Translations under genes and position numbers: made by a program
Notes under the pieces: model-generated
The model's database searches: none
Told to the model about the DNA's origin: nothing
Seen by the model: only the letters and a program-made list of their open reading frames with translations
Part shown: piece after piece, positions 1 through 56,701 of the stretch
Numbering within the stretch: the stretch's first letter is position 1
Layout of the letters: each line of letters starts with the position of its first letter
Assembly (NCBI GenBank): GCA_902618025.1
Contig: CACMYY010000006.1
Location: forward strand, 1-56,701
Direction of reading: 5' to 3'
DNA length: 56,701 nucleotides
DNA from: an uncultured SAR116 cluster alpha proteobacterium
GTDB lineage: Bacteria; Pseudomonadota; Alphaproteobacteria; Puniceispirillales; Marisalimonadaceae

Positions 1-592
1 TTTCTAACATATTGAAAATTTTTAAAGGATTAAATATATTATTTTTTCCAAAAATTTCAGGATCAGGCTTGAAGGTGATTGAAGTTCCACTATTTTTTTT
101 AACTTTATCTTTTTTAACCAGATCAGTTTTTGCAAAACCTTGAGAAAATTCTTGGGAATATAAATATCCTTCGCGAATTACCTCTACCTTCATGAATGAA
201 GAGAGTGCATTTACAACTGAAGCGCCAACGCCATGTAAGCCCCCTGACGTTGTATAATTTTTATTTGTAAATTTCCCTCCAGAATGAAGAGTAGTCATTA
301 TAATTTCTAAGGCTGATTTATTTTTAAATTTGGGATGATTATCAATAGGTATACCGCGACCATTATCTGATATGGAAATAGTATTATTATCAAGTAGATC
401 TACGTTTATTAATGTAGCATATTTAGCTACGACTTCATCCATTGAGTTATCAATTATTTCTGTTGCTAGGTGATGTAAAGCGTTATTATCAGTTCCTCCA
501 ATATACATACCTGGCCTACGGCGAACTGGCTCCAGTCCCTCCAAAATTTCTATCTCAGAAGCATTATAATTATCTAATAAATTTTGTTTCAT
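1..592 (-). CDS. parE: DNA topoisomerase IV subunit B, 5' part only
   Basis: The gene runs off the left edge of the window, so only about 197 N-terminal residues are visible, read leftward from an ATG at 592-590. The visible part is the GHKL ATPase domain. It shows the RRRPGMYIGGTD motif, EIIDNSMDE with the ATP-site Glu/Asn, DNGRGIP, and TSGGLHGVGASVVNALS. The Thr-Ser-Gly-Gly form and IGGTD point to ParE rather than GyrB (which usually has VSGGLHG), so the product should be the ATPase subunit of the chromosome-decatenating enzyme. About 120 bases separate it from the glnA stop; both genes are on the minus strand, with the glnA terminator between them. The family assignment is firm; the ParE/GyrB choice is probable. 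Confidence 0.88.
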   Translation of the reverse strand, partial: MKQNLLDNYNASEIEILEGLEPVRRRPGMYIGGTDNNALHHLATEIIDNSMDEVVAKYATLINVDLLDNNTISISDNGRGIPIDNHPKFKNKSALEIIMTTLHSGGKFTNKNYTTSGGLHGVGASVVNALSSFMKVEVIREGYLYSQEFSQGFAKTDLVKKDKVKKNSGTSITFKPDPEIFGKNNIFNPLKIFNMLE

Positions 593-663
593 ATAATATT
601 AATACTTTATATAGTGTATAAATAATAATTACTTACTATATTTAGCAATATTCACATAATTTA

Positions 664-694
664 CAAACAAAAAAACCCAACCTATGGTTGGGTT
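664..694 (-). terminator. Rho-independent terminator of glnA
   Basis: A perfect 9-bp inverted repeat, AACCCAACC (674-682) and GGTTGGGTT (686-694), has a three-base loop. In minus-strand orientation it is followed by a run of seven T. It lies about 20 bases past the glnA stop and points in the glnA direction, so it should end the glnB-glnA transcript and shield parE from read-through. Confidence 0.9.
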
Positions 695-714
695 AATTAT
701 TGTTTTAATAAAAT

Positions 715-2124
715 TTAACTAGAATAATACATTTTAAACTCGACTGGGTGTGGAGCATGTTCAAATTCAATAACCTCCTCCATCTTTAGATCAAGATAAG
801 CTTCAATTTGATCCTCAGTAAAAACATCACCTTTTGTCAAGAAGGACATATCATTTTTAAGAGAATCAACAGCTTCTCTAAGTGAACCACAAACTGTAGG
901 AATGTTCTCTAATTCACTTTCAGGTAGTTCATATAAGTCTTTATCCATTGGATCACCAGGATGTATTTTATTCTGTATTCCATCTAAGCCTGCCATTAGC
1001 ATCGCGGAAAATGCTAAATAAGGATTAGCCGTAGCGTCAGGAAATCTAACTTCAACTCTTTTACCATTAGGACTTCCAACAAAAGGAATTCTGCAGGAAG
1101 CTGATCTATTTCTTGCTGAGTAAGCTAATAGTACAGGAGCTTCAAAACCAGGAATTAATCTTTTGTAAGAATTAGTCGAGGGATTAGTAAAACAGTTAAT
1201 AGCTTTTGCGTGTTTTATAATGCCTCCAATATAATGCAAACATGTTTCTGATAGACCAGAATATTCGGTACCAGCAAAGACTGGTTTTCCATTTTTCCAA
1301 ATTGATTGATGAGTATGCATCCCAGTACCATTATCACCTGCCACAGGTTTTGGCATAAAAGTGGCTGTCTGGCCAAATGAATGAGCAACGTTATGAACTG
1401 CATATTTGTACAGTTGAACATTGTCAGCGGTATCAATTAAAGTTCCAAATTTTAGACCTAACTCATGCTGAGAGGGTGCTACTTCATGGTGATGCTTTTC
1501 CATTGGAACACCCATTTCAACTAAAGATAATACCATTTCGCTTCTCAAATCCTGTGCAGAGTCTACTGGTGGAACAGGAAAATATCCGCCTTTAATTCCA
1601 GGCCTATGTCCCATGTTACCTTCTTCAAAATCACTACCTGAATTGTACGGTCCCTCGGTTGAATTTATTTTATAAAATGAAGAATTCATTTCAGCTTGAA
1701 ATTTAACATCATCAAAAACAAAAAATTCCGGTTCTGGGCCAAAATAAGCTGTATCACCAACGCCTAAACTTTCCATATATTTTAATGCTGCTTTGGCGGT
1801 TGATCTAGGATCTCTTTCATATGGGTTACCTGAAATAGGGTCCAATACGTCGCAAAAAATAGACAATGTAGGTTGAGAGAAAAAAGGATCAACTATAGAT
1901 CTTGAACAATCTGGCATTAACTTCATGTCTGACTCGTTTATAGCTTTCCATCCAGCAATTGATGATCCATCAAACATAAAACCTTCAGCTAGTGATTCCA
2001 CATCAATTGTACTTACATGCTGAGATAAGTGTTGCATTTTTCCCCTCGGATCGGTAAATCGTAAATCTACAAATTGGATCTCTTTTTCTTTTATGATATC
2101 CATAATTTTTTTTGCATCTGACAT
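715..2124 (-). CDS. glnA: Glutamine synthetase type I
   Basis: The product is 469 aa, the usual length for bacterial GSI. It condenses ammonium with glutamate using ATP and is the main ammonium-assimilation enzyme. Visible signatures are the N-terminal FDGSSIAGW segment, the PEPEFF metal-binding glutamates, [10 protein letters not shown], the [13 protein letters not shown]/glutamate region, and the substrate-site stretch around NRSASCRIP. The adenylylation loop Tyr is kept (about Tyr398 in KDLYELP), so control by GlnE is likely although glnE is not in the window. It lies 21 bases after glnB on the same strand, the standard alphaproteobacterial glnBA operon, and ends at a strong hairpin terminator. 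Confidence 0.98.
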
Positions 2125-2145
2125 ATTGTCTACTCCATGTGTTAA

Positions 2146-2484
<339 letters not shown>

Positions 2485-2548
2485 TCATATCACCCTGTAA
2501 GAAGAATCTCATATAATTAATTGATTGAATTAACAAAATACTTTTTAA

Positions 2549-2557
2549 ATTATACCA
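2549..2557 (-). promoter_or_regulatory. Candidate extended -10 promoter for glnB-glnA
   Basis: Read on the minus strand the site is TGGTATAAT, a perfect TGnTATAAT extended -10 box about 65 bases before the glnB start. No good TTGACA-like -35 is visible at 17 bases, which an extended -10 does not need. No sigma-54 -24/-12 pattern was noticed in this spacer. In DNA this AT-rich the match could be chance. Confidence 0.4.
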
Positions 2558-2598
2558 TATATTAGGCAAAAATGATTAAAAATTAAGCATAAATTTTT

Positions 2599-3771
2599 TT
2601 AAAAAAATTCTTTAATTCTAGAAATTGCCTCTTCAATCGCACTATCTGAACTCGCACAAGAGAATCTAACGTAACCCTCACCATACCTACCAAATGAAGT
2701 CCCAGCTACCGTAGCAACCCCTAATTTTTCTAATAAAAAGTCTTGAATTTCTGAAGAGTCCTTTTGAGTTCCAGATATGTTTGGAAAGCAATAAAATGCC
2801 CCGTTTGGTTTTTGACAGGAAAATCCATTTATTTCATTTAGTTTGCTGTACATTAGATTTGCGCGTCTTTTAAAATGATTATTCATTTCTGTTACACAAT
2901 TTTGAGGGCCGTTTAGAGCTTCTAAAGCTGCATATTGAGCACTTGCATTCACACATGAATGAATATTAACAGCAAGTTTTTCCGCAATTTTATATAATTT
3001 TTTAGGAAAAATTCCATAGCCTAAACGCCAGCCAGTCATGGCATATGTTTTTGACCATCCATTTAAAATTATAAGACGATCCCTTATTTCTGGAAAATTT
3101 AACATTGATGTAAATTTATTTTCACCAAAACAAAACTGGTCATAAATTTCATCACTCATTAGCACAACATCAGGAAAATTTTGTAAACCCATAGCTAATT
3201 TTTGCAATTCAGTTTTGGGAACTACTCCACCTGTTGGATTTGCAGGACTATTAATGATTATTAAGCTAGTATTCTTGTTAATCTTGTTTAATATTTCCTC
3301 AGATGAAAAAGAAAATCCTTTATCCTCACTTAATTGATAAGGAACAGATTTTGCACCAGTATAATTAATAGCTGATTCATATATTGGAAAACCAGGGTTT
3401 GGGTATAAAATTTCTTTGCCTCTTTCACCCATTAACATAGCAGCAAAAAAAATTATTACTTTTCCTCCAGGTACTATCATAATATTATCTGGTGAAATAT
3501 TTTCATTGTGTCTCCTATTTATATCATTTGAAACTGCTTCTCTTAAATTTGGGATTCCAATTGATTGTGTATAACCGTGATGACCATCTTTAAGTGCTTT
3601 GATACCTGCCTCAACAATATGTTCAGGAGTTTTAAAGTCTGGCTGACCAATTCCTAAATTAATAATATTTTTTCCTTCGGAAGCCAATCTAGTAGCCTTA
3701 GCCAAAACAGTAAAAGCAGTTTCAGTTCCAAGATTATAATTTCTAGATGCTAAATCATAATTACTTTTCAT
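2599..3771 (-). CDS. Class I/II pyridoxal-phosphate aminotransferase (aspartate aminotransferase-like)
   Basis: The product is 390 aa, fold-type I. The PLP-binding Lys is in NGWSKTYAMTGWRLGYG (about Lys241). The family NSPANPTGG motif and the SDEIYDQF strand (Asp contacting the PLP nitrogen) are present, and a C-terminal RFSCASS stretch supplies the carboxylate-binding Arg. It should exchange amino groups between amino acids and 2-oxo acids; the substrate cannot be fixed from sequence, although this subgroup is usually annotated as aspartate or aromatic aminotransferase. It is a minus-strand gene with its own spacers: 114 bases to glnB downstream and about 96 to tRNA-His upstream. Confidence 0.92.
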   Translation of the reverse strand: MKSNYDLASRNYNLGTETAFTVLAKATRLASEGKNIINLGIGQPDFKTPEHIVEAGIKALKDGHHGYTQSIGIPNLREAVSNDINRRHNENISPDNIMIVPGGKVIIFFAAMLMGERGKEILYPNPGFPIYESAINYTGAKSVPYQLSEDKGFSFSSEEILNKINKNTSLIIINSPANPTGGVVPKTELQKLAMGLQNFPDVVLMSDEIYDQFCFGENKFTSMLNFPEIRDRLIILNGWSKTYAMTGWRLGYGIFPKKLYKIAEKLAVNIHSCVNASAQYAALEALNGPQNCVTEMNNHFKRRANLMYSKLNEINGFSCQKPNGAFYCFPNISGTQKDSSEIQDFLLEKLGVATVAGTSFGRYGEGYVRFSCASSDSAIEEAISRIKEFF

Positions 3772-3867
3772 TTATTAAACCTTGATTAATTTTAATTAAT
3801 TAAATAATTATACATAACTATGTTTTAAATAAACATTTTTATTTTAAATACAAAGCTTTTCAATTAT

Positions 3868-3945
3868 GGCGGGTGTAGCTCAGTTGGTTAGAGCGCGGGT
3901 TTGTGGTACCTGAGGTCGCCGGTTCGAAGCCGGTCACTCGCCCCA
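3868..3945 (+). tRNA. tRNA-His (GTG)
   Basis: A complete cloverleaf with encoded CCA. Eight acceptor bases (GGCGGGTG) precede T8, so the extra 5' G (G-1) is encoded and pairs with C73. The anticodon stem CGGGT/ACCTG carries one G-U pair and encloses loop TTGTGGT, which reads GTG. The T arm has GTTCGAA. Confidence 0.97.
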
Positions 3946-4021
3946 ATTTAATTTTAATCATTCTAACTTGACGTTTAAGCTTTCCTAAGTTAGCTATTTG
4001 GTAAATATTATTATAAAATTT

Positions 4022-4106
4022 GCGGGCGTGGCGGAACTGGTAGACGCGCAAGATTTAGGTTCTTGTATCGAAAGGTGTGGGGGTTCAAGTCCCTTCGCCC
4101 GCACCA
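4022..4106 (+). tRNA. tRNA-Leu (TAG)
   Basis: A class II tRNA with a long variable arm. The acceptor stem is GCGGGCG/CGCCCGC, followed by ACCA. The anticodon stem CAAGA/TCTTG encloses loop TTTAGGT, anticodon TAG. It ends 41 bases before the tig start codon, so it may be processed from a transcript that also carries tig. Confidence 0.97.
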
Positions 4107-4147
4107 AATATTTCATATCACGTCTGTTTAAAGAGGTAAAAATTAAA

Positions 4148-5575
4148 ATGGCTGTTAATCAAACTTTATCAAAAGGGCTTAAACGAGAATTTGAAGTAAT
4201 TATAACTAATAATGAAATAAATAAATTAGTTGATCAAAAACTTGAAACTATTGCAAAAGAAGCAAATTTGCCTGGTTTTAGACCAGGTAAAGTTCCTGTT
4301 GCTGTTGTTAAAAATAGGTTTGGCAAACAAGTTCTTGGAGAAGTCGTTAGAGAATCAGTTGATTCTGCAACTAAAGAAACGATGGAAAAGAATAAATTAA
4401 CACCTTCTTCTCAACCAAAAATTGAAATTGTATCCTTTGAAGAAGGAGAAGATTTAAAGGCAAAATTATCTGTTGAAATAATGCCTGATTTTGAAATACC
4501 TGATTTATCATTACTAGAAATAACTAAACCAATCGTTAAATTAAGTGAGAAAGATATTAATGAAGCTGTAGAAAAAATTGCTAAAGAAAATGTAGGAACT
4601 AAAGTCATTACTAAAAACAGACCTGCAAAAAAAGGCGATACTTTAGTAATTGATTTTATTGGTAAGATTGACGATAAACCATTTGAAGGTGGTGAAGCTA
4701 AAGGTCACAACTTAAAACTGGGTTCCAATACATTTATTCCGGGATTTGAAGAAGGGTTAATTGGATCCATTAAAGGAAAAACAAAATCTGTTAAAGTTAC
4801 CTTTCCCAAAGATTATCAAGCTAAAAGTCTAGCTAACAAAATTGCTGTCTTTGAAGTAACAATTAATGAAATTAAAGAAGATGTTGAGCATAAAATAAAT
4901 GATGAATTTGCTAAGACATTAGGTATGAATGATTTAAATGCACTAAAGAAAGCTGTTTCAGAGCAAATTACAAAACAGCATGATCAAGCAAGCCGAGAAA
5001 AAGCTAAAAGGCAAATACTAGATAAATTAGCTGATGCAGTATCCTTTGATTTACCAGAGACCCTAGAACAAGAAGAGTATAACAATATATGCAAAGCAAT
5101 GAATCCCAATTCTAAACCAGTTTCAGATAAGGCAGATCAGCCTGAACTAGAACCTGATAAAGGTATGTCAAAAGAAGAAAAAGTTGATGCTTCTGAAATA
5201 GCTAAAAGAAGGGTTAGGTTAGGACTTTTACTTTCTGAAATTGGAAGACAAAACGGTATTAAAGTAGAAGAGGATGATACTAGAAATGCAATGATGAGAG
5301 AGATACAAAAATATCCAGGACAAGAAAAACAAATTATGGAATATTTTAAGAATAACCCTCAGGCACAACAACAACTATCAGGACCAATATTTGAGGACAA
5401 AATAATTGATTTTATTTTGGAATTAGCAAAGGTTAATGAAAAAACAGTCTCCATTGATGATTTGTATAAGGATGACGATACAGATTTAAAAAAGGAAGCA
5501 TCAAAAGCAAAAAAATCAAACAAAATTGTTAAAAAAATAAAACAAAAAAAACCTAAAAAAACAACAAAAGTTTGA
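4148..5575 (+). CDS. tig: Trigger factor, ribosome-associated chaperone and prolyl isomerase
   Basis: The product is 475 aa from the ATG at 4148, with an AGAGG-type ribosome site about 10 bases before it. The open frame continues upstream through tRNA-Leu, but that extension is the translated tRNA and not protein. The N-terminal domain has the ribosome-docking motif GFRPGKVP. A central FKBP-type domain follows (GDTLVIDFIG, GSNTFIPGFEEGL), then a helical C-terminal chaperone domain. The tail is a lysine-rich low-complexity extension of about 40 residues (KKIKQKKPKK). It heads the conserved tig-clpP-clpX-lon protein quality-control block. Confidence 0.97.
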   Translation: MAVNQTLSKGLKREFEVIITNNEINKLVDQKLETIAKEANLPGFRPGKVPVAVVKNRFGKQVLGEVVRESVDSATKETMEKNKLTPSSQPKIEIVSFEEGEDLKAKLSVEIMPDFEIPDLSLLEITKPIVKLSEKDINEAVEKIAKENVGTKVITKNRPAKKGDTLVIDFIGKIDDKPFEGGEAKGHNLKLGSNTFIPGFEEGLIGSIKGKTKSVKVTFPKDYQAKSLANKIAVFEVTINEIKEDVEHKINDEFAKTLGMNDLNALKKAVSEQITKQHDQASREKAKRQILDKLADAVSFDLPETLEQEEYNNICKAMNPNSKPVSDKADQPELEPDKGMSKEEKVDASEIAKRRVRLGLLLSEIGRQNGIKVEEDDTRNAMMREIQKYPGQEKQIMEYFKNNPQAQQQLSGPIFEDKIIDFILELAKVNEKTVSIDDLYKDDDTDLKKEASKAKKSNKIVKKIKQKKPKKTTKV

Positions 5576-5610
5576 TCTAACAAAACATATTATATCTTAG
5601 GAGTTTCAAT

Positions 5611-6249
5611 ATGATAGAAAAAAAATATAATCCAACTTCTTTACATAATGAGATCGGTGCATTAGTGCCAATGGTAGTAGAGCAAACTAGCAGAGGTGAG
5701 AGATCTTACGATATTTATTCTAGGCTTTTAAAAGAAAGAATAATTTTTTTAGTAGGACCGGTGGATGATAATTTAGCTTCCTTAGTATGCGCTCAATTAT
5801 TATTTTTAGAAGCAGAGAACCCAAAAAAGGACATATCAATGTATATAAATTCACCTGGTGGAGTAGTAACTTCTGGATTATCTATATATGATACTATGGA
5901 GTATATTAGGCCTGATGTTTCAACTGTATGTATTGGTCAGGCTGCAAGTATGGGATCTTTATTATTAACTGCTGGAGCTACAAAAAAAAGATACTGTTTA
6001 CCAAACGCACGAATAATGACACATCAACCCTCTGGAGGTTTCCAAGGACAAGCTAGTGACATTGAAATTCATGCAAAAGAGATTATAAATTTAAGGTCAA
6101 GATTAAATGGTATTTACGTTAAACATTCTGGCAAGAAAATTGCAGATATTGAATCATTAATGGATAGGGATACTTTTTTATCGCCAGAGGATGCAGTTAA
6201 AATTGGTTTAATTGACGAAGTCGTTGGAAAAAGGCCCGAAGTTAAATAA
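5611..6249 (+). CDS. clpP: ATP-dependent Clp protease proteolytic subunit
   Basis: The product is 212 aa. The catalytic triad is visible: Ser113 in GQAASMGS, His138 in MTHQPSGG and Asp187 in DRDTFLS. The SPGG oxyanion-hole segment and the first-strand region are normal. The N-terminal sequence ahead of [11 protein letters not shown] is probably a short propeptide. ClpP forms the double heptameric chamber that works with ClpX, encoded next. An AGGAG ribosome site precedes the ATG. It lies 35 bases after tig in the same direction. Confidence 0.98.
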
Positions 6250-6329
6250 AAATAATGATATAATTATATTGCTTTTTAAAATAAACTTATAGATTATCAA
6301 AGTATATCAAAAAGTTTTGGGGTGTGACC

Positions 6330-7598
6330 ATGGATGAACAAAAAAATGAAGGAAAAAATAAAACAACCTTGTATTGTTCTTTTTGTGGTAAAAGTCAACA
6401 TGAAGTTAAAAAATTAATTGCCGGTCCTACAGTATTTATATGTGACGAATGCGTTGAACTCTGCATGGACATTATTAAAGAAGAGTATCAGTCTTCAATT
6501 ACAAAAAATAAAGAAGGAATTCCCTCTCCGGTTGAAATATGTAAAATTCTAGATGATTACGTTATTGGTCAAAATAAAGCCAAAAAAGTTCTTTCTGTTG
6601 CTGTTCATAATCATTACAAAAGGTTAGCTAATTTGACTGATGTGAATGACATAGAAATTTCAAAATCAAATATTCTTTTAGTAGGCCCAACCGGTTGTGG
6701 CAAAACATTATTAGCACAAACTTTAGCAAAAATATTAGATGTTCCTTTTACTATGGCGGATGCAACAACTCTAACTGAAGCTGGTTATGTAGGTGAGGAT
6801 GTTGAAAACATTATATTAAAATTATTACAAGCTTCTGATTATAATGTTGAAAGAGCACAAAAAGGGATTGTTTACATTGACGAAGTTGACAAAATTTCAA
6901 GAAAGTCAGAAAACCCCTCTATTACAAGAGATGTTAGTGGTGAGGGAGTACAACAAGCATTACTTAAAATTATGGAAGGTACAATAGCTGCAGTTCCTCC
7001 ACAAGGCGGAAGGAAACATCCTCAACAAGAGTTTCTTCAGGTAGATACAACTAATATCCTATTTATATGCGGTGGTGCTTTTGCAGGTTTAGATAAACTA
7101 ATTGCAAATAGAAACAAGGGATCTTCTATTGGATTTGGAGCTGAAATAGTGAATTCAAAGGAAACATCTTCCTCTGAAATTCTTAAGGATGTTGAACCAG
7201 GTGACTTAGTTAAATATGGTCTTATTCCAGAATTTATAGGTAGGTTGCCCGTTCTAGCATCATTAGAAGATCTTGATGAAGAGGCTTTAGTCACAATTTT
7301 AACCAAGCCTAAAAATGCTCTTTTGAAACAATATCAAAAATTATTTGAAATGGAAAATACTAAACTTGAATTTAGAGAAAACGCATTAAAAGCAATCGCA
7401 CAAAAAGCTATAAGTTTAAAAACAGGAGCAAGAGGTTTACGTTCTATAATCGAAAACATACTTATGGATACCATGTTTGAGTTACCCTCTGAACCTGACA
7501 TTAATGAAGTGGTTATTAATGAAGAGGTTATAACAAAAGGAACAAAGCCATTAATTGTGCACGAAAAAAAGACAAAAGAAATAAAAAATAATCTTTAA
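6330..7598 (+). CDS. clpX: ATP-dependent Clp protease ATP-binding subunit ClpX
   Basis: The product is about 422 aa. The N-terminal zinc-binding domain has the four-cysteine pattern CSFCG...CDECVELC. The AAA+ module has Walker A GPTGCGKT (about residues 119-126), Walker B VYIDEVDK, and the pore loop GYVGEDV. ClpX unfolds tagged substrates and feeds ClpP. A GTG two codons earlier (6324) could also start the frame. I chose the ATG at 6330 because the GGGG Shine-Dalgarno at 6319-6322 is seven bases from it and too close to the GTG. Confidence 0.97.
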
Positions 7599-7676
7599 AT
7601 TTTTTTGAACTTGAAGTTTAAAAAAAAAATATCATTTATAAAATAATCTATATTATAAATTTCTAAGGATATCATT

Positions 7677-10064
7677 TTGACTAGTCTTACACACCCCATC
7701 CTACCTTTAAGGGATATTGTAATATTCCCACACATGATTGCACCATTATTTGTTGGAAGAATCAAATCCATCAATGCTATTGAAACTGTCATGGAAGAAA
7801 ATAAAGATATTGTGTTACTTACACAAAAAAATTCTTCCACTGAAAACCCAAACTCAAAAGACCTTTTCAAAATAGGTACTTTAGGAACTATCCTTCAAAT
7901 GCTTAAGTTACCTGATGGTACAGTTAAGGTATTAGTAGAAGGAAAATACAGGTGTAAAATAGAAGAAATAATTTCTTCAGAAACTTGTCTAAGTGCAAAT
8001 TTAATTGTTTTGAAATCTGATACTATTTTCAAAAAAAACTATAATGATCTAACAGATCATTTGAGGAAATCTTTTGAAAATTTTTCTAAACTAAATAGCA
8101 AGATAAATTCTGATGTTTTATCAACAATCGCTGATTTGAAAGATCCGAGTGTTTTATCGGATACAATTGTAAATCATCTAGTATTTTCTATTGAAGACAA
8201 GCAGTCTTTTCTTGAAATGACTGATCCTATCGAGAGAGTAAAAACACTTACATCGAAAATTGAAAAAGAAATTGAGATACTTAGTTCTGAAAGAAAAATT
8301 AGAAGTTCTGTTAAAAAACAGATGGAAAAAACACAAAGAGAATATTATTTAAACGAACAATTAAAAGCTATTCAAAAAGAATTAGGCACATCCGAGGATG
8401 GTAAAAATGAATTTGATGAGTTTGAAGATAAAATTAATAAAGGAAAATTGAGCAAAGAAGCTAAAGATAAAGCGTTATCAGAGTTAAAAAAATTAAAAAA
8501 TATGAGCCCAATGAGTGCTGAAGCTACTGTAGTGAGATCATATATTGATTGGTTAGTTTCAATACCTTGGAAGAAAACTAACAAGTTAAAAAATGATATA
8601 TTCAATGCAAGAAAGATCCTAGATAATGATCACTATGGGTTAGAAAAAGTTAAAGACAGAATTATAGAATATTTAGCTGTGCAGAAAAGAACTAAAGAAG
8701 TAAAAGGTCCAATTTTGTGTTTGGTTGGTCCCCCCGGCGTGGGAAAGACTTCTCTAGGTAAATCTATAGCAGATGCTACAGGTAGGCAATACATCAGAAT
8801 GGCTTTAGGTGGCGTTAGAGATGAAGCAGAAATAAGAGGACATCGGAGAACATACATTGGGTCTCTACCGGGTAAAATTATACATGGTATGAAAAAGTCA
8901 TCCTCAATAAATCCATTATTTTTGTTGGATGAAATAGATAAACTAGGTAATGATTATAGAGGTGATCCTTCTTCAGCATTATTAGAAGTTTTAGATCCAG
9001 AACAAAATAAAACTTTTCAAGATCACTATCTTGAAGTTGATTATGATTTATCAAAGGTATTTTTTATTACGACTTCAAACACTCTTAATATGCCTCAAGC
9101 ATTGTTAGATAGAATGGAAATAATCAGATTATCAGGGTATACAGAAGATGAAAAATTAGAGATTGCTAAAAGACACCTGTTAAAAAAACAAATTGACAAT
9201 TGTAAACTTAAGGACGATGAATTTTCAATAAGTGATGATGCTTTAAAAATGATAATTCAATCATATACAAGAGAAGCAGGCGTAAGAAACTTAGAAAGAC
9301 AACTTGCTAAACTAACCAGAAAAGTTGTTACACTTTTAGAAAAAAAAGAAGTTAAAACAATTTCTATTACAAAAAACAATTTAGTTGAAATTTTAGGTGT
9401 CCCTATTTTCCAAAGGTTAGAAATAGAAAACACAGATCTTATTGGTATTACTACTGGACTTGCATGGACCGAAGTTGGTGGCGAATTGTTGTCAATAGAA
9501 GCTGTTAAAGTCAAAGGCAAAGGTAAGGTAACAGCTACGGGAAAGCTTGGGAGTGTTATGAAGGAATCAGTCCAAGCTGCTGAATTTTATATAAGATCTA
9601 AAGCATATTCATTTGGATTAGATCCTTTTGATATAGAAAAACTTGATATTCATGTACATGTTCCTGAAGGTGCAACCCCAAAGGATGGTCCTTCTGCTGG
9701 TGTTGCTATGGTTACAAGTATCGTTTCAGCCTTGACAGATATAAAAGTTAAAAGCTCGATTGGTATGACTGGTGAAATTACTTTAAGAGGTAGGGTTCTT
9801 CCTATTGGAGGTTTGAAAGAAAAACTCTTAGCAGCTAAAAGGGGTGGAATCAAAACAGTATTAATACCCGTAGATAACAAAAAAGACCTTGTCGAAATAC
9901 CTAATAATATTTTAAACAAATTAAAAATAATTCCAGTTAATTCTATAGATGAAGTTATTTCAAATGCTTTAGTCACAACTCCACAAGAGTTAAATATGTT
10001 AGATGCTAGTAAAATAACTAAAAATGAAATTGAAAATCCTGATAAAAGTAGTATTTCACATTAA
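7677..10064 (+). CDS. lon: ATP-dependent protease La (Lon)
   Basis: The product is 795 aa, typical for LonA. It starts with TTG at 7677, supported by AAGGAT eight bases upstream and by the conserved PILPLRDIV start of the N-terminal domain soon after. Walker A is GPPGVGKT (351-358), and Walker B lies in LFLLDEIDK. The C-terminal protease domain has the Ser-Lys dyad: Ser673 in KDGPSAG and, by spacing from E. coli Lon, Lys716 in GGLKEK. It degrades misfolded and regulatory proteins. Its place after clpX and before hupB is the classic alphaproteobacterial order. Confidence 0.98.
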   Translation: MTSLTHPILPLRDIVIFPHMIAPLFVGRIKSINAIETVMEENKDIVLLTQKNSSTENPNSKDLFKIGTLGTILQMLKLPDGTVKVLVEGKYRCKIEEIISSETCLSANLIVLKSDTIFKKNYNDLTDHLRKSFENFSKLNSKINSDVLSTIADLKDPSVLSDTIVNHLVFSIEDKQSFLEMTDPIERVKTLTSKIEKEIEILSSERKIRSSVKKQMEKTQREYYLNEQLKAIQKELGTSEDGKNEFDEFEDKINKGKLSKEAKDKALSELKKLKNMSPMSAEATVVRSYIDWLVSIPWKKTNKLKNDIFNARKILDNDHYGLEKVKDRIIEYLAVQKRTKEVKGPILCLVGPPGVGKTSLGKSIADATGRQYIRMALGGVRDEAEIRGHRRTYIGSLPGKIIHGMKKSSSINPLFLLDEIDKLGNDYRGDPSSALLEVLDPEQNKTFQDHYLEVDYDLSKVFFITTSNTLNMPQALLDRMEIIRLSGYTEDEKLEIAKRHLLKKQIDNCKLKDDEFSISDDALKMIIQSYTREAGVRNLERQLAKLTRKVVTLLEKKEVKTISITKNNLVEILGVPIFQRLEIENTDLIGITTGLAWTEVGGELLSIEAVKVKGKGKVTATGKLGSVMKESVQAAEFYIRSKAYSFGLDPFDIEKLDIHVHVPEGATPKDGPSAGVAMVTSIVSALTDIKVKSSIGMTGEITLRGRVLPIGGLKEKLLAAKRGGIKTVLIPVDNKKDLVEIPNNILNKLKIIPVNSIDEVISNALVTTPQELNMLDASKITKNEIENPDKSSISH

Positions 10065-10169
10065 TTAATTTACTTTTTTATTTTATTGATAATTATTAGC
10101 TTTATTTTCTAGAGTTATAGGGTAGTATCAGTAAATTAATACTAATATTAACTTATTATGGAGGTACGA

Positions 10170-10445
10170 ATGAATAAGAATGAATTAGTTGCAAGTGTTG
10201 CTGACGCATCAGGTCTTTCAAAAGTAGATGCTGCAAAAGCAGTTGATGGAGTTTTTGAGTCAATCACCGGTGCTTTAAAATCAGGTGGTGACGTGCGTAT
10301 AGTTGGTTTTGGAACTTTTTCTGTTGCTAACCGTGCCGCTACTACAGGTAGAAATCCTAGAACAGGTGAAACAATTCAAATTAAAGCATCTAAGCAACCT
10401 AAATTTAAGGCTGGAAGTCCCTTAAAGGATGCTGTAAATAACTAG
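10170..10445 (+). CDS. hupB: HU-type DNA-binding protein
   Basis: The product is 91 aa with the HU/IHF fold, including the DNA-contacting arm GRNPRTGETI and GFGTFSV. The in-frame ATG at 10158 is rejected because the GGAGG ribosome site (10160-10164) overlaps it and sits correctly for the ATG at 10170. Base composition is richer in GC than its neighbours, common for highly expressed genes in AT-rich genomes. It ends at a strong terminator. Confidence 0.97.
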   Translation: MNKNELVASVADASGLSKVDAAKAVDGVFESITGALKSGGDVRIVGFGTFSVANRAATTGRNPRTGETIQIKASKQPKFKAGSPLKDAVNN

Positions 10446-10470
10446 ATTACAAATTAAAAATTTTTAAATT

Positions 10471-10498
10471 GGCGTCTTATTTCATAAGGCGCCTTTTT
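10471..10498 (+). terminator. Rho-independent terminator of hupB
   Basis: GGCGTCTTAT pairs with ATAAGGCGCC (one T-G wobble) around a three-base loop, followed by six T. It lies 26 bases after the hupB stop. The converging methyltransferase gene ends inside this hairpin, so that gene's last codons and the terminator share sequence. Confidence 0.92.
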
Positions 10499-10997
10499 TA
10501 AAACAGGCCCTCTGCTTAATCGTAATTTTACCATAATTTAATATTCCTTCATAAAAACTTACTGGTAAAAGTTTTTTTCCAAATATTTCTAATAACTCTC
10601 CTTCTTTTAGTAAGAAATTTGGGTTTTGGGGTGAACCGTATTTTTCATTTCCTTCAGAAAAAGTTTCGTAAAATAAAAATCCATCTTTTTTTAGTAAATT
10701 TATTAATTTATTAATTTTAGGCCTATGTAGATAATTAATTACTATAATCACGTCATAATATTCTTTAACTAATGGCCATTTTTCATTACTTTCAAGATCA
10801 AAACAAATTGCGTTTATATTTTTCAAATTTTTATATTTATTTAGTTTTTCTTGATCTTTATCAACCGCTGTTACGATAATATTTTTGTTTGCTAATGGAA
10901 TACAATTTCTACCATTCCCAGACGCAAAATCTAAGAGATTTATTTTTTTCTTAATTTCCAAAGCTTCTATTTGATTTAAAATCCATTCGGAGTGCAA
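10482..10997 (-). CDS. Small class I SAM-dependent methyltransferase
   Basis: The product is 171 aa. It starts MHSEWILNQIE and shows the SAM-binding motif I LLDFASGNGRN, motif II-like VTAVDKD, and a later YDVIIVINYL strand. The overall look is that of the TehB-like or methyltransf_11/25 group. The substrate is unknown. It converges on hupB, and its stop codon falls within the hupB terminator stem. The upstream neighbour (tRNA-Val) is on the opposite strand, so it must have its own promoter. Confidence 0.75.
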   Translation of the reverse strand: MHSEWILNQIEALEIKKKINLLDFASGNGRNCIPLANKNIIVTAVDKDQEKLNKYKNLKNINAICFDLESNEKWPLVKEYYDVIIVINYLHRPKINKLINLLKKDGFLFYETFSEGNEKYGSPQNPNFLLKEGELLEIFGKKLLPVSFYEGILNYGKITIKQRACFKKGAL

Positions 10998-11087
10998 AAA
11001 AATTTCCTAATTTTAAAATTATATTTATTAAATTAATAATTAACTTATTGTCTTTGTAAAAAAAATTACGTATAAATTCCCACATAA

Positions 11088-11163
11088 GGGCGGTTAGCTC
11101 AGTTGGTAGAGCATCTCGTTTACACCGAGAGGGTCGGCGGTTCGAGACCGTCACCGCCCACCA
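11088..11163 (+). tRNA. tRNA-Val (TAC)
   Basis: A complete cloverleaf with encoded CCA. The acceptor stem is GGGCGGT/ACCGCCC. The anticodon stem TCTCG/CGAGA encloses loop TTTACAC, which reads TAC. The T arm is GGCGG-TTCGAGA-CCGTC. Confidence 0.97.
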
Positions 11164-11258
11164 GAATTTTAACATTTTTTATATAATTCTCTTATAGTCA
11201 TCAAACTTTTTTTGTTGTTTAATCTTAATTTAGTGATTTTAGTAAATGGAGAAGATAA

Positions 11259-11978
11259 ATGTCAATTTCAAAAATGCCAGTTTGTATGATTACTGGATTA
11301 GGTGAAGGGACAGGAGGATATACTGCTAGAAGGTTTGCAAAAGCTGGATATAGGATAGCAATGTTAGCAAGAACAGAGGAAAGATTGAGAAAATTTGAAG
11401 ACGAATTACCTAGTTCAAAAGGATATGTATGCGATGTATCTGATTTAAAACATTTAGAAGACACATGCAAAAAAATTAAAAATGAAATGTCCTCTCCAGA
11501 AGTACTTATTCATAACGCAGTAAAGGGGAACTTTGAATATTTATTAAAAGGTAAACCAGAATGGTTAGAAAAGAATTTTAGAATAAATACAACTTCACTT
11601 ATGTATTTGTCACACTTTTTAATACCAGAAATGCTAAAAAATAAAAAAGGTGTCATTATAGTAACTGGTAACACTGCTGCACATAGAGGGATGGCTATGA
11701 CGCCATATTTTGCACCTACTAAAGCTGCTCAAAGAATTCTTGCACAATCATTAGCTCGAGATTTTGGGCCTAAAGGTATTCATGTTGCTTATATCACAAT
11801 TGATGCATCAATTAATACTCCATGGACTAGATATAGAATAGAGCACCAAAAAAGTAAAAATGATATCGAATTCGCTCAACCTCAGGATATAGCAGAAGAA
11901 ATTTTTAGAATTTCACAACAAAAACGTTCTGCCTGGTCATTTGATGTGGAGTTAAGGCCTGATATAGAAAAATGGTAA
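11259..11978 (+). CDS. Atypical short-chain dehydrogenase/reductase
   Basis: The product is 239 aa. The Rossmann dinucleotide motif TGLGEGTG (12-19) and the Asn of the catalytic tetrad (Asn110) are present. The YxxxK position reads F-A-P-T-K, so the catalytic Tyr is Phe151 while Lys155 is kept. The catalytic Ser strand reads VTGNTAAHRG, with no Ser at the expected place. The C-terminal VAYITIDASI strand resembles an SDR subgroup with similar losses. Either it uses other residues or it is not a normal oxidoreductase. The substrate is unknown. It stands alone on the plus strand, with one base between its stop and that of the converging fpr. Confidence 0.85.
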   Translation: MSISKMPVCMITGLGEGTGGYTARRFAKAGYRIAMLARTEERLRKFEDELPSSKGYVCDVSDLKHLEDTCKKIKNEMSSPEVLIHNAVKGNFEYLLKGKPEWLEKNFRINTTSLMYLSHFLIPEMLKNKKGVIIVTGNTAAHRGMAMTPYFAPTKAAQRILAQSLARDFGPKGIHVAYITIDASINTPWTRYRIEHQKSKNDIEFAQPQDIAEEIFRISQQKRSAWSFDVELRPDIEKW

Positions 11979-11979
11979 C

Positions 11980-12756
11980 TTAACCAACAAAAGCTTTTTC
12001 TAATACAAATTCTCCCGGATAATTGTTGGAACCTTCACAGAAATTATTTTTTTCCATTATTTTTTTAAGATCATTATTTAATCCCATAGACCCACAAAAC
12101 ATGAATCTATCATCTGTTGAAATTGAATTTATTTCTAAATCATTAAATAATTTATTTGATAATATTAATTCAGTAATCCTTCCATTGAAAAAATAATCAT
12201 CCCTCGTTGTAGAATGATAACTTAATAATTTATCATCTATAAATTCTTTGATTAATTCATTTTTCTTGCATTCTTGAATTATATTTTGACTATAGGATAG
12301 TTCAGTCATTAATCTACATGTATGTGTTACGATTATATTTTCAAACCTTTCATAAGTTTCAGGTTCTCTTATAAGTGCTGCAAATGGAGCAAACCCTGTT
12401 CCTGATGAAATCAAAAATAATCTTTTCCCAGGTTTTAATGCATCTAAAACTAGTGTACCTGTTGACTTTGGCATCATAATAATTTTATCACCAATTTTTA
12501 TATTTTTTAATTTTGAAGTTAAAGGTCCATTTTTTACAATGATTGAATAAAACTCTAATTCATCAGACCAACTAGGTGAACAAATTGAGTAAGCCCTTAA
12601 TATTGGTTTGTTGTAATTATCAATCAAACCAATCATAACAAACTCGCCTGATCTAAATTTGAAACTTTTTGGTCGAGTAATACGAAAAGAAAATAAATTT
12701 TCAGTCCAATGCTTAACATATGTAACTTTTTGAAAATTTTTTGAAAATTTTGACAA
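11980..12756 (-). CDS. fpr: Ferredoxin/flavodoxin-NADP reductase
   Basis: The product is 258 aa, the short bacterial FNR type. The FAD-binding RAYSICS motif (54-60) and the NADP pyrophosphate motif GTGFAP (119-124) are visible. The C-terminus EFVLEKAFVG is typical of the alphaproteobacterial Fpr subgroup, where an extended tail stacks on FAD. It passes electrons between NADPH and ferredoxin or flavodoxin, for biosynthesis and oxidative stress defence. It lies 20 bases after the epimerase-like gene on the same strand, probably as a two-gene unit. Confidence 0.92.
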   Translation of the reverse strand: MSKFSKNFQKVTYVKHWTENLFSFRITRPKSFKFRSGEFVMIGLIDNYNKPILRAYSICSPSWSDELEFYSIIVKNGPLTSKLKNIKIGDKIIMMPKSTGTLVLDALKPGKRLFLISSGTGFAPFAALIREPETYERFENIIVTHTCRLMTELSYSQNIIQECKKNELIKEFIDDKLLSYHSTTRDDYFFNGRITELILSNKLFNDLEINSISTDDRFMFCGSMGLNNDLKKIMEKNNFCEGSNNYPGEFVLEKAFVG

Positions 12757-12776
12757 GATACTTATCCTAACTGAAA

Positions 12777-13601
12777 TTAATTATCTAATAATGATTTAGC
12801 CAAACCGAGTAAAGCTAATTTATAATTAGGATGTTTAAATTTGTAACTAATCTTATTATTAATAATTCTACTTTTCACAGTCCTATTTACTTCATAGAAG
12901 GATTTTAACATTTGAGAAACTTTTTTAGGATCATATCTTATAATTTCTGGACTTACTAAATTTAATTCATTACAAACGAATTTTATTGCATCATAATTAC
13001 TTACTTTACTTTGATCACTTATATTTAAAATTTTTTCAGTGCAGTTATTTTCTATAAATTGAAGAGTTAATGAAGACAAGTCCTCTACATGTATTCTATT
13101 AGACACGTAATCCTTTTTGACAATGATTTTATTATCTCCTTGGAGATATTTGATCATAGGGTGTCTATTCGGGCCGTAAATACCTGATATTCTGAAGATC
13201 GTTGCCTTTGAATTTGCTTCAATCCATTCTTTTTCGCAGCTAAGTCTCTTTAAACCTCTTTTATATTTAGGTGATGGAATTGAATCCTCATTAACTATTC
13301 CACTTCCATATACAGATGTAGCGGAATAATAAATGATGATGTTCTCGTTTAAAGAAATTGATTTTTTGTATTTATTTAAAACAGGATCCAAACCTTCTTC
13401 ATTAAATGGCACAGTTGAAATAACATTTTCATTAGCTAATTTTTTTTCAACATTACGAGTATCAGAGAAATTTAAATAATGTATATTTTTTTTAGGATTT
13501 GAAATATTTCTTGTAATTATAGATATTTCATAGCCCGCCTTTAGAGCATCCGCAGCTAAAAACTGTGTTGTATATCCATTTCCAACGATAGTTAATTTCA
13601 T
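12777..13601 (-). CDS. NAD(P)-dependent epimerase/dehydratase-like protein (YeeZ type)
   Basis: The product is 274 aa, extended SDR fold. The dinucleotide motif is the variant GNGYTT at 7-12. The active-site strand reads YYSATSVYG with Tyr98, but no Lys follows in a YxxxK arrangement. RISGIYGP is the typical substrate-side motif of the family. The closest remembered family is the YeeZ/SDR_a5-like group of unknown substrate. Its start is near the cobalamin riboswitch on the opposite strand, so the promoters diverge from the 13602-13661 spacer. Confidence 0.72.
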   Translation of the reverse strand: MKLTIVGNGYTTQFLAADALKAGYEISIITRNISNPKKNIHYLNFSDTRNVEKKLANENVISTVPFNEEGLDPVLNKYKKSISLNENIIIYYSATSVYGSGIVNEDSIPSPKYKRGLKRLSCEKEWIEANSKATIFRISGIYGPNRHPMIKYLQGDNKIIVKKDYVSNRIHVEDLSSLTLQFIENNCTEKILNISDQSKVSNYDAIKFVCNELNLVSPEIIRYDPKKVSQMLKSFYEVNRTVKSRIINNKISYKFKHPNYKLALLGLAKSLLDN

Positions 13602-13661
13602 TACATTAAAATTTTTTTTGCTTGCTTTTATAATTTAAATATTTTCATAATTAATTGTTTA

Positions 13662-13835
13662 TGGTGCTTTGAAGACTTCTTCAAGCTTAAAATGGGAATT
13701 TGGTAATTTATCAGAATTATAAGCCAAAGCTGTCCCCGCAACTGTAAATGCTGAGTAAGGGCAATTATGCCACTGGAAATTTTCTGGGAAGGCTGCCTAA
13801 GCTGTGAAGCATAAGCCAGGAGACCTGCCATAGAT
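13662..13835 (+). promoter_or_regulatory. Cobalamin (AdoCbl) riboswitch
   Basis: The aptamer core is clear. GGGAATTTGGT is followed by the AAGCTGTCCCCGCAACTGTAA box, then GCCACTGG, GGGAAGGC, and the closing AGCCAGGAGACCTGCC. It lies about 110 bases before the TonB receptor gene on the same strand. The spacer holds a 6-bp pair GTCGCT (13837-13842) with AGCGAC (13891-13896). It also holds a short hairpin GAGC-CTTG-GCTC followed by TTT near 13907-13921 and an AGGAGG ribosome site at 13935-13940. Whether control is by termination or by ribosome access cannot be settled by eye. Confidence 0.95.
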
Positions 13836-13945
13836 TGTCGCTTTGTCAGCTTCCGGGTAGAGTAGATGGCACGTGTTATATTTATCGTCTAGCGACTAAA
13901 TTACTTGAGCCTTGGCTCTTTAACTTACTTTGCTAGGAGGTCAAT

Positions 13946-15910
13946 ATGGCATACTTAATTTTGATAATATCGTTTTTTTTCAATATATTTAACTCTTTTG
14001 CTAATGACGAAAAACCTATTCGCATTACAATATATCCTTCAATGATTGAAAGAGGTGTAGTTGGCAGTTCTACTAAAATAATAAATTACAAAACTATTAG
14101 TAATTCATCATATAAAACTCTTGGTGATTTATTATCAAAATATTCAGGGATTTTTTTTGAAAATTTATACTATGGGATGGATGCAAAATCAACAGTAAGA
14201 ATGAGAGGTTTTGGAGAGCAAGCATCGAGAAATATTATGATACTTGTAGATGGAATTCGTTTATCTGACATGACTATTGCAGGTGCAAATTTATCTAGAA
14301 TTCCAATAGATAATATTTATGAAATTCAAATTTTAAAAGGTGGATCTTCGACTGTTATTCATGGAGATGGAGCTGTTGGTGGATCAATCAATATTATTAC
14401 AAAAAATCCTAAGTATTTGGAAGACGAAGTTAATATTAAATCATCTATTAAATCTTTTAGCTCTAAAGAAAATTCTGTTTCAATTAATAAAAATATAAAC
14501 AATTTTGTCTTTCAAACTTTTGCATCAAGGAGTGACAGCAAAGGTTATCGAGAAAATAATAAGTTTGAAAATGATACATTTCAATTCAATTTATCTTTTT
14601 TAAAAGATCCTCTAACCAGATATTCTGCCAGTCTTAATTATTCTGAAGAATATACTGGATTACCAGGAAGTATAACATTGTCCGACTTTTATACTCGTCC
14701 TAGATTTGTAAGATCAGGCTCTATAGACAGTTTTGCAGAAGAAAAAATTCATTCATGGAAGTTAAATAATGAGAAAAAATTCACAAGAGGAAAAACCTTA
14801 ACAACTTTAAAGTATGAAGAAAAAGATCAAAAAACTTCATCGATGTATAGTGGGGTGAACATTAAAGCAAAAACTGACTTGAGCACATACACTTTGGGCT
14901 CCAAATTAAATAAAAAATTTATTAATAATGATCTTAATGTGGACGCTAATTTTGGTATTGATCATTATAATTCAACTTATAGAGCCATAGGTAACAATTG
15001 GGCTGGCACTCCATATTACAACATTGCTTCTCAAAAAATAGTTGAACCGTTTGCTTTAATCAAATTCTCAAATACAAAGAATTCTAATATTCAATATGAG
15101 GCTGGTTTCAGACAACATTACTATGATTTAGATGCGGACAATTATACCAACAAAAGTAGTTTATTATCTCGGGTAAGACAAAATTATGCTTGGTCATTGG
15201 GTTTTAATTATATTATAGACAATAATAGAAACTTCTTTGGACATATTTCAAGGTCATTCAGATCACCAAGATTAGACGAAATTATTTCTTTAGTTAGTCC
15301 TAATCCGACATCTACTGATATTAAACATCAATATTCCCATGATATTGAAATTGGTCATAAAATAAAAGTAAATGACTCAAATTATAATATAGCTTTATAT
15401 AGATCACTTATTAAAAATCAGATTGTCTATAATTCGGCTGCATTTGCTAACCAAAATTTTGATCCCTCTATTCAGCAAGGTGTAGAATTAGAATTTGACA
15501 CATTAATAAATCCAAATTTTAAATTTGTTTCTAATGTAAATTATATTGATTCTCATTTCACTGAAGGCGTTGAAAAAGGTAACGAAACACCTTACGTCCC
15601 CAAATTATCTGGGAATACTTCCTTATATTTCAATTTTGACAAACAAACTGATTTCTCAGTTAATTATAAGTATATTGGTAAGAAAAGATCTGGTAATGAT
15701 CCAAATTATATTTTGCCTAAATCTAAGTCTTATCAGGTTGTGGATTTTAATATTAATTACAAAATAAAAAATTTTACTATTAAAGGATCAGTAAATAATT
15801 TATTAAATAAAACATATTATACAAATTTAATAAAAAGTTGGGATAATAAAGCTTATGTTTATCCACAACCTGGAAGAACTTTGTTTTTAGGTATAGAGGC
15901 AAAATTTTAA
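13946..15910 (+). CDS. btuB: TonB-dependent outer-membrane receptor, probable cobalamin receptor
   Basis: The product is 654 aa. A signal peptide of about 20 residues ends near NSFANDEKP. The plug domain (about 45-160) has TVRMRGFGEQASRNIMILVDG and the GAVGGSINIIT motif that closes it. The rest is an aromatic-rich beta-barrel ending in LGIEAKF, with the terminal Phe needed for outer-membrane insertion. The cobalamin riboswitch in its leader makes B12 or a corrinoid the likely ligand. No clear Ton box is recognised. A strong AGGAGG site precedes the ATG. It is followed by the DUF6580-type gene 44 bases downstream. Confidence 0.92.
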   Translation: MAYLILIISFFFNIFNSFANDEKPIRITIYPSMIERGVVGSSTKIINYKTISNSSYKTLGDLLSKYSGIFFENLYYGMDAKSTVRMRGFGEQASRNIMILVDGIRLSDMTIAGANLSRIPIDNIYEIQILKGGSSTVIHGDGAVGGSINIITKNPKYLEDEVNIKSSIKSFSSKENSVSINKNINNFVFQTFASRSDSKGYRENNKFENDTFQFNLSFLKDPLTRYSASLNYSEEYTGLPGSITLSDFYTRPRFVRSGSIDSFAEEKIHSWKLNNEKKFTRGKTLTTLKYEEKDQKTSSMYSGVNIKAKTDLSTYTLGSKLNKKFINNDLNVDANFGIDHYNSTYRAIGNNWAGTPYYNIASQKIVEPFALIKFSNTKNSNIQYEAGFRQHYYDLDADNYTNKSSLLSRVRQNYAWSLGFNYIIDNNRNFFGHISRSFRSPRLDEIISLVSPNPTSTDIKHQYSHDIEIGHKIKVNDSNYNIALYRSLIKNQIVYNSAAFANQNFDPSIQQGVELEFDTLINPNFKFVSNVNYIDSHFTEGVEKGNETPYVPKLSGNTSLYFNFDKQTDFSVNYKYIGKKRSGNDPNYILPKSKSYQVVDFNINYKIKNFTIKGSVNNLLNKTYYTNLIKSWDNKAYVYPQPGRTLFLGIEAKF

Positions 15911-15954
15911 TAAAATTATTGTTTTTAATAGCTGATGTGGTTTAAATAAGCATT

Positions 15955-16467
15955 ATGGATAAAAAAAATATAATAAAAAATTTCTTATTATTTTTGGGAT
16001 GTGTAGGTGTAATTTTATTGTTTCGAATTATTCCTCATCCTCCTAATTTTACTCCAGTTATTGCATTGAGTTTTTACTTACCTTTATTTTTTGGGTTATG
16101 GAGCATTCCTTTCATAATATTAGCTTTTGCAACAACAGATTATTTTATTGGTTTTCATAACTTATTAATTTGGACATGGGGTAGTTTGGCAATTATTGGA
16201 ATGATTTCAAAATATGGTATGAATTTCTACTCAAGATTTGGAATGTGTATAATAGGATCGTTATTGTTTTTTGTTATTTCAAATTTTGGAGTATGGCTTA
16301 CTGGTTCATTATATGAAACAACCATAAATGGCTTAATAAGCTGTTACGTTATGGCAATACCATTTTTTACAAATACATTACTTAGCACAATTATTTTTTG
16401 CCTTTTAATAGAGTTTTTGGTTTTTTCTAAATATTTTAATTTTGTCCCTCAAATATTAAAAAAATAG
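15955..16467 (+). CDS. DUF6580-type integral membrane protein, candidate inner-membrane cobalamin carrier
   Basis: The product is 170 aa with about five hydrophobic segments. The family-like motif HPPNFTPVIAL sits near residue 28, and a TTDYFIGFHNLLIWTWGS segment follows. The size and the HPPNFTP start resemble the DUF6580 family, whose proteins look like substrate-binding (S) components of ECF transporters; this comes from memory, not a search. It lies 44 bases after the BtuB-like gene and is probably under the same riboswitch. No BtuC, BtuD or ECF ATPase is in the window. A role in moving cobalamin across the inner membrane is inferred from context. Confidence 0.7.
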   Translation: MDKKNIIKNFLLFLGCVGVILLFRIIPHPPNFTPVIALSFYLPLFFGLWSIPFIILAFATTDYFIGFHNLLIWTWGSLAIIGMISKYGMNFYSRFGMCIIGSLLFFVISNFGVWLTGSLYETTINGLISCYVMAIPFFTNTLLSTIIFCLLIEFLVFSKYFNFVPQILKK

Positions 16468-16555
16468 ATAATAGTCTTAATTTTTGTAGTTAAGTTTAAT
16501 CTTTTCTTGACCAAAACTTTTTCTAGCTCTATCAAGTATATCAGTACTTTTTTTA

Positions 16556-16632
<77 letters not shown>

Positions 16633-16899
16633 TATCATAAATTATGTATAAACGTCTTTAAACCATTTTATAGTGTGATTTTTTTAAAAAGCGCTTCATG
16701 TACTTATAAAATTTCAAATCTTTATGTTGGATTAATTAAATTATTTTCTTAAAGTGTTTTTTATTTATCTAGAAAAAAAAAGATAATAAGTCTATAAAAT
16801 GTAATGGTCTATAGCACAAAGCTAAATATCTTATTTATGGGTAAAAAATTAACTAATGGTATTATTCTTATATAAATTACCTTACATAGAGATGAGCAA
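16633..16899 (+). other. AT-rich intergenic spacer
   Basis: These 267 bases between tRNA-Asp and the glycosyltransferase-like gene are very AT-rich. I see no open frame with a ribosome site, no strong hairpin and no repeat. The promoter of the downstream gene presumably lies here, but no convincing -35/-10 pair stands out. Confidence 0.6.
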
Positions 16900-17934
16900 A
16901 TGAGTAAAGCACTTATTCTTACTAACCATTTACATGCGTGGGCAGGGAGTGAGATACTTGCCCTTGAAGCAAGTGAGGTGCTGAGTAAAAAATATAATGT
17001 TACTTTAGTTGCAAATTTAGTAGCCAAAGAAATGTATAGTATTGCTGAAAGGATAGGTTTTTCAATAATTAATGATCCTACTCAAATAGAATTACGAGAC
17101 TATGAATTTATTTGGTCCCAGCATTTTGTAGCACCTCTTTGCAAAGGATTTGAAAATTTAGATGAGTTTTCAGGTAGCTTTAATTCAATTCACTTATCTC
17201 CTTATTTTCCTTTTGAACTTGCTTCTTTAACTTATACGAAACCAATTGGTGCAAACATTGTTGCCAATAGTTTGGAAACTAAAGAAAAAATAAATTCTTT
17301 ACATACAAATGATTTGATAATCCATAATCTTAATAATGCAACTTTACCAAGCTTTTCAGTATTAACAGACAGTTATCCAGTATTAAAACAAAAACCCAAA
17401 AATGTATTAATAGTATCGAATCATATTCCAGAAGAAATTGTTGAAGCATCAAGTCTATTAGTTTCTAAAGGTATTAGTATAAATGCATTTGGAGAAGGAC
17501 AGAAAAATTATAAACGTGTTACTAGAAATGATATTCATAAAAGTGATGTCATTATTACTATTGGAAAAACAGTCCAATATGGTATTTTAGCCCGCCGCAC
17601 AGTATATTGTTATGATCGTTTTGGTGGTCCAGGCTATATAACACCTAAAAATGCTCAAGATGCACTTAACAAAAATTTTAGTGGTAGGTGTTGTAACCGT
17701 AAAATTTCACCTAACGAAATTTGTGATGAAATATTTAATCATTTTTCACAAGCTACAAAAAATGTAGACGTATTGTATAAAATGTTTCATGAAAAGTTTA
17801 ATTTAGTAAAATTTATAGAAAAATTGTCTAATCAAAAAACAAAGCTTAATTCTAAAGAAAATGATTTGGGTCCAATAATTGAAACTTCAAAATTAATCAG
17901 ACAATTATACATGACAGGTGTTTATAAACCCTAA
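16900..17934 (+). CDS. Glycosyltransferase-like protein
   Basis: The product is 344 aa. The N-terminus (ALILTNHLHAWAGSEILALE) looks like a GT-B fold donor/acceptor domain with the glycine-rich turn typical of family 4 glycosyltransferases. A second Rossmann-like half begins near KPKNVLIVSN. The usual EX7E motif of GT4 is not evident. It converges on the TPR-GT41 gene, which also encodes a sugar transferase, suggesting a small glycosylation locus. Substrate and true activity are unknown. Confidence 0.55.
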   Translation: MSKALILTNHLHAWAGSEILALEASEVLSKKYNVTLVANLVAKEMYSIAERIGFSIINDPTQIELRDYEFIWSQHFVAPLCKGFENLDEFSGSFNSIHLSPYFPFELASLTYTKPIGANIVANSLETKEKINSLHTNDLIIHNLNNATLPSFSVLTDSYPVLKQKPKNVLIVSNHIPEEIVEASSLLVSKGISINAFGEGQKNYKRVTRNDIHKSDVIITIGKTVQYGILARRTVYCYDRFGGPGYITPKNAQDALNKNFSGRCCNRKISPNEICDEIFNHFSQATKNVDVLYKMFHEKFNLVKFIEKLSNQKTKLNSKENDLGPIIETSKLIRQLYMTGVYKP

Positions 17935-18053
17935 TAAATTTTAAAATTAGAGTAGTTATAGAAATTTTTATTAGTAAAACTTAAACTCTTTAATAATCTA
18001 AAAATATAAATAATACCTAAAATATTTTATTAAGGTTTTTAATTATTCAAAAT

Positions 18054-20375
18054 TCAAATTACAAAAATAGTTTGAGGCTTTTGTCCTTTGAGATAATTTT
18101 GGTAAGCTTGAATATAGCCTTTTTCTAGATGGTCAATAAATAACTGAGTTTTAAATAATGGTTTAGATAATATATTTTTTGCAAGCTCATTGCGTAAATT
18201 AGATAACCTATCTGGATTAGTAGCTAAATCAAGAGCAACTTTCTCATATTCTTCTTCTGTATCAGCAATCAAATTATTTAAACCGATCGAACTTAGAAGG
18301 CTTCCAGCCATCCTTGAAGTATAAGATTCTCCCGATTTTGTTAAAACAGGTAGTCCTACCCAAAGCGCATTACTAGCTGTAGCACCAGCGTTATAATTGA
18401 ATGTATCTAAAAATAAATCTGCTTGTCGAAATTGTGCAAGATATTTTTCATGTGATGTATATTTGGCAAATACAAGTCTTGAAGGATTTACCCCTCTAGC
18501 AACTGCTTCATTCATTAAGTTTTCTTTTGTGCCTTTTTTGAAATCTAATAACCATAATACGCTCTTATCAACTTTTTTTAATAAACGCATCCATATGTCA
18601 AATTCTCTAGGCGTTATTTTATAGCTACTATTAATGGCACAAAAAACAAATCCTTCATCTGGAAGGCCTAATTCGAGTTTACTCGGTGTTTGATCTGCAA
18701 TGTGCAAACTATCGTCTTGAGCTTGATAATGGTGTGGTAAATAAATAGGTTTTTCAGTATAAAAATGTTGTTTGTCAGTTGGTATTAAGTTTCTGTCAGC
18801 AATAATATAATCCATAAAGTCTGCACCCATTGTTCCTGGATAACCCAGGTAATTTATTTGAATAGGAGCTGCTCTATAAGCAAAAATTTTAGGACGAGAG
18901 CCATGTGTATAACCGTTTAAATCAATTGCAATATCTAAATTGTCTTGACGTGCTAAAAAAGCTATTTCTTTATCGCTCATTTCACTTACATTATCAAAAA
19001 TATCAAATGATTTCTTAAGACGTTCATTAAAACTATCCTTATGAAAGCCATAAATAGAATAACCATAAACTTCAAATTTGTTGCGATCATGTTTTTCAAA
19101 AACTTTAGCCATTAAAAAAGCAACTGGGTGTTCTTTAAAATCCGAGGAAAAATAACCAATACGAATGCGTTTAGATTTTTCTTTTTTTACAGATGGAAAT
19201 GGTATTTCCTTTACTGGAAAATTTAATTTAGCGAAAAGTTCTGATCTTTTTCGATGATTTTCTGGATTATCTTCTAACGATAACAATGAAAAAGGAGGAA
19301 CATACTCTTTATATATGCCAAGGGTGGATATATAATTATTATCGTCTGCAATTTTTGCCCAGTCACATATTAGAGATTGTAAACTAAGTTTTTGAGTTCT
19401 TGCAATTTCACAATTTTTATTGAGTGATAATGCTTTTTCATATGATTGGATTGCTTCCTCATTTTTGCCTTGTTCCTTTAAAACATTACCTAAATTATTA
19501 TAATAATCAAAGTTATTTGGGTTATATAAAATAGCTTTTCGAAATGATTTTATAGCATCTTCATAATTTTCTTTTTTTTGAAAAACAATACCAATGTTGT
19601 TGAATGTATCAAAAGATTTAGGGTTTTTAATTAATATTTTATTATATATATCTATAGCTTCATCAAATTTGTTTAATTCTTGAAAAATGTTACCAATATT
19701 TATTAAAGTTTCAACACTATCAGGTTTTATTGAATTAGCTTGATTGTAGTTGTAAAGAGCATCCTCAATCAAATGTTGGCTTTTAAGAACGTTTGCTTTG
19801 TTATTATAAGCAAGCCAATGTTTAGGATCTAAAGAAATAGCTTTCTCATAAAATTCCAATGATTTTTTTGAGTCACCTAATATTTGATGAATATTTCCGA
19901 TATTATAATATGCATTAGCATATTCTGGTTTTATCAAAATTACTTTATTATAAGCGACTAAGGCTTTTTGATAATCGCCTTTATTTTTTAATAAAACCCC
20001 AAGTCTGTTATAGGCTTCGTAATTGTCTGATTTTAATGAAACTGCCTCTTCAAATGCGCTTTCAGCCTCATCATTCCTATTCAAAGTCTGATATGATGAC
20101 CCAAGAATATTCCAAATAACAAATTCCTTAGGAAATTTCTTCAGTAATTTTTTTCCTTCTTCAATTACTAATAAAAGTTCTCCTTTTTTATAAAGATTTA
20201 TATAACTATTCAAAATTTCATTTGAAGGCCTATCATCATAAAGACAATTAAGACCATCTTTGGCACGAATATTTTTGGGGAATTGTTCAAGCACTTGTTC
20301 ATAGAGTTTTTTGGCTACATCTACCTCACCTTTTTTTTTATGAAATAAAGCTTTACGAAGAATTTGATCTATCAA
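18054..20375 (-). CDS. TPR-repeat O-GlcNAc transferase-like protein (GT41, SPINDLY type)
   Basis: The product is 773 aa. After a helical N-terminus, about seven consecutive 34-residue TPR units span roughly 85-322 (repeats such as AYNRLGVLLKNKGDYQKAL). The C-terminal half (about 395-760) is the GT41 catalytic region: RIRIGYFSSDFKEHPVAF with the conserved His, LDLNGYTHGSRPKIFAYR, QINYLGYPGTMG, LFLDTFNYNAGATASNALW and the later sugar-nucleotide-binding segment. The family moves sugars to Ser/Thr of proteins; in bacteria the targets are often surface proteins or unknown. No signal peptide, so it acts in the cytoplasm. The minus-strand promoter should lie in 20376-20605. Confidence 0.93.
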   Translation of the reverse strand: MIDQILRKALFHKKKGEVDVAKKLYEQVLEQFPKNIRAKDGLNCLYDDRPSNEILNSYINLYKKGELLLVIEEGKKLLKKFPKEFVIWNILGSSYQTLNRNDEAESAFEEAVSLKSDNYEAYNRLGVLLKNKGDYQKALVAYNKVILIKPEYANAYYNIGNIHQILGDSKKSLEFYEKAISLDPKHWLAYNNKANVLKSQHLIEDALYNYNQANSIKPDSVETLINIGNIFQELNKFDEAIDIYNKILIKNPKSFDTFNNIGIVFQKKENYEDAIKSFRKAILYNPNNFDYYNNLGNVLKEQGKNEEAIQSYEKALSLNKNCEIARTQKLSLQSLICDWAKIADDNNYISTLGIYKEYVPPFSLLSLEDNPENHRKRSELFAKLNFPVKEIPFPSVKKEKSKRIRIGYFSSDFKEHPVAFLMAKVFEKHDRNKFEVYGYSIYGFHKDSFNERLKKSFDIFDNVSEMSDKEIAFLARQDNLDIAIDLNGYTHGSRPKIFAYRAAPIQINYLGYPGTMGADFMDYIIADRNLIPTDKQHFYTEKPIYLPHHYQAQDDSLHIADQTPSKLELGLPDEGFVFCAINSSYKITPREFDIWMRLLKKVDKSVLWLLDFKKGTKENLMNEAVARGVNPSRLVFAKYTSHEKYLAQFRQADLFLDTFNYNAGATASNALWVGLPVLTKSGESYTSRMAGSLLSSIGLNNLIADTEEEYEKVALDLATNPDRLSNLRNELAKNILSKPLFKTQLFIDHLEKGYIQAYQNYLKGQKPQTIFVI

Positions 20376-20617
20376 CTATCTAACCATTGTAAAATATACT
20401 TTAACAAAATTAATTTTAATTTAGCAATATTTATACCAACACTTTAAAATACTAAGTTATATTCACAATTAAAAATATTTTTCGTAAAGTCCTTTAACAT
20501 CACAAAAAACATGATTTCTAAATAATAAACATAATTAGACTTAATAAAATATTCATCAATTGCATTTTAATTTGTAAGAGTTTAATAATAATATTCACAT
20601 TAAAAATGAAGGCGTCT

Positions 20618-21031
20618 ATGAAGCTTGAATTACATCACATAAATTTATCTACTGATAAAGTTGATAAAATGAATAATTTTTACTTGAAAGTAATGAAATT
20701 AAAAACTGAAACTAAGGGTTTGCCAACTTTAGAAAAGAAAAAAGGTTACTCTGGAGACGTAGCTTTCGTATCAGATGGTAAAATACAAACACATCTTGCC
20801 CAGAAAGATTTAGATGTTTGTTTTAAGACTGGTCATACAATAAATCCACTTGAAAAAGGTCATATAGCTTATCGAACAGATGACTTAGAAGCTTTTAAAA
20901 AACATTTAAATAAATTAAATATTAATTTTTCAGATTGGGGAGAGACTGCTGTAGCAGGATGGAGACAAATATTTTTTCATGATCCAGATGGAAATATAAT
21001 TGAAGTTCACGAAATAGAAGAAAAAATTTAA
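20618..21031 (+). CDS. VOC-family (glyoxalase/dioxygenase fold) protein
   Basis: The product is about 137 aa from the ATG at 20618, chosen because AAGG (20609-20612) is five bases upstream. An ATG at 20606 would have no ribosome site. It has the beta-alpha-beta-beta-beta repeat pattern. Likely metal ligands are His in LELHHINL, His in GHIAYRTDD and Glu in NIIEVHE. The family covers lyases, dioxygenases and antibiotic-resistance enzymes, so the reaction cannot be told. The MFS exporter follows within about 40 bases, so the two may be co-expressed. Confidence 0.82.
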   Translation: MKLELHHINLSTDKVDKMNNFYLKVMKLKTETKGLPTLEKKKGYSGDVAFVSDGKIQTHLAQKDLDVCFKTGHTINPLEKGHIAYRTDDLEAFKKHLNKLNINFSDWGETAVAGWRQIFFHDPDGNIIEVHEIEEKI

Positions 21032-21070
21032 AATTATAATATTAAATAATTTTTAGAATGGTATTCAAAT

Positions 21071-22252
21071 TTGACAAAGCCCAATATTAAATTGTTGGCA
21101 GTGATAGTCGCTGTACCTGTAATAGGTATGACTATTATAGCACCTGCTTTGACTATTATAAAAAATGATCTCAATATATCTTTTGAAGATACACAATTAA
21201 TTTTGACATTATACTTTATTTTCTTAGCTTTTGGCCAAATGTTATCAGGACCATTTTCTGATAAGTATGGAAGAAAACCAATCTTACTTGTAGGAGCTTT
21301 TATCTATTCAATTTCCGCCTTGTTTGCATCTATGTCCTCAAATATAGAAATCTTATTGATACTAAGATGTTTTCAAGGATTTGGTGCTGCTGCATGCCTT
21401 TCTGTTGGAAGAACTATTTTGAGCGATTGTTTTGAAATTAAGGAAGCAGCAAAGGAAATGTCAAAAATGACAGCTATAATGGCGATTATCCCAATTTCGT
21501 GTTTTATCTTAGGAGGATTTCTTGCTGAGTTTCTAGGATGGAGAACTAATTTAATCGCTTTAGGTTTATTAAGCCTGATTTTAATAATAGCTATATCATT
21601 ATTCTTAAAAGAGACATTAATAAAAAAAGCTAAAAGTATAAGTTTTAAAAATATGTTTATAGTTTATAGAGGATTGCTACAAACCCTTTCCTTTAATTAT
21701 TATACGATTACTACTGCGATGCAAACCTCTATGTTCTTTGCAATGAATGGTTTTATGCCTTATGAATTTGAAAGACAAGGTGTCAGCATGTCAGAGTTTG
21801 GTATATGGTTTTCATTTACATCTTTGGGGTATATTTTTGGAAATATTTTAAATAGCAAATTATGTCCTAAAGTGGGTTTAGAAAGAATGTGTCTTTTAGG
21901 AACAGTTTGTTCTTTTTGTACTGTTTTAATATTTTTTGGAAATAATAACTTAATCCAAGATAGTCCTCTTGTCCTATCATTAATATGCATGTTGTTTGGA
22001 TGTTCGAATGGCTTTGCAGTAGCCAATAGTATGACTGGGGCAATAAATTCTTCTAAATTAAACAAAGGTGCAGCAAGTGGTTTAATGGGTGCTTTTCAAG
22101 TTGGTTCGGGGGGACTAGCTGGTTTTCTTATAATATATTTTGGAGGAGCTCAAAATTTTAACATATGTTTATTTGCATTATTTATTATGTCAGGTATTTC
22201 AATAATATCCTCCTATCTGATATTAAAAATAAAAAGAATGAGTATAATATAA
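21071..22252 (+). CDS. MFS transporter, Bcr/CflA-like
   Basis: The product is 393 aa with about 12 membrane segments. The MFS motif GPFSDKYGRKP lies between segments 2 and 3, and RCFQGFGAAAC follows. Both match the drug:H+ antiporter Bcr/CflA group. The start is TTG with only a weak ribosome site, so the exact N-terminus is uncertain. The stop is one base before the ATG of the broken amidohydrolase, which suggests the two once formed an operon with translational coupling. Confidence 0.88.
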   Translation: MTKPNIKLLAVIVAVPVIGMTIIAPALTIIKNDLNISFEDTQLILTLYFIFLAFGQMLSGPFSDKYGRKPILLVGAFIYSISALFASMSSNIEILLILRCFQGFGAAACLSVGRTILSDCFEIKEAAKEMSKMTAIMAIIPISCFILGGFLAEFLGWRTNLIALGLLSLILIIAISLFLKETLIKKAKSISFKNMFIVYRGLLQTLSFNYYTITTAMQTSMFFAMNGFMPYEFERQGVSMSEFGIWFSFTSLGYIFGNILNSKLCPKVGLERMCLLGTVCSFCTVLIFFGNNNLIQDSPLVLSLICMLFGCSNGFAVANSMTGAINSSKLNKGAASGLMGAFQVGSGGLAGFLIIYFGGAQNFNICLFALFIMSGISIISSYLILKIKRMSII

Positions 22253-22253
22253 A

Positions 22254-23185
22254 ATGTTAGATGATCAAAATATTGAAATAGTGGACTCTCATCACCATTT
22301 CTGGGATTTAGATAAAAATTATTATCCTTTCTTATGTGATAAAATAGATACAGATTTTTTTTAGGTAACTACGAAATAATTAGAAAAAATTATCTTCCTG
22401 TTGATTATGAAAAGGATACAAAAAATCATAATGTTATTGGTACTATTCATTGTGAGGCAGAGTGGGATAGGGATGACCAGGTTGGTGAGACAAAATGGAT
22501 AGAGAACTTAGCTAAGAGAAATAAATTTCCTAACGCCATCATAGGTCATGCATGGTTCCATACAAAAAAAGCAGAGATAATAATTGCTGAACAAGCAAGT
22601 TTTAATATGGTTAAGAGTATACGTTCAAAACCAAATGTGAAATTTACAAAAAATTCTACTAATTATAAGTATGATGGTTCGATGCTAGATACGAATTGGA
22701 GAAATGGTTTAAAATTACTAGAAAAATATAATTTAAATTATGATTTAAGAGTTCCTACATGGCATCTAGAAGAAGCAGTGAAAATTGTAAGGTTAATACC
22801 AAATACTAAAGTCATTATTAACCATTGTGGTTTTCCATGGGATAGATCTGTTGATGGAATGGAATTTTGGAGAAAAGGGATAAAAGCATGATCCTTAGAG
22901 CCTAATACATTTATAAAATTATCTGAGTTTGGTGTTAAAGGAGAGGAGTGGAATTTCAACGAGAATGCGAGTATAATTTACGAATTAATAGATTTGTTTA
23001 GTCCCAAAAGATGCATGTTTGCGAGCAATTTTCCTGTTAGTAAACTTAAAATAACATTTAATAATTTATTTAATAATTATAAAAAAATTGTAGAAAAATT
23101 CTCAATAGATGAGAAGAGATATTTGTTTTCTGAAACTGCCATTGAGACTTATAATTTGAATAAATCATTGTTAAAGAAAAATTAA
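22254..23185 (+). pseudogene. Disrupted amidohydrolase (fuconolactonase/PDC-hydrolase-like)
   Basis: Frame 1 begins MLDDQNIEIVDSHHHFWDLD, with the metal-binding HxH of the amidohydrolase-2 family, and stops at TAG 22362-22364, directly after a run of eight T (22355-22362). The family sequence resumes in another frame at LGNYEIIRKNYLPVDYE. It continues through HAWFHTKKAE and VIINHCGFPWDR to a second lesion, TGA at about 22889-22891, then goes on in the same frame (SLEPNTFIKLSEFG, CMFASNFPVSK) to 23185. Intact it would be about 310 aa, normal for the family. TGA is an ordinary stop elsewhere here (tig, cobS), so recoding is unlikely. A homopolymer error could explain the first lesion but not the second. 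Confidence 0.85.
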
Positions 23186-23259
23186 TTACATGCATATTAC
23201 TCAATAATTTAATATTTTTTTTTTTTGTGTTAACTATTATACTTAATGTGGAGTTATGA

Positions 23260-24357
23260 TTGAGTATTCAATTCACTGATATTGTTAATAAATTGCCAAC
23301 TTCTGTTCCTTTTGTAGGCCCTGAAGCCCAAGAAAGAAGTATTGATCAACTTTTTAAAGCACGTATTGGAGCTAATGAGAGTGTTTTTGGGCCTTCAGAA
23401 AAAGCAATCTCAGCTATGAAAAAACACTTAAATGAAGTCTGGATGTATGGTGATCCAGAGAACTTTGATTTAAAACATGCACTGGCCAAAAAACATAAAG
23501 TAAATTTTGAAAATATTGTTGTAGGTGAAGGAATTGATGGTTTACTAGGATATCTAGTTAGATTGATAATAGAAAAAGGGGATAATGTTGTTACTACGGA
23601 TGGCGCGTATCCAACTTTTAATTATCATGTAGAGGGATTTGGAGGAAATCTACATAAGGTACCTTTCTGCAATGACACGGAAGACTTGCAGAATTTACTT
23701 GATAAAGTTAGAGAAACATCAGCAAAGATTTTATATGTATCAAATCCTAACAATCCCATGGGAACAATCAATAAACCTTCAGATGTCCAAACATTAATCA
23801 AGAATCTTCCAGAGACTACCTTGTTATGTTTGGATGAAGCTTATATCGATTTTGTTGATCAAAATTTTGTACCTAAAATTTCATTGGATACAAAAAATGT
23901 TATAAGAATGAGAACTTTTTCAAAAGCATATGGTATGGCCGGATTAAGGGTTGGGTACGCAATAGGAGAAAAAGACTTAATCTTGAATTTTGAAAAAATA
24001 AGAAATCATTTTGGTATGTCAAGAATTTCTCAAGTAGGCGCATTAGCTGCGCTAGAAGATTATGAGTTTATCAGTGATGTAATTAATAAAGTAAAATTAT
24101 CGAGAAATAGAATTGCTGATATTGCAAACAAAAATAATTGCAAATTCATTCCTTCTTTTACAAATTTTGTTGCAATTGATTGTTTAAAAGATAGTAAATT
24201 TGCAAAAAAAGTACTAGAGAATTTAATTAATAACGGTGTTTTTGTAAGAATGCCATATTCATATCCACAAAATAGGTGTATAAGAGTGACAGTAGGATTA
24301 GATAAAGATATTGATTTATTTGAAAAATATTTTCCGATAGCGTTAAAAGAAAGTTAA
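23260..24357 (+). CDS. PLP-dependent aminotransferase, histidinol-phosphate aminotransferase-like
   Basis: The product is 365 aa, fold-type I. The PLP Lys is Lys222 in RTFSKAYGMAGLRVGY, and SNPNNPMGT, LDEAYIDF and a late RVTVG Arg are present. The start is TTG at 23260, supported by GGAG six bases upstream; an overlapping ATG at 23256 is out of frame and stops quickly. HisC is the closest family, but no other his genes are near, and the setting (exporter, broken amidohydrolase, aldehyde dehydrogenase) suggests a catabolic role. Confidence 0.85.
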   Translation: MSIQFTDIVNKLPTSVPFVGPEAQERSIDQLFKARIGANESVFGPSEKAISAMKKHLNEVWMYGDPENFDLKHALAKKHKVNFENIVVGEGIDGLLGYLVRLIIEKGDNVVTTDGAYPTFNYHVEGFGGNLHKVPFCNDTEDLQNLLDKVRETSAKILYVSNPNNPMGTINKPSDVQTLIKNLPETTLLCLDEAYIDFVDQNFVPKISLDTKNVIRMRTFSKAYGMAGLRVGYAIGEKDLILNFEKIRNHFGMSRISQVGALAALEDYEFISDVINKVKLSRNRIADIANKNNCKFIPSFTNFVAIDCLKDSKFAKKVLENLINNGVFVRMPYSYPQNRCIRVTVGLDKDIDLFEKYFPIALKES

Positions 24358-24424
24358 GTTAAATAAAAGATACTAAGTCTTAAACTGAAATAATAATTAT
24401 TTAAATAAACTAAGGAGTTTTTAT

Positions 24425-25870
24425 ATGTCAACCAATTATCCAGATACCCATCTTTTTCTTAATGGAGAATGGAGAGAAGCTGTAGCAAAAGAGAGTCTTG
24501 AAATTATAAATCCAGCAACTGAAGAAGTTATTGGTAAAGTGTCGCATGCTAGAAAAGAAGATTTAGATATTGCCCTAACTGCTGCTGAAAAAGCTTTTGA
24601 TAGTTGGAAAAATGTTTCTGCTTACGAAAGATCAAAAATTTTACGAAAGGCAGCTGACATAGTTCGCAGTAAGGCAGACCACATTGCTACACTTATGACT
24701 ATGGAACAAGGTAAACCAGTTATTGAAGCTAAGATGGAAACTATGGGAGCAGCCGATTCAATTGATTGGTATGCTGAAGAGGGAAGACGTGCTTATGGAA
24801 GGATAATTCCTTCAAGAGCGCCTGAAGGAGTTTACCAATTTGTTTTTAAAGAACCAGTTGGGGTAGTAGCGGCTTTTACTCCATGGAATTTTCCTTTAAA
24901 TCAAGTTGTTAAAAAAGTTGCTGCGGCGTTTGCTGCTGGCTGTACTGCAATTGTAAAAGGACCTGAAGAAACGCCTGCAAGTGTTGCTGAGTTAATCAAA
25001 GCTTTTGATGAAGCTGGAATGCCTAAAGGTTCAATAAATTTAGTTTATGGAATACCTGCTGAAATTTCTGAATATTTAATTGCTCATCCTATTATAAGAA
25101 AAGTTACCTTTACCGGTTCTACAGCAGTTGGAAAATTATTAGCTTCTCAAGCTGGAACACACATGAAAAGAGTTACTATGGAACTCGGTGGTCATTCTCC
25201 TGCTATTGTTTGTGAAGATGCAGATGTAAAGACAGCTGTAAAAATATTAAGTGCAAATAAGTTTAGAAATGCCGGACAGGTCTGTATTTCACCAACCAGG
25301 TTTTTAGTGCATGACTCAGTTTATGATGAATTTGTTGATGGATTTGTCAAACAAGCTGAGACACTTAATGTTGGCAACGGACTTGAAGATGGGGTTAAAA
25401 TGGGTCCACTAGCTCATGACAGAAGACTAACTGCAATTGAGGGTTTTGTAGCTGACGCAGTTGAGAACGGGGCAAAAATTTTAACTGGTGGTAAAAGAAA
25501 AGGTAATAAAGGTTACTTTTTTGAACCAACTGTTATGACAAATGTAAGTAAAGAGTCTAGAATAATGAATGAAGAACCATTTGGTCCATTAGCTCCTATA
25601 AATTCATTTAGTTCAATTGATGAAGTCGTAGAAGAATCTAACCGTTTAAATTATGGTTTAGCCGCCTACGCTTATACAAACTCTGCAAAAACTGCTCAAG
25701 ATTTAGGTCAAAAAATTGAAAGTGGACAAGTATCAATCAACCACCATGGTTTAGGGTTAGTAGACACTCCATTTGGTGGTGTAAAAGATTCTGGATATGG
25801 ATCAGAAGGTGGACCAGAAGGCTTAGATGCCTACATGACTACAAAATTAGTTTCACAAACTGGTTTATAA
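24425..25870 (+). CDS. NAD(P)-dependent aldehyde dehydrogenase, succinate-semialdehyde dehydrogenase-like
   Basis: The product is 481 aa. The catalytic Cys287 lies in NAGQVCISP and the general base Glu253 in ELGGHSP. Asn155 is in TPWNFP and Lys178 in VKGPEE. FTGSTAVG is the cofactor loop. The look is that of the GabD/succinate-semialdehyde group, which oxidises short semialdehydes to acids. An AAGGAG site precedes the ATG. The gene ends at a clear terminator, closing the accessory catabolic stretch. With the aminotransferase just upstream it would fit an amine-to-semialdehyde-to-acid route, which is inferred. Confidence 0.9.
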   Translation: MSTNYPDTHLFLNGEWREAVAKESLEIINPATEEVIGKVSHARKEDLDIALTAAEKAFDSWKNVSAYERSKILRKAADIVRSKADHIATLMTMEQGKPVIEAKMETMGAADSIDWYAEEGRRAYGRIIPSRAPEGVYQFVFKEPVGVVAAFTPWNFPLNQVVKKVAAAFAAGCTAIVKGPEETPASVAELIKAFDEAGMPKGSINLVYGIPAEISEYLIAHPIIRKVTFTGSTAVGKLLASQAGTHMKRVTMELGGHSPAIVCEDADVKTAVKILSANKFRNAGQVCISPTRFLVHDSVYDEFVDGFVKQAETLNVGNGLEDGVKMGPLAHDRRLTAIEGFVADAVENGAKILTGGKRKGNKGYFFEPTVMTNVSKESRIMNEEPFGPLAPINSFSSIDEVVEESNRLNYGLAAYAYTNSAKTAQDLGQKIESGQVSINHHGLGLVDTPFGGVKDSGYGSEGGPEGLDAYMTTKLVSQTGL

Positions 25871-25894
25871 TTAGTTATAATATAAAATAATTAA

Positions 25895-25920
25895 AGTAGC
25901 CTTCCTAGGCTGCTTTTTTT
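25895..25920 (+). terminator. Rho-independent terminator after the aldehyde dehydrogenase gene
   Basis: AGTAGCCT and AGGCTGCT form an 8-bp stem (one T-G pair) with a four-base loop, followed directly by seven T. It lies about 25 bases after the stop codon. Confidence 0.92.
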
Positions 25921-26001
25921 GTGTAAAAGAAAATTTTTATTTAAAAATAATCAAAATTAATTTAGCATTAACTTGCATATTTTTTTATAGGAAATTAAAT
26001 T

Positions 26002-26823
26002 ATGGAATGGGTACCCGCACCAACACCAATAAATGAAAACAGAAGAGCTCAAGCTACTGAGAAAACTGGAATAATAGGGACTGACCAAGTCTATTTGTTC
26101 GACATTTATTTGGAAATAGCAAAAGATATTAGTGGTTATGAAGGTGGAAGTTTTAGTCTTTATGATTCTAAAAATCAGTGTAGTATCTCGGCTATTGGCT
26201 TTGAAAAAGAACTTCATCAAAAAAATGACAAAGCAGATAGTATATGCTCATATGTTTTACTTGAAAAAAATCCTTTAGTTGTATTTGATTTAAAAAAACA
26301 TGACATTTTTAAATATCATCCAGCTGCGACATCTGGAATGTGCCACAGTTATTGTGGTTTTCCAGTAAGGAATAAAGATGGATATGCATTAGGTACATTC
26401 TGCTTGCTTAATTTTACTGAAGTTAAAGAAATATCATCTGAAAAAATTGAATTAGTTGAAAAATTAGTTTCTAGATTAGCCCTTCAAATAGATACTCAAA
26501 CCGAGCAGAAAGAATTGACATCACAAAAAATTTCAAAATCAATTGATGTTTTTCTTGATAATAATTCACAATTCCGAATTAATGATTATAAAAGCTTTAT
26601 AGATATTTGTAGTGGTCTTAACTTACCTAAAGAAAATGCAGTCAATCTTATCAAAAATGGTTTGTGTGAACTTAAAAATAATTCAGTTATTCTTTCATCT
26701 GCAGGAAATGAACTGCAGGAAAAAATGAATATATTTACTAAAGTTCATAATCAGATAAAAATTGAAGGTAATGAGGCTAATACGTTAATAGATAACGCAC
26801 TTGATAAGTTAGGTGAATTATAA
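26002..26823 (+). CDS. GAF-domain protein
   Basis: The product is 273 aa. A GAF-type sensor fold covers about residues 25-170: SFSLYDSKNQCSISAIGF, an ICSYVLLEKNPLVVFDL segment, then GFPVRNKDGYALGTFCLLN, the usual terminal strands of a free-methionine-sulfoxide-reductase-like or phytochrome-like GAF domain. The last 100 residues are helical and unrecognised, and no output domain (kinase, GGDEF, HTH) is visible. Four cysteines lie in the GAF part. The next gene overlaps its stop by one base, so the two are translationally coupled. The ligand is unknown. Confidence 0.72.
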   Translation: MEWVPAPTPINENRRAQATEKTGIIGTDQVYLFDIYLEIAKDISGYEGGSFSLYDSKNQCSISAIGFEKELHQKNDKADSICSYVLLEKNPLVVFDLKKHDIFKYHPAATSGMCHSYCGFPVRNKDGYALGTFCLLNFTEVKEISSEKIELVEKLVSRLALQIDTQTEQKELTSQKISKSIDVFLDNNSQFRINDYKSFIDICSGLNLPKENAVNLIKNGLCELKNNSVILSSAGNELQEKMNIFTKVHNQIKIEGNEANTLIDNALDKLGEL

Positions 26824-27155
26824 TGTTTGCAAAGGTATATCAATATAAATTTGGAACAGTCGCAGAAGCAAAAGTTGCAGCATCATTCTGTGCAGATAAC
26901 TTAGGGAAGAAAATCAGTAAGTACAAATTTCAATCATTAAATGTAATGATTGGAAAAGAGGGTGACTTATCAATTTTCATAAAATTTGACACGATTGACA
27001 GACTCAAAAAATATGAATCTGAATCGGATGAGTTCATAAAAGAATTAAAACAAACATTTGTATTTAAAGAAAATCAATACGCTGGAGTTTTTGTCTATAA
27101 CTATGAAGCTGAAGCAACTTCATCTGAAATTAAAATCACAACACCCGCGGCATAA
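26823..27155 (+). CDS. Unknown 110-aa protein coupled to the GAF gene
   Basis: I do not recognise this protein. Its predicted pattern (strand KVYQYKF, helix AEAKVAASFC, strand, strand LSIFIKFD, helix IDRLKKYESESDEFIKELK, strand GVFVYNY) resembles a ferredoxin-like/dimeric alpha-beta barrel. No signal peptide or membrane segment is seen. The ATG overlaps the stop of the GAF gene (TAATG), strong evidence that it is translated and works with that protein. The cyclic-nucleotide-domain gene follows after 82 bases. Confidence 0.65.
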   Translation: MFAKVYQYKFGTVAEAKVAASFCADNLGKKISKYKFQSLNVMIGKEGDLSIFIKFDTIDRLKKYESESDEFIKELKQTFVFKENQYAGVFVYNYEAEATSSEIKITTPAA

Positions 27156-27237
27156 AAATTTTTTCAAATTAAACTTATTCACCATAGATTTTTTCTAAAT
27201 TTAATTATAAAAAATTTTAAAATTTACTGAGGTTATA

Positions 27238-28020
27238 ATGGAAAAGGAAATAGATAAGAAAAAAAAAGAAAATGTTATATTAAAAAAATATATACCAATT
27301 CTTAAACAGCATTATAAAATTCATGAGTTAACAAAAGAAGACCTTAAAGGTAATACAGATCATGACCAATGTTTTATAATTAAAGAAGGTTCGGTTTTAG
27401 CAAGAGATATAAGCGGTAAGACATTTACCCTGGAGCCTGGACATCCTATTGGATTTGCTGAAGCGATGGTATCCAGGTCTTACGAACTTGAATATATTTT
27501 AAAAGAAGATACGTCAGTTTATGCTTTTAAGAGTAGTTCAATAAGAAAGGCTTTAGCTACATCATCTTCCCTCACCAGAGGCATGGCTAAGTATTCTTTA
27601 GATAGAATTTTTAATACAAAAAAGAGTAAAACTTATCACCTTATAGATGATGGCTTTTTATCTAAACAGGAAGAACGTTTTCCTATGAGAGAATTTGCTG
27701 ATGATGAAACCATATTTATGCGAAATCAAAAACCCAAATTCTTCTTTTATGTTGAATCAGGTAAGGTTGAACTTCATTCAAGAACAGATAAAATAGTTGC
27801 AACTTATTATCCAGGCGACTCGTTTGGAGAAATGGCATTATTCACTGATAGCTATAGATCTGCAACAGCAAAATCAGTCGGCAAGTCTACGCTTCAATTG
27901 GTTAGCAGGGATTATATTAAAGAATATTTTGAAAATGAAGATCCATTAGTTAAGTTTAGTCTTGTTTGTATCTTGGAGAGATTGCGGGCAATGAACAATC
28001 TTAGAAATTTGATTCTATAA
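27238..28020 (+). CDS. Protein with two cyclic-nucleotide-binding domains, no DNA-binding domain
   Basis: The product is 260 aa. Residues about 20-115 look like a degenerate cNMP-binding (cupin-like) domain (IIKEGSVLARD, LEPGHPIGFAEAM). Residues about 140-250 form a more typical one: FFFYVESGKVEL, YPGDSFGEMALF, and the phosphate-binding cassette RSATAKSV with its Arg. No helix-turn-helix follows, so unlike CRP/FNR it should not bind DNA by itself. It may act as a sensor or scaffold. The start has a GAGG site eight bases upstream. It sits third in the GAF cassette. Confidence 0.8.
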   Translation: MEKEIDKKKKENVILKKYIPILKQHYKIHELTKEDLKGNTDHDQCFIIKEGSVLARDISGKTFTLEPGHPIGFAEAMVSRSYELEYILKEDTSVYAFKSSSIRKALATSSSLTRGMAKYSLDRIFNTKKSKTYHLIDDGFLSKQEERFPMREFADDETIFMRNQKPKFFFYVESGKVELHSRTDKIVATYYPGDSFGEMALFTDSYRSATAKSVGKSTLQLVSRDYIKEYFENEDPLVKFSLVCILERLRAMNNLRNLIL

Positions 28021-28056
28021 ATCTAAACTTTTTATACTACAAAAATTTTATAATTA

Positions 28057-28956
28057 ATGGAAAAATTATTTGATAAATGGATAGCTGTTGACTGGGGTAC
28101 TACTTCCTTTCGTGCTTATTTAATAGAAAATGAAGAGGTTTTATTTTCTATAAAAACAGATGATGGAATGAAATTTGTTCAAAATAATAATTTTGAAGAG
28201 ACTTTGGTTAAGTCAATAGAGCCATGGCTAGACAATAAATATAAAATAGAAGTTTTTGCAAGTGGGATGGTTGGTTCAAAGCAAGGTTGGATAGAAGCCC
28301 CGTACCAAAAAACACCATGTAATTTAAATAATATTGAGTTTATATCTCCAACTGTGAAAGATAATAGATTTTCTCTTAAAATTTTTTCAGGTATTTCACA
28401 GCGGAATATACCAGATGTAATGCGAGGTGAGGAAACACAAATAGCAGGATTTCTTTATGATAATTCAAATTTTAATGGTTCAATATGTCTGCCGGGAACC
28501 CACAGCAAATGGGTTAAAATCGAAAATGGCAATATTATAAACTTTAAAACTTTTATGACAGGTGAATTATTTGAGATTATTTCTAAAAATTCTGTATTAA
28601 TTCATAGCGTAACATCAGATAAGATTTTAAAAAATGAATTCATAAAAGCTGTTGATGAAATTTTTAAAAAACCTGAAGTTTTTGGAAATGTATTATTTCA
28701 GTTAAGAGCAGATGACCTTCTCAATTCGAGAGGATCTGAAATTTATAAATCAAAATTATCAGGATATTTACTTGGTTTAGAATTATTAGGAAGTTTAGGG
28801 TTTTGGGAAAAAAAAGATATAGTTTTAATTGGTAAGGCAGATTTGTTAGAATTGTATGAGTATATTTTGCATAGTAAAGTAAATTCTATAAAAAGTATTC
28901 TATCAAGAGATATGGTATTAAAGGGATTAAAAAATTTTAAAAATAAGCTTTCATAA
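28057..28956 (+). CDS. dgoK: 2-dehydro-3-deoxygalactonokinase
   Basis: The product is 299 aa. The N-terminal AVDWGTTSFRAYL is the nucleotide-phosphate motif of the DgoK family. FASGMVGSKQGW, PDVMRGEETQIAG and LPGTHSKWV are family signatures. It phosphorylates 2-keto-3-deoxygalactonate to the 6-phosphate in the De Ley-Doudoroff route. It is six bases from dgoA. The galactonate dehydratase and transporter that often accompany these genes are not in the window. Confidence 0.92.
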   Translation: MEKLFDKWIAVDWGTTSFRAYLIENEEVLFSIKTDDGMKFVQNNNFEETLVKSIEPWLDNKYKIEVFASGMVGSKQGWIEAPYQKTPCNLNNIEFISPTVKDNRFSLKIFSGISQRNIPDVMRGEETQIAGFLYDNSNFNGSICLPGTHSKWVKIENGNIINFKTFMTGELFEIISKNSVLIHSVTSDKILKNEFIKAVDEIFKKPEVFGNVLFQLRADDLLNSRGSEIYKSKLSGYLLGLELLGSLGFWEKKDIVLIGKADLLELYEYILHSKVNSIKSILSRDMVLKGLKNFKNKLS

Positions 28957-28962
28957 AATTAT

Positions 28963-29598
28963 ATGACTAATAATAACAAAATATTTAATTCAAGAAGGCC
29001 ATTAATAGCTATTTTAAGAGGTATCACTCCTCTAGAAGCTGAAAGTGTTTCAGATGTTCTAATAGAGGCAGGCATTAGTATAATAGAAGTACCTTTAAAT
29101 TCACCTCAACCTTATGAAACAATAGAAAGAATGGTAAAATTTCACGGAGAAAATGGAATTTTTGGAGCTGGAACTGTTTTAAGAGAATATGACGTTTATA
29201 GAGTTCAAGAGGTTGGAGGTAAAATAATAGTTTCACCAAATTTGAACACGCTTGTTATAAAAAAAACAAAAGAATTAAATATGTATAGTATTCCTGGAGT
29301 TTTTAGTGCAACTGAGTGTTTTGATGCTTTGGATAGTGGAGCAGATGCACTCAAATTTTTCCCAGCTTCTCTTTTAAAGGAAGAAAATTTTAAAGCTTTA
29401 CATTCAGTTTTGCCAGAAAATACTATCTCTATTGCTGTTGGTGGTATTACTGAAAATGTATTTGAAAGTTGGTTGAAAGTAAATATTAATGGTTTTGGCT
29501 TGGGGTCTAATCTTTATAAACCTGGAATGTTAGTTGAAGAAGTAAGGTTAAAAGCACAAAATATTGTAACGATTTATGATAAGTGTATTCGGGGTTGA
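28963..29598 (+). CDS. dgoA: 2-dehydro-3-deoxy-6-phosphogalactonate aldolase
   Basis: The product is 211 aa, KDPG-aldolase family. Arg19 in ILRG, Glu42 in IIEVPLNSP (catalytic) and the Schiff-base Lys131 in DALKFFPAS are all present. It splits KDPGal into pyruvate and glyceraldehyde 3-phosphate. The EVPLNSPQP segment is typical of DgoA rather than Eda. The gene follows dgoK by six bases, so they form one unit. Confidence 0.92.
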   Translation: MTNNNKIFNSRRPLIAILRGITPLEAESVSDVLIEAGISIIEVPLNSPQPYETIERMVKFHGENGIFGAGTVLREYDVYRVQEVGGKIIVSPNLNTLVIKKTKELNMYSIPGVFSATECFDALDSGADALKFFPASLLKEENFKALHSVLPENTISIAVGGITENVFESWLKVNINGFGLGSNLYKPGMLVEEVRLKAQNIVTIYDKCIRG

Positions 29599-29611
29599 GT
29601 GAAGTTCAATA

Positions 29612-29815
29612 ATGAAAAAATATAAATTGAATAATGATTTTAAAAATAAAATATTATCTGAGGATCAAATTTCACTTAAAAAAGATTTATCACAATTGAA
29701 ATTTAAACGTGCTTCATTAATTTATCATTTAAACAAAATTCAAAACTATCATGGTTATTTATCAGAAAAAAATCTATTATTTTTAGCTGAATTTTTAAGT
29801 TTAAGTAAAGTTTAA
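29612..29815 (+). pseudogene. Probable N-terminal remnant of a formate dehydrogenase gamma / NuoE-like gene
   Basis: The open frame is 67 codons. Its second half (LIYHLNKIQNYHGYLSEKNLLFLAEFLSLSKV, residues 36-67, shown here only by its edges: LIYHLNK to LSLSKV) follows the pattern of the helical N-terminal part of NuoE/FdsG proteins. Those read LLPxLHxIQxxFGYxPxxxxxxxAxxLxLSxAxV before the thioredoxin-like [2Fe-2S] domain. The frame stops exactly where that domain should begin, and no continuation is seen in other frames before cobT. An intact FdsG is about 150-160 aa. No fdsB or fdsA is near. The alternative is a free-standing small helical protein. Confidence 0.5.
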
Positions 29816-29902
29816 ATATAATGCCGCTGGGATCTATTAAATATAAATTCAAATATGTTAAAATTTGATAAAAGATTTATTTCTGATTAAAAAGAGTTTT
29901 TT

Positions 29903-30925
29903 ATGTTTGAGTCTATAAAAATTAAAGAGTTTTTAAAAGGAAATATCAAAATTCCTCAATTTGATCATGTGGTTGCAAACAAAGCTAGAGAATTTCAAAA
30001 ACAACTAACTAAACCTGAAGGAAGTCTTGGGAAATTAGAGGATATTGCTATTTGGATATCAGGTTGGCAAAAAAATTTTAAACCAATTATAAAAAACCCT
30101 CATTGCATAATCTTTGCAGGCAATCACGGTATATCAAATAAGGGTGTTTCAGCATATCCATCTGAGGTAACCTCTCAAATGGTAGAAAACTTTAAACAAG
30201 GTGGAGCAGCAATAAATCAACTTTGTAAATTAGCAAAAATAAAATTATCGGTAATTCCAATAGATTTAGACAAACCTACAATGGATTTTTCTGAAAGCAA
30301 AGCTATGAGCGAAGAAGAAGTATTTTCCTTCATGCAATTGGGTTTTGACTCAGTACCTTCTAGTTGTGATTTACTTGTTTTAGGTGAAATGGGGATTTCA
30401 AATACTACATCTGCAACTTCAATTTCTTGCGCTCTATTTAACGAACCTGTTGATGCCATGACAGGTATTGGGACAGGTATAAACAAAGTCCAATTATCTA
30501 ACAAAATAAAGATAATTAACAAAGCTCTTCAGTTGCATGGAAAAAAATTTAAAGACCCAGTTAGTATATTGTCATGCTATGGAGGTAAAGAAATTGCAGC
30601 AATTGCAGGATCGGTAATATCTGCCAGAATAAGGTCTATTCCAGTACTTTTGGATGGATTTATAACTACAGTTGCAGCCTCTACTTTAATAAGTTTTGAA
30701 AAAAATATTTTAGATCATTGTTTAGTTTCTCATTTATCTGCTGAACCAGGTCATGCTAGAATATTAAATAATCTTAATAAAGAACCAATCTTAGATTTGA
30801 ATCTAAGACTTGGAGAAGGGAGTGGTGCAGCGATAGCTTCACTTATATTAAAAGCAGCGTTAGCTACACACAATGGCATGTCTACTTTTGACAATGCAAA
30901 AGTTTCTAAAAAAGTAACTTCATGA
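29903..30925 (+). CDS. cobT: Nicotinate-nucleotide-dimethylbenzimidazole phosphoribosyltransferase
   Basis: The product is 340 aa. KPEGSLGKLEDIA, FAGNHGISNKGVSAYP, GEMGISNTT and AEPGHARIL are family signatures, and the catalytic Glu is Glu305 in RLGEGSGAA. It makes alpha-ribazole phosphate for the lower loop of cobalamin. The stop overlaps the cobS start (ATGA), so cobT-cobS-cobC are one coupled unit. With the riboswitch-controlled receptor elsewhere in the window, this fits salvage of cobinamide or remodelling of imported corrinoids. Confidence 0.97.
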   Translation: MFESIKIKEFLKGNIKIPQFDHVVANKAREFQKQLTKPEGSLGKLEDIAIWISGWQKNFKPIIKNPHCIIFAGNHGISNKGVSAYPSEVTSQMVENFKQGGAAINQLCKLAKIKLSVIPIDLDKPTMDFSESKAMSEEEVFSFMQLGFDSVPSSCDLLVLGEMGISNTTSATSISCALFNEPVDAMTGIGTGINKVQLSNKIKIINKALQLHGKKFKDPVSILSCYGGKEIAAIAGSVISARIRSIPVLLDGFITTVAASTLISFEKNILDHCLVSHLSAEPGHARILNNLNKEPILDLNLRLGEGSGAAIASLILKAALATHNGMSTFDNAKVSKKVTS

Positions 30926-31710
30926 AAACTTTATTGAAAAATAGAGTTCTGTTAGATTTTTTTGCTAGTTTAATGTTTTTTACAAGAATACCAGTTAATT
31001 GGAAATTCTTTTCAAACAAACCACCAAATCTTACAAACGCAGCATGGAGTTTTCCTTTAATAGGTTTTATTATTGGCATTATATCAGGATTTATTGGTGA
31101 CCTATGTATTAATATTAATTTATCAATATTTTTATCTTGTACGATAGCAATTGCATTTAGTGTTATAATTACTGGAGCTTTCCATGAAGATGGTTTGGCT
31201 GATATGGCAGATGGTTTTGGGGCAGGCGGTTCACCAGAAAAAATTAACAAAATAATACATGACAGTCGTCTTGGAACTTATGGAACAACAGCATTAACTT
31301 TGGGATTATTAATACGATTAGGGCTAGCAATAAATTTGGTAGAATTAGGTTACTCATTAATATTGATTTTATCTTCTAGTTTTGCTTCAGGAAAATTATC
31401 CATAATTTTCACAAGAAATTTTTTTACTGTCTCAACTTTCTCAAAAACAGGTAGCATTATTGAGACTGTTTCTACTAAAATGTTAGTAATAGCTACTCTA
31501 ATCTGGCTAATACCCGTTATTTATTTTTTCCCTTTTTGGGGTGTTTTAATAGGAGTTTTTTTGATTTCAGTAGTGATTTTTTTTATAGGTAAAATGTCTC
31601 AAAAAAAAATAGGTGGTATTACTGGAGATGTACTAGGAGCTATTGCTTTTACAACTGAATTAGTTTTTTTGCTTGGGATTATAATTTTTTTAAGGCACTT
31701 ACATTCATGA
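30922..31710 (+). CDS. cobS: Adenosylcobinamide-GDP ribazoletransferase
   Basis: The product is 262 aa, an integral membrane protein with about six segments. The signature FHEDGLADMADGFGAG carries the acidic metal-binding residues, and DSRLGTYG follows. It joins adenosylcobinamide-GDP to alpha-ribazole (phosphate). Both ends overlap neighbours by four bases. CobU/CobP and CobD are not in the window and are needed for a full nucleotide-loop pathway. Confidence 0.96.
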   Translation: MKTLLKNRVLLDFFASLMFFTRIPVNWKFFSNKPPNLTNAAWSFPLIGFIIGIISGFIGDLCININLSIFLSCTIAIAFSVIITGAFHEDGLADMADGFGAGGSPEKINKIIHDSRLGTYGTTALTLGLLIRLGLAINLVELGYSLILILSSSFASGKLSIIFTRNFFTVSTFSKTGSIIETVSTKMLVIATLIWLIPVIYFFPFWGVLIGVFLISVVIFFIGKMSQKKIGGITGDVLGAIAFTTELVFLLGIIIFLRHLHS

Positions 31711-32327
31711 ATACCTGTAGATTATATCTCATACGTCATGCTCCTGTTAAAAAAAAAGAGGGCTATATCCCAGAAAATAACCCTAAAGCAATTATAAATT
31801 CTAATCATTTAAAAAAACTTGCCGCATATATTCCAGATAATAGCCTATGTTATGTTAGTCCTTTGAAGAGAGCTATTCAAACGGCTCAAGAATTGTCCAA
31901 ATATAGAAATTTTAAGGAAATAGTAATTGAAAAAAAATTAAGAGAGCAAAACTTTGGAGAATGGCAAGGAAAAAAAATATCATTAGTTTGGGAAGAAATA
32001 GAAAAATTAAAAACTCGACATAACTTTTCATTTCTTTGTCCTGAAAATTGTCCCCCAAAGGGTGAAAGTTTTCTGGATCAATGTAAACGCGTTTCTAAAT
32101 TTGTGGATAATCTAAATTTTCATGATCATACGTCATTGATTTTTATTTCTCATTCTGGAACAATTAGAGCTTTTTTGTCTCGAATTTTGGACTTAGATCC
32201 TAATAAAGCAATAGGAATAGAGATTTCTCATTTAAGCATTACCTCTATAGAGGTTCTTAAGAAAGATAATGTTAGATATAAAGGTGGTAAATATCGGTTA
32301 TTAAGTGTTAACAACCAATTCATATAA
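31707..32327 (+). CDS. cobC: Histidine phosphatase, probable alpha-ribazole phosphatase
   Basis: The product is 206 aa. The phosphohistidine site is LIRHAP (Arg10, His11), and the second catalytic His is in FISHSGTIRAF. REQNFGEWQG is the typical family segment. The operon position after cobS (ATGA overlap) supports removal of the 5'-phosphate from alpha-ribazole phosphate or cobalamin phosphate. By sequence alone it could be another phosphoglycerate-mutase-like phosphatase. Confidence 0.85.
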   Translation: MNTCRLYLIRHAPVKKKEGYIPENNPKAIINSNHLKKLAAYIPDNSLCYVSPLKRAIQTAQELSKYRNFKEIVIEKKLREQNFGEWQGKKISLVWEEIEKLKTRHNFSFLCPENCPPKGESFLDQCKRVSKFVDNLNFHDHTSLIFISHSGTIRAFLSRILDLDPNKAIGIEISHLSITSIEVLKKDNVRYKGGKYRLLSVNNQFI

Positions 32328-32366
32328 AGGATATCCAATAAAGTTTAACTATGTTAAAAAATTAAA

Positions 32367-32873
32367 ATGAAAAATTGGCAAAATAGACTTTATAAAACAC
32401 TAAAAAATGATGGAATAAGACTATTTAGCTATGTACCTGATGCAGGTCATAAAATATTAATTGATAATGCAACAAAAGATAAATCTGTCATAGCTATACC
32501 TTTAACATCAGAATGTGAGGGTATTGGTATTGCAGCTGGTTCTTACCTAGGAGGATCTAAAGCTGTATTATTAATGCAAAGTAGTGGTGTTGGTAATTGT
32601 ATTAATCAATTGTCATTAATTAAACATGGTCAATTTCCTTTTTTTACTATTATAACAATGAGAGGTGAATTTGGAGAGGGAAATCCTTGGCAATTTGCCA
32701 TGGGTGAAGCTGTTATTCCAACATTAAATTCAATGGGCGTTAGCTGTATAAAGATTGAAAAAGAAGAAGATATTGAAAAAACAACAAAAGCAGCTTTGAC
32801 AATGGTATTTAAGTCAGAGAGATCAGTGGCAATTTTGCTTTCTCAAAAATTAATTGGGGCTAAGGTGTTTTAG
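32367..32873 (+). CDS. comD: TPP-dependent sulfopyruvate/phosphonopyruvate decarboxylase, alpha subunit
   Basis: The product is 168 aa, the PYR half of a thiamine-diphosphate enzyme. The TPP-activating Glu (about Glu51) is in SECEGIGIAAG. LLMQSSGVGNCINQL and TMRGEFGE match the ComD/phosphonopyruvate decarboxylase group. It needs the beta subunit, encoded 13 bases downstream. The likely reaction is sulfopyruvate to sulfoacetaldehyde; phosphonopyruvate is the alternative. No phosphonate genes are near. Confidence 0.82.
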   Translation: MKNWQNRLYKTLKNDGIRLFSYVPDAGHKILIDNATKDKSVIAIPLTSECEGIGIAAGSYLGGSKAVLLMQSSGVGNCINQLSLIKHGQFPFFTIITMRGEFGEGNPWQFAMGEAVIPTLNSMGVSCIKIEKEEDIEKTTKAALTMVFKSERSVAILLSQKLIGAKVF

Positions 32874-32886
32874 TTTAATTATATAG

Positions 32887-33462
32887 ATGAATTTATTAGA
32901 TAGAAAAAAAGCAATTCCAATTTTGATAGGAGATCACAAAAGATTTCTTATTATATCAGGATTAGCGGGCCCAGCTAAGGACATTGGTTTTTTGACTAAA
33001 GAAAGCCCTAATACATTTTTATTTGGAGGGGCTATGGGTGGCGCTCTCCCAACTTCCCTTGGTCTAGCATTATCAAGGCCAAAAGAGACAGTATTATGTG
33101 TTTCTGGAGATGGGGATATTTTGATGTCAATGGGATGTTTGGCAACTATAGCTACTACTAAACCTAAAAATCTTATTATTATTTGTGTAGACAACGCATC
33201 TTATTTGGAAACAGGAGGACAAACTTCTCACACAGGCTTAGGTGTTAGTTTAGATATGATTGCAAAGGGTTGTGGTTTTCCAATTACTAAAACTATAGTA
33301 TCAGAAGAAGAATTAATAGAAGGAAAAAATGTTCTTGATAATAATTTTAGTGGTCCAGCTTTCATATCATTAAAGGTGAGTAAATCAAATCCTCCTAAAT
33401 ATTCTAGAAATTGGAATGCTTCTGAAGAAAAATCTAAATTCAGAAAAAATCTAATCAATTAA
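32887..33462 (+). CDS. comE: TPP-dependent sulfopyruvate/phosphonopyruvate decarboxylase, beta subunit
   Basis: The product is 191 aa, the PP half of the enzyme. The TPP-Mg motif is complete: GDG at 74-76, 26 residues, then Asn103 in VDNASYLETGGQ. The GGAMGGALPTSLGLAL region is also typical. It pairs with the preceding subunit. In marine bacteria such split enzymes act in sulfolactate/sulfopropanediol breakdown, but sulfolactate dehydrogenase and Xsc are not in the window. Confidence 0.82.
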   Translation: MNLLDRKKAIPILIGDHKRFLIISGLAGPAKDIGFLTKESPNTFLFGGAMGGALPTSLGLALSRPKETVLCVSGDGDILMSMGCLATIATTKPKNLIIICVDNASYLETGGQTSHTGLGVSLDMIAKGCGFPITKTIVSEEELIEGKNVLDNNFSGPAFISLKVSKSNPPKYSRNWNASEEKSKFRKNLIN

Positions 33463-33495
33463 ATATTTATCTTTGAATAAATTAGTAAATATGTT

Positions 33496-33527
33496 AACTA
33501 AATAGTTTCCTAGTAAACTATTTAGTT
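33496..33527 (+). promoter_or_regulatory. 32-bp palindrome before marR, probable MarR operator
   Basis: AACTAAATAGTTT (33496-33508) and AAACTATTTAGTT (33515-33527) are perfect 13-base arms around CCTAGT. The centre CTAG is itself a palindrome, so 30 of 32 positions are symmetric. It ends nine bases before the marR start. The core TAGTTTCCTAGTAAACTA resembles operators bound by MarR-family dimers. Autoregulation of the marR-emrA-emrB unit is the natural reading. Confidence 0.8.
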
Positions 33528-33536
33528 GGAATTTTT

Positions 33537-33971
33537 TTGAAAGAATCATTTGAAGATAATATAGGTTTGTTAATTCACGATGTGGCTCGATTACTTCGTG
33601 TTCTATATGATCGTCAAATGGCTTCTATAGGTCTAACTAGATCTCAATGGTGGCTATTGACTTATCTATATTTTAAAGATGGTATAAAACAATCTGAACT
33701 TGCAATACTTATGGACATGGAAAAAGCGCCATTAAGTAAACTTCTTGACCGCATGGAATTAAAGGGATGGGTTAAAAGAAAAGGTACAAGTAGAGATCGA
33801 CGAATAAAAAATATTTATTTATCTGAAAAAATTAAACCTCTTATTAATTCCATGAGGCACAAAGCAGCAACTTATAGAAAAGATTCTTTATCAATATTAA
33901 ATAATCAAGATCTCAACAAATTAAGGGATTTACTTCAGATTTTAAAAAAAGATTTATCTTCAAAAGTATAA
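33537..33971 (+). CDS. MarR-family transcriptional regulator
   Basis: The product is 144 aa with a winged helix: QSELAILMDMEKAPLSKLLDRMELKGWVKRK, then the wing TSRDRRIKNIYLS with DRR. The start is TTG with a modest GGA seven bases upstream; the DNA just before it is the long palindrome. Genes of an EmrAB-type pump follow on the same strand (18 bases), so it is probably the local repressor relieved by a pump substrate. Confidence 0.92.
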   Translation: MKESFEDNIGLLIHDVARLLRVLYDRQMASIGLTRSQWWLLTYLYFKDGIKQSELAILMDMEKAPLSKLLDRMELKGWVKRKGTSRDRRIKNIYLSEKIKPLINSMRHKAATYRKDSLSILNNQDLNKLRDLLQILKKDLSSKV

Positions 33972-33989
33972 TTTAAAGGAAAAGAGTTA

Positions 33990-35249
33990 ATGTCAAATGA
34001 AGTTGATAAAGAATTAGATCCTAACAATAGAGTGGTTAGATTTTTATTGTTAATATTACTTCCCACTTTAGTTGTGCTCACTACTATGGGGTATTTTTAT
34101 TCTTTAGGTAGGTTTATATCGACTGAAAATGCATACATAAAAGCTCCTATCATTTCTGTTCAATCAGAGGTTTCTGGAAGAGTAGATATGGTATTTATTA
34201 AGGATAATCAAAGAGTAAATAAGGGAGATAAACTTTTTAAAATAGATACCAAAAAACTTGAATTGGATTTAAGTGAACAAAGACAGAATCTTATAAATAT
34301 AATTAAAGAAATTGAGAATAGGAAATCAAAATATAACGAGGCGAAAGAAGAGATAAAATTAGCAAAAGAAGAAATTAAATTTTATTACTCTGAAATTAAG
34401 AGAGTGAACTCTCTGGTGAATGTTGAGATTAAGTTAGCGAAGGAAAAAGTTGAATATCAAAAATTAGAGCTTAATAGAATTAAAAATTTAGTTAAAAAAG
34501 GAGTTGGTCTTAAAAGTAAACTTGACGAAGCAAAATATCATTATAATTCTGCTTTAGCTAATTTAAAATATGTAAAATTAAATAATGATTTAGAAGAAAC
34601 TAAATATTCGTATTTATCTTCAAAACAAAAATTAAAAATCAATCAAGATAGACTTAAAACAATATTAACAACTTTAAATGGCAATGAAAAAATATTGCCA
34701 ACAAAACATCCCTTATACTTAAAACACCAAAGTAAATTAAATAAAATAAAATTTGATATTAAGCAGTCAAATGTCTTTGCTAAGCAAGATGGGATTGTTG
34801 CTAAATTGAATTTAGAAAAAGGAGAGTATATTGATGTTGGAAAAATACTCTTTGCAATAGTTGACGAAAAAAAATCTTGGTTAGAAGCTAATTTAAAAGA
34901 GACTGACTTAACTAATGTAAAAGTTGGTCAATCAGCATATTTTATTCCTGATGCATATCCTGATACAAAATGGAACGCTCAAGTTCAAAGTATAAGTCCT
35001 GCCACAGGTGCAGAATTCTCAATCTTACCACCACAAAACTCTTCTGGTAATTGGGTCAAAGTTGTTCAAAGAATTCCAGTAAAAATTTCCATTGGTGATC
35101 TTATTATTAAAAATGAAGATAATTCGAATGTTGAAAAACAGCTTAGGGTAGGTATGTCTGTGTCTGTTGTGATAGACACTGAATATGAGAGTGAAATTCC
35201 AATAATAATTCGACCTTTTGCTGGTATTTTCAAATCACTAAGAGATTAA
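33990..35249 (+). CDS. emrA: HlyD/EmrA-type membrane fusion protein
   Basis: The product is 419 aa. It has a short cytoplasmic N-terminus, one membrane anchor (about 22-42), the first half of a lipoyl domain (APIISVQSEVSGRVD), and a long coiled-coil hairpin (about 90-235, rich in Lys/Glu). The second half-lipoyl (VFAKQDGIVAKLNLEKGEYI) and beta-barrel parts follow. It links the EmrB pump to the outer membrane in a tripartite exporter. The spacing to emrB is one base. No TolC gene is in the window. Confidence 0.9.
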   Translation: MSNEVDKELDPNNRVVRFLLLILLPTLVVLTTMGYFYSLGRFISTENAYIKAPIISVQSEVSGRVDMVFIKDNQRVNKGDKLFKIDTKKLELDLSEQRQNLINIIKEIENRKSKYNEAKEEIKLAKEEIKFYYSEIKRVNSLVNVEIKLAKEKVEYQKLELNRIKNLVKKGVGLKSKLDEAKYHYNSALANLKYVKLNNDLEETKYSYLSSKQKLKINQDRLKTILTTLNGNEKILPTKHPLYLKHQSKLNKIKFDIKQSNVFAKQDGIVAKLNLEKGEYIDVGKILFAIVDEKKSWLEANLKETDLTNVKVGQSAYFIPDAYPDTKWNAQVQSISPATGAEFSILPPQNSSGNWVKVVQRIPVKISIGDLIIKNEDNSNVEKQLRVGMSVSVVIDTEYESEIPIIIRPFAGIFKSLRD

Positions 35250-35250
35250 G

Positions 35251-36753
35251 TTGTCCCCTTTAATATCTGAAACTAATACTTCATTTAAATGGTTTATTTT
35301 AGCTACAGCAACATTTGTAACTATGCTTTATGCTATGAATGTAACAATAGCTTCAATTGCATTATCAGACATGAGAGGAGCTATGGGAGCAACACAAGAC
35401 CAGATTTCTTGGGTTGTAACTGGAAATATAGTTGCAACAGCAATTTTTACACCTTTCGCGGGCTGGCTATCTTCGAGAATACAAATTAGAACAATCCTTT
35501 TTTTTAGTGTAATAGGTTTTATAATTTCTTCTATTTTTTGTGGAATGTCAGATTCTTTAGAAGAAATTGTAATAGCAAGGGTGGCACAAGGCATTTTTGG
35601 AGCACCACTTCCGCCACTTTCACAAACGCTTGTTTTAGCAGTATTTCCAAAAAGACAAATTTCTTTGGCTATGGCAGTTTGGGGAATGGGTACAATTTTA
35701 GGTCCTGTGATTGCACCAACGATTGGAGGATACCTTGGTGAATTACTTAATTGGAGATGGGTTTTTTACACTTTAGTACCATTTGGGTTTTGTGCTTTAT
35801 TAGCTGTAATGGCCACAGTTCCAAAAAGACCAGTTGAAGGTAGAATGTATTTAGACTGGGTTGGTTTTTTGGCTCTTGCATGTAGTGTTGCTGCGTTACA
35901 AATAATGTTCGACAGAGGAGAAAGAAATAGTTGGTTTGATAGTAGAGAAACTATTATTGAGTGTGGAATAGCTATTATTGGCTTTTATATCTTTATTACA
36001 CATAGCCTGACTATAAGAAAACCCTTTATAAATTTAAGTATATTTAAAGACAGAAATTATGCTGTGGGTCTTATTCTAATATTCTTCTTTGGAATGCTTA
36101 ATTTTGTTCCAATGGTAATTTTTCCACCTCTACTCCAGGAATTAAGAGGATATCCTCAATCTATAATTGGAATAATATTAGGAATGAGAGGCATTGGTAC
36201 GTTTATTGGTTTTGCAATTATTGCTTTTACTAGCAGGATTGATCCGAGAATAATTATTTTTTTTGGCTTTGCTATACAAGCGGTCTCAGGTCTTTACATG
36301 TCAACCTTTGATATAAATATGACCTTTTCACATATAGCCTGGGCTAGCTTAGTTCAGGGTTTAGGTGTTGGTTTGACTTGGCCTCCAGTGAGTGTTATTT
36401 GCTTTGCAACTTTGTCAAATAAATATCATGGAGAAGCAACAGCAATGTTTCATCTAATTAGAAACATTGGATCGAGTTTTTTTATTTCAGTTAGTGTTGC
36501 AGTTGTTCTTCATATGGGTCAAGTCAACTTTGAGGAAATTGGTTCTGCAGTATCTATATGGAACCAAGGTATTGACTTTTCAGGTGTCATCAATTCATTA
36601 GATAATATGAATATTACAAAGTTAACAAATGAATTAAATAGACAAAGCCTAATGGTTGGGTATATAGATGCATTTAAATTATATTCATGGGTTGGTTTTT
36701 TATCCATACCTCTGATTTTTTTAATAAAAATAACAAAGACAAAAAATGTTTGA
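35251..36753 (+). CDS. emrB: EmrB-type MFS multidrug exporter (DHA2)
   Basis: The product is 500 aa with about 14 membrane segments. NVTIASIALSDMRGAMGA and QISWVVTGN are typical of the first loop, GWLSSRIQIR is motif A, and GPVIAPTIGGYLGE is motif C of drug:proton antiporters. The start is TTG directly after the emrA stop. It is the last gene of the palindrome-marR-emrAB unit. Confidence 0.92.
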   Translation: MSPLISETNTSFKWFILATATFVTMLYAMNVTIASIALSDMRGAMGATQDQISWVVTGNIVATAIFTPFAGWLSSRIQIRTILFFSVIGFIISSIFCGMSDSLEEIVIARVAQGIFGAPLPPLSQTLVLAVFPKRQISLAMAVWGMGTILGPVIAPTIGGYLGELLNWRWVFYTLVPFGFCALLAVMATVPKRPVEGRMYLDWVGFLALACSVAALQIMFDRGERNSWFDSRETIIECGIAIIGFYIFITHSLTIRKPFINLSIFKDRNYAVGLILIFFFGMLNFVPMVIFPPLLQELRGYPQSIIGIILGMRGIGTFIGFAIIAFTSRIDPRIIIFFGFAIQAVSGLYMSTFDINMTFSHIAWASLVQGLGVGLTWPPVSVICFATLSNKYHGEATAMFHLIRNIGSSFFISVSVAVVLHMGQVNFEEIGSAVSIWNQGIDFSGVINSLDNMNITKLTNELNRQSLMVGYIDAFKLYSWVGFLSIPLIFLIKITKTKNV

Positions 36754-36774
36754 TAATAATTTATAAGGAAATTC

Positions 36775-37662
36775 ATGAGTAATAATTTAATTTTAATTGA
36801 TGGCGGTATGGGTCAAGAACTAATACATAGATCAAAAGTTAAGCCTGACGGTCTTTGGTCAGCAAGAGTGATGCTTGATAATTATGACTTAGTTGTTGAT
36901 TTGCATAAGGAATTCATAAAAGCTGGTGCAGAGGCAATAACATTAAATTCTTACAGCGTCACTCCACAAAAGTTAAAAAGATATAATTTGGAAGAATTAT
37001 TTATACCTCTTCAAAAACGTGCAATTAAAGCAGCTATTGAGGCCAAAAAGTCGTCGTCATTTGATTCTGACATTAAAATTATTGGCTCTTTACCTCCACT
37101 AGTTATGAGTTACAAAACTGATATAGGCCTTGATAAGGATGAAGCAAAAGATACTTATAAGAAAATAGTAGAAATTCAAGAACCACATGTTGATATATTT
37201 TGTTGTGAAACAGTTTGTTCAATTGAAGAAGCACATATTGCAACTGAAACTGCTTTGACTACTAATAAAAAAGTTTGGTTGAGTTTTTGTGTCAAAGAAG
37301 AAAATGGAACTTTTTTAAGATCTGGAGAATATTTAGAAGATGCTTTAAGAGAATTTGATAATTCAAAAATTGATTCTTTTTTAATAAATTGTGCTCCACC
37401 TGAAGCTATAAATTCTTCAATTAAAATTATGAAAAATTTTTCAAAACCATTTGGTGCCTTGCCAAATGCTTTTGTAACAGTAAATGACCTAGACATTCAC
37501 AATGATGTATCAATTCTAAAAAAAAGATCTGATTTAAACATTCATAAATTTGTAGGCGAAATGTTGAGTTACATTAAAAATAATGCTTCTATAGTTGGAG
37601 GATGTTGTGAGGTAGGTCCTCAATACATTGAAGCACTAAAAAATGAAATTTTTAATAATTAG
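36775..37662 (+). CDS. Homocysteine S-methyltransferase family protein
   Basis: The product is 295 aa. The zinc ligands are Cys206 in INCAPP and Cys277/Cys278 in GGCCEVGP. LIDGGMGQEL is the typical N-terminal motif. It resembles MmuM/BHMT-like enzymes that make methionine from homocysteine with S-methylmethionine, betaine or DMSP-type donors, without cobalamin. The donor cannot be told. It stands between emrB and moxR with short spacers on the same strand. Confidence 0.88.
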   Translation: MSNNLILIDGGMGQELIHRSKVKPDGLWSARVMLDNYDLVVDLHKEFIKAGAEAITLNSYSVTPQKLKRYNLEELFIPLQKRAIKAAIEAKKSSSFDSDIKIIGSLPPLVMSYKTDIGLDKDEAKDTYKKIVEIQEPHVDIFCCETVCSIEEAHIATETALTTNKKVWLSFCVKEENGTFLRSGEYLEDALREFDNSKIDSFLINCAPPEAINSSIKIMKNFSKPFGALPNAFVTVNDLDIHNDVSILKKRSDLNIHKFVGEMLSYIKNNASIVGGCCEVGPQYIEALKNEIFNN

Positions 37663-37687
37663 ATTAAGTTGTTGAGGTTAATAAAGA

Positions 37688-38527
37688 ATGAAATTTAAAG
37701 GAACTCAGAATTATATTTCAACTAAAGATTTGAATGTCGCAGTAAATGCTGCAATTACACTTGAAAAACCGTTATTAATCAAAGGTGAACCGGGTACAGG
37801 TAAAACCGAATTGGCTAGGCAAGTATCTGACAGTTTAGGATTAGACATAATTGAATGGAATATAAAATCAACAACAAAAGCACAGCAAGGATTATATGAG
37901 TATGATGCTGTAAGTCGTCTTAGGGATAGCCAGCTAGGTGACAAGAAAATAGAAAATATTGGAAATTATATAAAGAAAGGAAAGATTTGGAACGCATTTG
38001 AGTCTAAAGAAAGATCAGTACTTTTAATTGATGAGATTGATAAAGCGGATATAGAATTTCCGAATGACCTTCTCCAAGAGTTGGATAAAATGGAATTTTT
38101 TGTTTATGAAACTGATGAAATTGTTAAAGCAAATAAAAGACCTATAGTTATAATAACATCTAATAATGAAAAAGAACTTCCAGAGGCATTTTTAAGACGA
38201 TGTTTTTTTCATTACATTCAATTTCCTGAAATTGATACTTTAAAAAAGATTGTGCAAGTTCACTTTCCTGAAATTAAAAAATCATTACTAGAAGCAGCAT
38301 TAAATAGATTTTTTGAAGTTAGAGACATTCCAGGATTAAAGAAAAAACCATCAACTTCAGAGGCATTAGACTGGATTAAACTTTTATTACTTGAAGATAT
38401 TAACCCTATTGATTTGAAAAGTGACGGAAAGGATTTGTTGCCTAAGCTACATGGTGCACTCATTAAAAATGAACAAGATATTCATTTATTTGAAAGATTA
38501 GCTTTTATGGCAAGAGGAAATAGATAA
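37688..38527 (+). CDS. MoxR-family AAA+ ATPase
   Basis: The product is 279 aa. Walker A is GEPGTGKT (33-40), Walker B LLIDEIDKAD (112-121), sensor 1 ITSNNEKELPEAF, and arginine-finger region LRRCFF. It is four bases from the next gene, which encodes a VWA/CoxE-like protein. This ATPase/VWA pair is conserved and is thought to remodel or metallate protein complexes. Confidence 0.92.
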   Translation: MKFKGTQNYISTKDLNVAVNAAITLEKPLLIKGEPGTGKTELARQVSDSLGLDIIEWNIKSTTKAQQGLYEYDAVSRLRDSQLGDKKIENIGNYIKKGKIWNAFESKERSVLLIDEIDKADIEFPNDLLQELDKMEFFVYETDEIVKANKRPIVIITSNNEKELPEAFLRRCFFHYIQFPEIDTLKKIVQVHFPEIKKSLLEAALNRFFEVRDIPGLKKKPSTSEALDWIKLLLLEDINPIDLKSDGKDLLPKLHGALIKNEQDIHLFERLAFMARGNR

Positions 38528-38531
38528 GAGA

Positions 38532-39722
38532 ATGTTTCTTGATTTCTTTTTCAGATTAAAAGATGCTAGAATCCCAGTTACACTAGGTGAATTTTTCACA
38601 TTTTTGGACACTATCAAATTAGATTTTATACAATATAGTACAGAAAACTTTTATTACATGGCTAGAGCTAGTCTTGTTAAAGACGAAAGATTAATAGATC
38701 GGTTTGATGTTGTATTCGGTGAATATTTTAAGGGTATTGAAACTTTAAAATTAGAAGATGTACTTGAGCATCTTAAAGTCCCAAAAGAATGGCTTCAAAA
38801 AATGTTGGATAAACATTTTACTAAAGAAGAAATTGAAGAGATCAAATCTTTAGGTGGATTCGACGAACTAATGAAAACTTTGGAACAAAGACTAAAAGAA
38901 CAAAATAAACGTCATCAAGGTGGCAATAAATGGATAGGTACAGCCGGCAAATCACCCTTTGGAGCTTATGGATACAACCCAGAAGGAATTAGAATTGGAC
39001 AACATGCAAGAGGGCAGGGAAAAGCAGTTAAAGTATGGGACAAAAGAGTATTTCGTGATTTTGATGATACAAGGGAGTTAGATACACGAGGAATGCAAGT
39101 TGCATTAAAAAGATTAAGACAATGGGCAAGAACTGGTATTGATGAAGAATTGGATATTGATGACACAATATCGCACACTGCAAAAAATGGTTATTTAGAT
39201 ATTAAAACCAGAAAAGAAAGAGAAAATGCAATAAAAATTTTACTTTTTCTTGATGTTGGCGGTTCTATGGATGACTACATCAAACAAGTAGAAAATTTAT
39301 TTTCAGCTGCAAAAAATGTTTTCAAAAACCTAAATTTTTTTTACTTTCATAATTGTCTATATGAAGGAGTTTGGAAAAGTAACGTAAGACGATGGAAAGA
39401 ACAATTTTCCACAACAGAAATTTTTAGGACATATGGTAAGGAATACAAATGTATTTTCGTTGGTGATGCTTCAATGAGTCCATATGAAATTTTAGTAGAG
39501 GGTGGTGGTAATGAACATTTTAATCAAGAGACGGGACAGGTTTGGTTAGAAAGAGCTATTGCTCAGTGGCCGTCTAATGTTTGGATCAATCCAACAAAAA
39601 AGGAGCATTGGAATTACTCTCAGTCTACACATATTATTAAAGAAATATTTTCAAATAGAATGGTACCCCTAAGCATAAAGGGAATAGAAGAAGCAACTAA
39701 AATTTTATCCAAAACTAATTAA
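38532..39722 (+). CDS. VWA-domain protein, CoxE-like
   Basis: The product is 396 aa. An N-terminal helical region of about 220 residues precedes the VWA domain. The MIDAS motif there is DVGGS (241-245), the variant usual in this subfamily. FYFHNCLYEGVWK and FVGDASMSPYEI are family features. It partners the MoxR-type ATPase just upstream. The client complex is unknown; no CO dehydrogenase or other molybdoenzyme gene is in the window. Confidence 0.88.
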   Translation: MFLDFFFRLKDARIPVTLGEFFTFLDTIKLDFIQYSTENFYYMARASLVKDERLIDRFDVVFGEYFKGIETLKLEDVLEHLKVPKEWLQKMLDKHFTKEEIEEIKSLGGFDELMKTLEQRLKEQNKRHQGGNKWIGTAGKSPFGAYGYNPEGIRIGQHARGQGKAVKVWDKRVFRDFDDTRELDTRGMQVALKRLRQWARTGIDEELDIDDTISHTAKNGYLDIKTRKERENAIKILLFLDVGGSMDDYIKQVENLFSAAKNVFKNLNFFYFHNCLYEGVWKSNVRRWKEQFSTTEIFRTYGKEYKCIFVGDASMSPYEILVEGGGNEHFNQETGQVWLERAIAQWPSNVWINPTKKEHWNYSQSTHIIKEIFSNRMVPLSIKGIEEATKILSKTN

Positions 39723-39743
39723 AATAAATAGGTCACTTAATAA

Positions 39744-40247
39744 ATGAAAGAAAATAAAATTGGCGGCCAGTATTCAACTCCAATAATCCTTCCTGAACAG
39801 AAAGTTTTAAAAGAATGGTTGGATTATAATGGCCACATGAACGTAGCTTTCTATACTCTAGCATTTGATAAATCCTTAGATATATTTTTAGAAGATTTAC
39901 TTGGTATAGGAGAAACTCATGCTTATGAAAATAACCAGGGTCCTTTTGTTGTTCAAGCACATTATCATTACTTAAGTGAGATGAAATTAGATGAAAAATT
40001 TAATGTACGGTTATTTGTAGTTGATTGCGATAAAAAAAAGATGCACTTATGTTTAGAAATTTTTTCACAGTTTCAAGAAAAAGTAATTGCAGTTGTTGAA
40101 CAAGTTTTAATAAATGTAAATTTAAAGCTTCGTAAATCAGAACCATATCCACCTTGGGCGTTTGAAAAACTTCTCAAATTAAAAAATACCCATAAAAAAG
40201 CCTCACTGCCGTCTGCTTTTGGAAAATCCATTGGATTAAAAAAGTAA
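39744..40247 (+). CDS. Hot-dog-fold acyl-CoA thioesterase
   Basis: The product is 167 aa. EWLDYNGHMNVAFYTLAFD holds the conserved Asp/Asn-Gly-His-Met motif of the 4-hydroxybenzoyl-CoA thioesterase group. The sequence reminds me of thioesterases in carnitine/betaine gene clusters, but no such genes adjoin it. It lies 21 bases after the CoxE-like gene and four bases before the permease. Confidence 0.82.
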   Translation: MKENKIGGQYSTPIILPEQKVLKEWLDYNGHMNVAFYTLAFDKSLDIFLEDLLGIGETHAYENNQGPFVVQAHYHYLSEMKLDEKFNVRLFVVDCDKKKMHLCLEIFSQFQEKVIAVVEQVLINVNLKLRKSEPYPPWAFEKLLKLKNTHKKASLPSAFGKSIGLKK

Positions 40248-40251
40248 AATA

Positions 40252-41559
40252 ATGATTTTAAAATTAATTTTAACATGTTTTTGTTGGATAGCTGTTCTGC
40301 CCATAATTTACGGTGTAAATTTTGGAGAAAAATATATTTTTTTAATAATATTTATTTATTTTTCATTATTATTCTGGATGTTTATATTCTCAAAAACTAC
40401 TACTAAAATAATTATTTCCTTATTATTTTTATTTACTTTTTTAATTTTAGACAATTTTCCATCAAAAGAGACTTTTCTTAAAGCTGGAAATTTTTTCATT
40501 ATTTTTTCTGCTTTTCTTCCAAGTTTATGGCTTTTAAGAGCTACAGCTATTACAATGCCATCAGTACAAAGCACCCAATCACTTTTATCAAAATTAGACC
40601 CAAAAAAAATACTTTCAGGGATCCAATTTACATCTCATTTTCTTGGTAGTGTAATTAATATAGGTTCTTTTCCGCTTTTGTCCTCTGTACTTCCTAAAAA
40701 TTCAAAAATTAGTTTGAGACAGTCTGCTGGTGAAGCATCAATTCGTGGAATGAACACTGCAGTTTTGTGGTCGCCTTTTTTCGTAAGTTTTGCAGTTGGT
40801 CAAATTTATCTTCCTGAAATGTCAGCATGGATGGGAATAGGGTTTGGAATTATTATAGCAACATTCTTTAATCTGATTTCAATAAGATTGATTATTGGAA
40901 AATTAACAATAAACTATATTTTGGATTCTTTATTGTGTATAAAGCCAATATTTTCAAGATTATTTATATTAGCAGTTTCTGTATTGTTTGTTGGTCAAAT
41001 TTTTGATAAAACTGCATTGAATGCCATAATAATTGTAGTACCAATTCTAGTCTTTATTCAAATATTGAGACGATCAGAAACATCAAACTTCATTTTTAAA
41101 AATTTAAAAAATTTGATTCAAAATTCTGGTGATGAAATGTTATTGATCTCAGTATCAATGTTTTTAGGATCTATATTAACTAATTCTGCAGAAATTCAAA
41201 ATTTTGTTAATAGTAATTTAGGTAAAAATTTCCCATTTTGGATGATGATTATTTTATTACCTTTTGTAGTATGGTGTTTTAGTTTAATTGGTGTACATCC
41301 CATAATTACTTCAGCTCCAATTTTATCTATATTTGGTCCTTTAATATCTGTTTGGGAAGCAGCTTTTTTAATGCAAGCTCATCTTATTGGTTGGTGTGCG
41401 GGTACAGCAATTAGTTTTACATCTCTTTCTGTTTTAACAAGTGCTGAAAATTTTAAAATCTCAATCTCTAAATTAGTATTTGGACCAAATTTTTTTGCTA
41501 CCTTTGGACTTATTTTCTTTGGAGCTCTTTTTTTAATTCTATCAAATTATCTTTTGTAA
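40252..41559 (+). CDS. Multi-pass membrane protein of unknown function
   Basis: The product is 435 aa with about 11-12 hydrophobic segments. I do not recognise the family with confidence. The inverted halves, the mid-chain GEASIRGMNTAVLWSPFF segment and the LIGVHPIITSAPILSIFGP hairpin recall ion-transporter (DASS/DctM/ArsB-like) permeases, in which two re-entrant hairpins bind the substrate. The start is four bases after the thioesterase stop, so an acid released by the thioesterase is a possible substrate, which is inferred. Its 3' end overlaps the converging EamA gene by 18 bases. Confidence 0.7.
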   Translation: MILKLILTCFCWIAVLPIIYGVNFGEKYIFLIIFIYFSLLFWMFIFSKTTTKIIISLLFLFTFLILDNFPSKETFLKAGNFFIIFSAFLPSLWLLRATAITMPSVQSTQSLLSKLDPKKILSGIQFTSHFLGSVINIGSFPLLSSVLPKNSKISLRQSAGEASIRGMNTAVLWSPFFVSFAVGQIYLPEMSAWMGIGFGIIIATFFNLISIRLIIGKLTINYILDSLLCIKPIFSRLFILAVSVLFVGQIFDKTALNAIIIVVPILVFIQILRRSETSNFIFKNLKNLIQNSGDEMLLISVSMFLGSILTNSAEIQNFVNSNLGKNFPFWMMIILLPFVVWCFSLIGVHPIITSAPILSIFGPLISVWEAAFLMQAHLIGWCAGTAISFTSLSVLTSAENFKISISKLVFGPNFFATFGLIFFGALFLILSNYLL

Positions 41560-42456
41560 AGTTTCATTTGAATTACTTTTATCTAATTTATGTTCTTTGT
41601 AAGAAACATAACTTACACACATCATAATTAATGTACCTCCGAGAATTACAAAAGGATCAAATTTTTCATCGAAGATAAACAAACCCACCATAGATGCCCA
41701 TACAAGTTGTAAAAATAATATAGGTTGAGTTACTACCATTGGCGCAACTTTTATAGCTTTTGTCATAGTTATGTGTCCAATAGTCGCTATTATAGCAGTT
41801 ACAGTAAGTACTAAAAATGCTTTTATTGAAACAGGCTCCCAACTATAAATTGCAGAAGGAATTAAAAATATTGTTGTAAAAATGGATAGCATTGCAACAA
41901 TTTCAGAAGATGATCTTTCTTTTGATACAATTTTGGCGATTATATAAGACATAGTGAAAACTACAGTTGCCAATAACATACTTATTTGACCACTTTCTAT
42001 TACTTTAAAACCTGGTCTTAAAATTATCAAAGCACCAATGAAAGATATTATTATTGCTAATAACCTATGTTTATGTAGAACCTCTTTTAAAAAAAAACAT
42101 GCAGTAAATGACACAAAAATATATGTTAAAAAACCAATTGCTGTTACCTCTGCAACAGGAATAACAGACATAGCATAGAACCATAAAGTTACACCAATAG
42201 AATGAACTAATCCTCTCAAAATAAATTTTTTCATTAGTGGTTTATCAGGTTTAAATTTAGTTAGTGTAATCAATGAAGGAATTAATAGGATTGTTCCCAT
42301 TGCATATCTTAAAAAGGCGGCCTGTGGAGCAGGAACTTCACCTTCTAAATACCTAACTGTCGCTGTAACTCCCACAAACAAAATTGTAGTAATCACCATC
42401 CACAAAATACCAATTAAAGATTGATTCAAATCAGTATCCTTTATTTTATTTACCAT
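41542..42456 (-). CDS. EamA/DMT-family transporter
   Basis: The product is 304 aa with ten membrane segments in two EamA repeats (about 15-145 and 160-290). The PQAAFLRYAMG and LTYIFVSFTACFFLKE segments are typical of drug/metabolite exporters. The substrate is unknown. No clear ribosome site precedes the ATG, so the start could be slightly downstream. It ends inside the last codons of the converging permease gene. Confidence 0.88.
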   Translation of the reverse strand: MVNKIKDTDLNQSLIGILWMVITTILFVGVTATVRYLEGEVPAPQAAFLRYAMGTILLIPSLITLTKFKPDKPLMKKFILRGLVHSIGVTLWFYAMSVIPVAEVTAIGFLTYIFVSFTACFFLKEVLHKHRLLAIIISFIGALIILRPGFKVIESGQISMLLATVVFTMSYIIAKIVSKERSSSEIVAMLSIFTTIFLIPSAIYSWEPVSIKAFLVLTVTAIIATIGHITMTKAIKVAPMVVTQPILFLQLVWASMVGLFIFDEKFDPFVILGGTLIMMCVSYVSYKEHKLDKSNSNETLQKII

Positions 42457-42499
42457 GTTAATTATATAATTAAATTAAGTCTAACAAAATATTTTAAAA

Positions 42500-44125
42500 T
42501 TACATTCCTTGGTAATTAGGACCACCTCCACCTTGAGGTGTCACCCAGTTAATATTTTGGGTAGGATCTTTTATATCACATGTCTTACAATGAACGCAAT
42601 TCTGTGCGTTGATTTGAAGCTTTGGTTTATTACTATTAAAAACTATCTCATACACACCTGCAGGACAATATCTTGTCTCTGGATTGTCATACAATTCAAA
42701 GTTAGTATTTATAGGCACATCCTCGTCTTTTAACTGCAAATGACAAGGTTGATTTTCTTCGTGGTTTGTACCAGAAAAAGAAACATTTGTTAGTCTATCA
42801 AAACTAATAACATTGTCAGGTTTTGGGTACTTTATTTCTTTATAATTATCTTTATTACCAAGACTTTCATGGTCTGTCCCGTGATGATCAATTGTCCAAG
42901 GAGCATTTCCTCTAAAAATATATGTATCAATAGCACTATACACAATCGCTTTCCAGAAACCCCATTTAAAAGATGGCCTTATATTTCTTACTTTGTATAA
43001 TTCATTCCACAACCAGCTTTGTTTTATATCAGTTTGAAAATCTGAAATCTCATCTTGTTTATCTATATTTTCGAAAATTGATTGTGCTGCTATCATACCA
43101 GACTTCATAGCTAAGTGAGTTCCTTTAATTTTGGGAACATTAAGAAAACCTGCTTCACATCCCACAAGCATTCCACCAGGAAAAGTCAATTTTGGTAAAG
43201 ATTGAACCCCACCCTCATTTAATGCTCTAGCACCGTAATTAATTCTTCTTCCTCCCTCAAGTAATTTCTTTATTGCAGGGTGATGCTTGAAACGTTGAAA
43301 TTCAAGATATGGAGATAGATAAGGGTTCTTATAATCTAAACCTATTACGAAACCTATAGAAATTTTATTGTCATCTAAATGATATAAAAAAGATCCACCA
43401 TATGTCTCATTATCCAAAGGCCAACCTGTAGTATGCATTATGCTCCCTGGTTTACTATTTTCAGGAGTAACTTCCCATAATTCTTTAATGCCAATCCCAT
43501 AGGTTTGTGGTGAGTTATTTGAATTGAGTTCAAATTTTTCCATTAATGTTTTTCCAAGATGACCTCTGCAGCCCTCTGAAAACACTGTTTGTTTGGCTCG
43601 TAATTCTATTCCTCTTTCAAAGTTGGGACCTTCGGAACCATCCTTTAATCTTCCCATATCGCAAGTAGCAATACCAACAACTTTATTATTTTTATCATAC
43701 AATACTTCTGAAGCTGAAAACCCAGGATAGATTTCTACATCAAGTTCTTCTGCCTGCTGTGCTAACCATTTTGTAAAATCACTTAAACTTATTATGTAGT
43801 TACCTTTGTTATGCATTTGTGGTGGGGTTGGGAGTTGATATGACTTAGTTTCCGTTAGATATAAAAATTTATCGCTAGTAGCTGGAGTTTTTAGTGGACT
43901 ATTTTTTGTTTTCCATTCTGGTATAAGTTCATCTAATGCTTTGGTTTCAATTACAGCGCCGGACACGATGTGAGCTCCAACCTCAGATCCTTTTTCAATT
44001 ACACAAACTGATAACTCTGAATTAGCTTTTTTACTTAGTTGTTTTAATTTTATAGCTGCACTTAATCCTGAAGGACCTGCCCCTACGACAACTACATCAT
44101 ATTCCATCATTTCTCTGTTAGTCAT
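42500..44125 (-). CDS. Electron-transfer flavoprotein-ubiquinone oxidoreductase
   Basis: The product is 541 aa, normal for ETF-QO. The FAD motif VVVGAGPSGL is near residue 12. The C-terminal [4Fe-4S] cysteines are in RYCPAGVYE and NCVHCKTCDIKDP, and the chain ends with GGGGPNYQGM. It passes electrons from ETF (fatty acid, amino acid and choline-derived oxidations) to ubiquinone at the inner membrane. AAGG lies about eight bases before the ATG. ETF subunit genes are not in the window. Confidence 0.97.
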   Translation of the reverse strand: MTNREMMEYDVVVVGAGPSGLSAAIKLKQLSKKANSELSVCVIEKGSEVGAHIVSGAVIETKALDELIPEWKTKNSPLKTPATSDKFLYLTETKSYQLPTPPQMHNKGNYIISLSDFTKWLAQQAEELDVEIYPGFSASEVLYDKNNKVVGIATCDMGRLKDGSEGPNFERGIELRAKQTVFSEGCRGHLGKTLMEKFELNSNNSPQTYGIGIKELWEVTPENSKPGSIMHTTGWPLDNETYGGSFLYHLDDNKISIGFVIGLDYKNPYLSPYLEFQRFKHHPAIKKLLEGGRRINYGARALNEGGVQSLPKLTFPGGMLVGCEAGFLNVPKIKGTHLAMKSGMIAAQSIFENIDKQDEISDFQTDIKQSWLWNELYKVRNIRPSFKWGFWKAIVYSAIDTYIFRGNAPWTIDHHGTDHESLGNKDNYKEIKYPKPDNVISFDRLTNVSFSGTNHEENQPCHLQLKDEDVPINTNFELYDNPETRYCPAGVYEIVFNSNKPKLQINAQNCVHCKTCDIKDPTQNINWVTPQGGGGPNYQGM

Positions 44126-44233
44126 TAAATCGCCTTAAGATAAGTTTGAAAAAATTCACTTTGTTACTAGTAATTTCAATAATTTGTTTATATTATATAT
44201 CTAGTAATTATTTAATAAAAAAAAAGGTCTAAA

Positions 44234-44332
44234 ATGAACCCTGATGTAGGTATTATTTTATTAATTTTATATCCTATAGTACTTGTTGGTGCAATTATTT
44301 GGTTTGGAAAACATTCTGTATCCCCTGATTAA
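44234..44332 (+). CDS. Small single-helix membrane protein (32 aa)
   Basis: The frame is MNPDVGIILLILYPIVLVGA then IIWFGKHSVSPD: one strongly hydrophobic helix and a short charged tail. AAGG sits six bases before the ATG. It is divergent from the ETF-QO gene, and its last 13 codons run antisense to the 3' end of the SufU-like gene. I do not recognise it. Size and composition recall small subunits of respiratory complexes, but that is only a guess. Confidence 0.45.
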   Translation: MNPDVGIILLILYPIVLVGAIIWFGKHSVSPD

Positions 44333-44765
44333 TTTTTTGATTTTCTTTTAAATCAATGGACTTACATGTTGCTTCAAATGGCATTGTAATGCACTTATGT
44401 CTATTTTTTATTTCTCTTATGGGTTCAAAAATCTCCATTTCAATTGGCAAATGATCTGAGAAGTGCTTTTCAGTGTTTTCAAGCCAATTTGAGAATTCAT
44501 TTAAAAATCTCTCATCAGGAACATCTTTATTTTTAAATAACTCAACAACTAAGCTTGCAGAAGCCTCACAAAGTGCGCAACCCCTTACAACTGCTGAAAT
44601 GTCAATTATTTTAGTTTCGACTAACTTAATTCTTACTTTTACTTCATCGCCGCACATAGGATTACGCATTTCAAAAGATCGATTAAAATCTTCTAAAGCA
44701 ATTATTTTTTTATTTTTTGCAGCAAGACTTAATATTTTTTCTTGATAGATTGATAAATTATTCAA
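44295..44765 (-). CDS. SufU/IscU-like iron-sulfur scaffold protein
   Basis: The product is 156 aa. The three conserved cysteine sites of the SufU/IscU family are present: NPMCGDEV, RGCALCEASASL and RHKCITMPFEA. It should be a scaffold or sulfur acceptor for Fe-S clusters. The start is TTG, directly adjoining the stop of the small gene upstream (44766-44897), so it is probably translated by coupling. No suf or isc cluster is nearby. Confidence 0.85.
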   Translation of the reverse strand: MNNLSIYQEKILSLAAKNKKIIALEDFNRSFEMRNPMCGDEVKVRIKLVETKIIDISAVVRGCALCEASASLVVELFKNKDVPDERFLNEFSNWLENTEKHFSDHLPIEMEIFEPIREIKNRHKCITMPFEATCKSIDLKENQKINQGIQNVFQTK

Positions 44766-44897
44766 TTATTGATTTACCATTAATAATACTACACTAGCTA
44801 CGGCTATCGCATAAAATACATACAATAAAATGTGAGTATTTTCGTAGACATTTTCTTCAGGAACGCCGTCAGGTAACTCTTTTTTATTTTTCTTCAT
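44766..44897 (-). CDS. Small membrane protein (43 aa) between the Mrp operon and the SufU-like gene
   Basis: The frame reads MKKNKKELPDGVPEENVYEN, then a hydrophobic helix (THILLYVFYAIAVASVVLLM) and VNQ. A strong GAGG ribosome site lies six bases before the ATG. Its TAA is immediately followed by the TTG start of the SufU-like gene. It is 55 bases after the last Mrp gene on the same strand. The function is unknown; the arrangement and the ribosome site argue that it is real. Confidence 0.7.
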   Translation of the reverse strand: MKKNKKELPDGVPEENVYENTHILLYVFYAIAVASVVLLMVNQ

Positions 44898-44952
44898 TTT
44901 TTCCTCAATATTTTAAAGAAAATTTTCTTTTTAAATATAAATATCTAACAGT

Positions 44953-46650
44953 TTATAAATAAATTTTCCATACAAAGATGAAAATCAATAAAATTATAAA
45001 AAGTTGCACAACTATTAATGTATCTTGGCCAACTTCTCTATCAAAAACTTTGTTTTTTATCATTGTATCAGAAAAAAACCTTTTTATAGATATAAATATA
45101 AATACAATAAATTGTTCAATTTTTTTATTTATGTCACTAATAAGACCTAAAAGAGGTAACAAAATCCCAGGTATCATCTTTCTATAAATCCAATCACTAT
45201 TTAAAACAGTTGAGTTTAGTTCTGGTGGATAGATTTTAAAATGCCATAAACATATAAAAGCAAATGCAGCAAATGTTAAAAGCTGTAATTGTCCAACAAC
45301 GTGGCTAAAGTCATATGGCTGATATTGGATTTGATGGGGTAAGACTTCATAAAAATAAGAAGGAAAAACTCCAATCAAAATACAGAGAGCTGATGCAATA
45401 ATCATTGCTATAATCATATTTAGAGGAGCTTCTTTTGTTTTTATACCGCTTTCATGTGCAAAAAAAGCAAAGAATGGGATTTTAATTCCTGAATGGTGAA
45501 GTACACCTGCTGATGCAAATAAAAGCATAAAGTAGACAAAGACTAATCCTTCTTTGCCAAGTGCTGACATTATAAGTGATTTTGCTACAAACCCACTAAA
45601 TAAGGGAAAAGCTGAAATAGAAATAGCCCCGATAATAGTGCATATTGCTGTGATGGGCATAAATTTAAATAGTCCACCTAATTCAGAAGCCTTACATGTT
45701 CCAACTCTATAAAGTACTGCTCCCATTCCCATGAATAGCAATCCTTTGTAAAGAATATGAGCAAACGCGTGCGCTACAGCTCCATTAATAGCTAATTCTG
45801 TGCCAATTCCAATGGCAACAATCATAAAACCAAGTTGGTTATTAAGGCTGTAAGTTAAAACTCTTCGTAAGTCATTTTCAATTACAGCAAAGAAAATAGG
45901 ATAAAAAGTCATAATTGCACCAATTATGATTAGTATTTCAGTACCTGCAAAAGATTTAGCAAAACAAAAAATAGCTAATTTAGTTGTAAATGTTGAAAGA
46001 GCAACTGTACCTATCTCTGAGGCTTCTGGGTAAGAATCTTGCAACCAGCCATTTAATAATGGAAAAGCAGCTTTTATTCCGAAAGCTATAAAAATTAACT
46101 GGCCATAGAGGGAATTGATATCAAAAGTTTTAAATTCTGCATTACCTGTCTCCGAAATTAGTAAAATTGCTCCAGCCAATAAAAACATTCCAGAACCAAC
46201 TTGTATTAAAATGTATCTAAATGCTGACTTATAAGATCTTTGTGTTTTGCTTGCTAAAATCAAAAAAACTGAAGTAAAGGCTGTAGCTTCCCACCATACA
46301 AATAATGTTAACAAGTCTCCAGCATGAACTGCTGCTATTGCTGCTCCACTGTAACTCATAATAGCTACATGCTGATTCCAATCTTTTTCATGAGCACCAT
46401 AGATAACATTCAATATAGCTGCAATGTGAAATATTATTGCAAAGGGTAGGGTTAAGGCATCTGATTGAAATATTATAAATTGAATATCCATTATTTCAAT
46501 TTTATAATGTAAACCAAAACCCAATGTTAAAGCGTAAGCTGAAACAAGGATAAGAACCATCATATATATCTGCCTGATTATATGAGGTAGGAAGGGAATT
46601 AATAATGCCCCAATAATCATTATTAAACCAGGAGGGAAACTACTTATCAT
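44953..46650 (-). CDS. Mrp antiporter subunit D-like (NuoL/MrpA-type) protein
   Basis: The product is 565 aa with about 15-16 membrane segments. Key charged residues of proton-translocating antiporter subunits are kept: Glu in FVWWEATAF, Lys in FGIKAAFPLLNGWL, and His/Lys in HAFAHILYKGLLF. A long C-terminal extension past residue 470 carries an extra amphipathic helix, as in NuoL/MrpA. It is the third antiporter-like subunit of this operon and overlaps the 75-aa gene by 11 bases. It probably supplies the MrpA-like channel together with the separate DUF4040 subunit. Confidence 0.9.
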   Translation of the reverse strand: MISSFPPGLIMIIGALLIPFLPHIIRQIYMMVLILVSAYALTLGFGLHYKIEIMDIQFIIFQSDALTLPFAIIFHIAAILNVIYGAHEKDWNQHVAIMSYSGAAIAAVHAGDLLTLFVWWEATAFTSVFLILASKTQRSYKSAFRYILIQVGSGMFLLAGAILLISETGNAEFKTFDINSLYGQLIFIAFGIKAAFPLLNGWLQDSYPEASEIGTVALSTFTTKLAIFCFAKSFAGTEILIIIGAIMTFYPIFFAVIENDLRRVLTYSLNNQLGFMIVAIGIGTELAINGAVAHAFAHILYKGLLFMGMGAVLYRVGTCKASELGGLFKFMPITAICTIIGAISISAFPLFSGFVAKSLIMSALGKEGLVFVYFMLLFASAGVLHHSGIKIPFFAFFAHESGIKTKEAPLNMIIAMIIASALCILIGVFPSYFYEVLPHQIQYQPYDFSHVVGQLQLLTFAAFAFICLWHFKIYPPELNSTVLNSDWIYRKMIPGILLPLLGLISDINKKIEQFIVFIFISIKRFFSDTMIKNKVFDREVGQDTLIVVQLFIILLIFIFVWKIYL

Positions 46651-46867
46651 AATAATCCTCGTCTTTCATAAGGAATGATCGTAAACTAACACCAAGTTTA
46701 AAAATTATTATGCATGATAAGTATCCAAAAAAAGCTGGAAAAAATAAGATATCTTCTATTGATGTTTCCCCATACCTATGTCCAATTAATTCTAAAATTA
46801 GAAAAATAATACACAGAAAAAGGACTGAGGTGTTTATTTTACCAAATTTTTCAATCAAATACTTCAT
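46640..46867 (-). CDS. Small two-helix membrane protein of the Mrp operon
   Basis: The product is 75 aa with two hydrophobic helices (about 14-30 and 40-60) and a charged C-terminus (MKDEDYYDK). It overlaps the gene upstream by four bases (ATGA) and the gene downstream by 11, so translation is firmly coupled. It does not match the standard Mrp subunits. A role as an accessory subunit bridging two antiporter-like subunits is inferred. Confidence 0.8.
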   Translation of the reverse strand: MKYLIEKFGKINTSVLFLCIIFLILELIGHRYGETSIEDILFFPAFFGYLSCIIIFKLGVSLRSFLMKDEDYYDK

Positions 46868-48321
46868 ATCTTACCCACCATCATGGAAGTTAGATTTTGA
46901 AATGGCTCTATACAAAAGAATAACAAAATAGTCAAAAAAGAAGTTATTAGAGTAGGAATTAAAATAAGTATAGGTATTTTTACACTTACTTCTCTTTCTT
47001 TTTTAAAAAAGAATGCTCTAGCTGGGATTTCCATTAAATAAAATGCATTGAGTACAGTAGATACACAAAAAACACCTATAACAACTACATAGCCACTATC
47101 AGCTGCACCCAACATTAAGAAGAATTTACTCCAAGAACCTGCCATCGGAGGAACTCCAATTATTGAAAGTGAACCAATAAAAAAAGTAAGAAAAATTAGA
47201 GACGCACTTTTACCATGACCATTTAAATCTGAAATTTTTGTAATTTTTGCTCCAACGTACAAAGCTCCCGCTACAAAAAATAAAGTAATTTTACCAGCAG
47301 CGTGAGTAATAATGTGTAAAGCAGCTCCTTGAGTTGCCATTGAAGTAGCCAATGCTCCCCCTAATGTAATATAAGAAAGTTGACTAATTGTTGAGTATGC
47401 TAGCCTTGCTTTTAAATCATCTTTGAAAATAGCTATTATACTTGTTGCTAGAAGAGTAATGGATGCTAGCCAAATTAACCATTCTGAAGCCCCTGTTTTG
47501 GCTAAAAAATCTATTCCAAAAATATTTGTTAGTATTATTAACATTGTAAACACACCTGCTTTTACAACGGCTACAGCATGTAAAAGGGCAGACACAGGTG
47601 TGGGGGCAACCATAGCAGCAGGCAACCACTTATGAATTGGCATCAGTGCAGCCTTCCCAATTCCAAAAACAAACATTGCTAATAAAAGGGGAGCATAGGC
47701 TACATCTATTTTACCGTCTAATACACCATTTTGGGACATTTCAAGGGAACCTGTAGCAACCCAAACCCAAACAATTGCTGGAAGAAGTAAAATAACAGAA
47801 GATCCAACCAAAATGGACATATATAACCGACCAGCTTTTTGCGCCATTTCATTTTGCTTATGAGTAACTAGAGGATATGTTGAAAATGTAAGAACTTCAT
47901 AAAAAATGAATAAAGTTAATAAATCACCTGCATAAGCAATACATAAAGCAGCATGAACAGCAATTGCATAAAATGCATAAAATCTTGTTTGATTTTTTTC
48001 TTTATTTCCCCTCATGTAACCAACTGAATAGATAGCTGCAAAAATCCATAGAAATGATGCGACTAGTCCAAAAATAGCTCCTAAAGGGGTAATTTCAAAA
48101 CCAATTGATATTCCTTCTGCAATTTTAACAATTTCTAAATTGATATTTTGATTATTAAGAGCTGAGTTCATAATATTGAATGCACCCCAAGAACTAATTA
48201 CACCACCAATTGGTCCCAAGAAATCTCTTAAAATTGTACTATTGGAAATAAATGGAGTTAAAACACTAACGATTAAAGGAGACAAAATTGTGATTAAAAT
48301 AAAATTTTCAATTGTTATCAT
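46864..48321 (-). CDS. Mrp antiporter subunit D-like protein (second copy)
   Basis: The product is 485 aa with about 14 membrane segments. Glu in LFIFYEVLTF, Lys in GIGKAALMPIHKWLP and the HIITHAAGKITLFF segment (His, Lys) are the proton-path residues. It is a member of the NuoL/M/N-type antiporter family. Both ends overlap neighbours by four bases. It differs clearly from the other two antiporter-like subunits, so this is an old divergence and not a recent duplication. Confidence 0.92.
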   Translation of the reverse strand: MITIENFILITILSPLIVSVLTPFISNSTILRDFLGPIGGVISSWGAFNIMNSALNNQNINLEIVKIAEGISIGFEITPLGAIFGLVASFLWIFAAIYSVGYMRGNKEKNQTRFYAFYAIAVHAALCIAYAGDLLTLFIFYEVLTFSTYPLVTHKQNEMAQKAGRLYMSILVGSSVILLLPAIVWVWVATGSLEMSQNGVLDGKIDVAYAPLLLAMFVFGIGKAALMPIHKWLPAAMVAPTPVSALLHAVAVVKAGVFTMLIILTNIFGIDFLAKTGASEWLIWLASITLLATSIIAIFKDDLKARLAYSTISQLSYITLGGALATSMATQGAALHIITHAAGKITLFFVAGALYVGAKITKISDLNGHGKSASLIFLTFFIGSLSIIGVPPMAGSWSKFFLMLGAADSGYVVVIGVFCVSTVLNAFYLMEIPARAFFFKKEREVSVKIPILILIPTLITSFLTILLFFCIEPFQNLTSMMVGKI

Positions 48322-49808
48322 TTGAGATCACCAATTAACTTTTCAGCGGCTTCAAAACTTCCGTTCACAACCAATGAGGCATCTAAACCAAAATAAATAT
48401 TAAAAAAAGTTATAATAATAAGAGATATATAAATTGCAGGGTTTTCTTTTATTACAATTTTTCTTCCCTCTCGCATCCACATGACTTCTATCATTTTCCA
48501 CAAATAAACTACTGATAATGCTGAACTAATTAATATGAGTATTGCTATCCATATGGCATCTGAACTGATAGTTGCTTTAATCAAATATAATTTGGAAATG
48601 AATCCAGCTGTAAGTGGAAGACCTGCTAGACTTAATGAGCAGATAACAAAACAAAAAAAAGTGATGGGCATTGCCCTACCGAGACCAGATAAATTATTTA
48701 TAGTAACTCTTTTTTGAATAAAAAAACCAAGGGACGTTATAGCTATGAATAAACCACCTTTAATTATGGCATGATTAAACATATGTATAAATCCAGCTGC
48801 TATACTTGCTTTTGTACCAATGGCAAAAGCAAGAGTAATATATCCAATTTGTGCAACTGAAGAATGAGCAAGTAGCCTTTTAATATCCTTTTCATATATA
48901 GCCATAATTGTACCAGCAAACATAGCTATGATTGAGAGGGGAAGAATAACATACAATAAAGTGTTGTTTATTAAATCTTCTGAGTTTTCAAAAACAGAAA
49001 ATAATATGCGAGCTAATATGTACAAAGAAGCTTTTGTTGCAGTTGCTGCTAGTAAAACAGAAACTGCAGATGGAGCATAAGCATACGCTCTTGGTAACCA
49101 AATATGTAAAGGAAAAACAGCAGCTTTAACCATAATCCCAATTATCATAAAACCAAAACCTGCAATTAATGCTTTGTTGTTATTAAGATCAGATATTCTA
49201 TTTGTTAGATCCTCCATATTTAAAGTGCCAGTTATTCCATATAATAATCCTACACCTATGACATATAGAGTTGCTCCAACTGCACCAATAATGAGGTAAT
49301 TATAAGCTGCAACTAAGGCTTGTTTATTTTTTTGAGCTCCCATTGCCACAAGCGCAACAGAGGCTAAAGACGATATTTCTAAAAATACAAAGAGGTTAAA
49401 TGCATCACCTGTTGTTACAAGACCTAGCAATCCAGCTATAGCTAAAAGCCACAAACTATAGACTTTTGAAATTGATTTCTTTTCAATTTCCTCAGGCATT
49501 ATTTTATAAGCAAATATAGTTGCGAAAAAACTTATTCCAGAAATTATAATAATCGGAATAATTGCTACTTTATCAATAATATATTCTATCCCTATTGGTG
49601 GCATCCATTTGCCTAAGGCATATGAAATATGAGATTGAATTTGGATTTCTTGATATAATAAAATTGAAAATAAAAATGTTAAAAAGGTGCTTAAAGTCGT
49701 TAAAATCCATGAAAAAAATATATTAGCAATAAGCACAACAAATAAAGATGTAATTAATGGACATAAAACCACAAGAATTGGAAGATTTTTTGTCAAGATG
49801 TCTATCAT
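48318..49808 (-). CDS. mnhD: Mrp antiporter subunit D
   Basis: The product is 496 aa with about 14 membrane segments. Glu in VFLEISSLAS, Lys in MVKAAVFPLHIWLPRAYAYAPS and HMFNHAIIKGGLF carry the proton-path residues. Of the three antiporter-like subunits this one directly follows mnhC and is most like canonical MnhD/MrpD. Four-base overlaps join it to both neighbours. Confidence 0.94.
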   Translation of the reverse strand: MIDILTKNLPILVVLCPLITSLFVVLIANIFFSWILTTLSTFLTFLFSILLYQEIQIQSHISYALGKWMPPIGIEYIIDKVAIIPIIIISGISFFATIFAYKIMPEEIEKKSISKVYSLWLLAIAGLLGLVTTGDAFNLFVFLEISSLASVALVAMGAQKNKQALVAAYNYLIIGAVGATLYVIGVGLLYGITGTLNMEDLTNRISDLNNNKALIAGFGFMIIGIMVKAAVFPLHIWLPRAYAYAPSAVSVLLAATATKASLYILARILFSVFENSEDLINNTLLYVILPLSIIAMFAGTIMAIYEKDIKRLLAHSSVAQIGYITLAFAIGTKASIAAGFIHMFNHAIIKGGLFIAITSLGFFIQKRVTINNLSGLGRAMPITFFCFVICSLSLAGLPLTAGFISKLYLIKATISSDAIWIAILILISSALSVVYLWKMIEVMWMREGRKIVIKENPAIYISLIIITFFNIYFGLDASLVVNGSFEAAEKLIGDLK

Positions 49809-50218
49809 TGCTTAAATTTCAAATCCACACTTTTTCCAGTTTTAATATCATCGTGATAATCTACAAGATCTTGCGCAGATATATCGTCTTCCTCGATGCT
49901 GCCATATTCTGTATTTATTTTTAATACTAACGATAACCCAAGAGCTGTTGTTGCAACACCTACAACAATGGCTGTAAGTATCAATACATGGGGAAGGGGA
50001 TTTGAGTAAATACTTTCAAAAGATTCATTTAAAATTGGGGGCGTGCCCCCTTTAATTTTTCCAAAAGTTATATAGAGTAAAAACACAGATGTTTGAAAAA
50101 TAGTAAGTCCAACGATTTTTTTTAAAAAATTTTTTCTACCTATTACCAGAAACAAACCAATCATCATTAGACAAAACACTATCCAGTAATTCCAAATACC
50201 AATTGTTGATGAAATCAT
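49805..50218 (-). CDS. mnhC: Mrp antiporter subunit C (NuoK-like)
   Basis: The product is 137 aa with three membrane helices. The VGVATTALGLSLVLKI helix is the family signature, matching NuoK. The C-terminal tail is acidic. It is one base after mnhB and overlaps mnhD by four bases. Confidence 0.93.
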   Translation of the reverse strand: MISSTIGIWNYWIVFCLMMIGLFLVIGRKNFLKKIVGLTIFQTSVFLLYITFGKIKGGTPPILNESFESIYSNPLPHVLILTAIVVGVATTALGLSLVLKINTEYGSIEEDDISAQDLVDYHDDIKTGKSVDLKFKQ

Positions 50219-50219
50219 T

Positions 50220-50648
50220 TTATTTCTCTTTTATATTATCGTAACTAGCGAAGGCATTAAATAGTGCAATCATAACGTTTGAAACAGTTAAGCCGACACC
50301 TAATTCCACTAGTAATATGCCTATGTGCTGACCAGATTGTGGCGAAGATCCAAGTACATTGTAGGCTAAAAACTCATCTCCTAATAACATTGAAACAATG
50401 CCTACACCACCGTAAATAATACCCCCTAAAGCTAGTAAAATTAAGTTAATGTTTGACGGGAATAATTTTTTTCCTGCTTCAATTCCAAATACAAGGGAAT
50501 ATAGGATAAATGCACTAGCTACAATTACTCCGGCTTGAAAACCTCCTCCAGGACCAAAATCACCATGAAATTGAACATAAAGCCCAAAAAGTATGATGGG
50601 TGCAAAAAGTATTTTGGTAGAAATTCTCAAAATCGGATTGTTATGCAT
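50220..50648 (-). CDS. mnhB: Mrp antiporter subunit B
   Basis: The product is 142 aa with four membrane helices. The HGDFGPGGGFQAGVIVASA motif is diagnostic for MnhB/MrpB. It overlaps the DUF4040 gene upstream by eight bases. Confidence 0.95.
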   Translation of the reverse strand: MHNNPILRISTKILFAPIILFGLYVQFHGDFGPGGGFQAGVIVASAFILYSLVFGIEAGKKLFPSNINLILLALGGIIYGGVGIVSMLLGDEFLAYNVLGSSPQSGQHIGILLVELGVGLTVSNVMIALFNAFASYDNIKEK

Positions 50649-51219
50649 TTTTTCTAATCTTTTGTTTAGGTTGAGATTTATTTTTTTTTGCAGGATCTTT
50701 TTTCTGTAGAAGTGCCAGCACAGCTACTCCAGCAGTAAAAACAACTATCGTTTCACCAAATGTATCGTATCCTCTATAACTTGCTAAAACTGAAGTAACT
50801 ATATTTGGGATTCCAATATCCTCTTTGGATCCTTTAATATACTCAGGTGCAATATGTTGATGTATTGGAGCTGTAAACTGACCAATTTCAGGCAAATCAT
50901 AACTGCACCAGATTAATATTCCCCCAAGAATTATACACGATAGTGCCGGAACAAATTCACTACTAATGCTCTCTTCCTCTTTTTTAGGTAAATAAGCCAT
51001 AGCTGCAAGAAAGAGTATAGTAGAAATTCCTGCACCTACTGAGGCTTCTGTGAATGCAACATCAACTGCGTCTAATGTTATAAACATTAATGCTGCTACA
51101 AGAGAATAAGCACTTGTCAAAATTACAGTAAATATAACAGTTCTAGTTTTTATAAGTGCTATCGCAATACTAAGCATAATTGTGACCAAAAAAGCATTAA
51201 TTAATAATTCAGAAATCAT
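50641..51219 (-). CDS. DUF4040 (MbhD/MbhE-like) Mrp subunit
   Basis: The product is 192 aa. The N-terminal half has three helices with the LDAVDVAFTEASVGAGIST motif of DUF4040. The second half has the MbhE-like RGYDTFGETIVVFTAGVAVL helix. In classical Mrp these parts form the C-terminus of the large MrpA; here they stand alone, as in the split operons of many alphaproteobacteria and in archaeal Mbh. A lysine-rich tail ends the protein. Confidence 0.9.
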   Translation of the reverse strand: MISELLINAFLVTIMLSIAIALIKTRTVIFTVILTSAYSLVAALMFITLDAVDVAFTEASVGAGISTILFLAAMAYLPKKEEESISSEFVPALSCIILGGILIWCSYDLPEIGQFTAPIHQHIAPEYIKGSKEDIGIPNIVTSVLASYRGYDTFGETIVVFTAGVAVLALLQKKDPAKKNKSQPKQKIRKNA

Positions 51220-51536
51220 AAAATTTTTCCAATCTTTTTCCCTACTGGAAGTATATTTTTTTGCCTCGCTAGATTTGCAGTTACATGACTCGTAACTGGA
51301 CTAGTAAAAAAAATAAACACACCAATTAGTATCAACTTAACGGTTATTAATGACCAACCAGTTTGAAATATCATTCCTAAAATAAAAAAAGCAGTACCAC
51401 CAGTATCAATCATACCTGCTGCATGAATTCTTGAAAATACGTCTGGTAGCTTAATAAGTCCGCAGGCACCAATAATTATTGACAGAGAACCAATAAAAAA
51501 ACATATGCTAGTGAGGATATCTAATATCAATTCCAC
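51216..51536 (-). CDS. mnhG: Mrp antiporter subunit G
   Basis: The product is 106 aa with three membrane helices. GLIKLPDVFSRIHAAGMIDTGG is characteristic of MnhG (PDVFxRxHA). It overlaps the DUF4040 gene by four bases and is two bases after mnhF. Confidence 0.94.
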   Translation of the reverse strand: MELILDILTSICFFIGSLSIIIGACGLIKLPDVFSRIHAAGMIDTGGTAFFILGMIFQTGWSLITVKLILIGVFIFFTSPVTSHVTANLARQKNILPVGKKIGKIL

Positions 51537-51538
51537 GC

Positions 51539-51823
51539 TTATTTATCTCCACCCAAAGATCCAGTACTAAAAAGTTTTAAAACAGCAACTGTGCCTATAA
51601 AATTAATTAATGCATATACAATGGCAATATCTAAAAATTCTGGTCTATTTGAGTAAAACCCATGTATAGAAATGCCGATCACTATTACTGTTCCAAGACT
51701 GTTAATTGCTAAAATTCTATCAAATGTTGTTTTACCTAAAACAATTCTTACTAAAATTAAAATTCCTGTAATTGCACAGGCAATTAAACCGGCTAAAAAC
51801 ATTATTTCTTGCCCTCTAACCAA
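51539..51823 (-). CDS. mnhF: Mrp antiporter subunit F
   Basis: The product is 94 aa with three helices. RIVLGKTTFDRILAINSLG is the family motif (GPxxxDRxxAxN type), and the YALINFIGTVAV helix follows. Its start lies 22 bases inside mnhE. The second codon region (MVRGQEIMF) allows a shorter start at the next ATG. Confidence 0.92.
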   Translation of the reverse strand: MVRGQEIMFLAGLIACAITGILILVRIVLGKTTFDRILAINSLGTVIVIGISIHGFYSNRPEFLDIAIVYALINFIGTVAVLKLFSTGSLGGDK

Positions 51824-52269
51824 GTTACTTTTTTATCCATTTCATTAGTTCGAACGTCATTTCCAAAATCAGAATTTAGAGCATGCACCTCAAAAACACC
51901 TTTTTGTATTTTTGTTGTAACTGTTCCTGGTGTTAGTGTGATTGAGTTGGCATATGTAACTTTTGCAACATCGGTGACTTGAGAAGTTTTTACAGTAAAA
52001 GTTTCTGGTTCAACTTTCCCATTAATAATTACTTTTGCAGTACTTAAATTTGATTTCAATATTTCTTTAAATAACCATATGAGATAATTTAAAAGTCTTG
52101 GCATAAAAAATATGGGTAGACCTTCATCATCAATAAGTTTGCCGCGTTTAGCAACATAAACACAAAATGCACATGAAATTATACCTAAACTAACTATTAG
52201 TACGTTGTAGTGTCCAGACATCAATAACCACAAAGAAAATAATATAAAAAAAAGGATAAATGATTTCAT
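51802..52269 (-). CDS. mnhE: Mrp antiporter subunit E
   Basis: The product is 155 aa. Two N-terminal helices are followed by the soluble domain with ANSITLTPGTVT, the MnhE signature. It is the first gene of the operon. Ten genes (mnhE to the NuoL-like gene) follow almost without gaps. The 76 bases before it, after thiY, presumably hold the promoter unless the thiY transcript reads through. The complex exchanges Na+ for H+ at the inner membrane. Confidence 0.94.
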   Translation of the reverse strand: MKSFILFFILFSLWLLMSGHYNVLIVSLGIISCAFCVYVAKRGKLIDDEGLPIFFMPRLLNYLIWLFKEILKSNLSTAKVIINGKVEPETFTVKTSQVTDVAKVTYANSITLTPGTVTTKIQKGVFEVHALNSDFGNDVRTNEMDKKVTWLEGKK

Positions 52270-52345
52270 TAATTTAAGCCTTAATTAAGTTATCGTTAAT
52301 TTTTACCCAATGTTAGTCTTAATTTCAATAACAGTTTTAGTTGAG

Positions 52346-53284
52346 CTATGGCTTCGCAAAAGTTTCTACTTTTGTAATTTTTTTAATAATCCGCTTTTTT
52401 TCTAAAAACTTACTAAAATTTGTGTAGGTTTTTAAATCATGTGCTTGTGGCCTTAGAGCAAACCTAGAAATCGTGTCTTTGTAAGCTCTTTTATTTAATT
52501 CATCATCTAAACCTTTTCTGTAAGATGAAAAGTCTTTCCACGTAGAAACTGGGTCATTAATAATTGTTAAAGTAGCCTTTTGAATTGCACTAAAAAATTT
52601 ATCAAAAAGTGGGTTGTTCTTATTCTTTTGATTTGCAATGTATATCAATTCTTCATAAGTTGGCACGCCATGCTCCTCTGGATAGAAAGCTCTACCCGGA
52701 TGATTAACAATGTCCATTTGATTGAGCTCAAAATTTCTAAAAGCTCCAATAACTGCATCAACCTTCTTTGCTATTAAAGAGGGTGACAATGAGAAGTTAA
52801 TATTCACTAAATCTACATCAGACATATTAAGGTTATATTTTTGAAGCATTCCAGAGAGTAAGGCTTCTTCAAATCCACCTACTGAAAATCCAACTTTCTT
52901 TCCTTTGAGGTCTGAAATTGTCTTAATAGGCCCATCTTTTAAGACAACTAGTGAATTTAGCGGAACACTAACTAAAGTTCCAACTCTTACTACAGGTAAA
53001 CCCTGGTCAACTTGAATGTGTAATTGTGGTTGATATGAAATTGCTAAGTCTAATTTACCAGCAGCTACTAATTTTGGCGGATCATTCGGATCAGCTGGTT
53101 CAATCATCTCAACTTCAAGGTTAAGATCTCTAAAAAAATTTCTTTTCTTAGCTATTATTAAAGGAGCATGATCAGGATTGATAAACCAATCAAGTCCTAT
53201 AGTTAACTTTTGAGATGAAGCGCTGACATTAAAAGTAAATGTTAAAAGTAAAAAACTTAAAATTATTTTGAATATTTTGTTCAT
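52346..53284 (-). CDS. thiY: Periplasmic binding protein for a thiamine pyrimidine precursor (ThiY/NMT1-like)
   Basis: The product is 312 aa. A signal peptide (about 1-22) ends near VSASS. GLDWFINPDHAPLIIAKKR and LDLAISYQPQLH are typical of the ThiY/NMT1 family, which binds FAMP or HMP. Its leader is a TPP riboswitch whose 3' edge holds the ribosome site, so thiamine status controls its translation. An ABC permease gene lies just upstream, but no ATPase gene is adjacent. Confidence 0.92.
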   Translation of the reverse strand: MNKIFKIILSFLLLTFTFNVSASSQKLTIGLDWFINPDHAPLIIAKKRNFFRDLNLEVEMIEPADPNDPPKLVAAGKLDLAISYQPQLHIQVDQGLPVVRVGTLVSVPLNSLVVLKDGPIKTISDLKGKKVGFSVGGFEEALLSGMLQKYNLNMSDVDLVNINFSLSPSLIAKKVDAVIGAFRNFELNQMDIVNHPGRAFYPEEHGVPTYEELIYIANQKNKNNPLFDKFFSAIQKATLTIINDPVSTWKDFSSYRKGLDDELNKRAYKDTISRFALRPQAHDLKTYTNFSKFLEKKRIIKKITKVETFAKP

Positions 53285-53287
53285 CTG

Positions 53288-53367
53288 CGTCTCCCTCCGC
53301 TGGTTTTAACCAGATCAGGTTATAAGGGTTAATTTCTCAGCAAGACGAATGTCAAGCACCCCTGGCA
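53288..53367 (-). promoter_or_regulatory. TPP (thiamine pyrophosphate) riboswitch
   Basis: Read on the minus strand, the conserved parts appear in order: GGGGTGC, GCTGAGA, an ACCC segment, then ACCTGATCTGG and CCAGCGGAGGGA. The thiY ATG follows the aptamer by fewer than ten bases. The GGAGGGAG of the aptamer's own 3' strand is the only ribosome site available, so ligand binding should block translation directly. The outer helix P1 looks short. Confidence 0.95.
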
Positions 53368-53407
53368 AATTATTTTTATAACAAATATTGAAAAAATCAA
53401 TAATATT

Positions 53408-54133
53408 TTATTTCCACCATACATATCTGCTAAGAACATAATCTGTAATTTTATAAATTGTAATGGTCATAAAAATAAGAATTAATAGAGCAGCAAACAT
53501 GTTATCAGTTTGTAATCTGGCATTACTGTATATCATAAATGAACCAAGCCCTGTGCTTCCACCTATCCATTCTCCTACAACTGCACCAATTGGGGCAAAG
53601 CAAGCAGCAACCCGAAGCCCAGAACATAATCCAGGTAAAGAAGATGGAATTTTAATTTTCCAGAACAATTGAATTTTAGAGAGGTTTAACGTTTTACCGG
53701 CATCAATTAGTTCTTGAGGAACTTTATTTAAGGCATCTGTGAAGTTTGATGTAATTGGGAAAAAAACTATCAAAACTCCAATTACTATTTTGCTGATCAT
53801 TCCATAACCAAGCCATAAAATTAACAATGGTGCCAATGCAAAAACTGGAATTGATTGGCTGGCAAGCAATATAGGCATTATCCATCTTTTTAATGTGACC
53901 GAAGAAGAAATTATCAAAGCTGTTGTTATTCCAATTAAAGAGCCAATTGCTATAGATGCTAATATTTCAACTAGCGTATATGATGCGTGAACTATGAGTT
54001 CCTCCCAGTTAACGTAAATTGATGCAAATACTTTTGATGGAGGAGGGAGCATAAATACAGGTAAATTAAAAAATGAACAGCTTATTTCCCATAAAACAAA
54101 AATAGTTGTTGCAATTAATATTCCTCTAACCAT
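53408..54133 (-). CDS. ABC transporter permease (ThiX/SsuC type)
   Basis: The product is 241 aa with about six membrane segments. The EAA-type loop contacting the ATPase reads DAGKTLNLSKIQLFWKIKIPSSLPGL (its edges: DAGKTLN and PSSLPGL). It belongs to the permease group that serves NMT1-like, taurine and aliphatic sulfonate binding proteins. The neighbouring thiY suggests pyrimidine-precursor uptake. It lies upstream of the TPP riboswitch, so that element does not control it. AAAGG lies before the ATG. Confidence 0.9.
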   Translation of the reverse strand: MVRGILIATTIFVLWEISCSFFNLPVFMLPPPSKVFASIYVNWEELIVHASYTLVEILASIAIGSLIGITTALIISSSVTLKRWIMPILLASQSIPVFALAPLLILWLGYGMISKIVIGVLIVFFPITSNFTDALNKVPQELIDAGKTLNLSKIQLFWKIKIPSSLPGLCSGLRVAACFAPIGAVVGEWIGGSTGLGSFMIYSNARLQTDNMFAALLILIFMTITIYKITDYVLSRYVWWK

Positions 54134-54187
54134 TGTAACCTTTATGAAATTAATTTTATATTAATTATATATATTAAATAGAAAAGA

Positions 54188-55315
54188 ATGCAGAATTATT
54201 TATTTACAAGTGATATTTTTAGAGGTTCTAGGTATGAAAAAGGCCATCCTCTAGATATGGACAGAGTTTGGCCGAGTGTTGAGCTTATAAGATTAATGGG
54301 ATGGATAAATGAAAATCAAATAATTAAAAATTCCCCAGCAGAGATTAGTGAGTTAATTAAATTTCATGATTTAGATTACGTTAAAGCATTAAAAAGAGCT
54401 GAAGAAGATCTTACTCTTCCTGACAAACTTAAGAGGCAATTTAATATTGGTATTGGAAACAATCCAATATTTAGTGAGGTTTTTTCAAGACCTGCAACAG
54501 CTGTTCAAGCCTCAATAAAGGCTGTTGAAATGATAGCGGATAAAAAAGCGAAAAAAATATTAAACATATCTGGTGGAACTCATCATGGAAGAAAATCTCA
54601 AGCCTTCGGCTTTTGCTTCTTAAATGATTGTGTTTTGGCAATTCTAAAAGCTTTAGAAAAAGGTTTTAAAAATATCGTGTATGTAGATCTAGATGCTCAT
54701 CATTGTGATGGAGTGCAAGATGTTTTTTCTGAGAATGAGAATGTTTCAATCATATCAATTCATGAAAAAAACAGATGGCCAAAAACTGGTAAAATTGAGG
54801 ATAATAAACTTTTCAACATAATTAACTTTCCCGTGAACGAGAATTTTAATGATAATGAAATGGATTATGTAGTATGCAAAGTTATTATTCCTTTTATAAA
54901 AACAAAGAAAGCTGATCTTTTAATAATCCAAGCTGGAGCTGATATGCTTGATGGCGACCCTCAATCAAGAATTAGCTTAACTAATAATGCATATTGGAAA
55001 GCAGTAAGGGATGTTCAGTCTCTTAATGAAAATGTCATAATATTGGGTGGTGGCGGTTATAATCCATACTTAACAGCTAAGGCGTGGGCTGGAAACTGGG
55101 TTTTAATTAATGATAAAGAGGAATATTTAAATCAAGAAATGAAATCACAGTGTTATGATCTTCTTAAATCGTTAAGTTGGCACAATAGAAGAGTTAAGAA
55201 TGGGATCCCTCATAAATGGATCAGCACTTGGAGGGATAAATGTAAAAATTATCCAATAGGAGATGAAATTGTATCTCTTGTAGATGAAATAATAAAGATC
55301 AAAAAATTATGTTAA
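54188..55315 (+). CDS. Histone deacetylase-family amidohydrolase (AcuC-like)
   Basis: The product is 375 aa. The His pair of the active site is His132/His133 in GGTHHGR. Zinc ligands are Asp169 and His171 in DLDAHHCDG plus Asp257 in DMLDGDP, and the transition-state Tyr is Tyr291 in GGGGYN. All catalytic residues are intact. Bacterial members remove acetyl groups from proteins (AcuC) or from polyamines. The substrate is not shown by the context. It overlaps the DUF192 gene by seven bases. Confidence 0.93.
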   Translation: MQNYLFTSDIFRGSRYEKGHPLDMDRVWPSVELIRLMGWINENQIIKNSPAEISELIKFHDLDYVKALKRAEEDLTLPDKLKRQFNIGIGNNPIFSEVFSRPATAVQASIKAVEMIADKKAKKILNISGGTHHGRKSQAFGFCFLNDCVLAILKALEKGFKNIVYVDLDAHHCDGVQDVFSENENVSIISIHEKNRWPKTGKIEDNKLFNIINFPVNENFNDNEMDYVVCKVIIPFIKTKKADLLIIQAGADMLDGDPQSRISLTNNAYWKAVRDVQSLNENVIILGGGGYNPYLTAKAWAGNWVLINDKEEYLNQEMKSQCYDLLKSLSWHNRRVKNGIPHKWISTWRDKCKNYPIGDEIVSLVDEIIKIKKLC

Positions 55316-55776
55316 AAAAAATAAAAACAATTTTATTAGGATTTCCCCTAATTATTTTATCAAATACATTAGTTGCTGAAAATAACCGTCCAGACTTTAA
55401 ACAAATAATATGCTCTATTAATGTGAATAAAAATTATCCTCAAGAGTTGTTTCTAGACATAGCTGACAATCAATACAAAAGATCTTATGGATTGATGAAT
55501 AGAAGGGATATGAAACCTAATTCAGGAATGTTGTTTATTTGGAAAGACAGCCAAATTCGAAATTTTTGGATGAAAAATACACATATTAATTTAGATTTGT
55601 TTTTTTTGAACAACAGAGGAGAAATAATTGAGATATATAAAAACGCTAAAGCATTTGATCATACAAACATTAAAAGTCAAAATAAAGTAAATCTTGTTGT
55701 CGAATTAAAATCAGGAAGTTATCCACTGAAAATAGGAGATAAATTTGACTGCCTCTTTAAAAAATTATTGAAATAA
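55309..55776 (+). CDS. DUF192-family exported protein
   Basis: The product is 155 aa. A signal peptide of about 24 residues ends near TLVAEN. The DUF192 core includes RSYGLMNRRDMKPNSGMLFIW and FWMKNTHINLDLFFL. The family is widespread and has no firm function. The start overlaps the last codons of the HDAC-like gene. Confidence 0.9.
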   Translation: MLKKIKTILLGFPLIILSNTLVAENNRPDFKQIICSINVNKNYPQELFLDIADNQYKRSYGLMNRRDMKPNSGMLFIWKDSQIRNFWMKNTHINLDLFFLNNRGEIIEIYKNAKAFDHTNIKSQNKVNLVVELKSGSYPLKIGDKFDCLFKKLLK

Positions 55777-55837
55777 ATTTAATTTCCTTAAAGTAAAGCT
55801 TGATTTTGAAGATTTCTAAAGTATAACTCGATGTATT

Positions 55838-55914
<77 letters not shown>

Positions 55915-55982
55915 TTGAAGATTATGCTAAAAACTTATAAGTGTTATTCTATATATCATAATGAAATTGAGCTTATTTTACA

Positions 55983-56198
55983 TTAGATATCATATTTTAT
56001 GTCTATTAACTTGTCTCCTTCATTTATAATATCATTTTCCTTAACATATATATTTATAATCTTACCCCTTTTTTTAGTAGTTACTGGAATAAGCATTTTC
56101 ATACATTCTATTATTAATAAGTCAGTTTCTTTTTCTACAAATTGATCACGCGAAACCAAAATTTCACTGACTGTTCCTGACACCTCTGAATAAATCAT
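55983..56198 (-). CDS. Small biotinyl carrier domain protein
   Basis: The product is 71 aa, a bare biotinyl/lipoyl domain. The biotin-accepting Lys is in IIECMKMLIPV (MKM motif). The GTVSEILVSRDQFV turn opens the fold. The carboxyltransferase gene is 20 bases upstream on the same strand, so it should be the carrier subunit of that acyl-CoA or related carboxylase. No biotin carboxylase gene is visible inside the window. Confidence 0.9.
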   Translation of the reverse strand: MIYSEVSGTVSEILVSRDQFVEKETDLLIIECMKMLIPVTTKKRGKIINIYVKENDIINEGDKLIDIKYDI

Positions 56199-56218
56199 TT
56201 TGATTTCCTTTTAATAAA

Positions 56219-56701
56219 CTATGGTCTCATTGTTCTACTTGTAATACCTGTCTTTCTTAACGGTGCTGATAAATCAGCAAATTCACACATAATTTTACGA
56301 GTATGTCTTGGATCAATTATTTCTTCTATTAGAAAAGACTCAGCAGATCTAAAAGGCGATCTCAATTTGTTCAATCTTGTTGTGATTTTTTGCAATTCTA
56401 ATTTAGGATCATTTGCATTTTCAATATCTGATCTATATGCAGCTTCTATTCCTCCTTCTAGCGGTAAAGATCCCCAACGTGCAGAAGGCCACGCAAATCT
56501 AGAAATATAACTACTTCCTCTTTTGTGAGCTGCACCAGCTACTCCAAAACAATTTCTTATAATTATAGACATCCATGGTGTTTTAGTTTGCCAGATTGCG
56601 GACATAGCTCTAACACCTTCTTTAATTGTGCCTTTTTTCTCTGCATCTAAACCAACTTGAAATCCAGGGCAATCTACTAAATAAATAACTGGTAAATGAA
56701 A
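56219..56701 (-). CDS. Acyl-CoA carboxyltransferase, C-terminal part
   Basis: The gene runs off the right edge; 160 C-terminal residues are visible. The open frame continues unbroken to the window's last base (FHLPVIYLVDCPGFQVG). The IRNCFGVAGAAH, FAWPSARWGSLPLEGG and EIIDPRHTRK segments are typical of the carboxyltransferase (crotonase-like) half of propionyl-, methylcrotonyl- or geranyl-CoA carboxylases. EIIDPRHTR with the C-terminal RTMRP look marks the biotin-dependent family. The exact substrate is open. Confidence 0.88.
   Translation of the reverse strand, partial: FHLPVIYLVDCPGFQVGLDAEKKGTIKEGVRAMSAIWQTKTPWMSIIIRNCFGVAGAAHKRGSSYISRFAWPSARWGSLPLEGGIEAAYRSDIENANDPKLELQKITTRLNKLRSPFRSAESFLIEEIIDPRHTRKIMCEFADLSAPLRKTGITSRTMRP

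Follow-up and report, generated by a model that had tools for sequence, protein, structure and literature searches.

According to excerpts from the study of BtuM (PMC6072759), only around half of cobalamin auxotrophs are predicted to possess BtuCDF, and many Gram-negative bacteria have BtuB without BtuCDF. The same excerpts present BtuM as a solitary cobalamin transporter that works with no ECF module and whose single invariant cysteine, Cys80 in loop L3, ligates cobalt; E. coli, by the same account, possesses no ECF module (PMC6072759). CbrT (PDB 6FNP), the S-component of ECF-CbrT, binds both cobalamin and cobinamide (PMC5997447), and certain BioY proteins are described as functioning independently of any ECF module (excerpts from PMC11109136). 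For SAR116, parts of a pangenome study report cobalamin transport in some subclades that have no synthesis, and these parts name no DUF6580-like protein (PMC12262181). In the open-access literature (subscription papers, preprints, and supplements lay outside the search), we found no naming paper for DUF6580 (PF20221) and no paper naming a DUF6580 protein as a B12 transporter. The NCBI pipeline label for members of this family is presumably 'putative transport protein'. Neither the fold nor the concept of an S-component importing B12 alone is new; what appears to be new is the role of the DUF6580 family, how it is distributed, and its association with BtuG-like and DUF4430 proteins. Based on gene linkage and structure prediction, DUF6580 very probably transports B12 through the inner membrane, a role so far unrecognized; we put the probability of inner-membrane corrinoid transport at roughly 0.85.

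The locus lies in a window of 56,701 nucleotides (the whole stretch of DNA that was analyzed) from an uncultured SAR116 bacterium, and its features are listed in Table 1. The first-pass annotation had described a clear cobalamin riboswitch before a TonB receptor gene, with a small protein gene 44 bases past the latter. All of these elements were recovered with the same spacing, and the riboswitch is a full-length match to its model; one correction concerns its start, which had been placed at 13662 and lies at 13645. No other RF00174 match was found in the genome assembly (1.55 Mb, 75% complete). A single terminator-like site occurs upstream of these features (at 13551) and none between the receptor and DUF6580 genes, and promoter-like sites are no more frequent than in shuffled sequences (23 versus 20.8, sd 4.7). 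On both grounds, the idea of an intergenic terminator or an additional promoter ahead of DUF6580 was set aside. These patterns make co-transcription of the two genes likely, as far as sequence signals can tell. The hairpin over the receptor ribosome-binding site is weak (fold z-score −1.4, with 17 of 200 shuffles equally good), and translational control at this site is possible.

Table 1. Features of the analyzed window discussed in the text (positions are those of the window).
Feature	Position	Strand	Evidence or remark
Cobalamin riboswitch aptamer (RF00174)	13645-13846	+	cmscan 117.9 bits (gathering score 31.5), E 5.5e-29, full model 1-189
Ribosome-binding site AGGAGG of receptor gene	13935-13940	+	Read in the sequence; inside predicted hairpin
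TonB-dependent receptor gene	13946-15910	+	654 aa; Plug 57.6 bits, barrel 110.1 bits
DUF6580 gene	15955-16467	+	170 aa; PF20221 102.5 bits (gathering cut-off 27)
tRNA	at 16556		Downstream of DUF6580 gene
NMT1/THI5-like binding protein gene	52346-53284		
TPP riboswitch	53275-53373	-	
ABC permease gene	53408-54133		

The genome encodes a methylmalonyl-CoA mutase (1197 bits; cut-off 876), and CbiC, a marker of de novo B12 synthesis, was not found in the 75% of the genome that is available; this combination indicates that the bacterium needs B12. It is quite probable that the unit in the window is a cobalamin scavenging operon of this B12-requiring SAR116 bacterium, with DUF6580 as its carrier. 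MetH was rejected as the B12 user of SAR116, given that the MetH activation domain (PF02965) has no match in any of the 121 genomes compared for the order (including the genome of the window) and that this genome has the mutase instead. With PF02965 missing, methionine synthesis in the order may use another enzyme or another mode of reactivation. Elsewhere in the window, a TPP riboswitch adjoins genes for an NMT1/THI5-like binding protein and an ABC permease, a cluster whose gene content suggests a probable role in thiamine-precursor uptake.

The TonB receptor of the window is probably a cobalamin receptor in the role of BtuB. A profile built from 27 receptor candidates located upstream of DUF6580 (the window and 26 other loci) has BtuB as its best match (317 bits), and 26 of the 27 contain a Plug domain. 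The receptor of the window scores 100.6 bits against TIGR01779 (TonB-B12), far under the equivalog cut-off of 599.7. Its model (pLDDT 79.7) has a TonB-receptor fold. Proof of the ligand from the receptor was dropped, because the single-sequence PDB search has a YncD/PQQ receptor rather than BtuB as the best match, the model resembles numerous TonB receptors to a similar degree, and a gammaproteobacterial candidate (L028) matches FhuA and BtuB about equally.

For the DUF6580 protein of the window, the predicted structure (pLDDT 90.1) has six long helices in the topology of an ECF S-component. The resemblance to S-components claimed at first pass is thus borne out, with six helices in place of the five originally counted. 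Among the fold matches listed, BioY is the closest by Z (14.7), and the absence of BtuM from these matches excludes nothing; the best Foldseek E-value is 0.12. In a search of PDB sequences with the family profile, CbrT is the sole match. This match is weak (E = 0.004, 20–22 bits) and spans only the first half of the protein, and the two profiles that yield it are nested (28 of the same 44 sequences) and not independent. No chain named BtuM was found in this hmmsearch at E-values up to 10. The motif initially read as HPPNFTP is present, and its fuller form is PHPPNFTP, of which N31 is invariant. Among 74 distinct sequences from 78 loci (the L042 protein, whose start is overlong, was kept out of the structure alignment), R24, N31, N110, Y120, C130, Y131, P136, and F137 never vary. 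Lysine and arginine residues per sequence average 1.0 in the N-terminus, 1.6 in L2, 2.3 in L4, and 2.6 in the C-terminus; the values are 0.1 for L3, 0.5 for L5, and 1.0 for L1, the last accounted for by R24. This bias suggests that both ends are probably cytoplasmic, and that the conserved patches (L1, the ends of helices 3 and 5, L5, and the start of helix 6) probably face the periplasm. S-components bind their ligands on the periplasm-facing side.

Within the order, DUF6580 is present in 46 of the 121 genomes and a cobalamin riboswitch in 88, a count from stricter filters that may miss weak riboswitches. The first-pass annotation had proposed tabulating DUF6580 genes against B12 riboswitches across genomes; such linkage is found in 41 of the 46 carriers, in which DUF6580 follows the riboswitch on the same strand at a distance of 1.90–2.16 kb. 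In G002, G010, and G014, DUF6580 is within 2.7 kb of the riboswitch but convergent, and so falls outside the riboswitch transcript; G002 (L097) also has a TonB-like gene between the receptor and DUF6580. In G073, the riboswitch and DUF6580 are on separate contigs, and DUF6580 stands at the beginning of its own. In G120, the DUF6580 match covers only 129 bases, no riboswitch was matched, and the assembly has 7% contamination. Both elements are missing from 12 of the 52 genomes in the family of the window, most of which are incomplete (G016 is 90% complete).

A wider search found 45 related loci, of which 44 have the gene after removal of one 78-base partial match (L046); four of them (L002–L005) are from SAR116. 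A cobalamin-class riboswitch is located upstream on the same strand in 25 of these 44 loci (24 RF00174 and one AdoCbl-II, the latter at L007 in a Pelagibacteraceae genome). Chance placement of the riboswitch beside DUF6580 was rejected in view of these two counts (41/46 in the order and 25/44 here). The riboswitch-linked loci include Ignavibacteria, Bacteroidetes, Kryptoniota, Rokubacteria, Legionellales and other Gammaproteobacteria, Rhizobiales, and Omnitrophota. The initial description of a carrier of streamlined marine bacteria was therefore too narrow, as DUF6580 occurs in many phyla. In five gammaproteobacterial or proteobacterial loci (L027, L028, L030, L031, and L032), an SAH riboswitch (−), at about 1.2–1.8 kb in the locus, was observed upstream of the B12 unit on the opposite strand. 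Moreover, two distantly related genomes each have a PF01902 'diphthamide synthase' type gene next to the riboswitch-receptor-DUF6580 unit (L027:6539-7204 and L017:2835-3749).

Eight further loci among the 44 have another B12 link next to DUF6580. L016 has a receptor and MetH. In L029 (Flavobacteriaceae), a SAM-II riboswitch (L029:5836-5894) directly precedes DUF6580 and is followed, past DUF6580, by a split MetH, with no cobalamin riboswitch there; in this case, the demand for methionine may govern B12 import. DUF5074 adjoins DUF6580 in L015, together with a receptor, and in L035, together with a periplasmic binding protein. The best matches of the DUF5074 protein of L018 are chains of 8p97, 8p98, and 8blw, which, judging by the BtuB chain names, are BtuB-BtuG complexes. 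In three Patescibacteria-type genomes, DUF6580 is preceded by DUF4430, presumably a transcobalamin-like domain, and is accompanied by a B12-dependent ribonucleotide reductase (RNR) and BtuR (L012), a protein resembling adenosylcobalamin-dependent RNR (L025; 281.6 bits, under the cut-off of 340), or a PduO-type adenosyltransferase (L038). Excerpts from PMC1796856 propose B12 scavenging for the transcobalamin-like clade, usually paired with CbiO and CbiQ. PF02361 (EcfT) has no match in the three DUF4430 genomes (G131, G144, and G157), and DUF4430 and DUF6580 possibly form a two-protein B12 uptake system of Patescibacteria-type bacteria. The weakest of the eight links is a B12-binding radical SAM protein in L006. 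In addition, a periplasmic binding protein adjoins DUF6580 at L040 and L041, where genes were scanned, and seemingly, by layout, at L042 and L044. Seven loci (L009, L011, L013, L019, L021, L024, and L043) have no B12 link in the scanned genes.

The S-component fold and the CbrT similarity could also mean that DUF6580 is a normal ECF S-component whose module is too divergent to detect, and an EcfT match does occur in eight of the 43 panel genomes (the genome of the window is in this panel; those of L042, L044, and L046 are outside the panel searches for EcfT, FecCD, and CbiC). However, the other 35 panel genomes have no EcfT match, and PF02361 was found in none of the 121 order genomes, that of the window included, compared with 10 of 14 control genomes. 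We consider this explanation unlikely. The window had been reported to contain no BtuC, BtuD, BtuF, or ECF ATPase, which agrees with the rest of the genome (about one quarter missing), where neither FecCD nor EcfT is matched. The absence of EcfT matches from the order also bears on a suggestion left double in the first-pass annotation, namely that the protein works alone or with a shared energizing module: it speaks against a shared ECF module, which was set aside, and in favor of solitary action. With no EcfT match in the order genomes, the usual ECF mechanism would lack its motor, and solitary transport is favored. By analogy with BtuM, DUF6580 is somewhat likely to act alone.

DUF6580 could instead be an accessory to B12 use that moves cobalt, a lower-ligand base, or a related compound while the corrinoid enters by another permease. 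CbiC is present in 41 of the 121 order genomes, comprising one of 46 carriers (G120) and 40 of 75 non-carriers (carrier and non-carrier counts in the order were compared by Fisher tests that ignore kinship), and in none of the 42 genomes behind the related loci, four of which (G121–G124) seem by coordinates to repeat order genomes. With CbiC absent from all but one of these carriers, cobalt for corrin synthesis should be unneeded. The placement of DUF6580 beside TonB receptors, BtuG-like proteins, and DUF4430 proteins also speaks against an accessory role, which we regard as improbable.

The genes behind the riboswitch differ in genomes that lack DUF6580. Among 20 riboswitch stretches taken from such genomes, genes were scanned in five. 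The riboswitch precedes HupE, CobW, and CobN in L077, CobW and CobN in L090, CbtA in L096, and, in L082 and L092, a receptor gene with genes for a periplasmic binding protein and FecCD after it. FecCD is within 8 kb of the riboswitch in five genomes, none of them DUF6580 carriers, although contig ends limit this count. G045, from the same genus as the window, has CbiC, CobW, and CobN but no DUF6580, with CobW-CobN behind its riboswitch. Based on these gene sets, the CbiC split, and G045, synthesis, a receptor with BtuCDF-like genes, and a receptor with DUF6580 look like alternative fittings, as judged from gene content. Nevertheless, a strict version of this reading is weakened by FecCD being held by about a quarter of carriers (12/46, compared with 17/75 non-carriers), and there is no overall exclusion between FecCD and DUF6580. 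These counts use at least 60 bits, a threshold of our own below which PF01032 matches were taken as remote ABC relatives; over the family cut-off (26.5), matches occur in 49 of the 121 order genomes and seven of the 43 panel genomes. At 60 bits or more, four of the 43 panel genomes (which include that of the window) have FecCD, all from SAR116.

The FecCD of carriers bears on the proposal that the inner-membrane step is performed by SbmA/BacA or by a FecCD-DUF1636-CobW cluster, with DUF6580 only assisting. In G004, FecCD is clustered with a binding protein, DUF1636, and CobW, and G020 has a similar cluster as judged by gene sizes only. SbmA/BacA is present in 100 of the 121 order genomes, including all 43 near-complete ones (it was not found in the incomplete genome of the window), and excerpts from PMC10960864 describe a mycobacterial protein likewise named BacA that moves cobalamin. 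Yet SbmA/BacA is equally present in near-complete genomes having CbiC and never within 50 kb of a cobalamin riboswitch (positions compared by eye). Likewise, in carriers the 8 kb around a cobalamin riboswitch never contain a FecCD scoring 60 bits or more, and six of the eight near-complete carriers lack such a FecCD altogether. Such an assisting role for DUF6580 is thus quite improbable. At the SAR116 locus L098:5289-11115, FecCD, a binding protein, an ABC-ATPase-sized gene, DUF1636, a CobW-like gene, and WD40 form one cluster with no cobalamin riboswitch nearby.

A complete btuCDF set elsewhere in the genome, combined with DUF6580 genes having no tendency to sit behind B12 riboswitches, had been named at first pass as evidence against a carrier. 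This pair was not observed: FecCD (PF01032) has no match in the genome of the window (G000, 75% complete) and 41 of 46 carriers are riboswitch-linked, although 12 of the 46 do have a FecCD permease located away from the riboswitch. Finally, receptors with S-component-like folds exist (excerpts from PMC11109136), but a membrane sensor reporting periplasmic B12 is very unlikely, as the protein of the window has no extra cytoplasmic domain and no kinase is among the neighbor genes scanned.

The S-component-like inner-membrane cobalamin carrier proposed at first pass is supported by the fold, the CbrT match, the riboswitch linkage, and the absence of CbiC, from which we infer its function. In the proposed mechanism, low cellular adenosylcobalamin would permit expression through the riboswitch, and the TonB receptor would bring the corrinoid into the periplasm. 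DUF6580 would then bind it from the periplasmic side, using loops L1, L3, and L5 together with the beginning of helix 6. It would move the corrinoid over the inner membrane with no ECF module involved, in the manner of BtuM and solitary BioY. In the least certain step, cobalt would be ligated by the invariant Cys130, close to the periplasm-facing end of helix 6, or by His28 in the PHPPNFTP loop; by analogy with BtuM, Cys130 is a tentative candidate.

More broadly, it is an evenly balanced proposition that DUF6580 represents a further independent solution for inner-membrane B12 import alongside BtuCDF, BtuM, and ECF-CbrT, in which a single ATPase-free S-component, with cobalamin bound by the invariant cysteine at the periplasmic face, acts alone in B12 auxotrophs. 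Its users would include SAR116 and Legionellales as well as Ignavibacteria, Bacteroidetes, and Patescibacteria, and it would pair with TonB receptors, or with a transcobalamin-like DUF4430 protein where an outer membrane is thought to be absent. If so, DUF6580, found in 46 of 121 genomes of a marine order and in many phyla, would fill part of the BtuCDF gap and improve the prediction of B12 auxotrophy for ocean bacteria and Patescibacteria. It would also offer another family, the second, in which to ask how an S-component on its own can transport a substrate with no ATP.

Among known systems, BtuM shares with DUF6580 a small six-helix S-component fold, an invariant cysteine near the periplasmic face, a gene that frequently neighbors that of a TonB receptor, and hosts without EcfT. 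The two differ in that Cys130 of DUF6580, conserved in all 74 distinct sequences, lies close to where helix 6 begins, whereas the BtuM cysteine is in loop L3, a different position in the fold; moreover, DUF6580 is a putative transporter, and its profile finds no BtuM-named chain. CbrT has in common with DUF6580 an R..PN..PV pattern after helix 1. However, the matched CbrT stretch falls in PF12822 rather than PF20221, and CbrT is a Lactobacillus protein that works with an ECF module, whereas the SAR116 order has no EcfT. The BtuCDF system is comparable in position, as a binding protein and FecCD occupy the place of DUF6580 behind the riboswitch and receptor in L082 and L092, which are from sister SAR116 genomes, but it is a multi-part ABC transporter with another fold. 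BioY, finally, has the closest fold to DUF6580 by Z, but takes biotin as its substrate and belongs to another sequence family.
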